Below, one piece after another: positions 1 to 62,319 of a DNA stretch of 62,319 nt; the first letter of the stretch is position 1, and every line of letters begins with the position of its first letter. The notes beneath the pieces are model-generated. The model saw only the letters and a program-made list of their open reading frames with translations. It made no database searches and was not told the DNA's origin. Both the position numbers and the translations under genes were made by a program. The DNA lies in the NCBI GenBank assembly GCA_016875225.1, contig VGRW01000014.1, positions 1 to 62,319 of the forward strand, written 5' to 3'. Source of the stretch: Deltaproteobacteria bacterium. GTDB taxonomy: Bacteria > Myxococcota_A > UBA9160 > SZUA-336.

Positions 1-2471
1 GAAAGGCGCAGCGGAGTCGCGGACTCGAGCGCAAAGCCGGTGCGAACCACCGCGCGGGCCGTCTCGTCGCCGGGATTCGAGACGCGAAGCACGAGTGCAT
101 CTCCGTCGTCGGCGGGCTTCAGCGCGGAGAGCACCAGCGTTCGCGGCTCGAGCGCGAGAAGCGATACGCCCTCGGGCACGCGGGTCTCGCCCGCGATCGT
201 CACCGCCTGCAGCGGCAGCTCGGCCTCGCGCGCGGCCGCTGCGACGACGCTCGGATCGTCGAACGAGAGCAGTCGCAGCTCGGCCGTGAACGCGCCGCGA
301 AGCTGCGCGCCGGGAACCGGGAGCTGCGGCCCGGCCGGGCCCGGTCGCGTGCGAAGATCGAGCCGCGACAGCCAGCCCACCGCGCGCAGACAGGTGAGCG
401 CGATCGAGCCGTCCTCGCGGACTTCCGCCTCGGGCAAGCCGGGCGCGACCAGCGCAAGGCCGTTCGCGAACACGAACCCCTGCTGCGGGAAAGTCGCCGG
501 CGGCGGGTGGATCCATCCGGTCGCATCGGACTTCGCGGTGGAGCGGCGCGCGGCGTCGAAGCTGGTCGCGGCCAGGAACTCGCTGCAGGGCGCGCCGGTC
601 GGGAAGATCAGGCGCATTCGGTGATCCTCGGCCGAATTCTCGATCCGCAAGCTCAGGCTCGCGCCCGGCTCGCCGGGTGCTACGCGTGCGCGAATCGAAA
701 CCCGCAGGGCCGCGCGCTCGGACGAGCGCCGCTCGCGCGAAGCGTCGAGCCGCGCCGGCAGCGCGAACGTGCGCACGACCTCGAGCTCCTCGATCCCGCC
801 CGCGTGGCGGCGCCGCTCGAACTCGACACTCTCGAGTGTCGCCGCGAGGTCGGGGATCGGATCCGCGTCGTAGCTGTCGCCGCGGTCGCCCTCGTCCTCG
901 AGCGCGCAGATCCCGGCGAAGACGCGCGAGCCGAGCCGGAGCTCGAAGGTGCCGTCGTCCGCCGCAGTCAATCGGGTGGTCGCGCACGAGATCTCGCGCC
1001 CGGCGTCGACGAGATCGGGCGCGGCCGCCGCGGGCTCGAGCCGAACCCGGCGGAAGCCGAGGGCCGGCACCTCGCCGACCACGAGCTCGAGATCGAGCGC
1101 CCGGCTGGCCGGGGCGATCAGGTAGCGGCCGTCGGCGTGGCCGTCGACGACGCGCACGGGCACGCCGTCGGCGCTCATGCCCTTGCCCTCGCGCGGCGGC
1201 AGAAGCCAGCGGTGGAAGAACGGACCCGAATCGTTCGCCTGAAGCCCCGGCCAGGGATCGAGCGGGAAGCGCGCGACTCCGGACCTGGGCCAGGGGCTGG
1301 GATTCCAGACCGCGACCTCGATCGCGTCGCCGGACGGTGTCGAGCGCGCGACGCCGTGCCCCGAGAGCCGCTCGAGCGCGCGCAGGGTCGTCTCGCGCGC
1401 GAGCTCCTGGCTCGCGTCGTAGCGCGCGCGCATCTGCTCGTGCACGCGGTCGATCGAGCAGCCGCCGATCGAATCGTGCGCCTGGTTCCGCAGCAGCTCG
1501 CGCCAGGCCCGGCGCAGGCTCGCACGCTCGTCGGGAAGCCCGTGCAGCCGCGCGAGCGCCGCGAACGGCTCGGCCAGCCGCTCGAGCGCCGTCTCGCAGG
1601 CGCGATTCGCGAGCTTCAGCGGCAGACGCGCCGACCATACACCGGGAAGCAACGGGCCGGCGCAGCCGCCCACCAGCTCGCCGCGAAACACCGGGAGCTC
1701 GGGCTCGATTCCCGCCGCGAAATCGTCGACGAGCGCGCGCTCGACCTGCCAGCCGGTCCGGTCGGCGAGCGCGCACGCGATCTCCCGCGTCCGCTCGCTC
1801 GGCGCGGCGTGGTCGAAGCCGTTCATCAGCAGGATCCGCTGCTGCCGCGTCCGCTCCGCCAGGGCCTGCGATCGCTGCGCGATCGTCGACGCGGCCCCGA
1901 CCGGGTCGAGCGCCAGGTTTCCCGCATTCGCATAGCCGGCCCCGAGGTGGCAGGCGACGAGCGAGCTTCCGTCGGGGGCCTGCCAGCGGTACTCGGGCGG
2001 AAGCCCGGAGAGGGCGCTCGGGTTTCCCCTCCAGTAGACGAAGGCGCACAGGCCGAACCCGGCGAAGAGCTGCGGGAACTGCGCGGGATGCCCGAAAGAG
2101 TCCGGTGTATAGGCGACCGCCGAGACGGGTCCGAACGCGGCGCCGACGCGCCGCCCTTCGAGCAGATTGCGCACGTGCGCCTCGCCCGAGGGGAGCAGCG
2201 AATCGGGCTGCACGTACCACGGTCCGATCGCGATCCGGCCGGCCGAGACCGCGTCCTCCAGCGCCTTGCGGCGCTGCGGTCGGACTTCGAGGTAGTCCTC
2301 GAGGACGATCGTCTGCCCGTCGAGCAGGAAGCGGAAGCCGGGGTCGGTCGAGAGCAGCTCGAGCACGCGGTCGATCGTGTCCACCAAGCGCGCCCGGAAC
2401 GACTCGAAAGTCCGGTACCACTCGCGGTCCCAGTGCGTGTGCGAGACGAGGAAGGCCTTCACGCCGCGCAT
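1..2471 (-). CDS. Alpha-mannosidase, GH38 family (C-terminus cut off by window edge)
   Basis: This is a retaining, zinc-dependent glycoside hydrolase expected to release alpha-linked mannose from glycans or mannosyl-glycerate-like compounds. At least 823 codons are open and the gene runs off the left edge. The N-terminus carries the GH38 hallmark HTHWDREW (residues 11-18), supplying probable zinc ligands His13 and Asp15. YTPDSFG at 121-127 contains the nucleophile Asp124, and QAHDSIGG around 330-337 supplies zinc ligand His332. The C-terminal half reads as the beta-sandwich of MngB-type bacterial enzymes. No signal peptide is visible, so it is probably cytoplasmic. The start is the ATG at 2471; a divergent glycosyltransferase begins 80 bases away and the spacer could hold back-to-back promoters. 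Family assignment is secure; the exact substrate is not. Confidence 0.93.
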   Translation of the reverse strand, partial: MRGVKAFLVSHTHWDREWYRTFESFRARLVDTIDRVLELLSTDPGFRFLLDGQTIVLEDYLEVRPQRRKALEDAVSAGRIAIGPWYVQPDSLLPSGEAHVRNLLEGRRVGAAFGPVSAVAYTPDSFGHPAQFPQLFAGFGLCAFVYWRGNPSALSGLPPEYRWQAPDGSSLVACHLGAGYANAGNLALDPVGAASTIAQRSQALAERTRQQRILLMNGFDHAAPSERTREIACALADRTGWQVERALVDDFAAGIEPELPVFRGELVGGCAGPLLPGVWSARLPLKLANRACETALERLAEPFAALARLHGLPDERASLRRAWRELLRNQAHDSIGGCSIDRVHEQMRARYDASQELARETTLRALERLSGHGVARSTPSGDAIEVAVWNPSPWPRSGVARFPLDPWPGLQANDSGPFFHRWLLPPREGKGMSADGVPVRVVDGHADGRYLIAPASRALDLELVVGEVPALGFRRVRLEPAAAAPDLVDAGREISCATTRLTAADDGTFELRLGSRVFAGICALEDEGDRGDSYDADPIPDLAATLESVEFERRRHAGGIEELEVVRTFALPARLDASRERRSSERAALRVSIRARVAPGEPGASLSLRIENSAEDHRMRLIFPTGAPCSEFLAATSFDAARRSTAKSDATGWIHPPPATFPQQGFVFANGLALVAPGLPEAEVREDGSIALTCLRAVGWLSRLDLRTRPGPAGPQLPVPGAQLRGAFTAELRLLSFDDPSVVAAAAREAELPLQAVTIAGETRVPEGVSLLALEPRTLVLSALKPADDGDALVLRVSNPGDETARAVVRTGFALESATPLRL

Positions 2472-2551
2472 GGTACCGCCTCGAGGATCAGGCACGCGTT
2501 CGCGCGGCGGGGCTAAAGCTGCCGGCGCCGCCTCTCGATCGGTGGGGGAAC

Positions 2552-3811
2552 ATGCGCGTCTGCATCCTCACGGTGGGCTCGAGAGGCGACGTGCAGCCGT
2601 ACGTGGCCCTGGCTCGGGGTCTCGAGCGCGCCGGACACCGAACCGCGGTCTGCGCATCGCCCGCCTACCGGAGCTTCGTCGAGTCCCACGGCGTCGAGTA
2701 CGCCTGCGTCGACACGGGCGACCCGCAGGTGCTGCTGCGCTCGCCCGAGGGCCAGGCGATCTTCCGCTCGACGCGAAATCCGCTCGCGCTGCTGCAGGGG
2801 CTCTGCCGGCTGCTCGAGCCGGTGCTCGAGAAGGGCTACGCCCAGGCGTGTCAGGTCAGCGCCGATGCCGATGCGCTGCTCGTCGCACCGGGCGCGCTGC
2901 CGATCGCGCAGGCCCTGAACGAGAGCCGCGACCTCCCGTTCGCGAGCGCATTCCTGCAGCCCAATCATCCGACTCGGGAGTTCGGCTGCTGGCTGTTTCC
3001 CGAGGTCCCCGCATGGCTGCCGTTTCACGGTCGTCTGCGCCGCGGGAGCTATCGGCTCACCTGGCAGATGCTGTACCGGATCGTGCGCGGGGCCAACGAC
3101 GCGGCGCGCAGGAACGTGCTCGGCCTCGGACCCGGCGTGAACCCCTTCGCCGAGATGCTGCGGGAGCGCTGGCCGACGCTGTACGGGATCAGCAGCTCGG
3201 TCCTGCCCCGCCCCGCCGACTGGGGGCCTGAGCTCGAGCTCACCGGCTACTGGTTCCTGGACCGCCCGTCCGGCTGGCGACCGCCGAGCGTGCTCGAGGA
3301 GTTCCTGGCCTCCGGACCGAAACCGATCTGTGTCGGATTCGGCAGCATGCCGTCCGCGGATCCCGAGCAGACGACGCAGCTCTTCGCCCGCGCGCTCGCG
3401 CGAGCCGGCCAGCGCGGGATCCTGCTCACCGGCTGGGGCGGCCTGGCGGCGACGGAGCTCGCCAAAGGCGTGCTCGCGATCGACGCCGCTCCGCACGACT
3501 GGCTGTTTCCGCGTGTCGCGGCCGTCGTGCATCACGGGGGCGCGGGAACCACCGCGGCCGCGCTTCGCGCGGGCGCGCCGGCCATGGTGATCCCGTTCAT
3601 CGCCGACCAGCGCTTCTGGGGCGCGCGCGTCGCGGCGCTGGGCGCGGGGCTCGGGCCCGTCGCGCGCCGGGGGCTCTCGCCAGAATCCCTCGCGACCGCG
3701 CTTCGAGAGCTGGTCGAGAACCCGGCCTACCGCGAGCGTGCCGCCAGCATCGCTAGAGCCCTCGCGAGCGAGGACGGCCCGGCGCGCGCGGTCGCCGCCC
3801 TTCCGTTCTGA
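2552..3811 (+). CDS. Glycosyltransferase, GT1/GT28-like (sterol or lipid glucosyltransferase type)
   Basis: A 419-residue GT-B fold enzyme that should transfer a sugar from a UDP-sugar to a lipid, sterol or polyketide acceptor. The N-terminal glycine-rich loop GSRGDVQP (residues 9-16) is typical of the UGT80/ATG26-like branch. The C-terminal donor site HHGGAGTTAAALRAGAP lies at about 327-343, followed by the acidic donor-contacting segment IADQRFWG. There is no signal peptide or membrane segment, so it is probably peripheral at the inner membrane. The ATG at 2552 begins the conserved first beta strand; the frame is open far upstream, but that part is antisense to the mannosidase and not protein-like. 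It heads a six-gene plus-strand run ending at 9471. Confidence 0.88.
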   Translation: MRVCILTVGSRGDVQPYVALARGLERAGHRTAVCASPAYRSFVESHGVEYACVDTGDPQVLLRSPEGQAIFRSTRNPLALLQGLCRLLEPVLEKGYAQACQVSADADALLVAPGALPIAQALNESRDLPFASAFLQPNHPTREFGCWLFPEVPAWLPFHGRLRRGSYRLTWQMLYRIVRGANDAARRNVLGLGPGVNPFAEMLRERWPTLYGISSSVLPRPADWGPELELTGYWFLDRPSGWRPPSVLEEFLASGPKPICVGFGSMPSADPEQTTQLFARALARAGQRGILLTGWGGLAATELAKGVLAIDAAPHDWLFPRVAAVVHHGGAGTTAAALRAGAPAMVIPFIADQRFWGARVAALGAGLGPVARRGLSPESLATALRELVENPAYRERAASIARALASEDGPARAVAALPF

Positions 3812-3867
3812 ACCACCCGATCGCGCCCGGGGCTCGATTGCGGCTACGATCGGCGCGGAGGCAGGCG

Positions 3868-4725
3868 ATGGGCGCCAGGCGCGGACCCGTGTTGGTGACG
3901 GGCGCGAACTCGGGAATCGGGCTCGCGAGCGCGCTTCGCTTCGCGTCGCGCGGCTGGGAGACCTGGGGCACCGTGCGCTCCGAAGCCAAGGCCGACGAGC
4001 TGCGCGCCGCAGCGAGATCGGCGGGCTGCCTCGAGCTCGTGCGCCCGCTTGTGCTCGACGTCTCGGATCACGAACGCGTCGTCGAGCTGTGGAAGGAGCT
4101 GCCCGACTTCTACGCGGTCGTGAACAACGCGGGGTACTCGCAGACCGGCGCCGTCGAGGAGGTCACGGCGGCGCAGGCGCGCGCGCAGCTCCCCGTGAAT
4201 CTGATCGCACCCGCGATCGTCGCGAGCTGCGCGCTGCCGGGAATGCGGCGACTCGGGGGCGGACGGATCGTGATGGTCTCTTCCGTCGCCGGACGCGCCG
4301 CGGTGCTGCCGCTGAACGGCTGGTATCACGCCTCGAAGTTCGGGCTGGAGGCGCTCTCCGACGTGCTTCGCGTCGAGGTCGCGTCGTTCGGGGTCGCGGT
4401 CTCGATCGTCGAGCCGGGCTTCTTCAAGACCGGGATCACCGGTCGCGCGCGAGAGATGGCATCTCGGGGCGCGGAGCACCGCGATTCGAAGTACGCGTCC
4501 GCGTACGAGCGGATGGACGGCTGGATCGCTCTGATCGAGCGCTTCGCTCCGCCCGCCAGCGTGGTCGCGTTCGCGATCGTGTCGGCGGTCGAGAGCCGCT
4601 TCCCGCTGCAGCGCTACGTCGTCGGTCTCGACGCGCTCGCGGCGATCGTCGGCGAGGCGATCGCGCCGCGCCGGCTGACCGACCTGGCCATGCGCCTGGC
4701 CGCGAATCTCTCGGCGAAGAGCTAG
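3868..4725 (+). CDS. Short-chain dehydrogenase/reductase (classical SDR)
   Basis: A 285-residue NAD(P)-dependent oxidoreductase. The cofactor motif TGANSGIG occupies residues 11-18, NNAG lies near residue 86, the catalytic Ser is in the VSSVAG stretch near 137, and Tyr153/Lys157 form the YxxxK pair within WYHASK. The C-terminal region resembles the retinol/17-beta-hydroxysteroid dehydrogenase branch, which is weak evidence for a lipid or steroid substrate. The ATG at 3868 is chosen because GGAGG lies about eight bases upstream; an in-frame TTG at 3838 has no such site. A TACGAT -10-like hexamer sits at 3845-3850. The next gene is an esterase, consistent with lipid or ester metabolism. Confidence 0.88.
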   Translation: MGARRGPVLVTGANSGIGLASALRFASRGWETWGTVRSEAKADELRAAARSAGCLELVRPLVLDVSDHERVVELWKELPDFYAVVNNAGYSQTGAVEEVTAAQARAQLPVNLIAPAIVASCALPGMRRLGGGRIVMVSSVAGRAAVLPLNGWYHASKFGLEALSDVLRVEVASFGVAVSIVEPGFFKTGITGRAREMASRGAEHRDSKYASAYERMDGWIALIERFAPPASVVAFAIVSAVESRFPLQRYVVGLDALAAIVGEAIAPRRLTDLAMRLAANLSAKS

Positions 4726-4755
4726 ACTTCCCTTGCCGCGGGCTGCTGCGGCCAG

Positions 4756-6300
4756 ATGAGCAAGAACGTCGCGACGAAATACGGAAAGCTCGCCGGCGAG
4801 GAAGTCGCGGGCGTACACGTGTTTCGCGGCGTGCCGTTCGCGAGCCCGCCGCTGGGCGCGCTGCGTTTCGCACCGCCGCAGCCGCCCGCTCCCTGGCGCG
4901 GCGTTCGCGAGGCGCTTCGCGCCGGGCCCGCGCCGCTTCAGGTCGGAGCCTCGTGGATGACGCGGATGCGCCTCGACGTCGGCGGCCGCGTCGACGAGGA
5001 CTGTCTGTATCTGAACGTCTACACGCCCGGGATCGACGCCGCGCGAAGGCCGGTGCTCGTGTTCCTGCACGGCGGGGCGTTTCTGATGGGAGCGGGCTCG
5101 ACCGCGCTCTACGACGCCCGCCGACTCGCGCGCCGCTCCGGCATCGTCGTGGTGACGACGAACTACCGGCTCGGCGCGCTCGGCTGGGCGCATCTGGGCC
5201 TGGTGCCCGGCTCGACGCTCCCCGACGCGGTGAATCTGGGGCTCCAGGACCAGATGGCGGCGCTGGCCTGGGTGAGGGACAACATCGCGGAGTTCGGCGG
5301 CGACCCCGGCAACGTCACCCTCTGCGGACAGTCCGCGGGCGCGATGAGCGCGGCCGCGCTGTGCGCATCAGGGAAGGCGCGCGCGACGTTCCGACGCGCG
5401 ATCCTGCAGAGCGCCGCGGGGCGCAGCGTGATCGACCGCGACGAGGGCATGAACGTCGCGCGCATCTTCCTCGCCGAGCTCGGCAAGAAGCCCGAGACGG
5501 CCCACGAGCTCCGCGACGTCGACGCCGCGCGGCTGCTGAAGGCCCAGGCGAGCGCGTACCGGCGCACGTTCAGCCCGCTGCGCCTGATGTCGTTCATGCC
5601 CGTCGTCGACGGCGCGATCGTCGGCGAGACTCCGCTCGCGGCGATCCAGCGGGGCGCGCTCTCGGACAAGGAGCTGCTGATCGGGACCACGCGCGAGGAG
5701 TGGAAGCTGTTCTCGCTCGTCGACGGGAGCGCGGTCGGCATGCGCGAGGCGTCGCTGATCGCGCGCATCGGCGCGCTCTCCGATCCGCGCGAGCTCGCGC
5801 TGCCCGACGCCGAGCTCGCGAGCCGCTGCTTCCGCGACGCCGTCGCCTCCGACGGTCTCGCGACCGACCCCGCCGAGGTCTGGAACGCCTTCCAGTCCAC
5901 GCGCGTCTTCCACCATCCGGCCGCGCAGCTCGCCGAGGCGCAGGCGCGCTCGGGCGGGCGCGCGTTCGCGTATCTCTTCGCATGGCGGCCCCCGGCCGTG
6001 GGCGGACTGATCGGCGCCTGCCACGCGCTCGAGCTGCCGTTCGTGTTCGGCTGGACGCAGACCCCGCTGGTCCGATCGCTCACGGGCCTGTCGACCTCGG
6101 CCCGCCGGATCTCGCTCTCCATGCAACACGCCTGGGGCAGCTTCGCGCGCGCCGGCGATCCGTCCCACGAGGGTCTGCCGGGCTGGCCCGGCTACGAGCC
6201 GATCCTGCGCTCGACGATGTCGTTCGGCCGGGATGCGCGCGTCGTCGACGCGCCGCTCGAAGCCGAGCGGCGGCTGTTCGAGTCCTGGGGGAGGGTCTGA
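4756..6300 (+). CDS. Carboxylesterase type B (para-nitrobenzyl esterase family)
   Basis: A 514-residue alpha/beta hydrolase of the cholinesterase-like family, expected to hydrolyse carboxylic esters. The oxyanion-hole segment LHGGAF includes His105-Gly106-Gly107. The nucleophile elbow GQSAG places the catalytic serine at 193, and His423 in GACHALELPFVFG is the family's catalytic histidine position. The N-terminal FRGVPFASPP is the usual family signature. No signal peptide is seen, so a cytoplasmic location is likely. The start ATG at 4756 lies 30 bases after the SDR stop without a good Shine-Dalgarno sequence. Length matches the family. The substrate cannot be read from the sequence. Confidence 0.92.
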   Translation: MSKNVATKYGKLAGEEVAGVHVFRGVPFASPPLGALRFAPPQPPAPWRGVREALRAGPAPLQVGASWMTRMRLDVGGRVDEDCLYLNVYTPGIDAARRPVLVFLHGGAFLMGAGSTALYDARRLARRSGIVVVTTNYRLGALGWAHLGLVPGSTLPDAVNLGLQDQMAALAWVRDNIAEFGGDPGNVTLCGQSAGAMSAAALCASGKARATFRRAILQSAAGRSVIDRDEGMNVARIFLAELGKKPETAHELRDVDAARLLKAQASAYRRTFSPLRLMSFMPVVDGAIVGETPLAAIQRGALSDKELLIGTTREEWKLFSLVDGSAVGMREASLIARIGALSDPRELALPDAELASRCFRDAVASDGLATDPAEVWNAFQSTRVFHHPAAQLAEAQARSGGRAFAYLFAWRPPAVGGLIGACHALELPFVFGWTQTPLVRSLTGLSTSARRISLSMQHAWGSFARAGDPSHEGLPGWPGYEPILRSTMSFGRDARVVDAPLEAERRLFESWGRV

Positions 6301-6337
6301 GCTCCCGCGCGCGGGCTCGAAGGCCGCGCGCCCTGTG

Positions 6338-6343
6338 TATGCT
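6338..6343 (+). promoter_or_regulatory. -10-like hexamer TATGCT for the WS/DGAT gene
   Basis: TATGCT lies exactly six bases before the ATG at 6350, the spacing expected if transcription starts at the A of the start codon (leaderless mRNA). No Shine-Dalgarno sequence is present. The same TATGCT-N6-ATG arrangement recurs on the minus strand at 27357-27362. No convincing -35 hexamer is seen. Confidence 0.45.
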
Positions 6344-6349
6344 GTGCGG

Positions 6350-7774
6350 ATGCCGAGCTACCGCTACGAGACGCTCTCGCCGCAGGACGCGTCGTTCCTG
6401 GCGGCCGAGGGCCCGAACACGCCGATGCACATCGCCGCGGCGTTCATCGCGGAGCCGGGTTCGCTGCGCACCGTGCACGGCGGGATCGACATCGAGCGGA
6501 TCCGCGCGTTCATCACCGGGCGACTGCACCGGGTCCCGCGCTACCGCGAGCGGCTGGCCTACACACCTCTGCGTGGACGGCCGATCTGGGTCGACGACGA
6601 CCATTTCAACGCCGAGTTCCACATCCGGCACACGGCGCTGCCCTACCCGGGCAACGACGACCAGCTCAAGCGCCTGATCGGACGGCTCTCCTCCCAGACG
6701 CTCGACCGACGCCGCCCGCTCTGGGAGTTCTGGGTGATCGAAGGCCTCGACGGCGGCGCGCGCTTCGCGCTGTTCTCGAAGGTGCACCACGCGATGGTCG
6801 ACGGGATCTCGGGCGCGGAGCTCGTGATGGCGCTGATGGGCCGCTCGCCCGACGAGTCGAACGAGAGCCCGCCGCCATTCGTGCCCCGGCCCGCGCCGGG
6901 CACGCGCGAGCTTCTGGCCGAAGACCTGTGGAGCGCAGCGTCCGGCCCGCTCGCGGGAGCCGCGAAGCTCGGCGAGCTGCTCCGCGCGGATCGCCGCAGC
7001 GAGCTCGGTCGCGCGCTGCGCTCGGTCGGCGATCTGGTCTCGCGCGGACTCGTTCCCGCCTCGGACACGCCGCTCAACGCCGAGATCGGCCCGCACCGCC
7101 GCTTCGAGTGCTTCTCGCTCGAGCTCGCGCGCATCCGGGCTGTGAAGGAGAAGCTCGGCGGCACGATCAACGATGCGGTGCTCGCCACGGTGGCCGGCGG
7201 GCTGCGCCGCTTCCTGACGCGACGATTGCTGGACGTGGGCGCGCTCGACTTCCGCGTCTCCGCGCCGGTGAGCGTGCGCGCGGAGGGCGAGCGATCTGCC
7301 GGAGGGAATCGCGTCTCCGCCTGGATCGTCCCGCTTCCGCTCGGCGAAGCCGACCCGCTGCGGCGACTCGAGCACGTCCGCGCGACCACGCGAGAGCGGA
7401 AGGCCTCGAATCAGGCGCTCGGCGCCGACCTGCTCTCGGCGGTCACCGAGTGGACGGGGACGACGCTGCTCTCGCTGGGCACGAGCGTGCAGAGCATCGC
7501 CCGCCCGCACAACCTGATCGTGACCAACGTTCCCGGACCGCAGATTCCGCTGTACCTCGCCGGTGCGCAACTGCTCGAGGCCTACCCGATCGCCCCGCTC
7601 TTCCAGCACCAGACCGTGAGCATCGCGCTGTTCAGCTACGCCGGGAATCTCTTCTGGGGGCTGAATGCCGACGAGGAGCGGATGCCCGATCTCGCGGATC
7701 TGCGCGCGGATCTCGAATTCGCGTTCGACGAGCTGGCGGCACTGGCCGGGCCCGGCGGCGCCAATCCGCGCTAG
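6350..7774 (+). CDS. Wax ester synthase/diacylglycerol acyltransferase (WS/DGAT)
   Basis: A 474-residue bifunctional acyltransferase family member that esterifies fatty alcohols or diacylglycerol with acyl-CoA to make wax esters or triacylglycerol storage lipid at the inner membrane. The catalytic motif HHxxxDG appears as HHAMVDG at residues 146-152, and the conserved GGTINDAVLA and NLIVTNVPGP segments of the C-terminal domain follow. The ATG at 6350 begins the conserved opening SPQDASFLAAE; the upstream in-frame extension overlaps the esterase and is not family-like. Length is normal. Storage-lipid synthesis fits the esterase and acyl-CoA genes of the window. Confidence 0.93.
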   Translation: MPSYRYETLSPQDASFLAAEGPNTPMHIAAAFIAEPGSLRTVHGGIDIERIRAFITGRLHRVPRYRERLAYTPLRGRPIWVDDDHFNAEFHIRHTALPYPGNDDQLKRLIGRLSSQTLDRRRPLWEFWVIEGLDGGARFALFSKVHHAMVDGISGAELVMALMGRSPDESNESPPPFVPRPAPGTRELLAEDLWSAASGPLAGAAKLGELLRADRRSELGRALRSVGDLVSRGLVPASDTPLNAEIGPHRRFECFSLELARIRAVKEKLGGTINDAVLATVAGGLRRFLTRRLLDVGALDFRVSAPVSVRAEGERSAGGNRVSAWIVPLPLGEADPLRRLEHVRATTRERKASNQALGADLLSAVTEWTGTTLLSLGTSVQSIARPHNLIVTNVPGPQIPLYLAGAQLLEAYPIAPLFQHQTVSIALFSYAGNLFWGLNADEERMPDLADLRADLEFAFDELAALAGPGGANPR

Positions 7775-7789
7775 GGATTGGAGCGGGTC

Positions 7790-8383
7790 GTGGATCTCTC
7801 GAAGCGCGCGCACTGGATCTTCGACATGGACGGCACGCTGACCGTCGCCATCCACGACTTCGACGCGATCCGGCGGGAGCTCGGGCTGCCGGAGGGAAGG
7901 CCGATCCTCGAGGAGATCGCGCTGCGCCCCGAGCGAGAGGCGAGCGAGCTGTTCCTCCGCCTCGATCGGATCGAGCTCGAGCTCGCGCAGCGCGCGTGCG
8001 CGTCGGACGGCGCGGCCGCCCTGCTCGAGACACTCGGCGCGCGGAGCGCTCGGCTCGGCATCCTCACCCGCAACAGCCACGCGAACGCCCTCGAGACGCT
8101 TCGTGTCTGCGGGCTCGAGCGCTTCTTCGACCCCGCATGCGTCGTCGGCCGCGAGGCCGCCGCTCCGAAGCCGGACCCCGGCGGGATCCGCAAGCTTCTC
8201 GGCGACTGGCGCGCCGCGCCGGCCGAGGCCGTGATGGTCGGAGACTACCGCTACGACCTGCTGGCCGGCCGCGCCGCCGGAACCGCGACGGTCTACGTGG
8301 ACACGAGCGGAGTGTTTCCGTTCGCCGAGATCGCGGACGTCTCGGTTCGTTCGCTGGTCGAGCTGATCGACGCGCTCGCTTGA
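7790..8383 (+). CDS. HAD-family phosphatase (phosphoglycolate phosphatase-like)
   Basis: A 197-residue haloacid dehalogenase superfamily hydrolase. Motif I FDMDGTLT supplies nucleophile Asp12 and acid/base Asp14. Motif II is the ILTRN stretch, motif III the lysine of KPDP, and motif IV VGDYRYD. The cap is short and inserted after motif I, as in Gph-like enzymes, so a small phosphomonoester is the likely substrate. The GTG at 7790 is preferred because GGAG lies six bases upstream; an in-frame TTG at 7778 would add four residues. The gene follows the WS/DGAT gene by 15 bases and may be co-transcribed. Confidence 0.85.
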   Translation: MDLSKRAHWIFDMDGTLTVAIHDFDAIRRELGLPEGRPILEEIALRPEREASELFLRLDRIELELAQRACASDGAAALLETLGARSARLGILTRNSHANALETLRVCGLERFFDPACVVGREAAAPKPDPGGIRKLLGDWRAAPAEAVMVGDYRYDLLAGRAAGTATVYVDTSGVFPFAEIADVSVRSLVELIDALA

Positions 8384-8385
8384 GT

Positions 8386-8391
8386 TAGGCT
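8386..8391 (+). promoter_or_regulatory. -10-like hexamer TAGGCT before the flavin/Fe-S reductase
   Basis: TAGGCT ends nine bases before the ATG at 8401, with no Shine-Dalgarno sequence between them. The geometry suggests a separate, near-leaderless promoter for this gene. Confidence 0.35.
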
Positions 8392-8400
8392 GCAGCCCGG

Positions 8401-9464
8401 ATGACCCAGACCAGCGACGCGAAGCACCGCTTCCACGAGCTCGTGGTGGCCGACGTGATCCAGGAGACGGCCGACACCCGCTCGTTCGCCTTCGACGTGC
8501 CCGATGTTCTGGGCGAGCTGTTCCGCTACACCCCCGGCCAGTTCCTCACCTTCGAGATCCCGTGGGACGGGTTGCGCCTGCACCGCTGCTACTCGCTCTC
8601 GAGCGCGCCGGGAATCGACGCGAGCCCGAAGGTCACGGTGAAGCGCGTCGATCGCGGGCGTGTCTCGAACTGGATGAACGACCGGCTCGAGAAAGGCGCC
8701 CGGATCGCGGTGAAGCCGCCCGAAGGGCACTTCGTGCTCCGCGCCGCGGAGCAGGAGCGGCCGCTCGTGATGTTCGGCGGCGGCAGCGGGATCACGCCGA
8801 TCCTCTCGATCCTGAAGTCGGCGCTCGCGAACACCCGGCGCCGCGTGAAGCTCGTGTACGCCAACCGCGACCGCGACTCGATCATCTTCAGAAGCGAGCT
8901 CGACGCCTGGCGCGATCGCTTCCCCGACCGCTTCGAGATCGCGCATCACCTCGACTCCGAGCGCGGCTTCATGCACGCCGCGAACGCGAAGGATCATTTT
9001 GCGGGGCTCGAGAACGCGGATTTCTACATCTGCGGTCCCGCTCCGTTCATGGACGTCGTCGAGAGCGCGCTCGAGGAGCGCCAGGCGGGCCGCGGCCACG
9101 TCTTCGTCGAGCGCTTCGTCTCGCCAACCGACCCCGACCGCGTGCAGGCTCCCGCCGCCGCGCCGCCGCCGGCCGCGGTCGGCGCGCCGAAGACGTTCTT
9201 CATGACGCTCGAGGGCGTTCGCAGCGAGGTCCCGGTGAAGCCCGGAGAGACGCTGCTCGCGGCCGCGCAGCGCGCGGGCTTCGACCCGTCGTTCTCCTGC
9301 CAGGAAGGCTACTGCGGCTGCTGCATCGCGAGGCTCCGCTCCGGCAAGGTGCAGATGCGAACGCACGACGCGCTGAACGCGAAGGACATCGCCAACCGCT
9401 GGGTGCTCGCGTGTCAGTCTCGCCTCGAAGGCGACGATCCGGTCGAGATCGACTTCGACGACTC

Positions 9465-9471
<7 letters not shown>
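8401..9471 (+). CDS. Flavin/[2Fe-2S] oxygenase reductase (KshB/PaaE-like)
   Basis: A 356-residue electron-transfer protein passing electrons from NAD(P)H through FAD to a plant-type [2Fe-2S] centre, normally serving a Rieske or membrane oxygenase or hydroxylase. The FAD loop RCYS lies at 62-65, the nucleotide-binding GGGSGITP near 125-132, and a C-terminal ferredoxin domain has ligands Cys300, Cys305, Cys308 and Cys338. The domain order FAD-NAD-ferredoxin is that of 3-ketosteroid-9-alpha-hydroxylase reductase and phenylacetyl-CoA epoxidase reductase. No oxygenase component lies nearby. The 3' end overlaps the convergent oligopeptidase gene by seven bases. Confidence 0.9.
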
Positions 9472-11267
<1,796 letters not shown>

Positions 11268-11323
11268 TCGCACTCCCTCGCGGCCCCGGTGTATCGTCGC
11301 TCCTCGAAGACAGGAGACCCCCG

Positions 11324-11896
11324 ATGCGACTCCAGGTTCCCAGAATCCCCGCGCTCGCACCAGAGGACTGGAGCGACGACGCCAAGCAGGCGCTCGCCGC
11401 GATCGGGCGGCCCGGTGGCATGCCGGTCCTGAACATCTTCCGCACGCTCGCGGCCCACCCCAAGCTGACCAAACACTGGATGGTCTTCGCGAATCACGTG
11501 CTGGGAAAGAACACGCTGCCGCCGCGCGAGCGCGAGATCCTGATCCTGCGCATCGGCTGGCTCTGCCGAGCCGAGTACGAGTGGGCGCAGCACGTGGTGA
11601 TCGGCAAGCGCGAGGGTCTCTCCGACGACGAGATCACGCGGATCGGCATCGGCGCGGACGCCCCGGGCTGGTCGGACCCCGACCGCGCGCTGCTTCGCGC
11701 CACCGACGAGCTCTGGAACGACGCGATGATCAGCGACGCCACCTGGCGCGAGCTCTCTCGCTTCCTGAACACCGAGCAGCTGATGGACGTCGTATTCACC
11801 GTGGGTCAGTACAACCTGGTGTCGATGGCGCTGAACAGCTTCGGGGTGCAACTCGACCCGGGACTGCCGCGATTTCCCGCAGGAGTCGACGGATGA
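11324..11896 (+). CDS. Carboxymuconolactone decarboxylase (CMD) family protein
   Basis: A 190-residue all-helical CMD/AhpD-superfamily protein. The core helix pair contains LPPREREILILRIGWLCRAEYEW followed by AQHVVIG, which keeps the family's Cys and His but replaces the ExxCxxCxxH redox motif of AhpD with a single cysteine, so a peroxidase-partner disulfide role is unlikely. Members of this branch often sit beside lipid or aromatic catabolic genes and have unknown reactions. GGAG lies seven bases before the ATG, and a TATCGT -10-like hexamer is at 11292-11297. Its stop codon overlaps the next start (ATGA). Confidence 0.85.
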   Translation: MRLQVPRIPALAPEDWSDDAKQALAAIGRPGGMPVLNIFRTLAAHPKLTKHWMVFANHVLGKNTLPPREREILILRIGWLCRAEYEWAQHVVIGKREGLSDDEITRIGIGADAPGWSDPDRALLRATDELWNDAMISDATWRELSRFLNTEQLMDVVFTVGQYNLVSMALNSFGVQLDPGLPRFPAGVDG

Positions 11897-12309
11897 GATG
11901 CACCGGCGCGCTCGCGCTCGCGGCCCTGGCCGGCCTCTCGGTCGGCTGCAGCTCGTACCAGCCGGTGCTCTATCCCAACCCCAAGCTCGAGCAGGTCTAC
12001 CAGGACGAGGTCGATCGCGACATCGCCCACTGCGAGGCCGTCGCCAAGGAGTACACCGAGAACCCGTCGCGCGCGCGGCGCGCGGCCGGCGACGCGACCG
12101 AGGGCGCGGTCGTGGGCGGCGCCACCGGAGCCGCCGCGGGCGCGGTGCTCGGCAGCGTCGGGCGCGGCGCCGGCGCGGGCGCGGCCGCGGGCGCGGCCGG
12201 CGGCCTGGTTCGCGGGCTCTTCCGCGGACGCGAGCCGAGCCCGGTGTACCGGCGCTTCGTCGAGCGCTGCCTCTCCGACAAAGGCTACGAGGTGATCGGC
12301 TGGGAGTAG
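11893..12309 (+). CDS. Putative lipoprotein with glycine-zipper domain
   Basis: A 138-residue small envelope protein. The N-terminus is a short signal peptide ending LSVGC, an acceptable but not ideal lipobox, so it is probably a lipoprotein. Residues about 60-115 form a Gly/Ala-rich glycine zipper (repeated GAxxGAAAGA-type heptads) like outer-membrane lipoproteins of the Rcs/SlyB type. The ending is a short charged domain with a conserved-looking cysteine (VERCLSDKGYEV). The start codon overlaps the upstream stop as ATGA, so translation is probably coupled to the CMD gene. The function is unknown. Confidence 0.75.
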   Translation: MRCTGALALAALAGLSVGCSSYQPVLYPNPKLEQVYQDEVDRDIAHCEAVAKEYTENPSRARRAAGDATEGAVVGGATGAAAGAVLGSVGRGAGAGAAAGAAGGLVRGLFRGREPSPVYRRFVERCLSDKGYEVIGWE

Positions 12310-12331
12310 GCGCGCGCCTCCGCCCGCAGCC

Positions 12332-13558
12332 TCAGTGCACCACGCCGTCCGCGACCAGCCGCTCGATCTCCGCTTCCGACAGGCCGAGGATTCCGCCGAG
12401 CACGGCGTCATTGTGCTGGCCGATCAAGGGCGCCGGAGCGCGAATGCCGACGTCGGCCGACTCGAAGCGCCACGGCGTGCCGACCACGCGGCGCTTTCCG
12501 ACCACCGGGTGCTCGAGCTCGCGGAAGAAGTCGCGCGCGAGCAGGTGGGGATCGAGGCCGACGCTCTCCTCGCTGTGGACGCGCGTCGCTGGCACTCCCG
12601 CAAGCTGCAGAGCGTCGACGGCGGCGTCGACCGAGCGTGCGCGCGTCCAGCGCTCGACGATCGCGTCGAGCGCGTCCTGGTTGCGCCAGCGCTCTTCGGG
12701 TCCCGCGAAGCGCGCGTCGGCGAACGCCGGATCGGCGATCACGCTCACCAGCGCGGCCCATTCACGCTCGCCGCCCACCGCGATGCTCACCCACTCGTCC
12801 GGTCCCGCGCACGCGAAGCAGCCGTGCGGAGCCATCACGTCGTGGCGGTTTCCGGCTCGCTGCGGCGAGCGGCCGCTCATGCTGAGCTCGAGGAACGCCT
12901 CGCCGATCATCGCGCTCATCACCTCGGTCGACGACAGATCGATGTGCCGGCCGCGGCCGGTGCGACGGCGCTCGTACAGCGCCGCGAGCACGGCGAGCGC
13001 TCCGGCCGTTCCCACGCGCAGATCCACCGAGCCCGAGAGCGGCATGGGCGGCTCGTCGGGATACCCGGTCAGGTCCGCGATTCCCGCCAGCGCCGAGAAC
13101 GTCGGCGCGTAGCCCGCGTAGTTCCGCTCCGGCCCGGTGGAGCCCACCGCCGACTGCGAGAGCATGACGAGCTCCGGCTTCACGCGGCAGAGCTCGTCGT
13201 ACCCGAGGCCCAGCCGCTCCATGACTCCTGGCCGCATGTTCTGGGCCAGAACGTCGCTCACGGCCACGAGGCGGCGGAGCAGCGCTCGCGCCTCGTCGCG
13301 CCGCAGGTCGAGCGTGATCGAGAGCTTGTTGCTGTTCAGGTCGTTGAAGATCGGCGAGTGATCGGGCCCGCCGGCGAGCGTTCCGCCCATCAGCGAGCGC
13401 ATTCGGCTGTGATCCAGGCGCGAGTGACTCTCGACCTTGATCACCTCCGCGCCGAGCCAGGCGAGGAGCTGCGTCCCGTGCGGCCCCGCCCAGGCCCAGG
13501 TCATGTCGACCACGCGGACTCCCGCGAGCGGCGCCGGCCGCGAACCCTGCCCGCTCAT
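12332..13558 (-). CDS. Family III CoA-transferase (CaiB/BaiF type), subunit or paralogue A
   Basis: A 408-residue CoA-transferase of the formyl-CoA/carnitine type, moving CoA between carboxylic acids through an acyl-Asp intermediate. The expected catalytic Asp179 lies in SGSVDLRVGTAG. The N-terminus PLAGVRVVDMTWAWAGPHGTQLLAWLGAEVIKVE is the usual CoA-binding start of the family. Its ATG overlaps the stop of the upstream paralogue (ATGA), so the two are translationally coupled. Coupled pairs of this family can form heteromers, as in the benzylsuccinate CoA-transferase BbsE/BbsF. The substrate cannot be told; the surrounding acyl-CoA genes suggest a lipid, steroid or aromatic acid. Confidence 0.9.
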   Translation of the reverse strand: MSGQGSRPAPLAGVRVVDMTWAWAGPHGTQLLAWLGAEVIKVESHSRLDHSRMRSLMGGTLAGGPDHSPIFNDLNSNKLSITLDLRRDEARALLRRLVAVSDVLAQNMRPGVMERLGLGYDELCRVKPELVMLSQSAVGSTGPERNYAGYAPTFSALAGIADLTGYPDEPPMPLSGSVDLRVGTAGALAVLAALYERRRTGRGRHIDLSSTEVMSAMIGEAFLELSMSGRSPQRAGNRHDVMAPHGCFACAGPDEWVSIAVGGEREWAALVSVIADPAFADARFAGPEERWRNQDALDAIVERWTRARSVDAAVDALQLAGVPATRVHSEESVGLDPHLLARDFFRELEHPVVGKRRVVGTPWRFESADVGIRAPAPLIGQHNDAVLGGILGLSEAEIERLVADGVVH

Positions 13559-14781
13559 CAGATCACCCCCGAAGCGGCGAGCCGAGCCAGCTCGCCGCTC
13601 GCATGGCCCAGGCGCTCGCCGAGGATCTCCCGGTTGTGCTCGCCGAGCAGCGGCGCGCGCGAGCCGGTCCAGCCGACGTCGTCGAAGCGGTACGGAACCG
13701 ACGGGTAGGTCTGCGCGCCGGCCTCCGGATGATCGATCTCGACGAAGAAGTCGCGCTCGCGCTCCTGCGGCCAGACGCGGACTTCGGCGACGGTCTGGAT
13801 CGGTCCCGCGGGCGTGCCCTCGGCCTGCAGGCGGTGGTAGATCTCCGCGCGCGTGAGCCCGTCCGCCCATTCCTGGATGCGCGGCTGGATCTCGTCGCGG
13901 TGCGCCTGCCGCGCCGCCTCGTCCTTGCACGCCTCGCTTCGGGTCCACTCCGGGCTGCCCATCGCGCGCACCAGGCCTTCCCACTGGTGGTTCTGAACCG
14001 GCGTCACCATCACCCAGCCATCCTTCGCGCGAAGCAGGCCGCCGATCGAGCCGGTCCAGGGCGGGGGCTTCGGCGGGTTGATCTGCCGGCCGATGTCCAC
14101 GCGCTCCAGGCAGAGCAGCGCCTCCTGCTTGGAGACCTCGACGCGCTCGCCGGTCCCGGTCGCGAGCGCGCCGAGCACCGCGGCCATCGTGCCGACCGCC
14201 GCGGAGAGCCCCGCGTCGTACTCCGCGAGGTAGCGGCCGGCGCGCGGCGGAGCGCGCCTCGGAGCGCCCTCGGCCGGCGTCGAGAACGTCGTGTGCGGGC
14301 TCGAGTGGTACACGTTCAGGTGGTGGGTGCGGAAGTCGCGGTGCGGACCGCTCGCGCCGAACGGCGTGATGGAGGTGTGCACCAGGCGCGGGTTCGCCCG
14401 CGCGAGCGCATCGGGATCCAGGCCGATCCGCGCGAGCTCTCCGGGCGGCCAGTCGTCGATCAGCGCCGCCGCATCGGCCACGAGGCGCAGGAAGATCCCG
14501 CGCCCGGCCTCGGTCTCGAGATCGAGCGTGATCCCGCGCTTGCTCGTGTTCAGGTACAGGAAGAGGCCGCTCTTCTCGGGGTGCGGCACGCCCCCGGGAA
14601 ACGGGCCGCGCCGCCGGGCGCCGTCGCCGACGCGAGGCCGCTCGATCTTGATCACGTCCGCACCGAGATCCGCGAGCAGCTTCCCGCAGTACGGAGCCGC
14701 GACCATCTGGCCGAGCTCGAGGACGCACAGGCCCGAAAGAGGTCGATCCTGCAGCGGTCGCGTCATCTGTTCCGGACTCAC
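13558..14781 (-). CDS. Family III CoA-transferase (CaiB/BaiF type), subunit or paralogue B
   Basis: A 407-residue family III CoA-transferase, first gene of a coupled pair. The N-terminus LSGLCVLELGQMVAAPYCGKLLADLGADVIKIE matches the family, and the expected catalytic Asp189 sits in AEYDAGLSAAVG. It differs clearly from its partner, so this is an old divergence rather than a recent duplication. The start is the GTG at 14781 with GGGGGA just upstream; an ATG five codons later (14766) is possible. The upstream gap to the sulfotransferase gene is 73 bases and holds a weak six-pair hairpin. Confidence 0.9.
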   Translation of the reverse strand: MSPEQMTRPLQDRPLSGLCVLELGQMVAAPYCGKLLADLGADVIKIERPRVGDGARRRGPFPGGVPHPEKSGLFLYLNTSKRGITLDLETEAGRGIFLRLVADAAALIDDWPPGELARIGLDPDALARANPRLVHTSITPFGASGPHRDFRTHHLNVYHSSPHTTFSTPAEGAPRRAPPRAGRYLAEYDAGLSAAVGTMAAVLGALATGTGERVEVSKQEALLCLERVDIGRQINPPKPPPWTGSIGGLLRAKDGWVMVTPVQNHQWEGLVRAMGSPEWTRSEACKDEAARQAHRDEIQPRIQEWADGLTRAEIYHRLQAEGTPAGPIQTVAEVRVWPQERERDFFVEIDHPEAGAQTYPSVPYRFDDVGWTGSRAPLLGEHNREILGERLGHASGELARLAASGVI

Positions 14782-14854
14782 GAGATCCCCCGTCGCTCCA
14801 CCGTCGCCCCAGCGAGGAACGCCTCGCGGAGCGGGCGCGATTGTACCCGCGCCG

Positions 14855-15727
14855 CTAGCCGGACGTCGGTCGGGCGGAGCGGCCCTTCCGGGTCAGGCCG
14901 TCGTCGCCGAACTCGAGCCCGAGCTCGGCCAGGTAGCGCGCGACCCGCGGCTCGCCGAGCACCCACGTCTGGTCGGCCTCGGAGAGGAACTGCTTCCAGC
15001 GCAGATCGAGGAATTGCGTCTGCTGCTTCTTCACCCACTCGTAGTCGGGCTTCTGCGAGCCGTGGTGCTCGAAGTTCCAATACTCCTTCTGTCCGGGCTC
15101 GGGCTCGAGCCCCAGGAACCGATCCAGGCGCGCCAGCTCTTCGTCCGGGAAGAGCGCCAGATCCCTGTACGTGACGATCGAATGGTCGAGCCGGTGCTCG
15201 CGCAGGAACGCGCTGATCTCCTGGTTCTTGGCCAGCCACTTGTAGAGGAAGAAGCGCCGGTGACTCGCGACGAGCATCTGCGGGATCAGATCCGGACGCC
15301 GGCGACACCAGGTCACGCGCTGCTCCAAGCGATCCGGCCACGACTCGTAGTCCTCGGCCCAGCGCCGCATCAGCGCGCGCGGGTCGCGAATCAGGTGGAT
15401 GTACTTGCGCTCGCAGCGGTCGTCCGACAGGAAGCGCGCGGACCACCCGGGCTTCTTGGAGTTGTCGATCAGCACCCGGATCGAGTCCGGAACGCGGGCG
15501 AAGAGCGTCGGCCAGAGATCTTCGAGGTGGTCGGGGTCGATGTCGCGAAACAGCGCGCACTCGCCCGAAGCCGCGCAGATGAAGCAAGGGTGTTTGGTTC
15601 GGGGCTTCTTGCGCAGCCGCCTCGCCTCTCCGACGTGAAGCGCCTTGGAGTGACTGCCGAGCATGAGCGAGAGGAAGTGAGAGCCCGCGAAGTTGGTCGA
15701 GAGGATCGTCGCCACCGTCTTCTTCAA
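14855..15727 (-). CDS. Sulfotransferase family protein 1
   Basis: A 290-residue PAPS-dependent sulfotransferase-like protein. The N-terminal strand-loop TILSTNFAGSHFLS (residues 7-20) takes the place of the 5'-phosphosulfate-binding loop, and IRDPRALMRRW is the expected 3'-phosphate-binding segment. A cysteine cluster, CFICAASGEC, follows the first helix and could bind a metal or form disulfides. Translation probably starts at the TTG at 15727, which overlaps the glycosyltransferase stop (TTGA), giving coupling; a GTG four codons later is the alternative. It is the last gene of the 19115-14855 unit, so it probably sulfates the glycan made there. Confidence 0.82.
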   Translation of the reverse strand: MKKTVATILSTNFAGSHFLSLMLGSHSKALHVGEARRLRKKPRTKHPCFICAASGECALFRDIDPDHLEDLWPTLFARVPDSIRVLIDNSKKPGWSARFLSDDRCERKYIHLIRDPRALMRRWAEDYESWPDRLEQRVTWCRRRPDLIPQMLVASHRRFFLYKWLAKNQEISAFLREHRLDHSIVTYRDLALFPDEELARLDRFLGLEPEPGQKEYWNFEHHGSQKPDYEWVKKQQTQFLDLRWKQFLSEADQTWVLGEPRVARYLAELGLEFGDDGLTRKGRSARPTSG

Positions 15728-16833
15728 TTTCGCCCCGCTCCGTGTCTTCGCTCGAGGGCTCCGACGTAGGCGCGCTCGAGCTGCGCGCCGAGGCGGTCCC
15801 AGTCGAGCGTGGCCGCGAGCGCGCGCGCGGCGCGTCCCATCTCGCCGCGCAGCTCCGCGTCGTCCATCAGCTCGGCGAGCCTGCGAGCCAGCGCCCCGGC
15901 ATCGCCCGCGGGAACCAGCGCTCCGGCACCGCCGCGCGCGAGCTCCGGAATCCCGCCGAGCTCCGTGCCGATGCAGGCCAGGCCATGCGCCTGGAACTCG
16001 AGCAGCGTGCCGGGAAAATTCTCCGCGCGCGACGGCACGACGCCGATCGACGCCTCGCCGAGCAGGCGCTGCTTGGCTTCGCCGTAGACGCCGCCCAGAA
16101 GCTCGACCCGGTCGCCGTGCCGCGCGGCGCGCGCCTGCGCCTCGAGCCGTTCCCGGTCCTCGCCGTCGCCGCCGATCTTCAGCCGCCAGTCCGGGCGCCC
16201 CGCGGCCGCGCGGTCGAAGGCTTCGATCAGCACGTCGAAGCCCTTCACGTGCTTCAGCCGGCCCAGCGCGACCACCACGGGCAGCCGCTTGGCGCCGAGC
16301 TCGGGCACGACCTCGATTCCCGCGTGCACGACGGTGCAGATCTCCGCCGGCGTTCCCACGCGAATCGCCGCGTCGGCGCTCCAGCGCGAGACGGTGACGA
16401 TTGCGTCCGCGGCCCGCAGTCCGCTCCGCGCGCGGAGCTTGGGGTAATCCGATCGCGCCGAGGTAAGCGGAGTCACCACGAGCGCGGGATCGCCCACGAA
16501 GCCGCCGAGCAGACGAACCGGGACGATCAGCTCGCCGTGCGGCAGCGCGGAGTGGAAGTGGATCAGGTCGGCGCGGATCCGGCGCTGTACACGGATCAGC
16601 GACGAGAGCTGCACGAGCGCGCCGCCCGAAGGCCAGGCGTGCAGAGTCAGGTCCGGCTGCGGCTCGAGCGCGAGCCCGGAGGGGGGCCCGGTGAAGTGCA
16701 GCTCGTGTCCGCGCCGGACCAGCGCGCGCGCCCAGCCCAGGGCCACGCGTCCCATTCCGCCGACGCGGGACGCCGGTCGGAGCTGCGACATGACGACCAG
16801 AACCCGCAGCTTTCTGTGAGTCGATCCAGTCAA
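15724..16833 (-). CDS. Glycosyltransferase family 4
   Basis: A 369-residue GT-B glycosyltransferase that should add a sugar from a nucleotide donor to a lipid-linked or surface glycan. The N-terminal glycine-rich acceptor loop SRVGGMGRVALGWA and the C-terminal donor-site run with PSRAENFPGTLLEFQAHG, containing the ExFG/EGxPxxxLE-type glutamates, are diagnostic. The start is a TTG at 16833 overlapping the stop of the upstream sulfotransferase (TTGA); no ATG is available in frame before the first strand. It lies between two sulfotransferases in one operon. Confidence 0.9.
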   Translation of the reverse strand: MTGSTHRKLRVLVVMSQLRPASRVGGMGRVALGWARALVRRGHELHFTGPPSGLALEPQPDLTLHAWPSGGALVQLSSLIRVQRRIRADLIHFHSALPHGELIVPVRLLGGFVGDPALVVTPLTSARSDYPKLRARSGLRAADAIVTVSRWSADAAIRVGTPAEICTVVHAGIEVVPELGAKRLPVVVALGRLKHVKGFDVLIEAFDRAAAGRPDWRLKIGGDGEDRERLEAQARAARHGDRVELLGGVYGEAKQRLLGEASIGVVPSRAENFPGTLLEFQAHGLACIGTELGGIPELARGGAGALVPAGDAGALARRLAELMDDAELRGEMGRAARALAATLDWDRLGAQLERAYVGALERRHGAGRN

Positions 16834-17612
16834 TTCGTGAGCTTCTCCGCTTCGGCTTCGGATATTCCCACCAGCTGCTCGTACAGCTCGCGGGCGCGCG
16901 GATCACGGAACTCGTCCCGACCGACGTGGCGCCTGAACTCCGTGTCGAAGAAACCCTCGCCGTTGCCGCGGAACTCGAGCGACCGGGCCAGCCGATCGAC
17001 GACGTGTCGATAGCGATCGACGCTCCAATCGAAGTTCACGATCGGAAACGGCCTCTCGCGGTACAGATCCAGGAGCGCCGAATTGTACAGGCACCAGGTC
17101 TGCTCCCACACCTCGGGTGGATGGCGCTCGGGGTGTCGCTTCGATAGCGACTCGACGACGTTCGCAGGGTGGCGGAACGTTCCGACGCGATCGGCCGCGG
17201 CTCCGCGCCAGAGCTCCCAACACAGAATTGTGCGGGGATCCTTCAGCCCCCAGCGGCTCGGCATTCGCGTCAGCCGGCGCACGATCTGCCCGGCGCGAAC
17301 GCGAAACAGCCAGGGCACTCTCAGGATCGGCAGCGGCCGGTCCCAGGTGCCCCCGTTCGCGTTCAGGAGCCCCTCGTTCACGTCGCGCACGCAGCGATCC
17401 TCGAGATTCCCGCGCGGATTCGGCGCCGCCACGTCGAGCGGCTCCCGGCTGGCTCCCTCCAGGAGCGCGAGACCCTGGTCCGCCAGCACTCCCGTGAGCG
17501 CGGAGGTTCCACTGCGGTGCATGCCGAGGATGAAGACGCCGCGCGTCGCACCGGCGGGAGCGAGCGATGTGTCGCGGAGCATCTGCACCAGCAGCCTGCG
17601 CACACGTGACAT
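16830..17612 (-). CDS. Sulfotransferase family protein 2
   Basis: A 260-residue sulfotransferase. The phosphosulfate loop GMHRSGTSAL is at residues 30-39, a textbook match, and FRHPANVVESL is the 3'-phosphate site. WGLKDPRT lies between them as in bacterial glycan sulfotransferases. It uses PAPS to sulfate a hydroxyl group, probably on a sugar assembled by the adjacent glycosyltransferase. The ATG at 17612 follows the membrane-protein gene by 57 bases; the stop overlaps the next start as TTGA. It is only distantly similar to sulfotransferase 1. Confidence 0.88.
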   Translation of the reverse strand: MSRVRRLLVQMLRDTSLAPAGATRGVFILGMHRSGTSALTGVLADQGLALLEGASREPLDVAAPNPRGNLEDRCVRDVNEGLLNANGGTWDRPLPILRVPWLFRVRAGQIVRRLTRMPSRWGLKDPRTILCWELWRGAAADRVGTFRHPANVVESLSKRHPERHPPEVWEQTWCLYNSALLDLYRERPFPIVNFDWSVDRYRHVVDRLARSLEFRGNGEGFFDTEFRRHVGRDEFRDPRARELYEQLVGISEAEAEKLTN

Positions 17613-17669
17613 GCTGCCGCGCCTCCTCCCGTTCGGGGTCCGGACCGGCCACTATAGCGTGCCGGTCCG

Positions 17670-19115
17670 TCAGCGAAGGATCTCGACCAGCGTCATGCTC
17701 GTCGCGGCTCCGGCCGCGAGCGGTCGGACCGCGAGCGATCCGTCCGACGCGAGCACGATCTCGGAGAGAGGCAGATCGCGCGCGCGCACGAAGTAGCCGC
17801 CCATCTGCATGGCGCGGGATGCTTCGTAGCTCTCGACGACGATCGGGTTGGGCGCTTCGGCCCGGACGCGGAACTGCAACGTGGACGGCTCGTAGTTCGC
17901 GTAGCTGTAGCAGCGGCCGATGCACGCCCGGTCGATCGAGTGCGCGAGCGCGTTCACGCGCAAGCTCGGATCGCGCACGCCGAGGATCACGCGCTGAACC
18001 CCGGGGAGCGCCGCCACGACCTCGTCGAGGCGATCCTCGAAGCGATTGAGGCGGCGCTCGTCGCGGTAGAGGAATGCGAAGAAGACGAGCGCGATCAGGG
18101 GGAACACGAGCCGCGATCGCCCCGGGCCGACGGATGCGACGACCGCACAGGCCAGCACCGCCGCGCCGAGCGACATGCGCTCCGCGACGTAGACCAGCGC
18201 GTGGCCGTAGCCGGGCAGCAGGATCGCGCCGGGAACGATCGCCACCGAAGCCACGCAGATCAGGAAGAGCTGGACCTCGAGTCTCGAGAGGAACGCGCGC
18301 ACGCCCTCGCCGCGGATCGACCTCGCGACGACGAACGCCCAGGACGCGAGCAGCGCCAGCGCGAGCAGATCGTAGCTCGCGTCGAAGACCCGCAGCTGAT
18401 CGGCGCCCGAGACGAGCGCCGCCTGCCGCAGCGTCCACCTCGTCGGGAAGAGGTACGACACGAGCGCGCTCGCACCGGTCAGGAGCAACACCGCCGCGAG
18501 CGTCGCCCGCGGTCGGAACCGCGGTGGAAGGCGACGCCAGATCCCGGTGAACGCGATCAGCGCGATCGCCCAGGCAACGGGAAGCGCGTGCGCGAGCCAC
18601 GCGAGCGCCAGGATCGGAACCGCGGCCGCGATTCGCGCGGGCGCGCCCGACCAGGCGAGCGCGAATGCGCAGAGCGAGAGGCCGAGGCCGAGGTAGAAGT
18701 TGAAGAACCCGATGTGGAAGACCCAGCCATACGCGAGCATCGCGATGCACGGAAGCCCGTCCCATGCGCGACGGCCGGAGACGGCCGAGACGAAGCCGAA
18801 CGCTCCCCAGGCGAAGACCAGCACCGCGAGCGAGACGGCCAGGCGTTCGGCCCATTCCGGCCCGAGCTGGAACGCGAGCGCGGCGAGGATCCAGTCGAAG
18901 AGGACGTTGGTCGACTGCCAGGCGACGCGCAGGCCAGGCGCGCGACCGCTTCGGACGAGCTCCGCGAGCCACGCGTTGTACGAGTGACTCGCGAGATCCC
19001 CCGCCTGGATCCGCGACTGCCAGAAGCAGGGAACGAGCAGCGCGATCGAAGCCAGGCCGTGGGCGATCGGGACGCGATCGAGTCCGAACGGGGCTCGCGT
19101 CCTCACCCGCCCCAC
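17670..19115 (-). CDS. Polytopic membrane protein, possible GT-C glycosyltransferase
   Basis: A 481-residue protein with about ten to eleven hydrophobic helices followed by a soluble C-terminal region of about 120 residues. The first extracytoplasmic loop contains an acidic motif, AGDLASHSYN, placed like the catalytic Asp of GT-C lipid-linked sugar transferases, but no family signature is decisive. It lies upstream of two sulfotransferases and a GT4 enzyme in the same direction, suggesting a role in building or exporting a surface glycan. The start is the GTG at 19115; a second GTG three codons later is equally plausible. Call it uncharacterised if the GT-C idea fails. Confidence 0.7.
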   Translation of the reverse strand: MGRVRTRAPFGLDRVPIAHGLASIALLVPCFWQSRIQAGDLASHSYNAWLAELVRSGRAPGLRVAWQSTNVLFDWILAALAFQLGPEWAERLAVSLAVLVFAWGAFGFVSAVSGRRAWDGLPCIAMLAYGWVFHIGFFNFYLGLGLSLCAFALAWSGAPARIAAAVPILALAWLAHALPVAWAIALIAFTGIWRRLPPRFRPRATLAAVLLLTGASALVSYLFPTRWTLRQAALVSGADQLRVFDASYDLLALALLASWAFVVARSIRGEGVRAFLSRLEVQLFLICVASVAIVPGAILLPGYGHALVYVAERMSLGAAVLACAVVASVGPGRSRLVFPLIALVFFAFLYRDERRLNRFEDRLDEVVAALPGVQRVILGVRDPSLRVNALAHSIDRACIGRCYSYANYEPSTLQFRVRAEAPNPIVVESYEASRAMQMGGYFVRARDLPLSEIVLASDGSLAVRPLAAGAATSMTLVEILR

Positions 19116-19296
19116 TCGGCCCTCATCGCCCGGAGCCCGCGAACCCGGAACGCCACGCGGGGCGCCAGCCGTCCGAAGCCGGCTCCGCCGCGCCCCTGAT
19201 CGCTGCTGCCATCGACGCGACGTTACGCGCGCAATCGGGCCGCGGCAAGCAGGCGAATCGGCACGTTTTGGGTGTCGGCTTCGATTCGCCTCCGGT

Positions 19297-19302
19297 TAGA
19301 AT
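19297..19302 (+). promoter_or_regulatory. amt: Possible -10 element (TAGAAT) for amt
   Basis: TAGAAT lies 43 bases before the amt ATG inside the 230-base spacer shared with the divergent membrane-protein gene. No good -35 is present at 16-18 bases. A sigma-54 promoter, common for amt genes, was looked for and not found. Confidence 0.3.
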
Positions 19303-19345
19303 CCCGGCCGTTCGGCGCCGGCCGGCCAGAGAGGGAGAACTGCAG

Positions 19346-20599
19346 ATGGGAAACCTGTCCACGCTCGACAGCGGGAGCACCGCCTGGATCCTGACTTCGA
19401 CGGCGCTCGTGCTCTTCATGACGCTTCCGGGCCTCGCGCTCTTCTATGGCGGGCTGGTCCGCACTCAGAACGTCCTCTCGGTGCTGATGCAGTGCTTCGC
19501 GATCACGGCGCTGGTGACTCTGATCTGGCTCGCGTTCGGCTACAGCGTCGCGTTGGGGCCGCCCGGATACGAGGCCGGCGCGATCGGACTTCGCTCCTTC
19601 GTCGGCGGACTCTCGAAGGCGTTTCTGTCCGGGATCGGCGCCGGCACCCTCTGGGGCGCGATCCCCGAGCCGCTCTTCTTCGCCTATCAGCTCAACTTCG
19701 CGATCATCACGCCGGCGCTGATCGTCGGCGCGTTCGCGGAGCGGATGAGCTTCTCGGCGCTGCTGCTCTTCAGCGGTCTCTGGCTGGTCCTCGTGTATCT
19801 CCCGATCTGCCACATGGTCTGGGGCGGTCAGGGCGCGTTCTTCGCCGACCTGGGCGTGTTCGACTTCGCGGGAGGGATCGTCGTGCACATCACCGCAGGG
19901 ATCGCGGCGCTGGTCGCGTGCCTCGTGATCGGCCCGCGACACGGCTTCCCGCGCACAGCCATGCCTCCGCACAACCTGACCATGACCGTGACCGGGACGG
20001 GAATGCTCTGGGTGGGCTGGTTCGGCTTCAATGCCGGCAGCGCGCTGGCGGCGAACGGCACGGCCGCGACCGCGCTGGTTGCGACGCACGTGTCCGCGTC
20101 GGCGGCCGCGCTCACCTGGATGGCGATCGAGTGGGTCCGCTTCGGACGCCCCTCGGTACTCGGTCTGGCGACCGGCGCGGTCGCCGGACTCGCTGCGGTG
20201 ACTCCCGCCTCGGGCTTCGTGGGGCCGGCCGGCGCGCTCGTGATCGGCACCGTGGCTGCGGCCATCTGCTGGTACGCCTCGACCGCGGTGAAGCGGCGCT
20301 TCGGCTACGACGACTCACTGGACGTCTTCGGCGTCCACGGCGTCGGGGGATTCCTCGGCACCGTCCTGGTGGCGGTCTTCGCCTCGGACGTCTTCGGCGG
20401 GAATCAGGCCGGGCTCGCGATCGGACGTCAGCTCGCCGTCCAGCTCGGCGCCGCGGTCTTCACGGTCGTGTACTCCGCCGGAGTCACCTGGGGGATCCTG
20501 CGCGCGGTTGCGGCGCTGACCGAGCTACGCGTCGACGATGCCCAGGAACGGCGCGGACTCGACATCTCGATCCACGGCGAAGAGGGCTACCACCTCTAG
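19346..20599 (+). CDS. amt: Ammonium transporter (Amt/MEP/Rh family)
   Basis: A 417-residue inner-membrane channel conducting ammonia/ammonium, and in many members methylammonium. Eleven hydrophobic helices are visible. The pore histidines should be in GGIVVHITAG and FGVHGVGGFLGT, and the AERMSF and FxYQLxFAIITPALI signatures are present. GGGAG lies about eight bases before the ATG at 19346. No GlnK gene lies next to it. It converges on the amine dehydrogenase operon with a gap of only four bases; that enzyme releases ammonia, so the proximity may be functional. Confidence 0.96.
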   Translation: MGNLSTLDSGSTAWILTSTALVLFMTLPGLALFYGGLVRTQNVLSVLMQCFAITALVTLIWLAFGYSVALGPPGYEAGAIGLRSFVGGLSKAFLSGIGAGTLWGAIPEPLFFAYQLNFAIITPALIVGAFAERMSFSALLLFSGLWLVLVYLPICHMVWGGQGAFFADLGVFDFAGGIVVHITAGIAALVACLVIGPRHGFPRTAMPPHNLTMTVTGTGMLWVGWFGFNAGSALAANGTAATALVATHVSASAAALTWMAIEWVRFGRPSVLGLATGAVAGLAAVTPASGFVGPAGALVIGTVAAAICWYASTAVKRRFGYDDSLDVFGVHGVGGFLGTVLVAVFASDVFGGNQAGLAIGRQLAVQLGAAVFTVVYSAGVTWGILRAVAALTELRVDDAQERRGLDISIHGEEGYHL

Positions 20600-20603
20600 G
20601 CGC

Positions 20604-21152
20604 TCAGGACTTCGTCGCCTGGCCGATCACGATCGCGGTCGAGCAGTTGTAGACGGTGCTCTCGGCGGCGAGACACCAGTTGATGTCGTTCGAGCGCGGC
20701 GTGATGTACGCCGGCTTGTCGCCCTCGTTTCGGTTGCAGATGCAGCGGCCGCAGAAGTCCTTTCCGCAGCAGTCGTTGTAGCTGATCACGTAGTCCTTTC
20801 CGTCGGCCGGGTTCCGGCAGGTGCCGATCCAGGTGACCGGCGACATCTGCGTGCCGGGCGGACAGGCGGTCTGGCTGCCGCCGCAGCAGCTGCACAGAAA
20901 GCCGTCGATCGCGCAGTGGCGCCAGTACTCGCAGCTCGCGGGGTCCGCGAGCGCTCCGCCGATTCCGGCATCGCTCGGCGCGGGAACGCGCACGCCCGAT
21001 CCCGCGTCCGCGCGCGCCCGCGAGACGGGAAGCAGCGGAAGCGCCGCCCCGCCGACCAGCGCCGTGCCCAGCCGAGCCAGAAAGCTGCGCCGCGAGATCC
21101 GGCGCGCGGCGCGCCGCGCGGAGCGCTCGAGCGCCTGTTCGACCCAGCTCAT
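20604..21152 (-). CDS. mauA: TTQ amine dehydrogenase light chain (MauA/AauA, aromatic-amine type)
   Basis: The 182-residue small subunit of a periplasmic quinoprotein that oxidises primary amines to aldehydes and ammonia. Residues 18-40 form a twin-arginine signal (RISRRSFLARLG plus hydrophobic core), as required for folded export. The two tryptophans that form tryptophan tryptophylquinone align as Trp108 (TWIGTC) and Trp159 (NDINWC); the aspartates of AIDG and SYNDCC are also kept. Fourteen cysteines are present: the twelve that form the six canonical disulfides plus Cys90 and Cys134. The FLCSCCGG segment and the extra pair match my memory of Alcaligenes aromatic amine dehydrogenase better than Paracoccus methylamine dehydrogenase. 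It ends the operon and is coupled to mauD (ATGA). Confidence 0.95.
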   Translation of the reverse strand: MSWVEQALERSARRAARRISRRSFLARLGTALVGGAALPLLPVSRARADAGSGVRVPAPSDAGIGGALADPASCEYWRHCAIDGFLCSCCGGSQTACPPGTQMSPVTWIGTCRNPADGKDYVISYNDCCGKDFCGRCICNRNEGDKPAYITPRSNDINWCLAAESTVYNCSTAIVIGQATKS

Positions 21153-21754
21153 CGCGACCCTCCCGATCTCGAAAGATATTCCTGGATCGAGGCCACCCCG
21201 CGATCCATCGCCTCGAACAAGCTCTCCAGGTGCTCGCGCGAGTTCACCAGCCCCTTCGCGCGCACGATCCCGCGCGCGTCCCAGAGCACCGCGTGCGGGA
21301 GCTTGCCGACCTGGTGCGCGAGTCCGAGCTCGGTCGAGACGACGTAAGGCCAGGGCTCGAGCCCGTGCGCGCGCGCAAACCCGGCGTGGTCCTCGGCCAG
21401 GCCGTCGCTGGCGAAGACGAGCCGCGCGATTGCCGACTCGCGGAGCGCGAGCGACTTCGCCGCCGGCAGCAGCGTCTTGCAGACCGGACAGCTCGGCGAG
21501 ACGAACAGCAGCAGCGTCGAGCGGCGCTCGGGATCGTCGCCGCCGAGCTCGATCGCGCGGCCGAAGACGTCCGCGAGATCGAAGCGCGGCGCGGCCTCGC
21601 CCACCTTCGGTCCGCCCGCGAGCAGCAGCGCTCCCGCCGGCGCGACGCGCTCGTAGAGCACGCCGATCTGCCGCACGAGCGCGAAGACGACCGCCGCCAG
21701 CGCCAGCACCGCGACCCAGAGCAGCAGGTTCGAGATCAGCAGCGCCTGCTCCAT
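21149..21754 (-). CDS. mauD: Amine dehydrogenase accessory thioredoxin-like protein MauD/AauD
   Basis: A 201-residue membrane-anchored disulfide oxidoreductase or isomerase needed to form the disulfides of the light chain. One hydrophobic helix at about residues 5-28 anchors a periplasmic thioredoxin fold; the active site is CPVC in SPSCPVCKTLLP, and a cis-proline segment (GKLPHAVLWD) follows. Genes upstream and downstream overlap it by 1 and 4 bases, so translation is coupled in mauB-mauE-mauD-mauA. Size and position are as in known mau and aau clusters. Confidence 0.93.
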   Translation of the reverse strand: MEQALLISNLLLWVAVLALAAVVFALVRQIGVLYERVAPAGALLLAGGPKVGEAAPRFDLADVFGRAIELGGDDPERRSTLLLFVSPSCPVCKTLLPAAKSLALRESAIARLVFASDGLAEDHAGFARAHGLEPWPYVVSTELGLAHQVGKLPHAVLWDARGIVRAKGLVNSREHLESLFEAMDRGVASIQEYLSRSGGSR

Positions 21755-22290
21755 CACGCGCCCCGGAGCGCGCGCAGGCGCGGCGCGTTCGCCAGCAGCG
21801 TGTTCGTGCTCGCGTACAGAAGCGAGCCAGCCGCGACCGCAGCGCAGATCGCGACGGCGTCGAGCCAGGTCAGGCCGCGAGCCCCCGCGGGAAGCGCGGC
21901 GGCCAGCGCGATCGCGACGAGAGCGAGGTTGCGCGCGAGAAGACCCGCCGAGAGCGGCTGGCGCGCGGCCGGCCCGAAGCAGCCGCAGTCGATCTCGCGC
22001 AGGCCGCGGGCGAGACCCGAGGCGATCGCGGCGCTGTAGAGCGCGAGCAGGAGCGCAGCCGGGACCGCGCCGCGCTCGGAGGCGACGACGAGGATCGCGA
22101 CGCCGAGCTCGGCGACGATCAGCGCGACGACGGCGGGGCCGTGTGACCACTCGGGCGCGAGCCGGTAGCCGGCGAGCGCCGCACGAAACGCGCTCGGATC
22201 GCGGAGCTTGTGCGCCGCGGCGGTCGCGAACAGCAGCGCGAGCCCGAGGCGCGCGGCGAGCGCGAGCGCGGGGTCGACGGCTAGCGCCAC
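21754..22290 (-). CDS. mauE: Amine dehydrogenase accessory membrane protein MauE/AauE
   Basis: A 178-residue inner-membrane protein with four to five helices, in the DoxX/VKOR-like superfamily, working with MauD in maturation of the light chain. The motif DCGCFGP after the third helix is characteristic, with the CxC pair facing the redox partner. The GTG at 22290 overlaps the 3' end of mauB by ten bases (GTGGCGCTAG), and its stop shares a base with the mauD ATG. The upstream frame is open through mauB but reads as a shadow. Confidence 0.9.
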   Translation of the reverse strand: MALAVDPALALAARLGLALLFATAAAHKLRDPSAFRAALAGYRLAPEWSHGPAVVALIVAELGVAILVVASERGAVPAALLLALYSAAIASGLARGLREIDCGCFGPAARQPLSAGLLARNLALVAIALAAALPAGARGLTWLDAVAICAAVAAGSLLYASTNTLLANAPRLRALRGA

Positions 22291-23501
22291 GGCGCCGAGA
22301 TCATGCCGGGAAAGAACCCGACGTCGTCGACGTTGCGCAGGAACTTGCCCGAGATCGCGTCGTGCACGCCCAGCGTACCGGCCTCCTGCGACACCAGAAT
22401 GAGTCGGGGCTCGGCATCCTGGGTCACCTCGATCCGATCGGCTCCGGGGTTGGGCACCAGGGTCTCGAGCAGCCACGCGCCGACTCCCCCCGCCTCCAGC
22501 CCCATCCGCGCGGCCAGGAAGGCGCCGACGAGATTTCCGATCGAGACCGTGTGCACGCGCTCGCGCCGCGCGACGTCGTAGATCGCGACCTCCGTGCCAG
22601 GCTCCTTGTGCTCGTCCGGTCCGCCCTGGTGGACCAGCGCGTAGAGCCGCCCGGTCGCCTCGTGCAGAGCGAGCGGCTGCACGCCGCCGAAGCGCCAGCC
22701 GGCCTCGCGCTCTCCGGCGTTGAAGAGCGACCAGGGCGCGGCGAAGCGCGGCGATTCGCCCGCGAGATCGACCTCGTGCACGAAGCCCTCGAACGAGACG
22801 AAGAAAAGGCTCGATCCCCGGCGCGCCGGCTTCTCGATCAGCGGATCCTTCTCCGGGTCGAAGAAGACCTCGCTGCGCACTCGGCCGGCCTCGGCACCGC
22901 GCTCGTCGAGCGTGATCAGCAGCAGCGTCCCGTCCGCGCAGAGCATCGCCACACGCCGATCCCCGGCCGCGTAGACCAGACCGCATCCCGCCGCCTCGAT
23001 CTCGCCCGCGAAGCGGCGCTCACGGGTGTCGATCACCGACACCGACGTAGCGGGCGTCAGATTGAAGACGGCCGCGAAGCGGCCGTCGCCGAGCAGCGCG
23101 GCCATTCCCGCGCCGTGGACCACGTCCGCGCGCTTGGGCGGAATCACCACCTCTCCGGTCGGCGCCAGCGTCTTCGGATCGTAGACCGTGAGCAGGTCCG
23201 TCCGCGTGCCGCGGCTGCCGCGGCTGTAGTAGGTCTCGGGCAGGTAGATCGCGCCGCCCGCGGGATCGACCAACGGCGCGATCGGGCCGACGTTGGACGA
23301 GAGCATGCCGAGAAACTCGCCGCTGTCGGCGTCGAAGAGCGCCGCGCGCCGCAGCAGCAGGTCCGACACGAAGACCCAGTGCGGTCGCGGCTCCGGCAGG
23401 GTCGCGACCTGACCGACCACCTCCGGCACGAAGTCCGCGCGTGCCATGCCGGCGGCAGAGAGAAGCGCGGCCAGTGCCGCAGCGATCGCCCTTGTGGTCA
23501 C
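22281..23501 (-). CDS. mauB: TTQ amine dehydrogenase heavy chain (MauB/AauB)
   Basis: The 406-residue large subunit, a seven-bladed beta-propeller that holds the TTQ light chain in the periplasmic heterotetramer. A cleavable signal peptide ends near ARA-DFVPE (residues 1-22). Family segments include HWVFVSD near the first blade, SRGxRGTRTDLLTVYDP, and the C-terminal PxxI/V-rich closing blade ending in SAPWR. The start is a GTG at 23501; an ATG 14 bases upstream is out of frame. A possible internal promoter hexamer, TAGAGT on the minus strand, lies at 23522-23527. Confidence 0.95.
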   Translation of the reverse strand: MTTRAIAAALAALLSAAGMARADFVPEVVGQVATLPEPRPHWVFVSDLLLRRAALFDADSGEFLGMLSSNVGPIAPLVDPAGGAIYLPETYYSRGSRGTRTDLLTVYDPKTLAPTGEVVIPPKRADVVHGAGMAALLGDGRFAAVFNLTPATSVSVIDTRERRFAGEIEAAGCGLVYAAGDRRVAMLCADGTLLLITLDERGAEAGRVRSEVFFDPEKDPLIEKPARRGSSLFFVSFEGFVHEVDLAGESPRFAAPWSLFNAGEREAGWRFGGVQPLALHEATGRLYALVHQGGPDEHKEPGTEVAIYDVARRERVHTVSIGNLVGAFLAARMGLEAGGVGAWLLETLVPNPGADRIEVTQDAEPRLILVSQEAGTLGVHDAISGKFLRNVDDVGFFPGMISAPWR

Positions 23502-23565
23502 CGTCCGCCCCTCATGGCGCCACTCTACCCGGTTCGATCGCGCCGGGAAACGCCGGAGGGCCGCG

Positions 23566-24663
23566 CTACTCCGGCATCAGCTTGCCGAGCTCGTCGAAGC
23601 GCGCGAGGTCGGTGCTCGTGAACGTCTCGAGCAGGGCGACCAGATCGGCCTTCTCCTGTGCGGTGAGACCCAGCGGGCGCATGTTCGGATCGAGCCAGGG
23701 GTTCTTGTTTCCGCCCCGGTCGTAGTACTCGATCACCTCGGCCAGCGTCTCCTCGCTGCCGTCGTGCATGTAGGGCGCGGTGAGCGCGATGTTGCGCAGA
23801 TGGGGGGTCTTGAACGCGCCGAGATCCTGCGGATTGCGGCTCACCGCGAAGCGCCCCAGCTCCTCGACTCCAGGGGCGTTGGCGAGCTTCTCGAAGTCCG
23901 CGGGGCGCTGCGCGAGCTGTTTCGCGAGCGCCAGGAACTCGGTCGGCTTCGCGGCCACGCCGAGGTTGTGGTACTTGCCGTCGCTGAAGAGCGGAGACGC
24001 CGGCACGTGCGCGTGGCACGCGACGCACAGAGCCTTGCCGTTGTAGAGCACCCAGCCGCGCTTGGCGGAGTCCGAGATCGCCGTCGCGTCGCCGCCCAGG
24101 AAGCGGTCGATCGGCGCGTCGAGCGAGATCAGCGTCCGCTCGAAGCTCGCCAGCGCCTTTCCGATCCGATCGATCGTCACCTTCGGATCGCCGAAGGCCT
24201 TCTGGAACAGCGGCGGATACTCGGCCAGGGCCGCGAGTTTCCGTTCCACCGCCGGATGGTCCGGCATCGCCATCTCGACCGGATTGATGATCGGCCCCAC
24301 TGCCTGCGCCTCGAGCGAGGGAGCCCGCCCGTCCCAGAACTGCTCCGGGAGGAAGGCTGCGTTCATCACCGTCGGCGCGTTGCGATTGCCCCGGCCCCCA
24401 GCCACGCCGTCCGACACCGGCTTGTGCTCCGCGAACCCGGTGCGCGGATCGTGGCAGGTCGCGCAGGAGATCGTGTCGTCCTTCGAGAGTCGCGAATCGA
24501 AGTAGAGCTTCTTGCCGAGCTCGACCCCGGCTGCGGTGAGTGGGTTGTCGGCGGGAACCTGGGGAGGCGTGACTCCCTTCGGAACGGAAATCACGACCTC
24601 GTCTGCGCGGGCGTCGCAGAGAGATCCGAGGAGAAATCCGAGCGTGACGAGTGCGATCTTCAT
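23566..24663 (-). CDS. mauG: Dihaem cytochrome c peroxidase-family protein, MauG-like
   Basis: A 365-residue periplasmic dihaem protein, the probable maturation enzyme that completes TTQ in the light chain. Residues 1-20 are a signal peptide ending DARA. Haem sites are CATCH at 67-71 and CVACH at 213-217, with the bridging-position tryptophan Trp110 in FWDGRA. Family segments LRNIALTAPYMHDGS and ADLVALLETF follow. Position directly upstream of mauB argues for MauG rather than a detoxifying peroxidase, but the axial ligand that separates them (Tyr in MauG, Met or His in peroxidases) cannot be assigned by eye. The ATG at 24663 is favoured by a promoter whose start point falls on it. Confidence 0.9.
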   Translation of the reverse strand: MKIALVTLGFLLGSLCDARADEVVISVPKGVTPPQVPADNPLTAAGVELGKKLYFDSRLSKDDTISCATCHDPRTGFAEHKPVSDGVAGGRGNRNAPTVMNAAFLPEQFWDGRAPSLEAQAVGPIINPVEMAMPDHPAVERKLAALAEYPPLFQKAFGDPKVTIDRIGKALASFERTLISLDAPIDRFLGGDATAISDSAKRGWVLYNGKALCVACHAHVPASPLFSDGKYHNLGVAAKPTEFLALAKQLAQRPADFEKLANAPGVEELGRFAVSRNPQDLGAFKTPHLRNIALTAPYMHDGSEETLAEVIEYYDRGGNKNPWLDPNMRPLGLTAQEKADLVALLETFTSTDLARFDELGKLMPE

Positions 24664-24670
24664 TCCGACA

Positions 24671-24699
24671 TCTCTACGTTCGAGCCGGAACGCTGTCAA
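24671..24699 (-). promoter_or_regulatory. Sigma-70-type promoter of the mauG-B-E-D-A operon
   Basis: On the minus strand a perfect TTGACA (24699-24694) is followed after 17 bases by TAGAGA (24676-24671), and the mauG ATG begins seven bases later at 24663. The predicted start point coincides with the start codon, so the mRNA would be leaderless. It is the best -35 hexamer seen in the window and separates the amine dehydrogenase genes from the upstream hydrolase, hydratase and oxidoreductase genes. Confidence 0.6.
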
Positions 24700-24711
24700 T
24701 GAGGAGTTTCG

Positions 24712-25581
24712 TCACCCTCGACACGAGATCACACGCTCCGCGTAGCCGCGCAGCGCGTCGATCTTCTGCTGCAGCGTCTGCACGTCCTTCTCGTAGACGT
24801 TGCGGAACCCGACGATCACGTCGGTCACGCCGAGATCCTCGAGCCGGCGGATGCCGTCCGGCGTGTACGCGTCGAGCGAGATCGCGTGCACCTCGAAGGG
24901 CTCGCGCTCGCGGCCGTACTCGCGGCGGAGCGAGCGGAGCCGGCCGAGCAGGCGCGCGAGGGTCCCGGCGTCGCCGCCGGCGTGCATCCAGCCGTCGCCG
25001 AGCCGGGCCGCGCGGCGCAGCGCGGGCTCGGCATGGCCTCCGATCAGGAACGGGATCGGCCGCGTCGGGGCCGGCGTCTGCTTCACGCTCGGAATCGTGT
25101 AGTGCGCGCCGTGGTACGAGAAGTAGTCGCCGCGCGAGAGCCCGCGGATGATCTCGATCATCTCGTCCATTCGCGCGCCGCGCGTCGCCCAGTCGGTGCC
25201 GGTGATCTCGAAGTCCTCCGGCCAGGGGCTGAGCCCCATGCCGAAGCCGAAGCGGTTCTGCGTCAGCACCGCGACCGAGCAGGCGGACTTCGCGACCAGC
25301 ACCGGGTGCCGGATCGGCAGCTTCACGACGAACGTGGTGAAGCGAAGGGTGCGAGTCACCGCGCCCATCGCCGGGATCAGCGAGAAAGGGTCGAGGAACG
25401 GCTTGTCTTCGAGAAACTCGCGCCGGCCGTCCGGCGTGTATGGATAGCTCGAGTCCGACACTTCCGGGTAGCAGAGGCTGTCGGGAACCACGAAGGAGTT
25501 CCAGCCAGCCTCCTCCGCCGCGATCGCGAGCGGAAGATACTGACTCGGATCGCACATGGACTCGGCGTACGAGAAACGCAC
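24712..25581 (-). CDS. Luciferase-like (LLM class) flavin or F420-dependent oxidoreductase
   Basis: A 289-residue TIM-barrel oxidoreductase of the bacterial luciferase superfamily, probably reducing or oxygenating a substrate with FMNH2 or F420H2. The opening RFSYAESMCDPSQYLPLAIAAEEAG, the FGFGMGLSPWPEDFE segment and GGHAEPALRRAARLGDGWM near 190-210 are family landmarks. The start is a GTG at 25581, ten bases after the hydratase stop, with GAGG in between; the longer upstream frame is not family-like. The gene is probably co-transcribed with the hydratase. The substrate is unknown. Confidence 0.85.
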   Translation of the reverse strand: MRFSYAESMCDPSQYLPLAIAAEEAGWNSFVVPDSLCYPEVSDSSYPYTPDGRREFLEDKPFLDPFSLIPAMGAVTRTLRFTTFVVKLPIRHPVLVAKSACSVAVLTQNRFGFGMGLSPWPEDFEITGTDWATRGARMDEMIEIIRGLSRGDYFSYHGAHYTIPSVKQTPAPTRPIPFLIGGHAEPALRRAARLGDGWMHAGGDAGTLARLLGRLRSLRREYGREREPFEVHAISLDAYTPDGIRRLEDLGVTDVIVGFRNVYEKDVQTLQQKIDALRGYAERVISCRG

Positions 25582-25591
25582 GCGGCCGGCC

Positions 25592-26449
25592 TCAGGGTTT
25601 GGCGAAGCTGAACTCGCCCCGCTCCAGCAGCGCGTCACCGCGCTGGCTTTGGGTCTCGAAGAGCGCGGACTCGCGATCGACCCAGATCCGGGTCGTGAGC
25701 GTGTCGCCGGGGAAGCCCGGCTTCGCGAATCGGCCCGACATGCTCTGGAAGCGCGCGGGGTCGCCGTCACAGAGGGCGTTCAGCAGCGCGCGCCCCGCGA
25801 AGCCGAACGTGCACAGTCCGTGCAGGATCGGCCGCTCGAAGCCCGCGCGCGCCGCGACGCCGGGATCGCTGTGCAGGCGGTTGCGGTCGCCCGAAAGCCG
25901 GTACAGCAGCGCCTGATCCGGGCGCGTGACGTCCGAGACGACGTGATCCGGCTCGCGCGCGGGCCGGCGCGGCCCGCCGATCAGCGGGCCCCGCGCTCCG
26001 CCGAAGCCGCCCTCCCCGACCACGAAGATCTGCGTGGTGTTCCGGTACATGACCTCGCCGGTCCCGGGATCGCGCGCGGTGGCCTCGAGCTCCACCAGCG
26101 CGCCGACGCGCTTGTCCCAGATGCCCACCACGCGGAGCGTCGAGTCGGCACGGCCGCTCGGCGAGAGCACGCGGAGCAGCTCGACCTTCTGGCTCGCGTG
26201 CACGACCTGATGCGGCTCGTAGCGGCCGAACGAGAGCGCGTCGATCTGGCCCGCGCCGCCCCCGCGACCGACGGTCGTGACGAAGGTCGGCAGCACGCGA
26301 AGCGCGCAGCCCTCGGTGTTCTCGGCCGTGAACGCGAGCTCGGCGGTTCCCGCGCCGACGCCGAGCGCGTAGAGCATGCAGTCGTCGGGTGTCCAGCGAA
26401 TCTCGTTCGGGCCGATCTCGCGGCCTATCAGAGACAGATCCATCGGCAT
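25592..26449 (-). CDS. MaoC-like (R)-specific enoyl-CoA hydratase, double hotdog
   Basis: A protein of about 285 residues, the length of a two-hotdog hydratase 2 as found in steroid and peroxisomal beta-oxidation. The hydratase-2 motif YRLSGDRNRLHSDPGVAARAG keeps the catalytic Asp and His, and ERPILHGLCTFG follows as in this family. It would hydrate a trans-2-enoyl-CoA. Two starts are close together (ATG at 26449 and 26443) and a further ATG lies five codons upstream; none has a strong ribosome site. Upstream frame to 26587 is rejected as non-coding. Context (acyl-CoA dehydrogenases and CoA-transferases elsewhere) fits lipid or steroid side-chain breakdown. Confidence 0.87.
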   Translation of the reverse strand: MPMDLSLIGREIGPNEIRWTPDDCMLYALGVGAGTAELAFTAENTEGCALRVLPTFVTTVGRGGGAGQIDALSFGRYEPHQVVHASQKVELLRVLSPSGRADSTLRVVGIWDKRVGALVELEATARDPGTGEVMYRNTTQIFVVGEGGFGGARGPLIGGPRRPAREPDHVVSDVTRPDQALLYRLSGDRNRLHSDPGVAARAGFERPILHGLCTFGFAGRALLNALCDGDPARFQSMSGRFAKPGFPGDTLTTRIWVDRESALFETQSQRGDALLERGEFSFAKP

Positions 26450-26507
26450 GCCGCCAGTGAACATCCGCGGGGGAGTCAGGGTCAAGCCGAGCCAGCGCGC
26501 GGGGGAG

Positions 26508-27350
26508 TCAGCGCGATCGCTCGAGATGCGCGCGGATCGAGGCCGACCAGGCCGCCGGGTTCTCGAGCTGCGGACTGTGCGCGGCATCGGGAATCGTGAC
26601 TCGCGCCGCGCCGGAAATGCGCCGCGCCATCTCCTCGGAGGGTGCGAGGAACGGGAGATCCTCGGCCCCCACCATCACCAGCGTCGGACAGCCGATCTCG
26701 CCCAGGCGATCCGCGACGGAGCGGTGGGCGCCGAGCTCGCGGGAGAGCGCGTCCCAGGCGACGGGATCCATCGCCTCGAGCTTGCGCCGGATGCGGTCCC
26801 AGAACACGTCGCTGCCCATTCGCTCCTGCGCCCGCATCGCGGACGGCGCGGGCTGCGGGGCTCGCGAGGCGATCGCGCGCATCGCCTCGAAGAGCGCAAC
26901 CATTCCACTCTGGCGCGCGAGCGCCGCGATTCCGGCGCGCGCCTGCTCGGAGAGCGGCATCCGCAGCGGGCCGGGCGAGGTGTCCATCAGCACCAGCGAC
27001 GAGACGCGCTCGGGGTGCGCGAGCGCGAAGCGAAGCGCGACCATTCCGCCCAGCGAGTGGCCGAGCAGATCGGCGGTCTCGAGCCCGAGCGCGTCGAAGC
27101 CAGCCGCGAGGTCGGCGACCAGCCCGTCCAGGGTGTAGTCCTCGGCCCGGCCGGAGTTGCTGCTGCCACCATGACCGCGCTGGTCGAGCGCGATCGTGCG
27201 GCCGATTCCCGAAAGCTCCGGAACGTGCTCGCGAAAATCGTCGCGCGAGCCCGTGAAGCCGTGGACCAGCACGAACGCGCGCTCACCCGCGCCGGCGTCC
27301 TCGAGCTCCATCTCCATGCCTCGAAACGCGAGCCTGCGGACGACCGACAT
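26508..27350 (-). CDS. Alpha/beta-fold hydrolase
   Basis: A 280-residue serine hydrolase. The oxyanion strand is LVHGFTGS, the nucleophile elbow GHSLGG, the catalytic acid is in GAEDLPF and the histidine in DAAHSPQLE, so the triad is complete. The overall layout matches 3-oxoadipate enol-lactonase or MhpC/BphD-like hydrolases, without clear assignment to either. It is first in the minus-strand run towards the amine dehydrogenase and is divergent from the MacA-like gene. The mRNA may be leaderless because TATGCT ends six bases before the ATG. Confidence 0.88.
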   Translation of the reverse strand: MSVVRRLAFRGMEMELEDAGAGERAFVLVHGFTGSRDDFREHVPELSGIGRTIALDQRGHGGSSNSGRAEDYTLDGLVADLAAGFDALGLETADLLGHSLGGMVALRFALAHPERVSSLVLMDTSPGPLRMPLSEQARAGIAALARQSGMVALFEAMRAIASRAPQPAPSAMRAQERMGSDVFWDRIRRKLEAMDPVAWDALSRELGAHRSVADRLGEIGCPTLVMVGAEDLPFLAPSEEMARRISGAARVTIPDAAHSPQLENPAAWSASIRAHLERSR

Positions 27351-27356
27351 CGGCTC

Positions 27357-27362
27357 AGCATA
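27357..27362 (-). promoter_or_regulatory. -10-like hexamer TATGCT for the alpha/beta hydrolase
   Basis: On the minus strand TATGCT is followed by six bases and the ATG at 27350, identical in sequence and spacing to the element before the WS/DGAT gene. This supports a leaderless start. Confidence 0.45.
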
Positions 27363-27449
27363 CCCGGCGCCGATGCAGCGCGCGCGCTGCGGCTGCAAGC
27401 GCCAGGTGGCGCCCGCCGGATCCCGCGCGCGCGCAGCCGCGCGGCTTCG

Positions 27450-27465
27450 CGGCACCGCAATTGCA
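27450..27465 (+). promoter_or_regulatory. Sigma-54-like -24/-12 element before the MacA-type gene
   Basis: CGGCACCGCAATTGCA has the invariant GG (27451-27452), ten bases, then GC (27463-27464), and matches TGGCAC and TTGCA well. The start point expected about 12 bases downstream lies 2-4 bases before the ATG at 27479. No -10 hexamer is seen in this place. A sigma-54 activator binding site was not identified. Confidence 0.4.
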
Positions 27466-27478
27466 GTTCGCTCGCGCC

Positions 27479-28660
27479 ATGAAGACGAAGCCGACACTGC
27501 GGCGGATCGGCGTGATCGCGGCGGGGGTGATCGGCGTCGTGCTCGCGATCGTGCTCGCGTTCCGCGGCCTCACCGCGGGTCTCGAGCCCGAAGACGACCT
27601 CCCGCTCGCGGCGCTCGGCCCCGAGAGCGTCTCCCGCGGAGACCTGCTCGAGACGGTGGCGGCGTCGGGCACGATCGAGCCGCGGGTCCGCGTGCCCGTG
27701 ATCGCAGAGGTCTCCGGGATCATCGCGAGCGTCCACGTCGAGGAGGGCGAGCGCGTCGTGCGCGGGCAGCCGCTCTTCGAGCTCGACCGCGAGCGGCTCG
27801 AAGCCCGCGTCGCCGAGCGGCAGGCGGAGCTGCTGCTGCGCCAGGCCAACGCGCGCTTCGACCTGCTCGGCCGCGCCCGGGTCGACCGCGACCGGGCCGC
27901 ACAGGACTTCGCTCGCGCAATAGCGCTGCGAGAGAAGGGCGTCGCCTCGCAGCTCGAGTACGAGCGCGCGGAACGCGACGCGCGCGTGGCCGAGATCGCC
28001 GTGCGCGACGCCGACGCGGAGCGCGCCGCACGCGAGGCGGCGGTGCTGCAGGCGCGCGAGGCGCTGCGCCAGGCGGAGCGGGACCTGCGAAACGCGGTCG
28101 TGCGCGCGCCGATCGACGGCCGGGTGATCGAGCGCGCCGGCGAGATCGGTCGCGCGGTCGCGGACGTGACGGCCAACGGCGGGACCACGATCGCCGTGAT
28201 CGCCGACGACACGCGCATCCGCCTGGTCGCCGAGATCGACGAGAACGACGTCGCGCAGCTGCGCCCGGGCCAGCGCGCGCTGGTCACTCTGGACGCGCTC
28301 CCCGAGGAGAGGCTGGAAGGCACGGTGCGAAAGGTCTCCTCCGCGGGCGCGATCGAGGCGAACGTCGCGAGCTTCACGATCGACGTGGACCTCCCCGACG
28401 ACGAGCGGCTGCGCGTGGGAATGTCGGCCGACGCGCGCGTCGTGATCCGCGCGCACTCGGCGGTTCTCTCGGTCCCGAACGCGGCGTTGGTCCGGCGCGA
28501 GCGCGAGACGCTGGTTCGCGTTCCCGACGTCGGCGGAGGCGGCGCCTACCGGCTGGCACCGGTGCACACGGGCTACAGCGACGGCTTCCGGACCGTCGTC
28601 TCCGACGGGCTCGACGAAGGCGACGTGGTCCTGGTCGCGCAGAGCGAAGCGGTCCGATGA
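27479..28660 (+). CDS. MacA/HlyD-type periplasmic adaptor of an ABC export system
   Basis: A 393-residue membrane-fusion protein linking the downstream ABC permeases to an outer-membrane channel. A single membrane helix spans about residues 9-31. A biotinyl-lipoyl half (VIAEVSGIIASVHVEEGE) precedes a long alpha-helical hairpin (about 100-200), followed by the second lipoyl half (RAPIDGRVIERAGEIGRAV) and a beta-barrel. The ATG at 27479 is chosen over one six codons upstream because the membrane anchor starts there and the promoter-like element fits. The stop overlaps the ATPase start (ATGA). No outer-membrane TolC partner is present. Confidence 0.9.
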   Translation: MKTKPTLRRIGVIAAGVIGVVLAIVLAFRGLTAGLEPEDDLPLAALGPESVSRGDLLETVAASGTIEPRVRVPVIAEVSGIIASVHVEEGERVVRGQPLFELDRERLEARVAERQAELLLRQANARFDLLGRARVDRDRAAQDFARAIALREKGVASQLEYERAERDARVAEIAVRDADAERAAREAAVLQAREALRQAERDLRNAVVRAPIDGRVIERAGEIGRAVADVTANGGTTIAVIADDTRIRLVAEIDENDVAQLRPGQRALVTLDALPEERLEGTVRKVSSAGAIEANVASFTIDVDLPDDERLRVGMSADARVVIRAHSAVLSVPNAALVRRERETLVRVPDVGGGGAYRLAPVHTGYSDGFRTVVSDGLDEGDVVLVAQSEAVR

Positions 28661-29346
28661 GCGCCCTGCTCGAGCTTCGCGGCGTGGTGAAACGCTTCGA
28701 CCTCGGCCTTGGCGAGCTCGAGGTTCTGCACGGAGTCGACCTCGAGATCCGCCGCGGCGAGCTGGTCGCGATCATGGGGCCGTCGGGCTCGGGCAAGACC
28801 ACGCTGCTCGAGATCCTGGGCGCGATCTCGCGTCCGAGCCGCGGCGAGGTCGCGCTCGACGGCGAGGCGATCCAGGACTGGAGCGACGACCGGCTCGCGG
28901 ACCTGCGCGCGCAGAAGCTCGGCTTCGTGTTCCAGACCTTCAACCTGATGCCGCGGATGTCGGCGCTGCGCAACGCCGCGCTCCCGCTCGTCTACACCGG
29001 AGTGCGCCGCGAGGAGCGCGAGGCGCGCGCTCGCGTCCTGCTGGAGCGGCTCGGGCTCGGGCACCGGCTCGAGCACCGTCCCGCGCAGATGTCCGGCGGC
29101 GAGCGCCAGCGCGTGGCGATCGCGCGCGCCCTGGTGAACGAGCCGGCTCTGCTCTTCGCCGACGAACCGACCGGAAACCTGGACGAGTCGACCGGGCGCG
29201 AGATCCTGGAGATCTTCCGCGAGCTCCATGCCGAGGGACGGACGATCGTCGCGGTGACGCACAGCGAGGAGGTCGCGGCGATCGCGGGACGCGTCGTGCG
29301 GCTTCGCGACGGACGCGTCGAGTCCGAAGCGCGCGTCGATGCGTGA
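28657..29346 (+). CDS. ABC transporter ATPase, MacB/LolD type
   Basis: A 229-residue nucleotide-binding subunit powering the adjacent FtsX-like permeases. Walker A is GPSGSGKT at 41-48, the Q-loop is VFQTFNLMP, the signature is MSGGERQRVAIARAL and Walker B plus D-loop is LLFADEPTGNLDE, with the H-loop in VTHSEE. Unlike E. coli MacB, the ATPase and permease are separate polypeptides. The ATG overlaps the adaptor stop, and the 3' end overlaps the first permease by eight bases, so all four genes form one translationally linked unit. Confidence 0.94.
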   Translation: MSALLELRGVVKRFDLGLGELEVLHGVDLEIRRGELVAIMGPSGSGKTTLLEILGAISRPSRGEVALDGEAIQDWSDDRLADLRAQKLGFVFQTFNLMPRMSALRNAALPLVYTGVRREEREARARVLLERLGLGHRLEHRPAQMSGGERQRVAIARALVNEPALLFADEPTGNLDESTGREILEIFRELHAEGRTIVAVTHSEEVAAIAGRVVRLRDGRVESEARVDA

Positions 29347-30601
29347 GTCCCTCGCGCGGCTGCTGCGGCTGGCGCCGTCGATCCTGGAAGAGGCATTCGC
29401 CCAGCTGCGGGCGAACGCGCGCGAGCAGTGGCTGACGCTCACCGGGCTGGTCTGGGGCGCATCCGCGGTGATCCTGCTGCTCTCGTTCGGCGCCGGCTTC
29501 CAGAGCGTGATCGACGCAGGCTTCAAGAAGACCGGGGAGCGCTACGTGATGGCGTCGGGGCAGTTCACCAGCCAGGAGCTCGGCGGCGCGCGACCCGGGC
29601 GCCGGATCACGCTCGACCGCGAGGATCTGGAGCGGGTACGTGCGGGAGCGCCGTCCGCGATCGCGGTGAGCGCGGACGAGACGCGCCCGGTCACCGCTCG
29701 CACCGCGCTTCGCACCCGCACGACGCTGGTCTGCGCGACCACGGCGGAGATCGCGCGGATCCAGATCCACCGCACGGCGCGCGGGCGCTTTCTCGACGCC
29801 GACGACGAGGCGCATTCGCGCTCCGTGGTGGTGCTAGGCGCGACCCTCGCGCAGGCGTTCTACGGTGAAGCCGACCCGATCGGGAGGTCGATCGAGCTCG
29901 AAGGACAGGTCTTCGACGTGATCGGCGTGCTGGAGCGGAAGGGCGCGCAGTTCGTGACCAACTCGGGGCTGCACGACGACACCGCCTTCGTGCCGCTCTC
30001 GCGCGGGCAGCGGCTCTTCGACATGGGTGACGCGATCGGCGACCTGGTCGCAGACCCGTTTCGCGCCGAAGACAGCGAGCGGCTGCGCGAGGAGCTGCGC
30101 GGCGTTCTCTACGCCAGGCACCGCATCCCCGCGGGCGACCCCGACGCGATCAGCTTTCTCGCGATCCAGGACTTCGTGCGGCCGATGCTGCTGGTGGGCA
30201 CCGCGCTGCGCGTGCTGCTCGGAGCGATCGGCACCGGCATGCTCGCGATCGCGGGCGCGGGGGTCGCGAACCTGATGGTCGCCAGCGTGAACCGCCGCCG
30301 TTCCGAGCTCGCCACGCGCCGCGCCTGTGGCGCGCGAAGCGGCGACGTGATCCTGCAGGTCGTGATCGAGACTCTGGTGGTGGTCCTCGCCGGTGGCGCG
30401 CTGGGCGCCGGCCTCGGAGCCGCGGCGATCCTCGCGCTCGGCACGGTTCCGCTTCCCGAGCTGGTGCCAGCTCCGCGTCTGGAGTGGAACGTCGTGGCGA
30501 CGGCGTTCGCGCTGCTCGCCGCCGTCGGCCTGGTCGCTGGAATCACGCCGGCTCGAATCGCCGCCCGAGTCGATCCCGCCACAGCGCTGCGATCGCTCTG
30601 A
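29339..30601 (+). CDS. ABC transporter permease 1, MacB/FtsX type
   Basis: A 420-residue permease with the MacB layout: a membrane helix near residues 35-55, a large periplasmic domain of about 200 residues, then three C-terminal helices. The final region holds the NRRRSELATRRACGARSGDVI signature before the third helix. With its neighbour it probably forms a heterodimeric mechanotransmission transporter for a lipid, antibiotic or lipoprotein substrate. The ATG at 29339 lies within the ATPase 3' end; the stop TGA shares its A with the start of permease 2. Confidence 0.92.
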   Translation: MRESLARLLRLAPSILEEAFAQLRANAREQWLTLTGLVWGASAVILLLSFGAGFQSVIDAGFKKTGERYVMASGQFTSQELGGARPGRRITLDREDLERVRAGAPSAIAVSADETRPVTARTALRTRTTLVCATTAEIARIQIHRTARGRFLDADDEAHSRSVVVLGATLAQAFYGEADPIGRSIELEGQVFDVIGVLERKGAQFVTNSGLHDDTAFVPLSRGQRLFDMGDAIGDLVADPFRAEDSERLREELRGVLYARHRIPAGDPDAISFLAIQDFVRPMLLVGTALRVLLGAIGTGMLAIAGAGVANLMVASVNRRRSELATRRACGARSGDVILQVVIETLVVVLAGGALGAGLGAAAILALGTVPLPELVPAPRLEWNVVATAFALLAAVGLVAGITPARIAARVDPATALRSL

Positions 30602-31857
30602 TGGAGCTCGGCGAGCACTGGCTGCAGGCGTGCGAGTCGCTCGGCGCGAATCCGCGCCGAGCGCTCGCGTCCGCGCTGGGCGTGTTCTGGGGCGCGGCCG
30701 CGATCGTGCTGATGCTCGCGTGGGGTGCGGGCTTCCAGGAGTTCATGCGCGCGGAGCTCGGCCGCTACGGCCGCCCGTCGATCTTCGTGATCCCCGGGGT
30801 CTCGTCCTCGGGCTTTCCCGGCGTTCGCGCCGGAGTGCCGATCCGCGCGACGCGCGAGGATGCCGCGGTCTCGGAGCGCGAGAACTCGGAGCTCGTCGAC
30901 GCCGTCGTCACGGAGTACTGGGCGCCCGAGCGCGTTCTCGTCGAGCGCCGCGGCCGGGTGCGAAGGCTCGACCTGAACGCGACCGACGTGCGCTTCCCGG
31001 AGCTGCGCCGCTTCCGCCTGGCGGCGGGGCGCTTCTTCGACGCGAGCGAGGCGGAGCGGGGCCGCGCCGTAGTCGTGCTGGGCTTCGAGGCCGCACGCGA
31101 CCTCTTCGACCTGCCCGCGTCGGCCGTGGGCAAGTCGCTGCGCATCGAGGGAGTCGCCTTCGAGGTGATCGGAGTCTTCGACGAGAAATCGGGCCTGCAG
31201 TACGTGAACACGAATCGCCCCGACAACCGGCTCGTGCTCGTGCCGCAGGCGACCGCCGAGGCGAGGCTCGGCTTCCGCAAGGACGGCGAGCGGATCTTCA
31301 TCGTCTACCCGCGCGCCGGGGCCGATGCCAGGGCCGCGCTGCGCGCGGTGATCGCGACCCTGGCGCGTCGCAGCGGCTTCCACCCCGACGACGTCGACGC
31401 CTTGCGCAGATTCGACCTCTCGGAGCTGCTCGGCTTCGTCGACCTGCTCCACGTCATCTTCACCGGCTTCATCGGCGTGGCCGGAACGGTGACGCTCCTG
31501 GTCGGAGGGCTCGGCATCGCGAACTACCAGCTCGCGCTGCTCGCGGAGCGCTCGGTCGAACTCGGCGTCGCGCGCGCCATCGGCGCGCGGACTTCCACGC
31601 TGATCGCGCAGGTCGCGCTCGAATCGCTGCTGGTCGCGGGCGGAGCGTCGCTTTCCGGTGTCGGTCTGGGCGTCGGCGTCTGCACGGCGTTCGCGCGTCT
31701 GGCGCCGCCCGGCCTGCTGCCGCTGCCGATCGTCTCCGCGACCGCCGCCGCGATCACGGCCGCCGCGCTGCTCGGAGTCGCGCTCCTCGCGGCGATCGTC
31801 CCGGCGCTGCAGGTGCGCAAGCTCGAGGTCGGGCTGGCGCTCCGCGCCGGGATCTGA
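30601..31857 (+). CDS. ABC transporter permease 2, MacB/FtsX type
   Basis: A 418-residue paralogue of permease 1 with the same four-helix and periplasmic-domain arrangement: first helix near 28-48, ANYQLALLAERSVELGVARAIGAR before the last helices. The two permeases are diverged, so a heterodimer is more likely than two homodimers. The ATG at 30601 overlaps the stop of permease 1 by one base. This is the last gene of the macA-ATPase-permease-permease operon; a Fur-like operator begins 11 bases downstream. Confidence 0.92.
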   Translation: MELGEHWLQACESLGANPRRALASALGVFWGAAAIVLMLAWGAGFQEFMRAELGRYGRPSIFVIPGVSSSGFPGVRAGVPIRATREDAAVSERENSELVDAVVTEYWAPERVLVERRGRVRRLDLNATDVRFPELRRFRLAAGRFFDASEAERGRAVVVLGFEAARDLFDLPASAVGKSLRIEGVAFEVIGVFDEKSGLQYVNTNRPDNRLVLVPQATAEARLGFRKDGERIFIVYPRAGADARAALRAVIATLARRSGFHPDDVDALRRFDLSELLGFVDLLHVIFTGFIGVAGTVTLLVGGLGIANYQLALLAERSVELGVARAIGARTSTLIAQVALESLLVAGGASLSGVGLGVGVCTAFARLAPPGLLPLPIVSATAAAITAAALLGVALLAAIVPALQVRKLEVGLALRAGI

Positions 31858-31867
31858 GCCGCACAAA

Positions 31868-31884
31868 TCAGGAATCATTCCTGA
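31868..31884. promoter_or_regulatory. Fur/PerR-type palindromic operator
   Basis: TCAGGAATCATTCCTGA is a perfect 8-1-8 inverted repeat whose AATCATT core matches the AATnATT centre of Fur and PerR boxes. It lies seven bases upstream of a TTGCGG -35-like hexamer (31891-31896) that is 17 bases from TATCGT (31914-31919), itself seven bases before the GTG of the regulator gene. Autoregulation is the natural reading. Confidence 0.65.
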
Positions 31885-31890
31885 AAGAGG

Positions 31891-31919
31891 TTGCGGGCCG
31901 GAGCCGCCCCGGGTATCGT
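31891..31919 (+). promoter_or_regulatory. Promoter of the Fur/PerR-rubrerythrin operon
   Basis: TTGCGG and TATCGT are separated by 17 bases, and the -10 ends seven bases before the GTG at 31927, suggesting leaderless transcription and supporting that start. The palindromic operator is just upstream. Confidence 0.5.
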
Positions 31920-31926
31920 GCCGGCC

Positions 31927-32361
31927 GTGACGCAGACCCCCCCCGAGCCGGCGCCGCGGCGCCACCAGACCCGCCAGCGCGCGCGGATCCTCGCGTGGCT
32001 TCGCGCCACGGACTCGCACCCGACGGCGCTCCAGACCCACGAGGCCCTGGTCGAGGAGCTGCCGAACCTCTCGCTCGGCACCGTCTACCGGAACCTCGAG
32101 GTGCTGGTGTCGGAGGGCGCGATCGACGAGGTCGCGTCGGCCGGAGCGGGCGTGCGCTACGACGGCAACCCGAAGCCGCACCACCATTTCATCTGCGAGA
32201 GCTGCGGGGCGATCGACGATCTTCACCTGCAGGCGCCCCCGGAGCTGGCGCGAAAACTGCGCCGCGCGCGCGGCCGAACGGCGCGGCGCATCCGCATCGA
32301 TTTCTACGGTCTCTGCGAGGCGTGTGAGTTGCACGGCTCGAAGACAGGGACCGGACGCTAG
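31927..32361 (+). CDS. Fur-family metal/peroxide-responsive regulator (PerR-like)
   Basis: A 144-residue winged-helix repressor. The N-terminal DNA-binding domain ends in [18 protein letters not shown], the Fur recognition helix. The dimerisation domain has the metal-binding cluster [11 protein letters not shown] and a second CxxC pair, CEAC, near the C-terminus, giving the structural four-cysteine zinc site of PerR and Fur. A rubrerythrin gene 24 bases downstream favours a peroxide-sensing PerR role. The GTG at 31927 is chosen from the promoter geometry; an in-frame TTG at 31891 lies inside the -35 and is rejected. Confidence 0.88.
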
Positions 32362-32385
32362 AACCCGACCAAGGAGAACACACAC

Positions 32386-32811
<426 letters not shown>

Positions 32812-32827
32812 ATCGCGCCTGATCACC

Positions 32828-32861
32828 GACGGGGTGGAGTGCGAGAGCGCTCCACCCCGTC
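32828..32861 (+). other. Strong intercistronic RNA hairpin after rubrerythrin
   Basis: A perfect 12-base-pair stem (32828-32839 with 32850-32861) continues inward by a wobble and two more pairs to a GAGA tetraloop, for about 15 pairs in all. It ends three bases before the GGAG ribosome site of the next gene. No T-run follows, so it is not a standard terminator; it may protect the 3' end of the rubrerythrin message or lower translation of the downstream genes. Confidence 0.75.
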
Positions 32862-32873
32862 CGCTGGAGAGCC

Positions 32874-34133
32874 ATGAAGAACGCGAGCCTGCACGATGCC
32901 GAGTATCTCGACCGCAAGGCGCTCGACGCGGAGCTCGTGCGCGTGTTCGAGAAATGCCACGACTGCCGGCGCTGCCTGCCGCTCTGCCCGTCGTTCCCGT
33001 CGCTCTTCGACGCGATCGACTCGCACGAGCTCGAGGCCGCGAAGCTCACCGGGCCCGAGATCCGCGAGGTGATCGACCTCTGCTTCCAGTGCAAGCTCTG
33101 TTACAACCACTGTCCCTATCACCCGCCGCACGAGTGGGCGATCGACTTCCCGAAGCTGATGTCGCGCGCGAAGCTGGTGCAGGCGCAGGAGGAAGGCATC
33201 CCGCTCGCCGAGCGGATCGGCTCGCAGCAGGACCTGATGGGAAAGGCGTCGTGTCTCACGGCGGCCATCACCAACGCCGCGTTCAAGAACCGCGCGGTCC
33301 GCTTCCTGATGGAGAAGGGAACCGGCATCGACCGGCGCTGGATCATGCCGACCTACGAATCCCGCCCGTTCTCGAAGGACCTCCAGCGACACCGAACCGT
33401 GTCGGGAGAGAACGGCCGCGCGATCCTCTTCACCACCTGCTTCGTCGAGTACAGCGAGGCGATCACCGCCCGCGCAGCTTTGGAGGTGCTCGAGCACAAC
33501 GGCGTGGCCGTCGAGGGCGGCTACCAGGCCTGCTGCGGCGCGCCGTTCCTGCACGGCGGCGACCTGGCCAGCGCGAAGAAGAACGCCGCCAAGGTGGTCG
33601 CGGGCCTGATCGCGCGCGTGCGCGAGGGCGTTCCGATCGTGGTGCCGGGGCCCACCTGCTCCTACCAGCTGAAGAACGAGTACCCCGAGCTGCTCGGAAC
33701 CGAGGACTCGATCGCGGTCGCCGCCGCGACGAAGGATCTCGGCGAGTTCCTGTTCTCGCTCGCGGCCGCGAAGAAGCTCTCGCGGGAGTTCCCGAAGAAG
33801 CTCGGCCGCATCGCCTACCACCTGCCCTGCCACCTGAAGGCGCAGAACATCGGCTTCCGCTCCATGCAGCTGCTCGGGCTGGTCTCCGACGACGTGCGCA
33901 TGATCGACGCCTGCTCAGGCGTCGACGGCACCTGGGGCATGAAGGCGCGCTGGTGGGAGCAGAGCCAGAAGATCGCCGGGAAGCTCGTGATGGAAATCCG
34001 CAGCGCGGAGCCCGAGCGCATCGCGACCGACTGCCCGCTGTCGGCGCTGCGCATCCTGGAGCGGACCGGAAAGCAGGCCGTGCACCCGGTCGTGCTCCTG
34101 CACGAGGCCTACGGCCTGGGAGGTGCGAAATGA
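32874..34133 (+). CDS. Fe-S oxidoreductase with two [4Fe-4S] and two CCG domains (GlpC/HdrD-like)
   Basis: A 419-residue electron-transfer protein. Two ferredoxin-type clusters are formed by Cys28-Cys31-Cys34-Cys38 and Cys70-Cys73-Cys76-Cys80. Two cysteine-rich CCG domains follow ([13 protein letters not shown] and [13 protein letters not shown]); the second has Ser in place of the second Cys, as in GlpC-type proteins. It lies in a rubrerythrin, Fe-S oxidoreductase, DUF3501 order that I recall from other bacteria, and probably delivers electrons to the rubrerythrin. The gene follows a strong hairpin, and its stop overlaps the next start (ATGA). Confidence 0.9.
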
Positions 34134-34711
34134 GAGGCGTGCGGCGCGAGGAGGTGCTCGACCTCGTCGCCTACGAGAAGACCCGCGAGGCGTTCCTGGC
34201 CCGGACCATCGAGCTCAAGCGCCCGCGCCGGATCGCCGTGGGCGACCGGCTCACGTTCATCTTCGAGAACCGCGACACCGTGCGGTTCCAGATCCAGGAG
34301 ATGCTCCGCGCCGAGCGCGCGGTGAAGGAGGAGAAGATCCTGGACGAGATCGCCGTCTACAACGAGCTCGTGCCCGGGCCCAACGAGCTCTCCGCGACGC
34401 TGATGATCGAGATCCCGCGCATGGAGCAGATCCGCGCCGAGCTCGACCGCCTGATCGGAATCGACGAGCACGTCTTCCTCGACGTGGGCGAGGCGAGCGT
34501 ACGCGCGAGCTTCGATGCCAAGCAGTTCGAGTCGGACCGGATCTCGGCCGTGCAATACGTGCGCTTCCCGCTCGGGCCCGAGCTCGCGTGTCGGTTCTGC
34601 GACCCGCAGCTCTCGGCGCGGCTGCGCGTGGAGCACCCGAACTACCGCCACTCGACTCCGCTCGAGGGCGCCTCGCGAGCCTCGCTGATCTCCGACCTGG
34701 TGGCCGAGTGA
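34130..34711 (+). CDS. DUF3501 family protein
   Basis: A 193-residue soluble protein of unknown function with the DUF3501 look: early [27 protein letters not shown], then [25 protein letters not shown] and [19 protein letters not shown]. No cofactor motif is seen; a lone CRFC pair lies near the C-terminus. It is translationally coupled to the Fe-S oxidoreductase (ATGA), which suggests a shared complex or substrate in the rubrerythrin pathway. The reaction is unknown. Confidence 0.85.
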
Positions 34712-34715
34712 GCCG

Positions 34716-36008
34716 CTACTCGGCGGGGAGCGCGAGCTTCCCGTCGACGCGCGCCACGAAGAGCGCGGCGGTGATGTCGCCGGTCACGTTCAGCACCGTT
34801 CGACTCATGTCGAGCAGCCGATCGACGCCGAGGATCACCGCGATCCCCTCGCCGGGAATGCCCACCGACTGGAGCACCACCACGATCAGCGGCAGCGATC
34901 CGCCCGGGACTCCGGCGGTGCCGACGCCCGCGAGGATCGAGAGCAGCACGACCGTGGCCTGCTGCGCGAAGCCGAGCTCGACCCCGAAGAGCTGCGCGAG
35001 GAAGAGCACGGTGACGCCCTCGAAGAGCGCGGTTCCGTTCTGGTTCGCGGTGGCGCCGACCGTGAGCACGAACGAGTTGATCTCGCGCGGCACGCCCAGT
35101 CGCTGCTCCGACACCCGCAGCGCCGTCGGCAGCGTGGCGGCGCTCGAGCTGGTCGAGAACGCGGTGGTCATCACCTCGGAGATGCGCGAGAAGAACACGC
35201 GCGGCGAGATTCCGATCGCGTAGCGCAGGATCAGCGCGTAGACGCCGAACTGCTGCAGCGCGAGCCCGAGCAGCACCACACCGACGTAGCGGCCCAGCGT
35301 GAGCAGCAGGTCGCCGCCGAGCCGCGCGGTGAGCGAGAAGACCAGCGCGAAGACGCCGTACGGCGCGAGCGCCATCGCCATGTCGATGACGCGCAGCGAG
35401 ATCGCGTACAGGCCCTCGAGCGCGGCCACCAGCCCGGTCGTCCGCTCGCGCGGCGTGGTGACCAGCGCTACGCCGAGCAGCACCGCGAAGAACATCACGC
35501 CGAGCATCTCGCCGTCGAATGCGCGCACCAGCGCCTCGAACGGATTGCGCGGGATGATCGAGAGCAGCGAGTCGATCGGGCTCGCGGCCTGCGCGGCCTG
35601 CGCGACCACCTTCCTAGCCTGTGGCGCCAGCGTCTCGAGCAGGTTCGCGCGCTCCACGGGGTCGAAGCCCGCGCCGGGGCGGAGGAAGTTCACGAGCCCC
35701 ACACCGATCGCCACCGAGCCCGCGGAGACGGTGAGCGTGTATGCGAGCGTGAGCGCGCCCACGCGTCCCAGCCGCCGCACGTCGCCGAGCTCGAGCACGC
35801 CCAGCGCGAGCGACGAGACCACCAGCGGCAGCACCGCGATGAAGAGCATGCGCAGGAAGATCTGACCGATCGGGTACGCGACCCAGGCGATCGCGCCGTC
35901 GAGCAGCGGGCCGCTGCCCAGCCCCTCGCGCGCGATCCAGCCCGCGAGCGCGCCGTAGCCCAGCCCGAACAGGATTCGCCGCGCGCGGCGTCCCGGATTC
36001 GCGCTCAT
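34716..36008 (-). CDS. Dicarboxylate/amino-acid:cation symporter (DAACS/GltP family)
   Basis: A 430-residue secondary transporter importing glutamate, aspartate or C4-dicarboxylates with sodium or protons. Eight hydrophobic segments and two re-entrant loops are recognisable. The serine-rich hairpin STSSSAATLP and the ion-binding TANQNGTAL (a variant of NMDGT) are present, as is AGVGTAGVPGG near the second hairpin and NVTGD in the last helix. The ATG overlaps the phosphoesterase stop (ATGA). It is convergent with the DUF3501 gene, four bases away. Confidence 0.94.
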   Translation of the reverse strand: MSANPGRRARRILFGLGYGALAGWIAREGLGSGPLLDGAIAWVAYPIGQIFLRMLFIAVLPLVVSSLALGVLELGDVRRLGRVGALTLAYTLTVSAGSVAIGVGLVNFLRPGAGFDPVERANLLETLAPQARKVVAQAAQAASPIDSLLSIIPRNPFEALVRAFDGEMLGVMFFAVLLGVALVTTPRERTTGLVAALEGLYAISLRVIDMAMALAPYGVFALVFSLTARLGGDLLLTLGRYVGVVLLGLALQQFGVYALILRYAIGISPRVFFSRISEVMTTAFSTSSSAATLPTALRVSEQRLGVPREINSFVLTVGATANQNGTALFEGVTVLFLAQLFGVELGFAQQATVVLLSILAGVGTAGVPGGSLPLIVVVLQSVGIPGEGIAVILGVDRLLDMSRTVLNVTGDITAALFVARVDGKLALPAE

Positions 36009-37222
36009 CGGCCTCCGGCCACCCAGCAGCGGTCGGCGAGCGTGCCGAGTGCGAAGTCGCGGTAGCCGCCCTTGAAGAAGTCGCGGCAGCGCGTGGAGTG
36101 CGCGAGCGCGCGGGCGCTCGAGGTGCGGCGCACCTCCTGCCGGAACGTGCCGTCGTCGTGCAGCTCGTACACGGCGAAGCCGCCCGGGTAGTCCTTCACG
36201 CAGTGCACCTCGACGAACGGGATCTCGCCCGAGGCGGGGTAGCGGCGCACCCGGTTGCGGTGCGTGTGCCCGATCAGCACGCCCTTCACCTGCGGGCTGC
36301 GGCCCAGGAGTTCGAAGATCCGCGTCGAGTGCTCGGGAATGATCCCGATCGAGTTCGGGTAGCTCGTCGCGTGGGCCGGCGGCACCGGCTGGTGGTGGGT
36401 GAGCAGCAGCGTCGGCTGCGCGCGCTCGCGCGAGCCCTCGAGCTCTTGCTCGAGCCAGCGCAGGCGCTCTTCTGGGAAGACGCCGTGGTGGTGGCCCGGC
36501 TCGACCGTGTCGAGCAGGACCAGCCGCCAGCCGCCCAGGTCGAACGCGCGCGGCGCGCGAGGCTGACCCAGAAGTGCGTAGCCGTCGACCTCTTCGCCGG
36601 AATGCACACCGTAGTGGTCGTGGTTGCCCAGGAACGCGTGCCAGGGCGCCTGGAAGCCGCCGAACGTCCGGGCCGCGATCTCGAACTGCGAGCGCAGGCC
36701 GCGATCCGCGATGTCGCCCTTGATCACCACCGCGTCGACGCCCGCGGCGTTGATGTCGGCGACCACGTCCTCGTTCATCGCCTGCCAGTAGGGAACCTCG
36801 CCCTCGGTCTCGCGCACCAGCGGGAAGCCCGGCGCGGCGTCGCCGTACTCGTGCTCCTCGGTCAGCATGCCGCCGAAGCGCGGCTCGCCGAAGTGCAGGT
36901 CGTTCAGCGTCGCGAAGCGCGCCACGGTGCGGCCGCGCGGCGCGGGGAGCGTGCGCGCGCGACCCGGGAAGTAGCGATCCGGCGCGGCGATCGCGCCGCC
37001 CTCGGCCTCGATCGAGATCTCGTACTCGGTGTCGGGCGCGAGCCCCGCGATGCGGACCAGCCGCGTGCCGGCCTCGCCCTCGCTCGCCGCTCTCGGCACG
37101 GAGTTCACGAGCACGCGCGCGCTCGCGTCGACCGGCCCCGAGGCGTCCTCGACGGTGAACGACAGCGTCAGGCTGTCCGCGCTTGCGGCAAAGAGCTCTG
37201 GATCGACCACGCGCAGTGTCAT
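36005..37222 (-). CDS. Calcineurin-like metallophosphoesterase with N-terminal Fn3-like domain
   Basis: A 405-residue phosphoesterase. The first 90 or so residues form a fibronectin/purple-phosphatase-like beta-sandwich (LAPDTEYEISIEAE). The di-metal site is built from LNDLHFG, KGDIADRG, GNHDHY, THHQP and GHTHRN, all five family motifs. Possible substrates include phosphodiesters, nucleotides or lipid phosphates. No signal peptide is seen, which is unusual for the Fn3-containing type. It is translationally coupled to the symporter downstream. Confidence 0.87.
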   Translation of the reverse strand: MTLRVVDPELFAASADSLTLSFTVEDASGPVDASARVLVNSVPRAASEGEAGTRLVRIAGLAPDTEYEISIEAEGGAIAAPDRYFPGRARTLPAPRGRTVARFATLNDLHFGEPRFGGMLTEEHEYGDAAPGFPLVRETEGEVPYWQAMNEDVVADINAAGVDAVVIKGDIADRGLRSQFEIAARTFGGFQAPWHAFLGNHDHYGVHSGEEVDGYALLGQPRAPRAFDLGGWRLVLLDTVEPGHHHGVFPEERLRWLEQELEGSRERAQPTLLLTHHQPVPPAHATSYPNSIGIIPEHSTRIFELLGRSPQVKGVLIGHTHRNRVRRYPASGEIPFVEVHCVKDYPGGFAVYELHDDGTFRQEVRRTSSARALAHSTRCRDFFKGGYRDFALGTLADRCWVAGGR

Positions 37223-37241
37223 GTTCGCAGTATGACTCCGA

Positions 37242-39620
37242 TCAGTCGAAGTAGCAGAAGTGGTCGGGCTGCGCGGCGAAGCCCGCCGGCGGCGCGTTGA
37301 TCTCGGCCTGCACGCGCGCGCGGTGCTCGTCGATCCAGGTGCGGATCGGAGCGAGCTGCGTCGTGAGCGGCCCCGTCACCGGCTCGATCAGCGCCTGCAT
37401 CCGGTCGATCTCGGCGTGGTGCGCGGCCGGATTCCAGACCGTGTCGAGCAGCGCCTGCAGCTTCGCCAGGTACAGCGCGCGCGTGTCGGGCATCGCGTAG
37501 AGCCGCCGGGCCAGGGCGGAGCGCGGCACGATCGCCTGGCAGTGCACGGGATCGCCGGTGCGGCCGCCGAGCGGGTTGCCGCGCCCGAACGTGTCGTCCG
37601 CGCCCCAGGGGATGAAGTGGATCTTCCCGTCCTGCGGCTTCACGTAGAAGTAGAAGTTGTTCTGGTCGTCGGCGTAGCCGTCCCAGTGGCCGATCAGCCC
37701 CTCGCCGGCCCAGAAGGTCAGGTAGGCGTCGAGGTCGACCACCGCCTCGATGGCCGCGCGCCGCTCCGAATTGGTGTAGGCCGGGTTCACCAGCGCCGCA
37801 GTCAGCGCGTCGATCTCGCTCTGGTCCAGGGCCGCGGCGTCGTCCTTCGGCTCGATCGTGTTGCGCCACGGCTCGCCGGTCGTCGGCGTGCCCTTCAGCC
37901 AGAAGTCGGAGAGCGTGCCCTCGTAGAGCCGGCCGGTGGCGTCGCCGAAGACGCGGCCCAGGAAGGGAGGCTTGATCGACTCCACGTTCACGTAGAGCTG
38001 GCCGTCGACCGGCGTCGCCTGCGTGGCGCCGTCCAGCGTGTGCACGGTGACGCGCGCGAAGTTGCAGCGCGGCGCGGGTATTCCGGCCGAGGCCATGATC
38101 TCGTAGCCCAGACACTGCTTCACGTAGGCCGGATCCTGCAGCGCGTTGTTCAGCGTCATGCGGTCGAGGCCCTCGAGCCGCTGGCCCGAGACGAACTCGC
38201 CGAAGTCGAGCTTCAGCGACGGCTTGGTCTGGGACAGCGAGCCGAAGAAGCCCTTCTTGCGGATGCCGACGTCGGCGAGCGGCTGGCCTTCGACCACGAC
38301 GTCGGCGTGGAAGAACGTGTAGGGGTCGGGAAACGGCGTGTCGCCGCAGCTCAGGTTCAGGAAGACCGCGTACAGGTTCCGCTCCTGGACGCGCATCGCG
38401 TCCCAGTCCGCCTTCTGCATCGTGACCTCGACCTCGAGCAGGCGGTCCGGGTCGAACCAGAGCGCCTCGGGATCGGCCGGCAGCGCCGCCGCGGGGCAGA
38501 CCGGCTCGATGCCGGGCGCGAGCCCGTTCGCTGCGCGCGACGTGACCGACGCGTCCGCGACGTTGCACGCGCCGTCGTTCACCACCCCGCACTTCGCGGG
38601 CGCGTCGACGTCCGCGATCTGCGCGGCGAGCTTCTCGCGCAGCCGCTGCCGGTCCGACGCGTCCACGTCGCCGTCGTCGTCGACGTCGCCGCACTCGCAG
38701 GCGTCGCCGATCCCGTTCGGCCCGCCGGGTGCGACGCCGCCGGAATCGGCCTGGCTTGCGTTGGGCTCGCCCGGGCAGTTGTCGTCGCAGCCCAGGGTCG
38801 CGCCGCCGCTGCAGGGCGCATCGCCCGCGATGCCGGAGCGGTCGCCGTCGTCGCCGATCCCGTCGGTGTCGCGGTCGGGAATCGCCAGGCCCAGCCGCAG
38901 CGCCGAGAGGTCCTGCAGCACGGAGCCTCCGCCCCAGGCGTTGGGCGCGGCGAAGCTGCTGGTCGTGCCGTCGTTGTACGACTGCGAGCAGCGGTGGGTC
39001 AGCGCGCTCGGCGCGGCCTCGAGCTTGAACACCTCGCGGCTGTTGACACCGACCGGTGGCGGGCTGCAGCCGGTCGCGGGATCCGGCGCGAGCCCCTCGC
39101 CCGCCGGCCCGAAGACCAGCGCGTCCGCGGCGTTCCGGATCGTGAGCTGCCAGTTGTCGTTCGAGACCGGGAAGCTGTTCGGCGTGACGAAGTCGGCGGA
39201 GCCCGCGTCGACGGCCTGGACGTTGATCGTCCAGTCGCCGGCGCCCGGGTCGTAGCTCACGTCGGTCGCGACGTCCTCGGCGACGGTCACGATCGTCCCC
39301 GCGCGCAGGTCCGCCCAGAGCGCGTTCTGGCTGAACACGAGCTCCTCGTTGCAGACGCCGTTGTCGCAGATCGAGAGCTTCCAGCCGCGCACGTCGAGGT
39401 GATCGGCGACCACGACCAGCTCGAACCAGTCGCCGCCGTTTCCGAGCACGCGCCCGAAGGCCGGGTCCGCGGCCTGTCCGCCATCCAGGTCGGCGCCGAG
39501 GGTGCCGCCGTTCAGATAGTTCGACGCCGACACGGCGTTGTACTCGTTCAGGATCAGCTGCGCCGCGCGCGCGTCGATCGAGAGGAGCAGCAGCGCTGCG
39601 ACGAGAAGCCACTTCTGCAT
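37242..39620 (-). CDS. Secreted CotH-like kinase protein with lamin-tail and dockerin-like modules
   Basis: A 792-residue exported protein. Residues 1-19 are a signal peptide ending DARA. A lamin-tail-like beta domain follows (LILNEYNAVSAS to GDWFELVVV, about 22-170). A Cys/Asp-rich calcium-binding stretch (about 255-375) holds thrombospondin-3-like DxDxDGxxD repeats and a dockerin-like CGDVDDDGDVDASDRQRLREKLA unit. The C-terminal half (about 400-750) is CotH-like: GIRKKGFFGS, KPSLKLDFGEF, LDRMTLNNALQDP and YEGTLSDFW. CotH proteins are atypical protein kinases, but extracellular action needs testing. It is followed within eight bases by the acyl-CoA ligase stop. Confidence 0.85.
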   Translation of the reverse strand: MQKWLLVAALLLLSIDARAAQLILNEYNAVSASNYLNGGTLGADLDGGQAADPAFGRVLGNGGDWFELVVVADHLDVRGWKLSICDNGVCNEELVFSQNALWADLRAGTIVTVAEDVATDVSYDPGAGDWTINVQAVDAGSADFVTPNSFPVSNDNWQLTIRNAADALVFGPAGEGLAPDPATGCSPPPVGVNSREVFKLEAAPSALTHRCSQSYNDGTTSSFAAPNAWGGGSVLQDLSALRLGLAIPDRDTDGIGDDGDRSGIAGDAPCSGGATLGCDDNCPGEPNASQADSGGVAPGGPNGIGDACECGDVDDDGDVDASDRQRLREKLAAQIADVDAPAKCGVVNDGACNVADASVTSRAANGLAPGIEPVCPAAALPADPEALWFDPDRLLEVEVTMQKADWDAMRVQERNLYAVFLNLSCGDTPFPDPYTFFHADVVVEGQPLADVGIRKKGFFGSLSQTKPSLKLDFGEFVSGQRLEGLDRMTLNNALQDPAYVKQCLGYEIMASAGIPAPRCNFARVTVHTLDGATQATPVDGQLYVNVESIKPPFLGRVFGDATGRLYEGTLSDFWLKGTPTTGEPWRNTIEPKDDAAALDQSEIDALTAALVNPAYTNSERRAAIEAVVDLDAYLTFWAGEGLIGHWDGYADDQNNFYFYVKPQDGKIHFIPWGADDTFGRGNPLGGRTGDPVHCQAIVPRSALARRLYAMPDTRALYLAKLQALLDTVWNPAAHHAEIDRMQALIEPVTGPLTTQLAPIRTWIDEHRARVQAEINAPPAGFAAQPDHFCYFD

Positions 39621-39627
39621 TTCGCTC

Positions 39628-41175
<1,548 letters not shown>

Positions 41176-41218
41176 GAAGACTCTCCTCCGTGGACGGACA
41201 TTCTGGCACACTCGAGCC

Positions 41219-41620
41219 ATGAAGAAGCTCAGAAAGGGCGTGCGCCAGCTCGTGGACGAGGCCAACGCCGAGGTCGAGTCGGTGAGCGCGAAGGACGCGA
41301 TCGCGCTCGCGAAGCGCGACGACGTGTTGATCGTCGATCTGCGCGATCCGCGCGAGCGCGAAGCCGACGGCTTCATTCCCGGCTCGTTTCACGCGCCGCG
41401 CGGAATGCTCGAGTTCTGGGTCGACCCCGAGAGCCCCTACTACAAGGACGTGTTCGGCAGCGGCAAGCGCTTCGTGCTGCACTGCGCGAGCGGCTGGCGC
41501 TCGGCGCTCGCCGCCAAGGCCGTGCAGGACATGGGGCTCGAGGGCGTGTCGCACATCGCCACCGGCTTCAAGGGCTGGGTCGAGGCGGGCGGGCCGGTCG
41601 AGGGCGGGTCGAAGGGCTAG
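41219..41620 (+). CDS. Single-domain rhodanese-like protein
   Basis: A 133-residue sulfurtransferase-fold protein. The persulfide-forming cysteine is Cys89 in LHCASGWRS, followed by the usual helix, and VDLRDPREREADGFIPGSFHAP is the conserved first half. It probably moves sulfane sulfur or detoxifies cyanide or sulfide in the cytoplasm. The ATG at 41219 lies back to back with the acyl-CoA ligase, whose start is 43 bases away on the other strand. No operon partner. Confidence 0.9.
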   Translation: MKKLRKGVRQLVDEANAEVESVSAKDAIALAKRDDVLIVDLRDPREREADGFIPGSFHAPRGMLEFWVDPESPYYKDVFGSGKRFVLHCASGWRSALAAKAVQDMGLEGVSHIATGFKGWVEAGGPVEGGSKG

Positions 41621-41676
41621 ACGCGCCGGCGCGTCGCGCAGCAAAGATCTTTCCCCCCGCGCGGCGCCTCGCGGGT

Positions 41677-41682
41677 TAGCAT
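41677..41682 (+). promoter_or_regulatory. -10-like hexamer TAGCAT before the propeller/dihaem gene
   Basis: TAGCAT lies 38 bases before the ATG at 41721 and a GGAAGGGGAAGGG ribosome-site run precedes that start. No -35 is evident. Confidence 0.3.
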
Positions 41683-41720
41683 GGCGCTCGGTCCTCGCGG
41701 GCCTCGGAAGGGGAAGGGAA

Positions 41721-44669
41721 ATGCGTAGTGGGACTTCCTTGCTCGTGCGGCTCGCGCTGGCCCTGGGCTCGATTCTCGTTTCGGGACCCGCGTTTGCGCA
41801 GGGCAACTACACGCTGTTCGAGAGCGGGCCGGTGCGACCGATCGCGCGCTCGGCGGACGGCAGCAAGCTCTTCGTGTGCAACATCCCCGACGGCCGGCTC
41901 GAGATCTTCGACGTCTCGGCGGCGGGGCTCTCGCATTCGGGCTCGGTGCCGGTCGGCGTCGATCCGGTCGCGGTCGCCGAGAGCCCGAGCGGCCAGGTCT
42001 GGGTGGTGAACCACCTATCGGACAGCGTCTCGATCGTCGACGTCGCGACGCAGCGGGTCGTGCGCACGCTGCACGTCGGCGACGAGCCGCGCGACATCGT
42101 CTTCGCGGGTGCGGGGCGCAATCGCGCCTTCATCAGCGCCGCGCACCGCGGGCAGAACCGCCCCGGAGATCCGCAGCTTCTCACGCCGAGCGTCGGGCGC
42201 GCGGACGTCTGGGTCTTCGACGCGACGAACCTCGGCGCAAGCGCAGGCGGAGACGAGATCGCGATCCTCTCCGCGTTCGGCGACACGCCGCGCGCGCTCG
42301 CGACGAGCCCCGACGGCCTGACCGTCTACCTGGCGGTCTTCCACTCCGGCAACAAGACCACCACCGTGAGCGAGGGGGTGCTGCCGACGCCGGCGCCGCT
42401 TCCAACGGTGAGCGGCCTGCCGGCTCCGCAGGTCGGCGTGATGCTGCAGCAGGTCGGCCCGACGACCTGGCGCGACGTGAACGGCAGCGACCACAACGGC
42501 CTGGTCCGCTTCAGCCTGCCCGACCAGGACGTGTTCAGCATCGACGCGGACGCGACGCTTCTAGACGCGAGCGCGATCACGGGCAGCGTCTCGTCGGTGG
42601 GCACGATCCTGTTCAACATGGTCGTGCACCCCGTGAACGGGACGATCTACGTCTCGAACACCGACGCGAACAACATGGATCGCTTCGAGGGCTCCGGCGC
42701 GACCAGCCTGCGCGGCGAGCTGCACCGCGCGCAGATCTCGCTGATCAGCGGCGGCGTCGCGCAGCCGCGGCGTCTGAACCCGCACATCGTCTACACCAAC
42801 CTCACGCCCGCGCAGGACGTGAACGACCGAAGCCTGGCGATGCCGACGGACATGGCGATCACGAGCGACGGCTCGACGCTCTACGTCGCGGCGTTCGGCT
42901 CGCGCAAGATCGGCATCGTCGACACGGCCGCGCTGGCGCTCGCGCCTGGCTCGCCCGGCGCGTTCGCGCCCGACACGGACGATCACGTCGAGCTCTCGGC
43001 CGGCGGGCCCGGCGGCGTTGCGCTCGACGAGCCGCGCGGCCGGCTCTACGTGCTGACCCGCTTCGACAACGCGATCTCGATCGTCGACACGGCCGCGCGT
43101 GCCGAGATCGCGCACCTGCCGCTCCACAGCCCCGAGGAGGAGAGCATCACCGTCGGCCGCGAGATCTTCTACGACGCGCGCTTCTCGTCCTCGAATGGCG
43201 AGGCGGCCTGCGCGAGCTGTCACGTCTTCGGCGACTTCGACAGCCTGGCCTGGGATCTCGGCGATCCGGCGGGCTCGGTCGTGCTGAACAACAACCCGTT
43301 CGTGAAGCTCAATCCGCCGCTGCAGAGCTTCGGCCTGACCGGACCGACTCTGAACTTCCTGCAGCCCGGCAGCGTCGTGCCGGGCAACCTCGACTTCCAC
43401 CCGCTGAAGGGCCCGATGACCACGCAGACGCTGCGCGGGATGGACCACGGCGGGCCGATGCACTGGCGCGGCGACCGCTCCGGCGGCACCGCGCAGAACC
43501 CGTGGGCCTACGACGGGACCCCGGGCGCGCTGGACGAGCGGCTAGCGTTCCAGGCCTTCAATCCCGCATTCGTCGGGCTGCTCGGGCGGCAGAGCACGAT
43601 CCCGGCCGGCGACATGATCGCGTTCACGGACTTCATCCTGCAGGTGCAGCTGCCTCCCAACCCGATCCGCAATCTCGACCGCTCGCTCACGGCCGACCAG
43701 CAGGCCGGGCTGAACTTCTACGTGGGCCCGATCTCGGACACGCTCAAGACCTGCGAGGGCTGCCATACGCTGAACCAGGCGTCGGGGTTCTTCGGCAGCG
43801 CGGGGCTCTCGACCTTCGAGGCCGAGACGCAGCACTTCAAGGTCGCACACCTGCGCAACGCGTATCAGAAGGTCGGCATGTTCGGGCAGGTGAATAGCGG
43901 CGCGGATCCGAACGCGCCTCAGGTCCGCGGCTTCGGCTACCTGCACGACGGCTCGGTCGCGACGGTGCTCTCGTTCCTGCAGTCGCCGGTGTTCCAGTTT
44001 CCCGGCGGCGACGCGCAGCGCACGCAGGTCGCCCAGCTGACCCTCGCGTTCGACACCGATCTCGCGCCCGTGGTCGGCCAGCAGGTCACGGCGACGGATG
44101 CGAACTACCAGGCCGTGGAGCTCTCGAATCGCATCGCGCTCCTGATCGCGCGCGCCGGCGCGAGCTACGCCGATCCGGATCGCCCCGGGAACAAGGAATG
44201 CGACCTGATCGTGAAGGGTCGGATCGCCGGACAGCCGCGCGGCTGGTGGATGAGCAGCCCGAGCGACTTCACGCCCGACCTCGGCGGTGCGCCGACGATC
44301 AGCGCCGCGAACCTGCTCCTGCTGGCTTCGACTCCCGGACAGGAGCTCACCTACACCTGCGTGCCGCCCGGGTCGGGCGAGCGCCTCGGCATCGACCGCG
44401 GCGGGATCGGCGACGGCTCGCAGCCCGACGGAATTCGCGACGCCTCGCAGTGCGGCGACGTCACGGCCGACGGGGTCGACACCGCGGCCGACGTCGCGGG
44501 AATGCGCGCCTGGCTCGCGGGCGCGAGCACGCCCGCGGCGCTCGCGAAGTGCAACGTGAACGGGGCGAACGGCAGCTCCGCTTCGAGCTGCGACATCGCC
44601 GACGTGACGGCGCTGCGACGGGCGCTGGCCGGTGCCGGACCCTCGCTATCACAGGGCTGCGTGCTCTAG
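41721..44669 (+). CDS. Secreted beta-propeller/dihaem cytochrome fusion with dockerin-like tail
   Basis: A 982-residue exported protein. A signal peptide (1-26, ending AFAQ) precedes a YVTN/YncE-like propeller (about 28-470, with repeats such as VSIVDVATQRVVRTLHVG). A dihaem cytochrome c peroxidase-like domain follows, with CASCH at 497-501 and CEGCH at 678-682 and the LRNAYQKVGMF region. Residues about 905-982 form a dockerin-like module with CGDVTADGVDTAADVAGMR and CDIADVTALRRALAG. Such fusions are known as surface or periplasmic peroxidase-like proteins of unclear role. A purine-rich ribosome site precedes the ATG. Confidence 0.87.
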   Translation: MRSGTSLLVRLALALGSILVSGPAFAQGNYTLFESGPVRPIARSADGSKLFVCNIPDGRLEIFDVSAAGLSHSGSVPVGVDPVAVAESPSGQVWVVNHLSDSVSIVDVATQRVVRTLHVGDEPRDIVFAGAGRNRAFISAAHRGQNRPGDPQLLTPSVGRADVWVFDATNLGASAGGDEIAILSAFGDTPRALATSPDGLTVYLAVFHSGNKTTTVSEGVLPTPAPLPTVSGLPAPQVGVMLQQVGPTTWRDVNGSDHNGLVRFSLPDQDVFSIDADATLLDASAITGSVSSVGTILFNMVVHPVNGTIYVSNTDANNMDRFEGSGATSLRGELHRAQISLISGGVAQPRRLNPHIVYTNLTPAQDVNDRSLAMPTDMAITSDGSTLYVAAFGSRKIGIVDTAALALAPGSPGAFAPDTDDHVELSAGGPGGVALDEPRGRLYVLTRFDNAISIVDTAARAEIAHLPLHSPEEESITVGREIFYDARFSSSNGEAACASCHVFGDFDSLAWDLGDPAGSVVLNNNPFVKLNPPLQSFGLTGPTLNFLQPGSVVPGNLDFHPLKGPMTTQTLRGMDHGGPMHWRGDRSGGTAQNPWAYDGTPGALDERLAFQAFNPAFVGLLGRQSTIPAGDMIAFTDFILQVQLPPNPIRNLDRSLTADQQAGLNFYVGPISDTLKTCEGCHTLNQASGFFGSAGLSTFEAETQHFKVAHLRNAYQKVGMFGQVNSGADPNAPQVRGFGYLHDGSVATVLSFLQSPVFQFPGGDAQRTQVAQLTLAFDTDLAPVVGQQVTATDANYQAVELSNRIALLIARAGASYADPDRPGNKECDLIVKGRIAGQPRGWWMSSPSDFTPDLGGAPTISAANLLLLASTPGQELTYTCVPPGSGERLGIDRGGIGDGSQPDGIRDASQCGDVTADGVDTAADVAGMRAWLAGASTPAALAKCNVNGANGSSASSCDIADVTALRRALAGAGPSLSQGCVL

Positions 44670-44672
44670 GCT
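44667..44672 (+). promoter_or_regulatory. -10-like hexamer TAGGCT before the Gfo/Idh/MocA gene
   Basis: TAGGCT overlaps the upstream stop codon and ends eight bases before the ATG at 44681, with no ribosome site; this is the leaderless geometry. Confidence 0.35.
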
Positions 44673-44680
44673 CCCCGAGC

Positions 44681-45751
44681 ATGAACTCCTCGGTGATCCG
44701 CATCGGTGTGATCGGCACCGGCATGATGGGCTGCGAGCACATCCGCAACCTGGCGCTGCTTCCCGGCGTCGCGGTCAGCGCGATCGCCGATCCCGACGAG
44801 CGAAGCCGCGGCTGGGGCCGGCTCGCCGCGGGCGCCGACGTGGAGATCTACGCCGACCACCGCGAGCTGCTCTCGAGAGCCGCGGTCGACGCGGTGGTGA
44901 TCGCCTCGCCCAATCACACCCACTTCGCAGTGCTGCAGGACGTGTTCCGCACCACGAAGCACGTGCTGGTCGAAAAGCCGCTCTGCACCACCGTCGACGA
45001 CTGCAAGCGCGTGGTCGAGCAGGCCGCGCGGCACCCGGCCGTGACCTGGGTGGGGATGGAGTACCGCTTCATGCGGCCGGTCGCGCGCCTGGTCGAGGAG
45101 GTGCACGCGGGCGCGATCGGAACCCTGCGCATGCTGGCGATCCGCGAGCACCGCTACCCGTTCCTGCGCAAGGTCGGCGACTGGAACCGCTTCTCGCGCA
45201 ACACCGGCGGCACGCTGGTCGAGAAGTGCTGCCATTTCTTCGACCTGATGAACCTGGCGACGCGCGCCCGCCCGGTGCGCGTGTACGCGTCGGGCGCGAT
45301 GGACGTGAACCATCTGGACGAGCGCTACGGCGGGGAGCGGCCCGACATCCTCGACAACGCCTTCGTCACGGTCGACTTCGACTCCGGCGCGCGGGGCTTG
45401 CTCGACCTGTGCATGTTCGCCGAGAACTCGACGAACGAGATGGAGATCGCCGCGACCGGCGACCGCGGCAAGGCCGAGGCGTTCATCCCCGCGCACCGGC
45501 TCGTGCTCACCCGGCGCGACCGGAACGAGCCGACGACGATCCAGTTCCACGTCGATCCGCGAGCCCGGGAAGCGGGCGCGCACCACGGCTCGACGCTGCT
45601 CGAGCATCTCGCGTTCCGCGACGCGATCCGCAGCGGCGCGAAGCCGCTGGTCTCGGTCGAGGACGGCGCGCTCGCCGTCGCCGTGGGCGCGGCCGGCGAG
45701 AGGAGCGCGATCGAGAAGCGCACCGTCGAGCTGCGCGAGCTCGGGCTCTAG
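44681..45751 (+). CDS. Gfo/Idh/MocA family NAD(P)-dependent oxidoreductase
   Basis: A 356-residue sugar or cyclitol dehydrogenase. The Rossmann motif GVIGTGMMG occupies residues 9-17 and the family signature EKPLCTT is near 99-105, with the catalytic Lys in it. The C-terminal alpha/beta domain contains GGTLVEKCCHFFDLMNLA, where the histidine is the usual substrate residue. The likely substrate is a sugar, inositol or similar polyol. It probably has its own promoter. It is convergent with the NYN gene. Confidence 0.9.
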   Translation: MNSSVIRIGVIGTGMMGCEHIRNLALLPGVAVSAIADPDERSRGWGRLAAGADVEIYADHRELLSRAAVDAVVIASPNHTHFAVLQDVFRTTKHVLVEKPLCTTVDDCKRVVEQAARHPAVTWVGMEYRFMRPVARLVEEVHAGAIGTLRMLAIREHRYPFLRKVGDWNRFSRNTGGTLVEKCCHFFDLMNLATRARPVRVYASGAMDVNHLDERYGGERPDILDNAFVTVDFDSGARGLLDLCMFAENSTNEMEIAATGDRGKAEAFIPAHRLVLTRRDRNEPTTIQFHVDPRAREAGAHHGSTLLEHLAFRDAIRSGAKPLVSVEDGALAVAVGAAGERSAIEKRTVELRELGL

Positions 45752-45760
45752 CCGCGCGGC

Positions 45761-46546
45761 TCAGCTCGCCTCGTAGAGGACCTCGTCGATCACGTAGGTT
45801 CCGCTTCTCGCGTCCTTGTGGATCACGATCAGCTTCTGCTTCTGCGCGTCCTCGAGCAGCCGGTTGAACGAGCGGTAGCCGTGGTACTCCTCGTTGACAC
45901 CGGGGTTCTTGCGCTTCATCGTCTCCTTCACGAGCGACGAGTGCGCCTCGCGGTTCTCGCGCAGCAGCGCCTCGACCGACTCGATCAGCAGGTCGAACGC
46001 CTCGCGCTGCTTCTTCGGCAGCTCCTTGGCCTTCGGCAGCGGCTTCTTCTCGCGCTCGACGGTCTTGCGCACCAGGTCGTCGTAGTAGATGAACTCGTCG
46101 CAGTGCTCGATGAACATGGGCGAGGTCGAGTTCTTGACCCCGCAGCCGATCGTGTGCCGGTTGTTCTCGCGCAGCTTCGCGACCAGCGGCGAGAAATCCG
46201 AATCGCCCGACACGATCGTGAACGTGTCGATGTGCGGCTTGGTGTGCGAGAGCTCGAGCGCGTCCACGACCATCTTGATGTCGGCGCTGTTCTTGCCGGT
46301 GAGCTTGGAGCCCGGCATCTCGATCAGCTCGACCCCCGCCTCGTGCAGCGGCCGGCGGTAGTCGGGGTAGCGAGTCCAGTCCGCGTAGGCCCGGCGGGTG
46401 ACCACGTTGCCCTTCTCGATCATCCGCCGCAGCACGAGCTGCACGTCGAAGATCTTGTAGCGCGCGTCGCGGTAGCCGATCGCGACGTTCTCGAGATCGA
46501 TGTACACCGCGATGTTCTTGGTCTCGGCGCCCGGGCTGCTGGCCAT
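45761..46546 (-). CDS. NYN-domain (PIN-like) protein with OST-HTH/LOTUS C-terminus
   Basis: A 261-residue LabA/DUF88-like protein, a probable ribonuclease. Acidic active-site residues appear in VYIDLENVAIG (Asp17), NSADIKMVVDALE and VSGDSDFSPLV, the NYN metal-binding set. The C-terminal 80 residues (SSLVKETMKRKNPGVNEEYHGYRSFNRLLEDA) fit an OST-HTH/LOTUS RNA-binding domain. GAGGAG precedes the ATG at 46546, and a TAGACT -10-like hexamer lies at 46573-46578 on the same strand. The RNA target is unknown. Confidence 0.88.
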   Translation of the reverse strand: MASSPGAETKNIAVYIDLENVAIGYRDARYKIFDVQLVLRRMIEKGNVVTRRAYADWTRYPDYRRPLHEAGVELIEMPGSKLTGKNSADIKMVVDALELSHTKPHIDTFTIVSGDSDFSPLVAKLRENNRHTIGCGVKNSTSPMFIEHCDEFIYYDDLVRKTVEREKKPLPKAKELPKKQREAFDLLIESVEALLRENREAHSSLVKETMKRKNPGVNEEYHGYRSFNRLLEDAQKQKLIVIHKDARSGTYVIDEVLYEAS

Positions 46547-46603
46547 TCGCTCTCCTCGTGTGGCAGCCGCGGAGTCTACACGAAGCACTCGCGTACGCGG
46601 CTC

Positions 46604-46620
46604 TTGGCTCGACCCTTGCA
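46604..46620 (+). promoter_or_regulatory. Near-consensus sigma-54 promoter
   Basis: TTGGCTCGACCCTTGCA differs from the TTGGCACG-N4-TTGCA consensus at one specified base and keeps GG (46606-46607), N10, GC (46618-46619). It points to the secreted-protein gene starting at 46635, with the expected transcript start only about four bases before its ATG. Confidence 0.5.
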
Positions 46621-46634
46621 GATCCCGCCCGGCC

Positions 46635-47231
46635 ATGAGCTGCAAAACGAGAATCCGGATCCCCGTCGCCACACTGGTCGCTCTGCTTCCCTTCCTGGCA
46701 CTCTGCCTACCCAATCTCGCCAGCGCGCAGACCACCTCGACCACGCACGCGCTGAAGCTCGGCGTGAAGGGGCTGGTGCAGGACACGGGCAGCACCGGCC
46801 TCGACGCGATCGGCAAGTTCAGCGCAAGCGAGACGAGCCTGTTCGAGCTGTGCACGGGAAGCGCCCCGACGAAGACCCAGGGTGTGTTCCTGGTGATCGA
46901 CTGCGACTTCCCGAGCAACAACCGGATCGTCGCGGCCGAGACCAGCCCGGTGGTCACGGTGCTCGAGGTGCTCGGCGACCTGCACCTCGAGAGCGACTTC
47001 GCGGCCGAGGCCGAATCGGCGAGCGCGGGCCTGAACAAGCTCGTGGTCCCCGCGTCGCTCGACCTCGCGTGTACCGACCTGAGCCTCGAGACCTCGGGCG
47101 TGCTCACGCTCAAGCTCTCGCCGATCTCCACCGGCGGCCCGATCTGCCCGGTCTCTGGATCGCTCGGCTTCTCGGGCAAGGCCATCGTCGAGGGCGAGCA
47201 CGTGATCATCGACCTCGGGTCCAAGCTCTAG
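46635..47231 (+). CDS. Uncharacterised exported protein
   Basis: A 198-residue protein with a signal peptide (about 1-30, ending NLASAQ) and a mature domain of small beta-rich repeats with three cysteines (FELCTG, VIDCDF, DLACTD). I do not recognise the family; sequences of this sort often belong to uncharacterised secreted proteins of deltaproteobacterial genomes. No catalytic motif is seen. The frame continues after the stop with 17 codons of coding-like composition (see findings). It has a sigma-54-like promoter and no ribosome site. The mature protein probably acts in the periplasm. Confidence 0.7.
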   Translation: MSCKTRIRIPVATLVALLPFLALCLPNLASAQTTSTTHALKLGVKGLVQDTGSTGLDAIGKFSASETSLFELCTGSAPTKTQGVFLVIDCDFPSNNRIVAAETSPVVTVLEVLGDLHLESDFAAEAESASAGLNKLVVPASLDLACTDLSLETSGVLTLKLSPISTGGPICPVSGSLGFSGKAIVEGEHVIIDLGSKL

Positions 47232-47287
47232 GTCGGCAACCGCAGCTCGACGATCAGCATCCCGCTCGAGGATCCGAACAGCTAGCC

Positions 47288-47306
47288 GCGCCGCCATAAG
47301 CGGCGC
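47288..47306. terminator. Possible hairpin terminator after the exported-protein gene
   Basis: GCGCCGC, five-base loop, GCGGCGC forms a perfect seven-pair stem followed by TTAAT. There is no long U-run, so factor-independent termination is uncertain. Confidence 0.35.
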
Positions 47307-47362
47307 TTAATCCGGGGCCGCAAGCCTTGCCCCCGTCGAATCCATCGACGGAGGCAAGAGAG

Positions 47363-47788
47363 ATGCGATCCACGATCCTGGTCGCCGCGGCGCTCGCGCT
47401 CGGCGCCCTTCCCGCGCGCGCCGAGCGGCCCGCGGACTTCGAAGCCGCGTTCGCGGCCGAAGCCCGGAACGCCGACCCCGCGTTCGCCGGCTTCTCGGCG
47501 GCGCGCGGCCAGTCCTTCTACGCGTCCACGCACGGCGGCGACTGGAGCTGCTCGACCTGCCACGGCGGCGATCCGAGCGCGGCCGGCCAGCACGCCGTCA
47601 CCGGCCAGCGGATCGAGCCGCTCGCGCCCGCCGCGAACGCGAAGCGCTTCAGCCGGACCGCTTCGGTCGAGAAGTGGTTCCGGCGCAACTGCAACGACGT
47701 GCTGAAGCGCCCCTGCACGGCGCAGGAGAAGGGCGACCTGCTGGTCTGGCTCATGGGCGCGAGCGCGGGCGCGGGGGGTGCGCGATGA
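47363..47788 (+). CDS. SHP-like monohaem cytochrome c (DUF1924)
   Basis: A 141-residue periplasmic cytochrome of the sphaeroides haem protein (SHP) family. Residues 1-20 are a signal peptide ending ARA. The single haem site is CSTCH at 63-67. The RRNCND segment around 107-112 includes the asparagine region that provides the labile distal ligand in SHP, with Cys110 and Cys118 likely bridging. SHP binds oxygen or nitric oxide and works with the next two gene products. GGAGG lies upstream of the ATG, whose 3' end overlaps the next start (ATGA). Confidence 0.88.
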   Translation: MRSTILVAAALALGALPARAERPADFEAAFAAEARNADPAFAGFSAARGQSFYASTHGGDWSCSTCHGGDPSAAGQHAVTGQRIEPLAPAANAKRFSRTASVEKWFRRNCNDVLKRPCTAQEKGDLLVWLMGASAGAGGAR

Positions 47789-48270
47789 AGCGCATCACTC
47801 GCCGCCTGATCCTCTCGGCCGCCGCGGGCGCGATCGCGGTCGCGGCCGGCGCGGGCGCATCGGAGTCGCAGCGAGCGCCGCTCCCGTCCGAGTACGTGGA
47901 GGAGTGCGGGTCCTGCCACGTCGCGTTTCCGGCGCGGATGCTCGACGCCGCCTCGTGGCGCGCGGTCCTCGCCGGGCTCGACCGGCACTTCGGCGTCGAC
48001 GCCAGCGCGGATGCGGAGACGCTCGAGCCGATCCGCGCCTACCTGTCGCAAGCCGCGCGCTCCCGACCGACCGCGAGCGGCGGCGAGCCGCTGCTGCGCA
48101 TCACCGAAACGCGCTGGTTCCGCCACGAGCACGACGAGGTGCCGGCGCGCCTGCGCAGCGGACCGGAGGCGGTCCCGCTCTCGAACTGCGCGGCCTGCCA
48201 CCGCAACGCCGCGCAGGGCTCCTACTCAGAACGCAGCCTCGAGCTGCCGCGGAAGGGAGGTTCGAAATGA
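47785..48270 (+). CDS. Dihaem cytochrome c (DHC type)
   Basis: A 161-residue exported dihaem cytochrome, the electron donor partner of SHP. The N-terminus is an arginine-rich signal peptide to about residue 25. Haem motifs are CGSCH at 41-45 and CAACH at 135-139, with conserved FRHEHDEVP between. The order SHP, DHC, b561 repeats the known Rhodobacter arrangement. Start and stop both overlap neighbours as ATGA. Confidence 0.88.
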   Translation: MKRITRRLILSAAAGAIAVAAGAGASESQRAPLPSEYVEECGSCHVAFPARMLDAASWRAVLAGLDRHFGVDASADAETLEPIRAYLSQAARSRPTASGGEPLLRITETRWFRHEHDEVPARLRSGPEAVPLSNCAACHRNAAQGSYSERSLELPRKGGSK

Positions 48271-48965
48271 ACGACCGGGTTCTCGTCTGGGATCTGCCGC
48301 TTCGGGTCTTCCACTGGGTGCTGGCCGCGAGCTTCGCCGGCGCGTTCCTGACCGCCGAGAGCGAGCGGCTGCGCGACCTGCACCTGCTCTTCGGGTACAC
48401 GTTCGCCGCAGCGATCGCGTTCCGCCTGGTGTGGGGCTTCATCGGCACGCGCCACGCGCGCTTCTCGTCGCTGCGCTACGGGCCAGACGACGTGCGTCGC
48501 TACCTGGTGTCGCTCGTGCAGGGTCGGGCCGAGCCGCATGCCGGCCACAGTCCCGTCGGGATGGTGATGATTCCCCTGCTGCTCGGGCTCGGAATCGCCG
48601 TCGCGGCTTCGGGATGGGCGGTCTACTCGGACCTGGGCGGCGAGTGGCTGGAGGAGGCGCACGAGGCCGCGGCCGGAGTCATGCTGGCGGTGGTGATCGG
48701 GCACGTGTTCGGCGTCGTGGTGGTGAGCGCGCTGCAGCGCGAGAACCTGGCGCTCGCGCTCGTCACCGGGCGCAAGCGCGGGGCGCCGAACGAGGCGATC
48801 CGCAGCGCTCGGCCGATCGCTGCGCTTCTGCTCCTCGTCGCGCTGGCGGGTCTGTGGCTGCCGGGGATCATTGCCAGGGAACAGCGGCTGGCGGAGCAGG
48901 CGCGCGGCGCGCCGTTCGCGGCCGCGGGTGAGAATGCGGGAGCGCGCGCGAGTCACCGCGACTGA
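48267..48965 (+). CDS. Cytochrome b561-type dihaem membrane subunit
   Basis: A 232-residue inner-membrane protein with four main helices and a fifth near the C-terminus. Candidate haem-ligand histidines are His16 (VFHWVLA), His39 (DLHLLFGY) and those in EEAHEAAAG and VIGHVFG. It should take electrons from quinol and pass them to the dihaem cytochrome and SHP, forming a membrane-to-periplasm chain. The start overlaps the DHC stop; the regulator gene follows after 32 bases. Confidence 0.88.
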   Translation: MNDRVLVWDLPLRVFHWVLAASFAGAFLTAESERLRDLHLLFGYTFAAAIAFRLVWGFIGTRHARFSSLRYGPDDVRRYLVSLVQGRAEPHAGHSPVGMVMIPLLLGLGIAVAASGWAVYSDLGGEWLEEAHEAAAGVMLAVVIGHVFGVVVVSALQRENLALALVTGRKRGAPNEAIRSARPIAALLLLVALAGLWLPGIIAREQRLAEQARGAPFAAAGENAGARASHRD

Positions 48966-48997
48966 GCGGGGACGCCGCGCGGAGGAAGGATCGGCCG

Positions 48998-49663
48998 ATG
49001 CGGGTGCTCGTCGTCGAAGACGATCGATTGCTCGGCGACGCGCTCCGCATCGGCCTGTCGCAGGCCGGCTTCACGGCGGACTGGGTGCGGGACGGCGACG
49101 CGGGGCTCGAGGCGCTCGCGGGCGATCCGTTCGCGGCGGTCGTGCTCGACCTGGGGCTTCCGAAGCTCTCCGGGCTGGAGCTGCTGAAGCGCCTGCGCGC
49201 GGCGGGCAACGCCGTTCCGGTGCTGATCCTGACCGCGCGCGACGCCGTTCCGGACCGCATCGCGGGCCTCGACGCGGGCGCCGACGACTATCTGGTGAAG
49301 CCCGTCGATCTGCGCGAGCTCGCCGCGCGGCTGCGCGCTCTGGTCCGGCGCTCCGCCGGACGAGCGGCGCCGTTGCTCTGCGTCGGTCCGCTCGAGATCG
49401 ACCCATCCGCTCACTCGGTTCGCTTCCGCGGCCGCCCGGTCGATCTTCCGGTTCGCGAATTCGCGCTCCTGCACGAGTTGGCCCGAAGCGCGGGGCGCGT
49501 GCTCGCGAAGGATCAGCTCGCCGAGCGGGTGTACGGCTGGGGGGAGCAGGTCGAGTCGAACGCGATCGAGGTGCACGTGCACCACCTGCGACGCAAGCTC
49601 GCACCCGAGGTGATCGCGACGGTTCGCGGCGTCGGCTACCTGCTGCCCAAGGATCTGCGATGA
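48998..49663 (+). CDS. OmpR/PhoB-family response regulator (QseB-like)
   Basis: A 221-residue response regulator. Receiver residues are Glu7-Asp8 with Asp51 as the phosphorylation site, Thr80 and Lys102. The C-terminal winged helix contains LPVREFALLHELARSAGRVL and the recognition helix VESNAIEVHVHHLRRKL. It is coupled to the kinase (ATGA), which makes a cognate pair. Targets may include the cytochrome operon just upstream or the convergent copper-receptor operon. Confidence 0.94.
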   Translation: MRVLVVEDDRLLGDALRIGLSQAGFTADWVRDGDAGLEALAGDPFAAVVLDLGLPKLSGLELLKRLRAAGNAVPVLILTARDAVPDRIAGLDAGADDYLVKPVDLRELAARLRALVRRSAGRAAPLLCVGPLEIDPSAHSVRFRGRPVDLPVREFALLHELARSAGRVLAKDQLAERVYGWGEQVESNAIEVHVHHLRRKLAPEVIATVRGVGYLLPKDLR

Positions 49664-51036
49664 GCCGGGACGACTCGCTGCGCGGGCGGCTGATCGGCGC
49701 CGTGCTCGGAGCGGTGGCGCTGGTGTGGATCGGCGTGTCGCTCGCGGGCTGGCTGCGATCGCGCCACGAGCTCGACGAGCTCTTCGACGCCCACCTCGCG
49801 CAGTCCGCCGCGCTGCTCGTCGCGCAGATCTCCGGCGACGGCGCGGACGACGACGACCACGACGACGAGCTCGACCTGGAGCACGCGCCCGTGCTGCACC
49901 GCTACGCGCGAAGCGTCGCGTTCCAGGTCTGGGAGCGCGGGCGCACGCTCCGCCTGCACTCGAAGAACGCTCCGCGCACGCGGCTCTCGGCGAAGGAGAC
50001 CGGCTTCAGCCACGTCCGGATCGACGGCGTGCGCTGGCGGGTCTTCAGCACCTGGGCGCTCGAACGCCGCGTGCTGGTGCAGATGGCGGAGCGGGTCGGC
50101 GCGCGCGAAGCGGTGAGCGCGCAGATCGCGCGGCACCTGCTCCTGCCGCTCGTGATCGGGCTGCCGCTGCTCGGCGCGGGGCTGCTGCTCGCGATCGGAC
50201 GCGCACTGGCTCCGCTGCGGGCGCTCGCCGACGCGGTCGCCGCGCGAGATCCGCGCCGCCTCGAGCCCGTCGCGGTCGATCGGGTTCCGCGCGAGGCACG
50301 TCCGCTGGTCGATCGCTTGAACGATCTCTTCGCGCGAATCGCGGCCTCGCTCGAACGGGAGCGCGCCTTCACCGCCGACGCCGCACACGAGCTGCGCACG
50401 CCGCTCGCGGCGATCCGCGCCCAGGCGCAGGTGGCGCTCGCCTCGCGAAGCGACGCCGAGCGCGCGCATGCGCTCGATCAGGTGATCTCCGGCTGCGACC
50501 GCGCGGCGCGGCTCTCCGAGCAGCTCCTCACGCTCGCGCGACTCGAGGCCGAGGAGTTCCGCGAGGGGCTCGCCCCCTGCGAGCTCGGCTCCGTCGCGCG
50601 CGAGGCGCTCGCCGAGCTGGCACCGGCCGCGCATTCGCGGGGGCTGTCGCTCGAGCTCCGCGCCGAGCAGCCGGTCACGGTGCAAGGCGACGCGCCGCTG
50701 CTGCAGGTGCTGCTGCGAAATCTGGTCGACAACGCGCTCCGCTATGGCGCCGGCGGAGGCGTCGTGCAGGTCGAGGTCGGGGTCGGCGAGTCGCACGCCT
50801 GGCTGCGCGTCGTGGACCGGGGACCGGGAATCCCTGCGGAAGAGCGCGCGCGAGTCCTCGATCGCTTCTACCGCGGCCTCGGCAACGACGAGGGCGGCGC
50901 GGGCCTGGGCCTTGCGATCGCGGCGCGGATCGCAGCGCTGCACGGAGCCGCGCTCGAGCTCGACGCGGGGCCGGACGGGAGCGGGCTCGCGGTGACTCTG
51001 CGCTGGCCGGCGCCAGCGCTCAGAAGTCGACGCTGA
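49660..51036 (+). CDS. Sensor histidine kinase with acidic/His-rich periplasmic loop (QseC-like)
   Basis: A 458-residue membrane kinase. Helix 1 is about 9-30 and helix 2 about 159-180, enclosing a periplasmic domain of about 130 residues. That domain holds the acidic GDGADDDDHDDELD run at 59-72, a plausible metal site. After a HAMP-like linker come the H-box AAHELRTPLA with His243, the N-box LVDNALRYG, the G1 box DRGPGIP and the G2 box GAGLGLAIA. The 3' end overlaps the convergent receptor gene by 17 bases. The ligand is unknown. Confidence 0.92.
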   Translation: MSRDDSLRGRLIGAVLGAVALVWIGVSLAGWLRSRHELDELFDAHLAQSAALLVAQISGDGADDDDHDDELDLEHAPVLHRYARSVAFQVWERGRTLRLHSKNAPRTRLSAKETGFSHVRIDGVRWRVFSTWALERRVLVQMAERVGAREAVSAQIARHLLLPLVIGLPLLGAGLLLAIGRALAPLRALADAVAARDPRRLEPVAVDRVPREARPLVDRLNDLFARIAASLERERAFTADAAHELRTPLAAIRAQAQVALASRSDAERAHALDQVISGCDRAARLSEQLLTLARLEAEEFREGLAPCELGSVAREALAELAPAAHSRGLSLELRAEQPVTVQGDAPLLQVLLRNLVDNALRYGAGGGVVQVEVGVGESHAWLRVVDRGPGIPAEERARVLDRFYRGLGNDEGGAGLGLAIAARIAALHGAALELDAGPDGSGLAVTLRWPAPALRSRR

Positions 51037-53227
51037 GCGCGACGTTGATCGAGCGCCCCGCGCCCGGGACGGGAGTTCCCCACGGGATGGTGAAGCTCGA
51101 CATCGACAAGCCCTGACCGAGGTAGGCGCCGCCGAGCGGCAGCGAGTAGAAGCGGTCGAAGACGTTCTCGATGCTCACGTCGACGCGGGCGTGCTCGAAC
51201 GCGTAGCTGCTGCGAAGATCGAGCAGCGAGTAGTGGCCGGTCTGCATTTCGTTTCGAACCGACGAGGTCCTCGTCTTGGACTCCACCGCGCCGAACTCGA
51301 CGGCCGTGCGAAAGCCGCCGAGCTCGTGCACCAGCGCGAGCTTTCCGTGCAGCGGCATGATGTTGTAGAGGTCGTCGTCGGTGTCGCGGTTCTCTCCGCG
51401 CACCCAGCCGAGCGTGCCGCGCAGCGTGAAGCTCCCGAGACGGTCGGAGCGAGTCACGAGCCAGTGACCCGAGAGGTCGGCCCCGTAGAGCAAAGCGGAC
51501 TGATTCGCGTACTGCAGCAGGACGAACGCGTCGGTCGCCGTCGCGTTCGCAGCGCTGCACTGGCCGAAGTCACAGCGAATCGCGTCGATGTAGTCGTTGA
51601 CCTTGGTCGCGTAGAGCGTCGCCCTCAGGCTCCAGGCGGCCTGTTCCGCGTCGTGCAGCTCGCCCGAGGCGCTCACGCTGTGGGCCGTCTCCGGCTCGAG
51701 ATCGACGCGGCCGATGTAGCCGTTGCCATCGCCGACGAAGTTGTTCATCAGCGCGGCCATCGCGCTCGTCGACCACGCGTAGCGCTCGTACAGGTTCGGC
51801 GAGCGGGTCTTCCGCGCGTAGCCGCCCTCGAACGTGAGCGTCTGGCTCGGCACGTAGCGAAGCAGCACCGCCACGTCGACGTGCGTGTCGGCGCGGCGGT
51901 GGTCGCGCGCGTTGAACGCCGCAGCATCCGCGCTCCACATCGCCATGACGTCGTTGTAGCCCTGCACGTCGCCGGCGTCGGAAGCGACCCGGTCCACGCG
52001 GGCTCCGACCAGGCTCAGCCACTGCGGGCTCCAGTCGGCCTGCCACTCCGCGTAGACGCCGAGCCGGCTCTGCTCGCCGTCCCGCACGTTCCAGAACTTC
52101 TCGCAGCACATCGAGCCGCTGCTCCCGACCGGCGACCACCAGTCGTCGAGTCGGTACGTCAGGTACTCGCCTCCCACGCCCAGCGTGTGGCGATCGGAGA
52201 GCTCGAGGCTCGCCTTCGAATGCGCGCCCCGATTGGTCGACTCCGAGTCCATCGGCATGCCGAAGCCGTAGAAGAAGCGGTCGTCGCCCATGTCCATCGC
52301 GTGGCGGGTGTCCTGGTCGAAGACGCGCAGGTCGAGCGTCCCCCAGTCGAACTGCCCCGCGTAGCGCAGGTTCGCCAGCCGGTTCTCGTTCGAAGTCATG
52401 TCCATGCGCTGGTTCGGGAAGCCCTCGAAGCCGACGTTCTGCCGGCCCAGGTCGAGGCGCAGAAGATGGCCCTCGTGCCGGAGCGCGAGGCCGACGTTCC
52501 GGTTCGTGGTCCCGTCGTACGCGCTCGATCCGACTTCGTCGCCGTCCAGCCAGCCGCGCAGCGGCGCCGCGAGACCCGGCGCCTTGAACTCGTCGCCCGC
52601 GAAGTAGTCGTCGGAGCGCGCGGTGGACTCGCTGTACGAGACGCTCGAGCCCGTGCCCGCGATCGACGTCGCGACGTCGTAGCCGATGCCGTTGCCGTTG
52701 CTGCGCAAGAAGCCGCCGAGATGGCCGCGGACGAGGAGCTCGTCCGCGCTGCTTGCGAACTCGGGCGCAGCGGACTCGACCTGGATCGTGCCGCCGATGC
52801 TGTTCCCTCCCGCGCTCACCGGCGTGAGCCCGGCGAACACCGTGACGCGTTGCACCTGCGTCGGGCTGATGTACGAGAGCGGCGAGTTCATGTGGTTGGG
52901 ACACGCGGACGTCACGTCCATGCCGTCCACCTGGATGCGCAGCCGGTCGTCGGCCAGGCCGTGGATCGCAGGCAGGCTCGAGATGCCGCCCGCGCCATTC
53001 AGGGTCACGCCGGGAACGTCCTGCAGCAGGCGAGCGCTGTCGCTCGCGGAGGCGCGGCGCGCGGCGAGCTCCGGCTCGCCGATGCGCGTGCTTTTCGGAG
53101 GCGGCTCGTCGGGCTTGGGGGCGGTGACCACGACCTCGTCGAGCGGCGTCGGCTCCTGCGCCGAGGCGTCGCAGGACGCGACGGCGAGAAGCGCGGCCAG
53201 CGCGAAGACGAGCGTCACGCGAGTCAC
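51020..53227 (-). CDS. TonB-dependent copper receptor (OprC/NosA-like)
   Basis: A 735-residue outer-membrane receptor. A signal peptide (about 1-23) is followed by a TonB box, TPLDEVVVTAP (27-37), a plug and a 22-strand barrel ending in LSVDF with the terminal Phe for outer-membrane insertion. The copper-binding CxxxM and HxM pair that I recall from OprC appears as Cys109-Met113 (ACPNHMNSP) and His309-Met311 (RHAMDMG). The start is a GTG at 53227 overlapping the upstream gene's stop. It is last in an operon with a dedicated TonB and two exported proteins. Confidence 0.9.
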   Translation of the reverse strand: MTRVTLVFALAALLAVASCDASAQEPTPLDEVVVTAPKPDEPPPKSTRIGEPELAARRASASDSARLLQDVPGVTLNGAGGISSLPAIHGLADDRLRIQVDGMDVTSACPNHMNSPLSYISPTQVQRVTVFAGLTPVSAGGNSIGGTIQVESAAPEFASSADELLVRGHLGGFLRSNGNGIGYDVATSIAGTGSSVSYSESTARSDDYFAGDEFKAPGLAAPLRGWLDGDEVGSSAYDGTTNRNVGLALRHEGHLLRLDLGRQNVGFEGFPNQRMDMTSNENRLANLRYAGQFDWGTLDLRVFDQDTRHAMDMGDDRFFYGFGMPMDSESTNRGAHSKASLELSDRHTLGVGGEYLTYRLDDWWSPVGSSGSMCCEKFWNVRDGEQSRLGVYAEWQADWSPQWLSLVGARVDRVASDAGDVQGYNDVMAMWSADAAAFNARDHRRADTHVDVAVLLRYVPSQTLTFEGGYARKTRSPNLYERYAWSTSAMAALMNNFVGDGNGYIGRVDLEPETAHSVSASGELHDAEQAAWSLRATLYATKVNDYIDAIRCDFGQCSAANATATDAFVLLQYANQSALLYGADLSGHWLVTRSDRLGSFTLRGTLGWVRGENRDTDDDLYNIMPLHGKLALVHELGGFRTAVEFGAVESKTRTSSVRNEMQTGHYSLLDLRSSYAFEHARVDVSIENVFDRFYSLPLGGAYLGQGLSMSSFTIPWGTPVPGAGRSINVALSVDF

Positions 53228-53904
53228 CGCGCCGCGGGACGGTGACTCGGTGTGAGTTCAGCGCCGTACGGAAAGAGGGGGACGGCCGGCGCGGGCGTGA
53301 TGGTCTGCGAGACGGGGTACCCGCCCATCGTTCCGATCGTCCCGTACCCCGCCACCGTCGTTCCCGTCATGCAGGTCGCGCTCATCATCCCTCCGGGCGC
53401 GCAGTCCGCGTACGCGAGCTTGTTGATCCGGGCTTGCGTCGCAGGAGCCAGGGGATTCGCCGTGTCGACGAAGATGCGCACGTAGGCGTTGCCGGGGTTG
53501 GCGCCGGGGTAGCCGTAGTAGAGCCCGTAGCCGCTGCCCGGCGCCCAGCCATTGCCGCCGCCCAGCGTCGACAGCGTGTTCGTCGAGTTGTTCAGAAACG
53601 CGGTCACGAGCCAACCGCCGAGCGCGGAGTCGTAGACCGACGAGAGCTGGTGAGAGAGCACCAGCTCGTTCATGCCCCCGCCGCTCGGCAGCCCGGTCAT
53701 GGACTCGGTGAGTCGACCCTGCAGGTTCGACACCTGGTGAAGCGCGTCGTCGAACACGAACGTGCCCGTGAAGATCGTGTCGTTGGGCTGGGTGTCGGGC
53801 TCGTGAAAGGTCACGACCACGACGTAGGTCGTGACCGCCGCCTCCGCGCTCGGGGCGGCGGCGAGCAGCGCGAGCCATCCCGAAATCAGGATGGCCCGTC
53901 TCAT
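53224..53904 (-). CDS. Exported Cys/Met-bearing protein of the copper-receptor operon
   Basis: A 226-residue exported protein with a signal peptide to about residue 22 (ending AEA). The mature part is beta-rich (TFHEPDTQPNDTIFTGTFVFDD, SHQLSSVYDSALGG), and its C-terminal third carries a Cys/Met cluster, YADCAPGGMMSATCMTG, followed by MGGYP, that could bind copper. I recall similar proteins beside copper receptors in other bacteria but cannot name the family. It is coupled on both sides (ATGA with the PEP-CTERM gene, GTGA with the receptor), which argues for a joint role. Confidence 0.78.
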   Translation of the reverse strand: MRRAILISGWLALLAAAPSAEAAVTTYVVVVTFHEPDTQPNDTIFTGTFVFDDALHQVSNLQGRLTESMTGLPSGGGMNELVLSHQLSSVYDSALGGWLVTAFLNNSTNTLSTLGGGNGWAPGSGYGLYYGYPGANPGNAYVRIFVDTANPLAPATQARINKLAYADCAPGGMMSATCMTGTTVAGYGTIGTMGGYPVSQTITPAPAVPLFPYGAELTPSHRPAAR

Positions 53905-54707
53905 GCCCGACGACGTCCGAACGCGAGAAGAGCCCCCAGACCCGCGAGCGCAAGGCCAGCGGTCGCGGGCTCCGGCACCGGAATCGAGGCGGGCGCGACC
54001 CAGGTCCAGGTCTCGATCGTGCTCGCGCCGATCGCGGCGGCGATCTCGTCGCCGGCCGCATCGCCGATGTAGACCCGGTACATGGCCGAGTAGGACTGAT
54101 TCGGCAGCAGATGCGCCACGGGCACGGCGTAGGCGTTGTGGTCCATCTGGTAGTCCCACTGCCAGCGCGTGCTGCTTCCCGCGGTGCCGAAGATCCCCGT
54201 GTAGCCGTTGGCATTGGGATCGACGACCATCGTGTTGTTGGCGTTCACGCCGTAGGCACCGATGGCGAGGTAGCTCTCCAAGCCCGGCGAGATCGAGATC
54301 GACTCGATCCAGATGCTGGCGTCGGGGCCGAACGCGTCCTCGATGCTCCCCTCGAGCGCGATCGACGCGGACCCGGTTCCGGCCCACCAGCCGAGCCGCC
54401 GGCTGAACGCGCTGTTCTGCAGCACCGACCACGGCTCGGCCGGATCGAAGTCCGCGAACGTGGTCGCGCTCGCGTCCGGCATGCCCATGCCGTTCGTATT
54501 GACCGCGAGCGTCACGGGCGCGGCCTGGTCCTGCACGTCGAGGCGCTGCAGGGACGTGTCGTAGGAGACGACCAGCATCGTCATGGGCATCCACGACGGC
54601 GGCATGGCGGCGGCGCCGGCCGCGTCGGAGTGGCCGAGCAGGGCCAGGAACGCGAGCGGAACGATCCACCGATTTCTGTGTAGCTTGCGGGTCTCGTCTC
54701 GGAACAT
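53901..54707 (-). CDS. PEP-CTERM exported protein
   Basis: A 268-residue exported protein with a signal peptide to about residue 33 and, at the C-terminus, VPEPATAGLALAGLGALLAFGRRRA: the PEP motif, hydrophobic helix and basic tail recognised by exosortases. The mature part includes MPPSWMPM near its N-terminus, ADFDPAEPWSVLQ, and WQWDYQMDHNAYAVP, a pattern I associate (from memory, unverified) with metal-regulated PEP-CTERM proteins. No exosortase gene is in the window. GAGGAG precedes the ATG at 54707 and the stop overlaps the next start. Confidence 0.88.
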   Translation of the reverse strand: MFRDETRKLHRNRWIVPLAFLALLGHSDAAGAAAMPPSWMPMTMLVVSYDTSLQRLDVQDQAAPVTLAVNTNGMGMPDASATTFADFDPAEPWSVLQNSAFSRRLGWWAGTGSASIALEGSIEDAFGPDASIWIESISISPGLESYLAIGAYGVNANNTMVVDPNANGYTGIFGTAGSSTRWQWDYQMDHNAYAVPVAHLLPNQSYSAMYRVYIGDAAGDEIAAAIGASTIETWTWVAPASIPVPEPATAGLALAGLGALLAFGRRRA

Positions 54708-54717
54708 GCCGTTCTCC

Positions 54718-55554
54718 TCACTGCAGGCGGAATTTGATCGGGACCAGGAACCAGCGATCGCGATAGTCCGCGCCGGGCGGCGGCGCGTCGAAGCGCCAGC
54801 GCTCGACGGCGTCGAGCGCCGCGACGTCCAGGCTCCCGTCGCCGGACGAGCGGCGCAGGCGCACCTGCGCGACGCGGCCGCTCGACTCGAGCAGCAGCTC
54901 GACCTGCGCCGTGCCCTCGACGCCGGCGCGCCGCGCGCGGGCGGGGTAGACGGGCGCGGGCTGCGAGCCGCCGCGCGGCATCCAGCCCTGCGGTGCGGCC
55001 GCGATCGATTCGCGCGCGTCCGATGACTCGTCCGCGGCGGGCCCGCCGGCTCCGACCGGCGCGGTGGATGGCTCGGCTCGAGGGCTCGGGCTCGGATCTG
55101 CGACGGCCGCGACGGGCGTCGCTGCGGGCACCGCTGGCTTGGCAGGCCTCGGCCGAGGAGCCGCGCGCGCCGGTGTCGGCGCTGGCACGGGCTCCGGCTC
55201 GGGCTGCGCCACGGGAGCCGCCGCAGCGGGCGTCGCTTCGCTCCCGGCCTCGACCTGCAGCCAGGCGATCGGGATCGGCTCGGACGACACCGTATCGTGT
55301 CGCTCCGACGCGAGCAGGAGCGCCGCGATCCCGGCCGCGTGCAGCAGCGCGGAGAGCGCGAGCCATGCGGCCGGCCGCGAGCCGGTCGCGCGCGGCAGCG
55401 GCTCGGGCGCACCCAGGCGGACCGGCCCGCGCAGCGCGTCGGGAACTCGCGTCGGTCGTCGCCCCGCGCGAACCACGACGAGAGCGGGCCGGGGCCGTCC
55501 GAGCCTTCGCCTCTCGATCGCGCGCCTGGCGAGCCTGTTCTTCGAGCCGTTCAT
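54718..55554 (-). CDS. TonB-family energy transducer
   Basis: A 278-residue protein whose N-terminal cytoplasmic stretch is long (about 60 residues, Arg-rich). One membrane helix lies near 63-82, then a Pro/Ala-rich spacer of about 90 residues, then the TonB C-terminal domain (VYPARARRAGVEGTAQVELL to VERWRF). It should couple the inner-membrane proton gradient to the receptor encoded at the end of the same operon. No exbB or exbD is present, so those must be elsewhere. It is the first gene of the copper-receptor operon. Confidence 0.88.
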   Translation of the reverse strand: MNGSKNRLARRAIERRRLGRPRPALVVVRAGRRPTRVPDALRGPVRLGAPEPLPRATGSRPAAWLALSALLHAAGIAALLLASERHDTVSSEPIPIAWLQVEAGSEATPAAAAPVAQPEPEPVPAPTPARAAPRPRPAKPAVPAATPVAAVADPSPSPRAEPSTAPVGAGGPAADESSDARESIAAAPQGWMPRGGSQPAPVYPARARRAGVEGTAQVELLLESSGRVAQVRLRRSSGDGSLDVAALDAVERWRFDAPPPGADYRDRWFLVPIKFRLQ

Positions 55555-55712
55555 TCGGATGCAGCAGCCGTTGATCTGCGCGCCCTCGCGAGCGGCAGCA
55601 GGTGGGGAATCGAGGACCAGCCGGAGGCCCTAGCTCGGGCGCAGGCTAGCCGGACTCCCCCGCCGTCGGGATGCGGCAGGTTGACGCAGGACGCGGGTCG
55701 GGCCGCGCTCGC

Positions 55713-56165
55713 TCAGCCGTTCGAGACCTGGTGGACGCGGTACTCGACCCAGCCGGCGCCGAGGCGCCCTTCGGCGACGCAGACCAGCTTGTTCAGCCAC
55801 GCGTAGCGGGCGTCGCCGGTCTCCATTCGCGGCGCGGTCATGAAGTAGAGCTCGCCGTACTGGCTCTCCCCACCGCGGCCGAGAATCGCCATCGCCGGCG
55901 CGAAGTCGAGCACGCCGAAGTACTGCACGTAGATCAGCGCGCCGTCGTCGGTCGCGAGCGTCGCGCGGACGTCGAGGCGCCCGAAGCCGTCGGGCCCGAT
56001 CAGGATCCAGTCGCCGCCGCTCGGCAGGAGCTTGCCGCGAAGCCTCGGTCCCTCGAAGCTGCCGCCCGTCACGTCGAAGATCTGCCGGGTACCGAACGGA
56101 CCGGCCCCTACGGCGACCGGCTGCGCGAGCTCCGCGCGATAGGTCAGAAGGTGTTCGAGCTTCAC
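55713..56165 (-). CDS. DUF3237 family protein
   Basis: A 150-residue soluble protein of the DUF3237/UPF0311 family, a small beta-barrel with no proven reaction. Landmarks are RQIFDVTGGSFEGPRLRGKLLPSGGDW, the YVQYFGVL segment and YGELYFMTAPRMETGDARYAWLN. The start is a GTG at 56165 with GGAGGC eight bases upstream. Members often sit with SDRs and acyl-CoA genes, as here: an SDR lies divergently upstream. The 158 bases between it and tonB hold no recognisable gene; a TAGCCT -10-like element for tonB may lie there. Confidence 0.85.
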   Translation of the reverse strand: MKLEHLLTYRAELAQPVAVGAGPFGTRQIFDVTGGSFEGPRLRGKLLPSGGDWILIGPDGFGRLDVRATLATDDGALIYVQYFGVLDFAPAMAILGRGGESQYGELYFMTAPRMETGDARYAWLNKLVCVAEGRLGAGWVEYRVHQVSNG

Positions 56166-56292
56166 GGTCTGCCTCCGATGGCCGCGGAATTCGCCGCGTC
56201 GCCCGACCGAGTCTGATCCCGGCGCGGCCGCGGGTCCAGTCGCGTGCGCCGACGCGCCCGGGATATGCTGCGCGAAACAGGGAGGATCGGCG

Positions 56293-57102
56293 ATGGCGGG
56301 ACGGCTCTCGGGCAAGGTGGCTCTGGTGACGGGCGCGGCGTCGGGCATCGGCCGGGCCAGCGCGATCGTGATCGCGAGCGAGGGCGCGCGCGTGGCTTGC
56401 GCCGATCTGAACGCCGAGGGCGCCGAGGCAGCGGCGAAGGAGATCGCGCGCGCCGGCGGCGAGGCGATCGGGCTTCGCCTGGACGTGACCGACCCCGAAG
56501 ACAACCAGCGCGCCGTCGACGCGACGCGCAAGCGCTTCGGCCGGCTCGACCTCGCGCACCTGAACGCAGGCATCGCGGCGACCTCGAACGTTCTCGACAC
56601 GCCGCTCGAGGAGTGGAATCGGACGCTCGCGGTGAATCTCTCCGGCGTCTTCTACGGCCTGCAGGCCGCGGCGCGCGCGATGCGCGACTCGGGCGGCGGC
56701 TCGATCGTGATCACGTCGTCCGACGCGGGCCTGCGCGGCGGCGCGTCGATGGGCAGCTACTGCGCCACGAAGCACGGCGTGCTCGGCCTGATGAAGTGCG
56801 CCATGGCGGATCTCGCGCCGCACAAGATCCGCGTGAACGCGGTCTGCCCCGGCGTGATCGACACGCCGATCCTCGGCCCGCTGCACGGCAACAAGCTCTT
56901 CACAGAGGGGATCTTCGCGCAGATGCACCCGATCGGACGCGTCGGCCAGCCCGAGGACGTCGGCCGCACCGTGGCGTTCCTGCTCTCGGACGAGGCGTCG
57001 TTCGTCACCGGCGTCGCGCTCTCCATCGACGGCGGGCTGAACGCCGTCTTCGGCACCGCCGCAGCCTCCGGCGTGAACCCGCTCGAGAAGATCAACGGCT
57101 GA
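56293..57102 (+). CDS. Short-chain dehydrogenase/reductase (7-alpha-hydroxysteroid DH-like)
   Basis: A 269-residue classical SDR. TGAASGIG is at 14-21, NAGIA near 95, the catalytic Ser lies in ITSSDAG and the Tyr/Lys pair in YCATKHG, and CPGVIDTPIL is the cofactor-nicotinamide contact. It oxidises or reduces a secondary alcohol. GGGAGG precedes the ATG and a TATGCT -10-like hexamer lies at 56264-56269. The acyl-CoA dehydrogenase pair follows 20 bases downstream, so a beta-oxidation or steroid side-chain role is probable. Confidence 0.92.
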   Translation: MAGRLSGKVALVTGAASGIGRASAIVIASEGARVACADLNAEGAEAAAKEIARAGGEAIGLRLDVTDPEDNQRAVDATRKRFGRLDLAHLNAGIAATSNVLDTPLEEWNRTLAVNLSGVFYGLQAAARAMRDSGGGSIVITSSDAGLRGGASMGSYCATKHGVLGLMKCAMADLAPHKIRVNAVCPGVIDTPILGPLHGNKLFTEGIFAQMHPIGRVGQPEDVGRTVAFLLSDEASFVTGVALSIDGGLNAVFGTAAASGVNPLEKING

Positions 57103-57122
57103 ACCCAGGGCGATCGATTCGA

Positions 57123-58292
57123 ATGGAGACCCTGCGCGCAGACGTCCGCGCCTGGATCGCGGAGAACCATCCGGGCGAGCCCGGCTTCAAGCTTCCGCAG
57201 AGCGCGCTCGAGGTGGCCGACGACCGGCAGTTCGACTGGCTTCGCGACTGGCAGCGCAAGCTCTACGACGCCGGCTACGTCGGCGCGGAGTGGCCCCGCG
57301 AGTACGGCGGGCGCGGACGCGAGCGCGGCGCGCAGCGCGTGATCGACCAGGAGCTGGCGCGGGCGCGCGCGCCTTTCCTGTTGAACCTGGTCGGGCTCTC
57401 CTGGGCGGGGCCGGTGATCCTTCGCTACGGAACCGAGGCGCAGAAGCGCAGGCTGATCGCGCCGCTGCTCCGCGCCGACGAGATCTGGTGCCAGGGATTC
57501 AGCGAGCCCGGCGCGGGCAGCGACCTGGCGTCGCTGCGCGCCAAGGCGGTTCGCGCGGGGGATGCCTTTCAGATCGACGGCCACAAGGTCTGGACCACAC
57601 TCGGCCGCTACGCCGACTGGTGTATCCTGCTCGCGCGCACGGACCCGGACGCCGTGAAGCACGCGGGGATCTCGTACTTCCTGGCGCCGATGAAGATCCC
57701 CGGCGTCGAGGTCCTGCCGCTGGTCAAGATGACCGGCGAGGGCGGCTTCAACCAGGTGATCTGGACCGACGCGCGAATCCCCGCGGACGCGCTGCTCGGC
57801 CGCGAGGGCCAGGGCTGGGAGATCGCGACCGCCACGCTGCAGTTCGAGCGCGGCGCGGCGGAGGGATCCGCCGGCGGATCGGGCGGAGGCGGCGAGCAGG
57901 TCGGGCGAGTGGCCGCGCTCGCGCGAGCGCTGGCTCGCGACGCGGATCCGGTCGTGCGCGATCGGCTCGCCGATTTCTGGATCCGCGAGACGGCGCTTCG
58001 CGCGAACGCGCAGCGCGCGCGGGTGGCCGGCCTCCTCTCCGACCGGCCCGAGGCGCTGCCGCTGATGCAGAAGCTCACCGCTTCGGAGCTCACGCAGGCG
58101 CTCGCCGACTTCGCCTGCGAGCTCGAGGGCGACGCCGCCGGGCTCTGGATCGACGATCCAGGCGCGATCGAGAACGCGGACTGGCAGCGCAGCTACATGA
58201 ACTCGTTCGCGATGACGATCGCGGGCGGAACCAGCGAGATCCTGCGCAACATCCTCGGAGAACGGGCGCTCGGGCTCCCGAAGACGCGATGA
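57123..58292 (+). CDS. Acyl-CoA dehydrogenase, large subunit of a split pair
   Basis: A 389-residue flavoprotein that should oxidise an acyl-CoA to its 2-enoyl-CoA. The mid-domain FSEPGAGSDLASLRAKA and KVWTT are standard, and the C-terminal AGGTSEILRNILGERALGLP is the FAD-contact end. Where many family members have the catalytic Glu of YEGT, this protein has Gly368. It lacks the RxxFGxxIxxFQ stretch of complete enzymes, but the next protein has it. This complementary loss is the pattern of the alpha2beta2 enzymes known for steroid side-chain degradation. It is coupled to its partner (ATGA). Confidence 0.9.
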   Translation: METLRADVRAWIAENHPGEPGFKLPQSALEVADDRQFDWLRDWQRKLYDAGYVGAEWPREYGGRGRERGAQRVIDQELARARAPFLLNLVGLSWAGPVILRYGTEAQKRRLIAPLLRADEIWCQGFSEPGAGSDLASLRAKAVRAGDAFQIDGHKVWTTLGRYADWCILLARTDPDAVKHAGISYFLAPMKIPGVEVLPLVKMTGEGGFNQVIWTDARIPADALLGREGQGWEIATATLQFERGAAEGSAGGSGGGGEQVGRVAALARALARDADPVVRDRLADFWIRETALRANAQRARVAGLLSDRPEALPLMQKLTASELTQALADFACELEGDAAGLWIDDPGAIENADWQRSYMNSFAMTIAGGTSEILRNILGERALGLPKTR

Positions 58293-59299
58293 ACCCGCAG
58301 ATCCGCTACAGCGAGGAGCAGGCGCTGCTGCGCGGCGAGGCGCGGCGCTGGCTCGACGAGCGCTTTCCGATCGCGCGTGTGCGCGAGCTCGCCGAGAGCG
58401 AGGCCGGCGAGGACCCGTTGGACTGGAAGCAGCTCGCGGGGCTGGGCTGGCTCGGGCTCGTCGTCCCGGAGAGCTTCGGCGGCGCGCAGCTCGGCGCGAC
58501 CGATCTCGCGGTGCTGATGGAGGAGACCGGCCGACGGCTGCTGCCGTCTCCGCTTCTGCCGTCGACGCTGGCCGCACTCGCGCTCGTCACAGACGGCAGC
58601 GATGCGCAGCGGAAGCGCTTCCTGCCCGCGATCGCCGCGGGCGAGATCCGCGCGGTGTACGCGGGCTCGGCCTCGGTCTGGGGCGCGTCGAGCGCGGACG
58701 CGCTGATCGTCCCGCGCGGCGGCGGGCTCGAGATCGTCGAGCGGAGCTCGGGCGGGCTCGAGACCGCGCCGGAGATCGTCCTGGACCGGACGCGGCGCAG
58801 CGCGCGCGTGACACGGAACGGCGTCGCGCTCGGGGCGGACGCACCTTCGGACCGGCTGGCCGCAATGGCGTGCCTCGCGCTGGCGGCCGAGATGGCCGGC
58901 GGCGCCGACGCGCTGCTCGCGTTGACCTGCGCCTACGCGGCCACGCGCGAGCAGTTCGGAAAGCCGATCGGCTCGTTCCAAGCGGTGAAGCACCCGCTGG
59001 TGAACGTGCTGATCGGCGTCGAGAGCCTGCGCTCGCTGGTCTACGCAGCGGCGACCGCGTTCGACGCGAACAGCCCCGACGCAGAGACGCTGGCGCGCAT
59101 GGCCAAGGCGCTCGCCTGCGACGTGTACGTCTTCGCGGCCTCGCGCGCGGTGCAGCTCCACGGCGGCTACGGCTTCACGCTCGACTGCGACGCGCACCTG
59201 TACCTGAAGCGCGCACAGGCCTCGCGCCCCGCGTTCGGCGACGCGATGGCGCAGCGGCGCTGGCTGGCGGACCGGCTGCCCGGGGCCGCCCCGCTCTAG
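58289..59299 (+). CDS. Acyl-CoA dehydrogenase, small subunit of a split pair
   Basis: A 336-residue acyl-CoA dehydrogenase-like protein, shorter than the usual 380. The mid-domain is shortened and lacks the usual FSEPxxGSD, whereas TREQFGKPIGSFQAVKHPL and AVQLHGGYGFTLDCDAHLYLKRA are intact and supply the Arg and the dimer-interface FAD contacts. It is probably inactive alone and completes the active site with the upstream subunit. The 3' end overlaps the convergent SDR by four bases. Confidence 0.88.
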   Translation: MNPQIRYSEEQALLRGEARRWLDERFPIARVRELAESEAGEDPLDWKQLAGLGWLGLVVPESFGGAQLGATDLAVLMEETGRRLLPSPLLPSTLAALALVTDGSDAQRKRFLPAIAAGEIRAVYAGSASVWGASSADALIVPRGGGLEIVERSSGGLETAPEIVLDRTRRSARVTRNGVALGADAPSDRLAAMACLALAAEMAGGADALLALTCAYAATREQFGKPIGSFQAVKHPLVNVLIGVESLRSLVYAAATAFDANSPDAETLARMAKALACDVYVFAASRAVQLHGGYGFTLDCDAHLYLKRAQASRPAFGDAMAQRRWLADRLPGAAPL

Positions 59300-60132
59300 C
59301 GCCTGCGCGCCTCCGCCTTGTCGAAGGCGCGCATCAGCTCGGCATGGCGCGCCTCGACCTTCTCGCGGTAGTGCGCGTGGGTGACGATGAACGCGTCGTT
59401 CGCGCGGATGCCCTCGATCACGGCGGCCGCGATCGCCTCGGGCGGCTGCATCTCGTCGGGGTGCAGCGGGCCGCCGCCGGTGAGAAGGGCGACGTCGGAG
59501 CGCTCGATCTTCGACGTGCCGAGCTCCGCGGGGCGATTTCGCTCGCTGTGCAGGATCTTCGTCTGCACGCCCCCCGGACACAGGACCGAGACGCCGATCC
59601 CGTGCCGCGAAAGGTCGCGGCGAAGGTGTTCCGAGAGGCCGACCACGCCGTACTTCGCGGTGCCGTACACGCCCACGCCCGGCGCTGCGATCAGGCCCGA
59701 GGTCGAACCGGTGTTCACGATCTGCTTCTCGCCCGGCTGCGCGAGCATTCTCGGCACGAACGCGAGCACGCCGTTGATCACGCCCCAGAGATTCACGCCG
59801 AGCACCCACTCCCAGTCCTTGCGCGTGCGCGTCTCCAGGCCCCCCATCACCAGCACGCCCGCGTTGTTGCAGAGCACGTGGCAGGCGCCGAGCTCGGCGA
59901 AGCTGCGATTGGCCAGAGCCTCGACGGAATCTGCGCTCGAGACGTCGGTGGCCACGGCGATCGCGCGGCGCCCGGTCGCGCGGACTTCGGCCGCGACCTG
60001 CTCCGCGGCGTCGGCTTGGATGTCGGCGACCGCCACGTCCATTCCCTCGGCGGCGAATCCGCGCGCGAGCGCCGCGCCGATTCCGCTGCCGCCGCCGGTC
60101 ACCACCGCCACCTTGCCTGCCAGGTCTCGCAT
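59296..60132 (-). CDS. Short-chain dehydrogenase/reductase
   Basis: A 278-residue classical SDR. TGGGSGIG is at residues 12-19, NNAG near 90, TGSTSGL carries the catalytic Ser, and the Tyr/Lys pair is in YGTAKYG. The long C-terminal tail with HAHYREKVEARHAELM recalls SDRs annotated in lipid or aromatic catabolism. It is divergent from the alcohol dehydrogenase; the 62-base spacer has a TACAAG hexamer nine bases before the ATG. The substrate is not assigned. Confidence 0.9.
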   Translation of the reverse strand: MRDLAGKVAVVTGGGSGIGAALARGFAAEGMDVAVADIQADAAEQVAAEVRATGRRAIAVATDVSSADSVEALANRSFAELGACHVLCNNAGVLVMGGLETRTRKDWEWVLGVNLWGVINGVLAFVPRMLAQPGEKQIVNTGSTSGLIAAPGVGVYGTAKYGVVGLSEHLRRDLSRHGIGVSVLCPGGVQTKILHSERNRPAELGTSKIERSDVALLTGGGPLHPDEMQPPEAIAAAVIEGIRANDAFIVTHAHYREKVEARHAELMRAFDKAEARRR

Positions 60133-60194
60133 GGCGGTCTTGTAGCACGGCGTGAGAGACTGCGGCTCGAACCGAAGTACGAAGGAGACCCCCG

Positions 60195-61283
60195 ATGAAG
60201 GCCGCCGTCATGCGCGCGTTCAATGCGCCGCTCCAGTTCGAGGAGATCGAGGTCGGCCGGCCCGGGCCGCGCGAGGTGATCGTGCGCACCGTGGCCACCG
60301 GCGTCTGCCACAGCGACCTGCACGTGATCGAGGCGGGCCTGCCCGTGCCGCCCCCGCTCGTGCTCGGCCACGAGCCGGCGGGGATCGTCGAGGCGATCGG
60401 GGCCGACGTGACGCACGTCGTGCCGGGCGACCACGTGATCGGCTGCCTCTCCGCGTTCTGCGGCAACTGCGAGTACTGCCTCTCGGGCAAGCCCAACCTC
60501 TGCGGCGGCGCGGCGACGATGCGCAAGCCCGGCGAGCCGTCGCGGCTCACGAAGGGCGCCGAGACGATCAACCAGTTCGCGCACCTCGGTTCGTTCGCCG
60601 AGAAGATGCTCGTGCACGAGAACGCGATCGTGAAGATCCGAAGCGACATGCCGCTCGACCGCGCCGCGCTGAAAAGCTGCGGCGTGACGACGGGGCTCGG
60701 CGCGGTGCTGAACACCGCGCGCATCCACGCCGGCAGCACCTGCGTCGTGGTCGGCTGCGGGGGCGTCGGCCTGTCCGCGATCCAGGGCGCGCGGATCGGC
60801 GGCGCGAGCCGGATCATCGCGGTCGACACGCAGCCGTGGAAGCTCGAGCTGGCCAAGTCGCTCGGCGCGACCGACGGCGTGAACGCGAAGGACGGCGACG
60901 CGGTGATGGGCGTGCACGGCCTGATCCCCGGCGGCGTGGACTACGCGTTCGAGTGCCTGGGCGCGAAGCAGACCGTCACGCAGGCCTTCGCGATGGTGAA
61001 GAAGGGCGGCACGGCGGTCATGGTCGGCGTGGTCCCGATGGGGCAGATGGTCGAGTTCCCGGGGCTGGACCTGGTGCTCTCGGGAAAGAAGATCCTCGGC
61101 TCGATGATGGGCGACAACCGCTTCCGAACCGACATGCCGCGCTACGTCGACTTCTACCTGTCCGGGCAGCTCAAGCTCGACGAGATGATCTCGGCGCGGC
61201 TCCCGCTCGACCGGGTGAACCACGCCTTCGACGAGATGCGAAAGGGCGCCGCGGCCCGAAGCGTCGTCGTCTTCGAGAGCTAG
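60195..61283 (+). CDS. Zinc-dependent alcohol dehydrogenase (MDR superfamily)
   Basis: A 362-residue dehydrogenase oxidising an alcohol or reducing an aldehyde with NAD. The catalytic zinc site uses Cys38 (GVCHSD) and His59-Glu60 (GHEPAG). The structural zinc has Cys89, Cys92, Cys95 and Cys103, and GCGGVGLS is the nucleotide loop near 190. The layout matches class III-like or mycothiol/aryl-alcohol dehydrogenases. GGAG lies eight bases before the ATG at 60195. It could process an aldehyde or alcohol from lipid or amine oxidation. Confidence 0.92.
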   Translation: MKAAVMRAFNAPLQFEEIEVGRPGPREVIVRTVATGVCHSDLHVIEAGLPVPPPLVLGHEPAGIVEAIGADVTHVVPGDHVIGCLSAFCGNCEYCLSGKPNLCGGAATMRKPGEPSRLTKGAETINQFAHLGSFAEKMLVHENAIVKIRSDMPLDRAALKSCGVTTGLGAVLNTARIHAGSTCVVVGCGGVGLSAIQGARIGGASRIIAVDTQPWKLELAKSLGATDGVNAKDGDAVMGVHGLIPGGVDYAFECLGAKQTVTQAFAMVKKGGTAVMVGVVPMGQMVEFPGLDLVLSGKKILGSMMGDNRFRTDMPRYVDFYLSGQLKLDEMISARLPLDRVNHAFDEMRKGAAARSVVVFES

Positions 61284-61284
61284 G

Positions 61285-61734
61285 ATGGCGAAGCTTGCGA
61301 TGTCGCGCGCCGAGCGCGAGGCGTTCCTGGCGGCCGTGCGCGTCGGCGTGATCAGCATCGCCGAGCAGGGCCGCGGCCCGCTCACCGTGCCGATCTGGTA
61401 CGGCTACGAGCCGGGCGGCGAGCTCTGGATCGTGACCGAGCGCGACTCGCGCAAGGGCAAGCTGCTGCTCAAGGCCGACCGCTTCAGCCTCTGCGCGCAG
61501 ACCGAGACGCCGCCGTACCAGTACGTCTCGGTCGAGGGCCCGATCGTCGCGCTCGAGCGCGCGGAGCTGGAGCGACACACGCGGGTGTTGGCGCGCCGCT
61601 ACCTGGGCGTGGAGGGCGGCGACGCCTACGTGAAGGCCACCGGCGCCGGCGACGAGAGTGACGGGAGCATCGTCGTGCGAATGCGCCCGGAGCGCTGGCT
61701 CACCGTCGACTACCGAAAGCTCTACGGCGGCTGA
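61285..61734 (+). CDS. Pyridoxamine 5'-phosphate oxidase-like (FMN or F420 split-barrel) protein
   Basis: A 149-residue split-barrel flavin-binding protein. GPLTVPIWYGYEPGGELWIVTERDSRKGKLL matches the family's FMN or F420 contact strands, and YVSVEGPI is the central strand. The reaction is not predictable; F420-dependent reductases and haem-oxygenase-like proteins share this fold. It starts one base after the alcohol dehydrogenase stop (TAGGATG) and is probably co-transcribed. Its 3' end overlaps the convergent RHH gene by 13 bases. Confidence 0.87.
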   Translation: MAKLAMSRAEREAFLAAVRVGVISIAEQGRGPLTVPIWYGYEPGGELWIVTERDSRKGKLLLKADRFSLCAQTETPPYQYVSVEGPIVALERAELERHTRVLARRYLGVEGGDAYVKATGAGDESDGSIVVRMRPERWLTVDYRKLYGG

Positions 61735-61973
61735 ACGTCCGGCCGCGGCCGACGGCCGCGCGGCGTCTGCGCCGGTCTGGCCCGGCGCGCCTCGCGCATC
61801 CGCTCGATCGCGATCCGCGACGGCTCCTGCCGGAGCTGCATCTCGACGTACTCGCGGATCGCCGTGATCAGGAACTGGTTCACGCTCACCCCGAAGAGCC
61901 CCGCCAGGTCGACCGCGTCGGCCCAGACCGGGCGCGGCAGCCGAAGCGAGCACTGCTGTAGGTCCGACTTCAT
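61722..61973 (-). CDS. Small ribbon-helix-helix-type protein
   Basis: An 83-residue protein. QQCSLRLPRPVWADAVDLAGLFGVSVNQFLITAIREYVEMQL has the strand-helix-helix pattern of Arc/MetJ/HicB-type DNA-binding antitoxins or regulators; the rest is a basic, Pro/Arg-rich tail. No toxin gene is adjacent, although the neighbouring DNA is disrupted by an insertion element, so a partner could have been lost. It may bind the inverted repeat GGGAATT/AATTCCC at 62063-62100. No strong ribosome site. Confidence 0.72.
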   Translation of the reverse strand: MKSDLQQCSLRLPRPVWADAVDLAGLFGVSVNQFLITAIREYVEMQLRQEPSRIAIERMREARRARPAQTPRGRRPRPDVQPP

Positions 61974-62062
61974 CCTTCCCCCAAGGCGGTGACGGGACGA
62001 AACTCCCGACCTCGCCCCGTCGACGTTAGCGGGGCCTCGGCAGCGGAACTTGGCGGTATCTT

Positions 62063-62100
62063 GGGAATTGGCCCTCCGTCGGCTCGGAAACGAAATTCCC
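62063..62100. repeat. Seven-base inverted repeat between the RHH gene and the insertion element
   Basis: GGGAATT (62063-62069) and AATTCCC (62094-62100) are separated by 24 bases upstream of the RHH gene. They could be an operator for it, or mark the edge of the insertion element, whose first bases begin at about 62099. Confidence 0.3.
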
Positions 62101-62319
62101 TAGCCTGGATTTCTCACCACTCAAACGAGCACAGGCCGGCTGACTTCTGTTAACCGTTGAGTTGCAAGACAAAACGGGCCAACAGAAAGGGTCGACCTGT
62201 GCAGACAGAGTGTAGCGCGACGCAGCTTGAGTTTTCGCCGCTGGGACGACGGCCCGTGGTGGGCCGGTTCGACGCGGAGCACGCGAGCAGCGACGGCGGG
62301 GTGCTGCTGCTGCGCGAGC
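62099..62319 (+). mobile_element. IS1380-family insertion sequence, left end only
   Basis: GC content drops at about 62100. The sequence from CCTAGCCTGG onward begins with the CC(T)AG-type terminus seen in some IS1380-family elements, a recall rather than a measurement. A transposase reading frame starts 100 bases inside. The right end is outside the window, so inverted repeats and target duplication cannot be checked. Confidence 0.6.
62199..62319 (+). CDS. IS1380-family transposase, N-terminal fragment (cut by window edge)
   Basis: Forty codons from a GTG at 62199 read VQTECSATQLEFSPLG, then a VVGRFDAEHASSDGGVLLLRE stretch; the FDxxxxSSDGGxLLLRE motif is diagnostic of IS1380 transposases, in which the Asp belongs to the DDE catalytic set. 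The rest lies beyond the right edge. AGAAAGG precedes the start by about nine bases. Confidence 0.85.
   Translation, partial: MQTECSATQLEFSPLGRRPVVGRFDAEHASSDGGVLLLRE

Follow-up and report, generated by a model that had tools for sequence, protein, structure and literature searches.

A predicted amine dehydrogenase of the aromatic amine dehydrogenase branch and its constant small cytochrome in an uncultured deltaproteobacterial class

The window analyzed here is a 62,319-nucleotide stretch of contig VGRW01000014.1 from a Deltaproteobacteria bacterium (GCA_016875225.1; 182 contigs, 97.8% complete, 2.5% contamination). On its minus strand, a diheme CCP/MauG family gene (24663–23566; Pfam CCP_MauG, 5e-57) begins at an ATG, with the TTG at 24699 lying upstream of this start, and is followed co-directionally after 65 nucleotides by a mauB/aauB-like heavy chain gene (23501–22281; Pfam Me-amine-dh_H, 3.9e-42), mauE encoding a membrane protein (22290–21754; Pfam MauE, 6e-25), mauD encoding a thioredoxin-like protein with a CPVC motif (21754–21149; passing NCBIfam TIGR02661), and a mauA/aauA-like gene encoding a 182-residue light chain with a Tat-like RRSFL signal (21152–20604; Pfam Me-amine-dh_L, 1.6e-49). 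Genes overlap at every junction from mauB to mauA, including the mauE GTG start over the mauB stop and a 4-nucleotide overlap between mauD and mauA. By Pfam, both subunits of a TTQ-dehydrogenase are thus encoded together, and the presence of the light chain in 57 of the 91 genomes of the class indicates that the locus is not a chance assembly. A luciferase-like monooxygenase gene (24712–25581, minus strand) lies directly upstream of the diheme gene and co-directional with it, a putative member of the system at most, and a MaoC-like gene is found upstream on the strand shared by the luciferase-like and mau genes. On the other side, an ammonium transporter (Amt) gene (19346–20599, plus strand) converges on the operon and ends 5 nucleotides from mauA, leaving no space for the cytochrome gene that relatives carry at this position.

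A first-pass annotation had described the operon as mauG, mauB, mauE, mauD and mauA. All five gene families are present by Pfam and NCBIfam (minus strand, 24663–20604), but operons of this kind do not normally include the mauG-like gene: the operons of the aromatic amine dehydrogenase (AADH) branch that we compared are without it, and its nearest homologs belong to another operon. The cluster is indeed without amicyanin, mauF, mauJ, mauM and mauN, as that annotation stated, and among the compared loci those genes occur only in clusters of the methylamine dehydrogenase (MADH) type. The B-E-D-A order of the window matches that of the A. faecalis aau cluster, aauBEDA, which is not known to carry mauG, mauF, mauJ, mauM or mauN. 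The window differs from that cluster in its adjacent MauG-like gene and in having no cytochrome gene downstream. With the MADH cluster of Paracoccus denitrificans (mauFBEDACJGMN), the window has in common both subunit families, MauE, MauD, the TTQ tryptophan pair and a diheme gene in the operon; Ile107, the Phe55 loop, amicyanin, mauF and mauJ of Paracoccus have no counterpart in the window. Variant gene orders were seen at other loci (L009, L010, L049, L051, L052, L084 and L061, L073, L087), either with mauB beside mauA and no mauE or mauD detected in that stretch, or with mauE–mauD ahead of mauB.

The light chain contains exactly 14 cysteines, all within the mature part (74, 80, 87, 89, 90, 97, 112, 128, 129, 134, 137, 139, 160 and 170). 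It shares this number with A. faecalis AADH (AauAB; PDB 2AGL/2AGY), together with the TTQ tryptophan pair (Trp108 and Trp159), the catalytic aspartate base (Asp127) and an asparagine (Asn158) preceding the second TTQ tryptophan, where MADH has Ile107. Two sequence features singled out in the first-pass annotation are confirmed by alignment: Cys90 and Cys134 are extra relative to Paracoccus MADH, both being serine in the Paracoccus and Methylobacterium enzymes, and the FLCSCCGG stretch likened to Alcaligenes AADH is identical in 2AGL. Cysteine number was nonetheless ruled out as a marker of AADH, since an MADH-type light chain on an Indioceanicola profundi plasmid (L108, 7824–8363), whose cluster includes mauF, mauJ and a mauG-like gene and whose pocket residues are those of MADH, also has 14, and the aau-type light chains of P. 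aeruginosa, Chimaeribacter and Paracoccus SMMA_5 have 10; used alone, the count misclassifies these enzymes. Within the class, the equivalents of Cys87 and Cys170 are lost jointly, to serine or alanine, in a subclade (L007, L008, L014, L045–L047, L049, L055, L056 and others), a covarying loss of a disulfide, and further cysteines are lost in the light chains of L048, L051, L052 and L071. The window light chain carries Ser171 at the site of MADH Thr122 and AADH Thr172, a residue common to about half of the branch.

To place the enzyme within its family, we compared both chains with solved structures and constructed heavy- and light-chain trees. AADH is the best PDB match of each chain. Three MADH-type rows split from all other rows with an SH-aLRT support of 100 in both trees, and the window falls among the others with rows of its class, so that the light chain, and likewise the heavy chain, lies outside the MADH clade, as the proposed assignment to the AADH side implied. 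A. faecalis AADH groups with Pseudomonadota rows in both trees (support 93–94); the window sits elsewhere, outside this clade of characterized AADH, in a weakly supported position inside the class clade. In the heavy chain, the loop at the site of MADH Phe55 and AADH Phe97, with Phe55 mapped by the Paracoccus numbering, lacks five residues relative to AADH and has lost the phenylalanine site, a deletion common to the 48-row clade of the window; deeper rows of the same class retain the long loop. This shortened gate loop gives a pocket that matches neither MADH nor AADH. The initial call of an aromatic-amine rather than a methylamine enzyme is therefore partly supported: it is right as to the branch, but the pocket matches neither enzyme and the implied aromatic substrate is too specific.

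These data bear on two more familiar identities for the enzyme. A methylamine dehydrogenase serving methylotrophy is highly improbable, although the NCBIfam MADH heavy- and light-chain models are the sole NCBIfam matches of the two chains: both equivalog cut-offs are missed (TIGR02658, 146.7 against 454 bits; TIGR02659, 176.6 against 197 bits), whereas Paracoccus MADH passes both, and the tree position, the asparagine in place of isoleucine before Trp159 and the missing amicyanin and mauF/J/M/N all argue against it. A genome search further found no Fae in the window genome, and across the class Fae occurs in 4 of 57 genomes with the light chain and in 2 of the 34 others, an absence of enrichment that reveals no link between the light chain and methylotrophy. 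If the enzyme were a conventional aromatic amine dehydrogenase with phenethylamine, tyramine and tryptamine as substrates, this would account for the best PDB match, the identical FLCSCCGG stretch and the asparagine before the second TTQ tryptophan; we nevertheless consider this identity doubtful, as neither tree places the enzyme within the A. faecalis clade and the gate loop has lost five residues and with them the Phe55/Phe97 site. Aldehyde dehydrogenase genes lie near the mau operon in several relatives, as expected for a pathway running from amine to aldehyde to acid.

We next examined candidate redox partners. The first-pass annotation had suggested seeking a blue-copper protein or a cytochrome as acceptor. 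No blue-copper protein (PF00127) was found anywhere in the 97.8% complete assembly. A candidate partner cytochrome is present in the genome, unlinked to the operon. This protein belongs to a family of small monoheme cytochromes, here called c2, encoded directly after mauA in almost every AADH-branch locus. Profile searches within the class recovered c2 in each of the 57 genomes that encode the light chain; across 379 genomes of the phylum, c2 occurred in 64 of 64 genomes with the light chain and 1 of 315 without it, the lone exception being a c2 located 27 bases from a contig end. The corresponding Fisher test (p = 2e-72) ignores relatedness and linkage; most of the co-occurrence is operon linkage, and the counts do not account for shared ancestry. 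Seven genera of the class include both states, and in each of them c2 and the light chain are present or absent together. Among plasmid records, c2 lies near the light chain in 15 of 15 AADH-branch cases and 0 of 15 MADH-branch cases. In the window genome, c2 is a lone gene on contig 76 (L169, 3834–4286, plus strand; c2 itself placed at 3945–4271), away from the mau operon, between acyltransferase and short-chain dehydrogenase genes and with matching GC content; the Pfam scan listed the site weakly, and the c2 profile then found c2 there. Only the window genome (G000), whose 182-contig assembly with 2.5% contamination tempers this placement, and one other (G031) keep c2 though it is unlinked. 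In a further genome (G058; L097), no mauB, mauE or mauD was detected next to mauA, and the heme motif of c2 is broken, reading CSAWH, a pattern that fits joint decay of the operon and c2. A cytochrome that is constant yet separable is an unusual feature of the system.

The closest solved relative of c2 by sequence is Thermus thermophilus cytochrome c552 (5e-22), and a predicted model of the c2 of a relative (pLDDT 89) matches the c552 fold with a TM-score of 0.72. Likeness to c552 extends over both halves of the protein, including the C-terminal extension, but c2 is missing the stretch of about 18–20 residues that bears the axial methionine. In c552, a methionine of this loop is the sixth heme ligand. 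Outside CxxCH, the c2 alignment contains no other conserved Met, His or Lys column and hence no conserved replacement ligand. A second c552-like cytochrome encoded in several Pseudomonadota clusters aligns with c552 over its full length and keeps the methionine motif. The apparently open heme of c2 suggests a chemical role in place of plain electron transfer and is the basis for considering this protein as a maturase: c2 may be an electron acceptor or, more speculatively, a TTQ-forming helper of a branch without mauG.

Within this locus, the MauG-like gene is the most atypical component. Its product has the two CxxCH motifs, inter-heme tryptophan and sixth-ligand tyrosine common to MauG/MbnH diheme enzymes (PF03150), and alignment shows equivalents of MauG Trp93, Gln103, Pro107, Glu113 and Tyr294, with alanine at the Trp199 site as in Methylobacterium MauG. 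CCP_MauG proteins with a tyrosine ligand occur without a mau operon (PMC6405878), and the tyrosine alone is thus no proof of a TTQ role. The MauG and MbnH models give the protein equal scores, both below their cut-offs, reaching 239 of 444 bits for TIGR03791. We dropped this equivalog cut-off as a test for MauG because it does not discriminate: the genuine MauG of Paracoccus denitrificans (L102, 9673–10836) scores only 97 bits against the cut-off of 444. The closest homologs of the window protein (57–63% identity, six genomes) lie outside mau operons and include one from a genome without the light chain. They are encoded in a conserved three-gene operon (L143–L148) in which the gene for the MauG-like diheme protein is joined by genes for a Tat-exported metallophosphoesterase-like protein and for a monoheme protein of about 235 amino acids. 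A search of the window genome did not recover the phosphoesterase-like partner. At no other locus of the class does a diheme gene adjoin mau genes. The idea that the MauG-like gene stands in for a missing cytochrome was weakened when the c2 profile located c2 on contig 76. The MauG-like gene, we conclude, probably arrived beside mauB at a later time and lies outside the conserved system.

How TTQ is made at this locus can be read in several ways. The textbook account assigns formation of the TTQ cofactor to MauG, and the adjoining diheme enzyme could act here as MauG does for MADH, making the operon a true hybrid of both systems. The co-directional placement 65 nucleotides ahead of mauB, the retained MauG residues and the missing phosphoesterase partner are consistent with this arrangement, which we nonetheless regard as unlikely given its uniqueness among class loci, the residence of its 57–63% homologs in the phosphoesterase operon, its equal scores against the MauG and MbnH models and the continued presence of c2 in the same genome. 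A reading that falls only somewhat short of even odds in our judgment takes c2 as a plain physiological electron acceptor and assigns TTQ formation to an unrecognized or unlinked enzyme. Amine dehydrogenases usually pass their electrons to small cytochromes or blue-copper proteins, and a single heme in a c552-like fold suits this role; at least one CCP/MauG family protein, moreover, is encoded in 77 of the 91 class genomes. However, loss of the axial methionine loop with no conserved replacement ligand is unusual for an electron carrier, and the methionine-bearing second cytochrome of the Pseudomonadota clusters would be a better fit as acceptor. Nine genomes with the light chain (G007, G011, G028, G030, G036, G037, G054, G066 and G078), several of them incomplete assemblies, yielded no diheme CCP/MauG match, which speaks against a diheme maturase as the general rule. 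We tentatively entertain, at a likelihood below that of the acceptor role, that c2 is itself the oxidase that forms TTQ in the AADH branch, using its open single heme and peroxide as diheme MauG does for MADH.

Taken together, we consider it probable that the locus encodes an AADH-branch amine dehydrogenase that is periplasmic and TTQ-dependent, with c2 as its constant partner and a substrate range unlike that of both studied enzymes. The enzyme would represent a large, unstudied AADH sub-branch that occurs widely in a deltaproteobacterial (Myxococcota) class of uncultured organisms. Judging from their families, MauE and MauD would assist folding of the disulfide-rich light chain, in which TTQ is predicted to form from Trp108 and Trp159; the mature enzyme would then oxidize a primary amine to an aldehyde and ammonia, and the shortened gate loop may give it a range of substrates distinct from those of either studied enzyme. 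The c2 partner, usually encoded right after mauA and here on contig 76, would serve either as acceptor or in peroxide-driven TTQ maturation at its open heme. The serine in place of the catalytic threonine may weigh against this favored explanation, though about half of the branch carries the same residue.

These results show that genes for TTQ amine dehydrogenases are common in an uncultured class (57 of 91 genomes). Automatic annotation would label the enzymes of this class methylamine dehydrogenases, although a role in methylotrophy is disfavored by their pockets and by how rarely Fae occurs. AADH-type clusters are without MauG, and comparison of the loci singles out c2 as the constant small partner, always found with the AADH branch and never with the MADH branch in plasmid records, and devoid of the usual sixth heme ligand. 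If c2 is a maturase, this would account both for TTQ formation in AADH-type enzymes without mauG and for the constant retention of c2 alongside a variable likely acceptor; this odd small heme protein may supply the missing help in active-site assembly.
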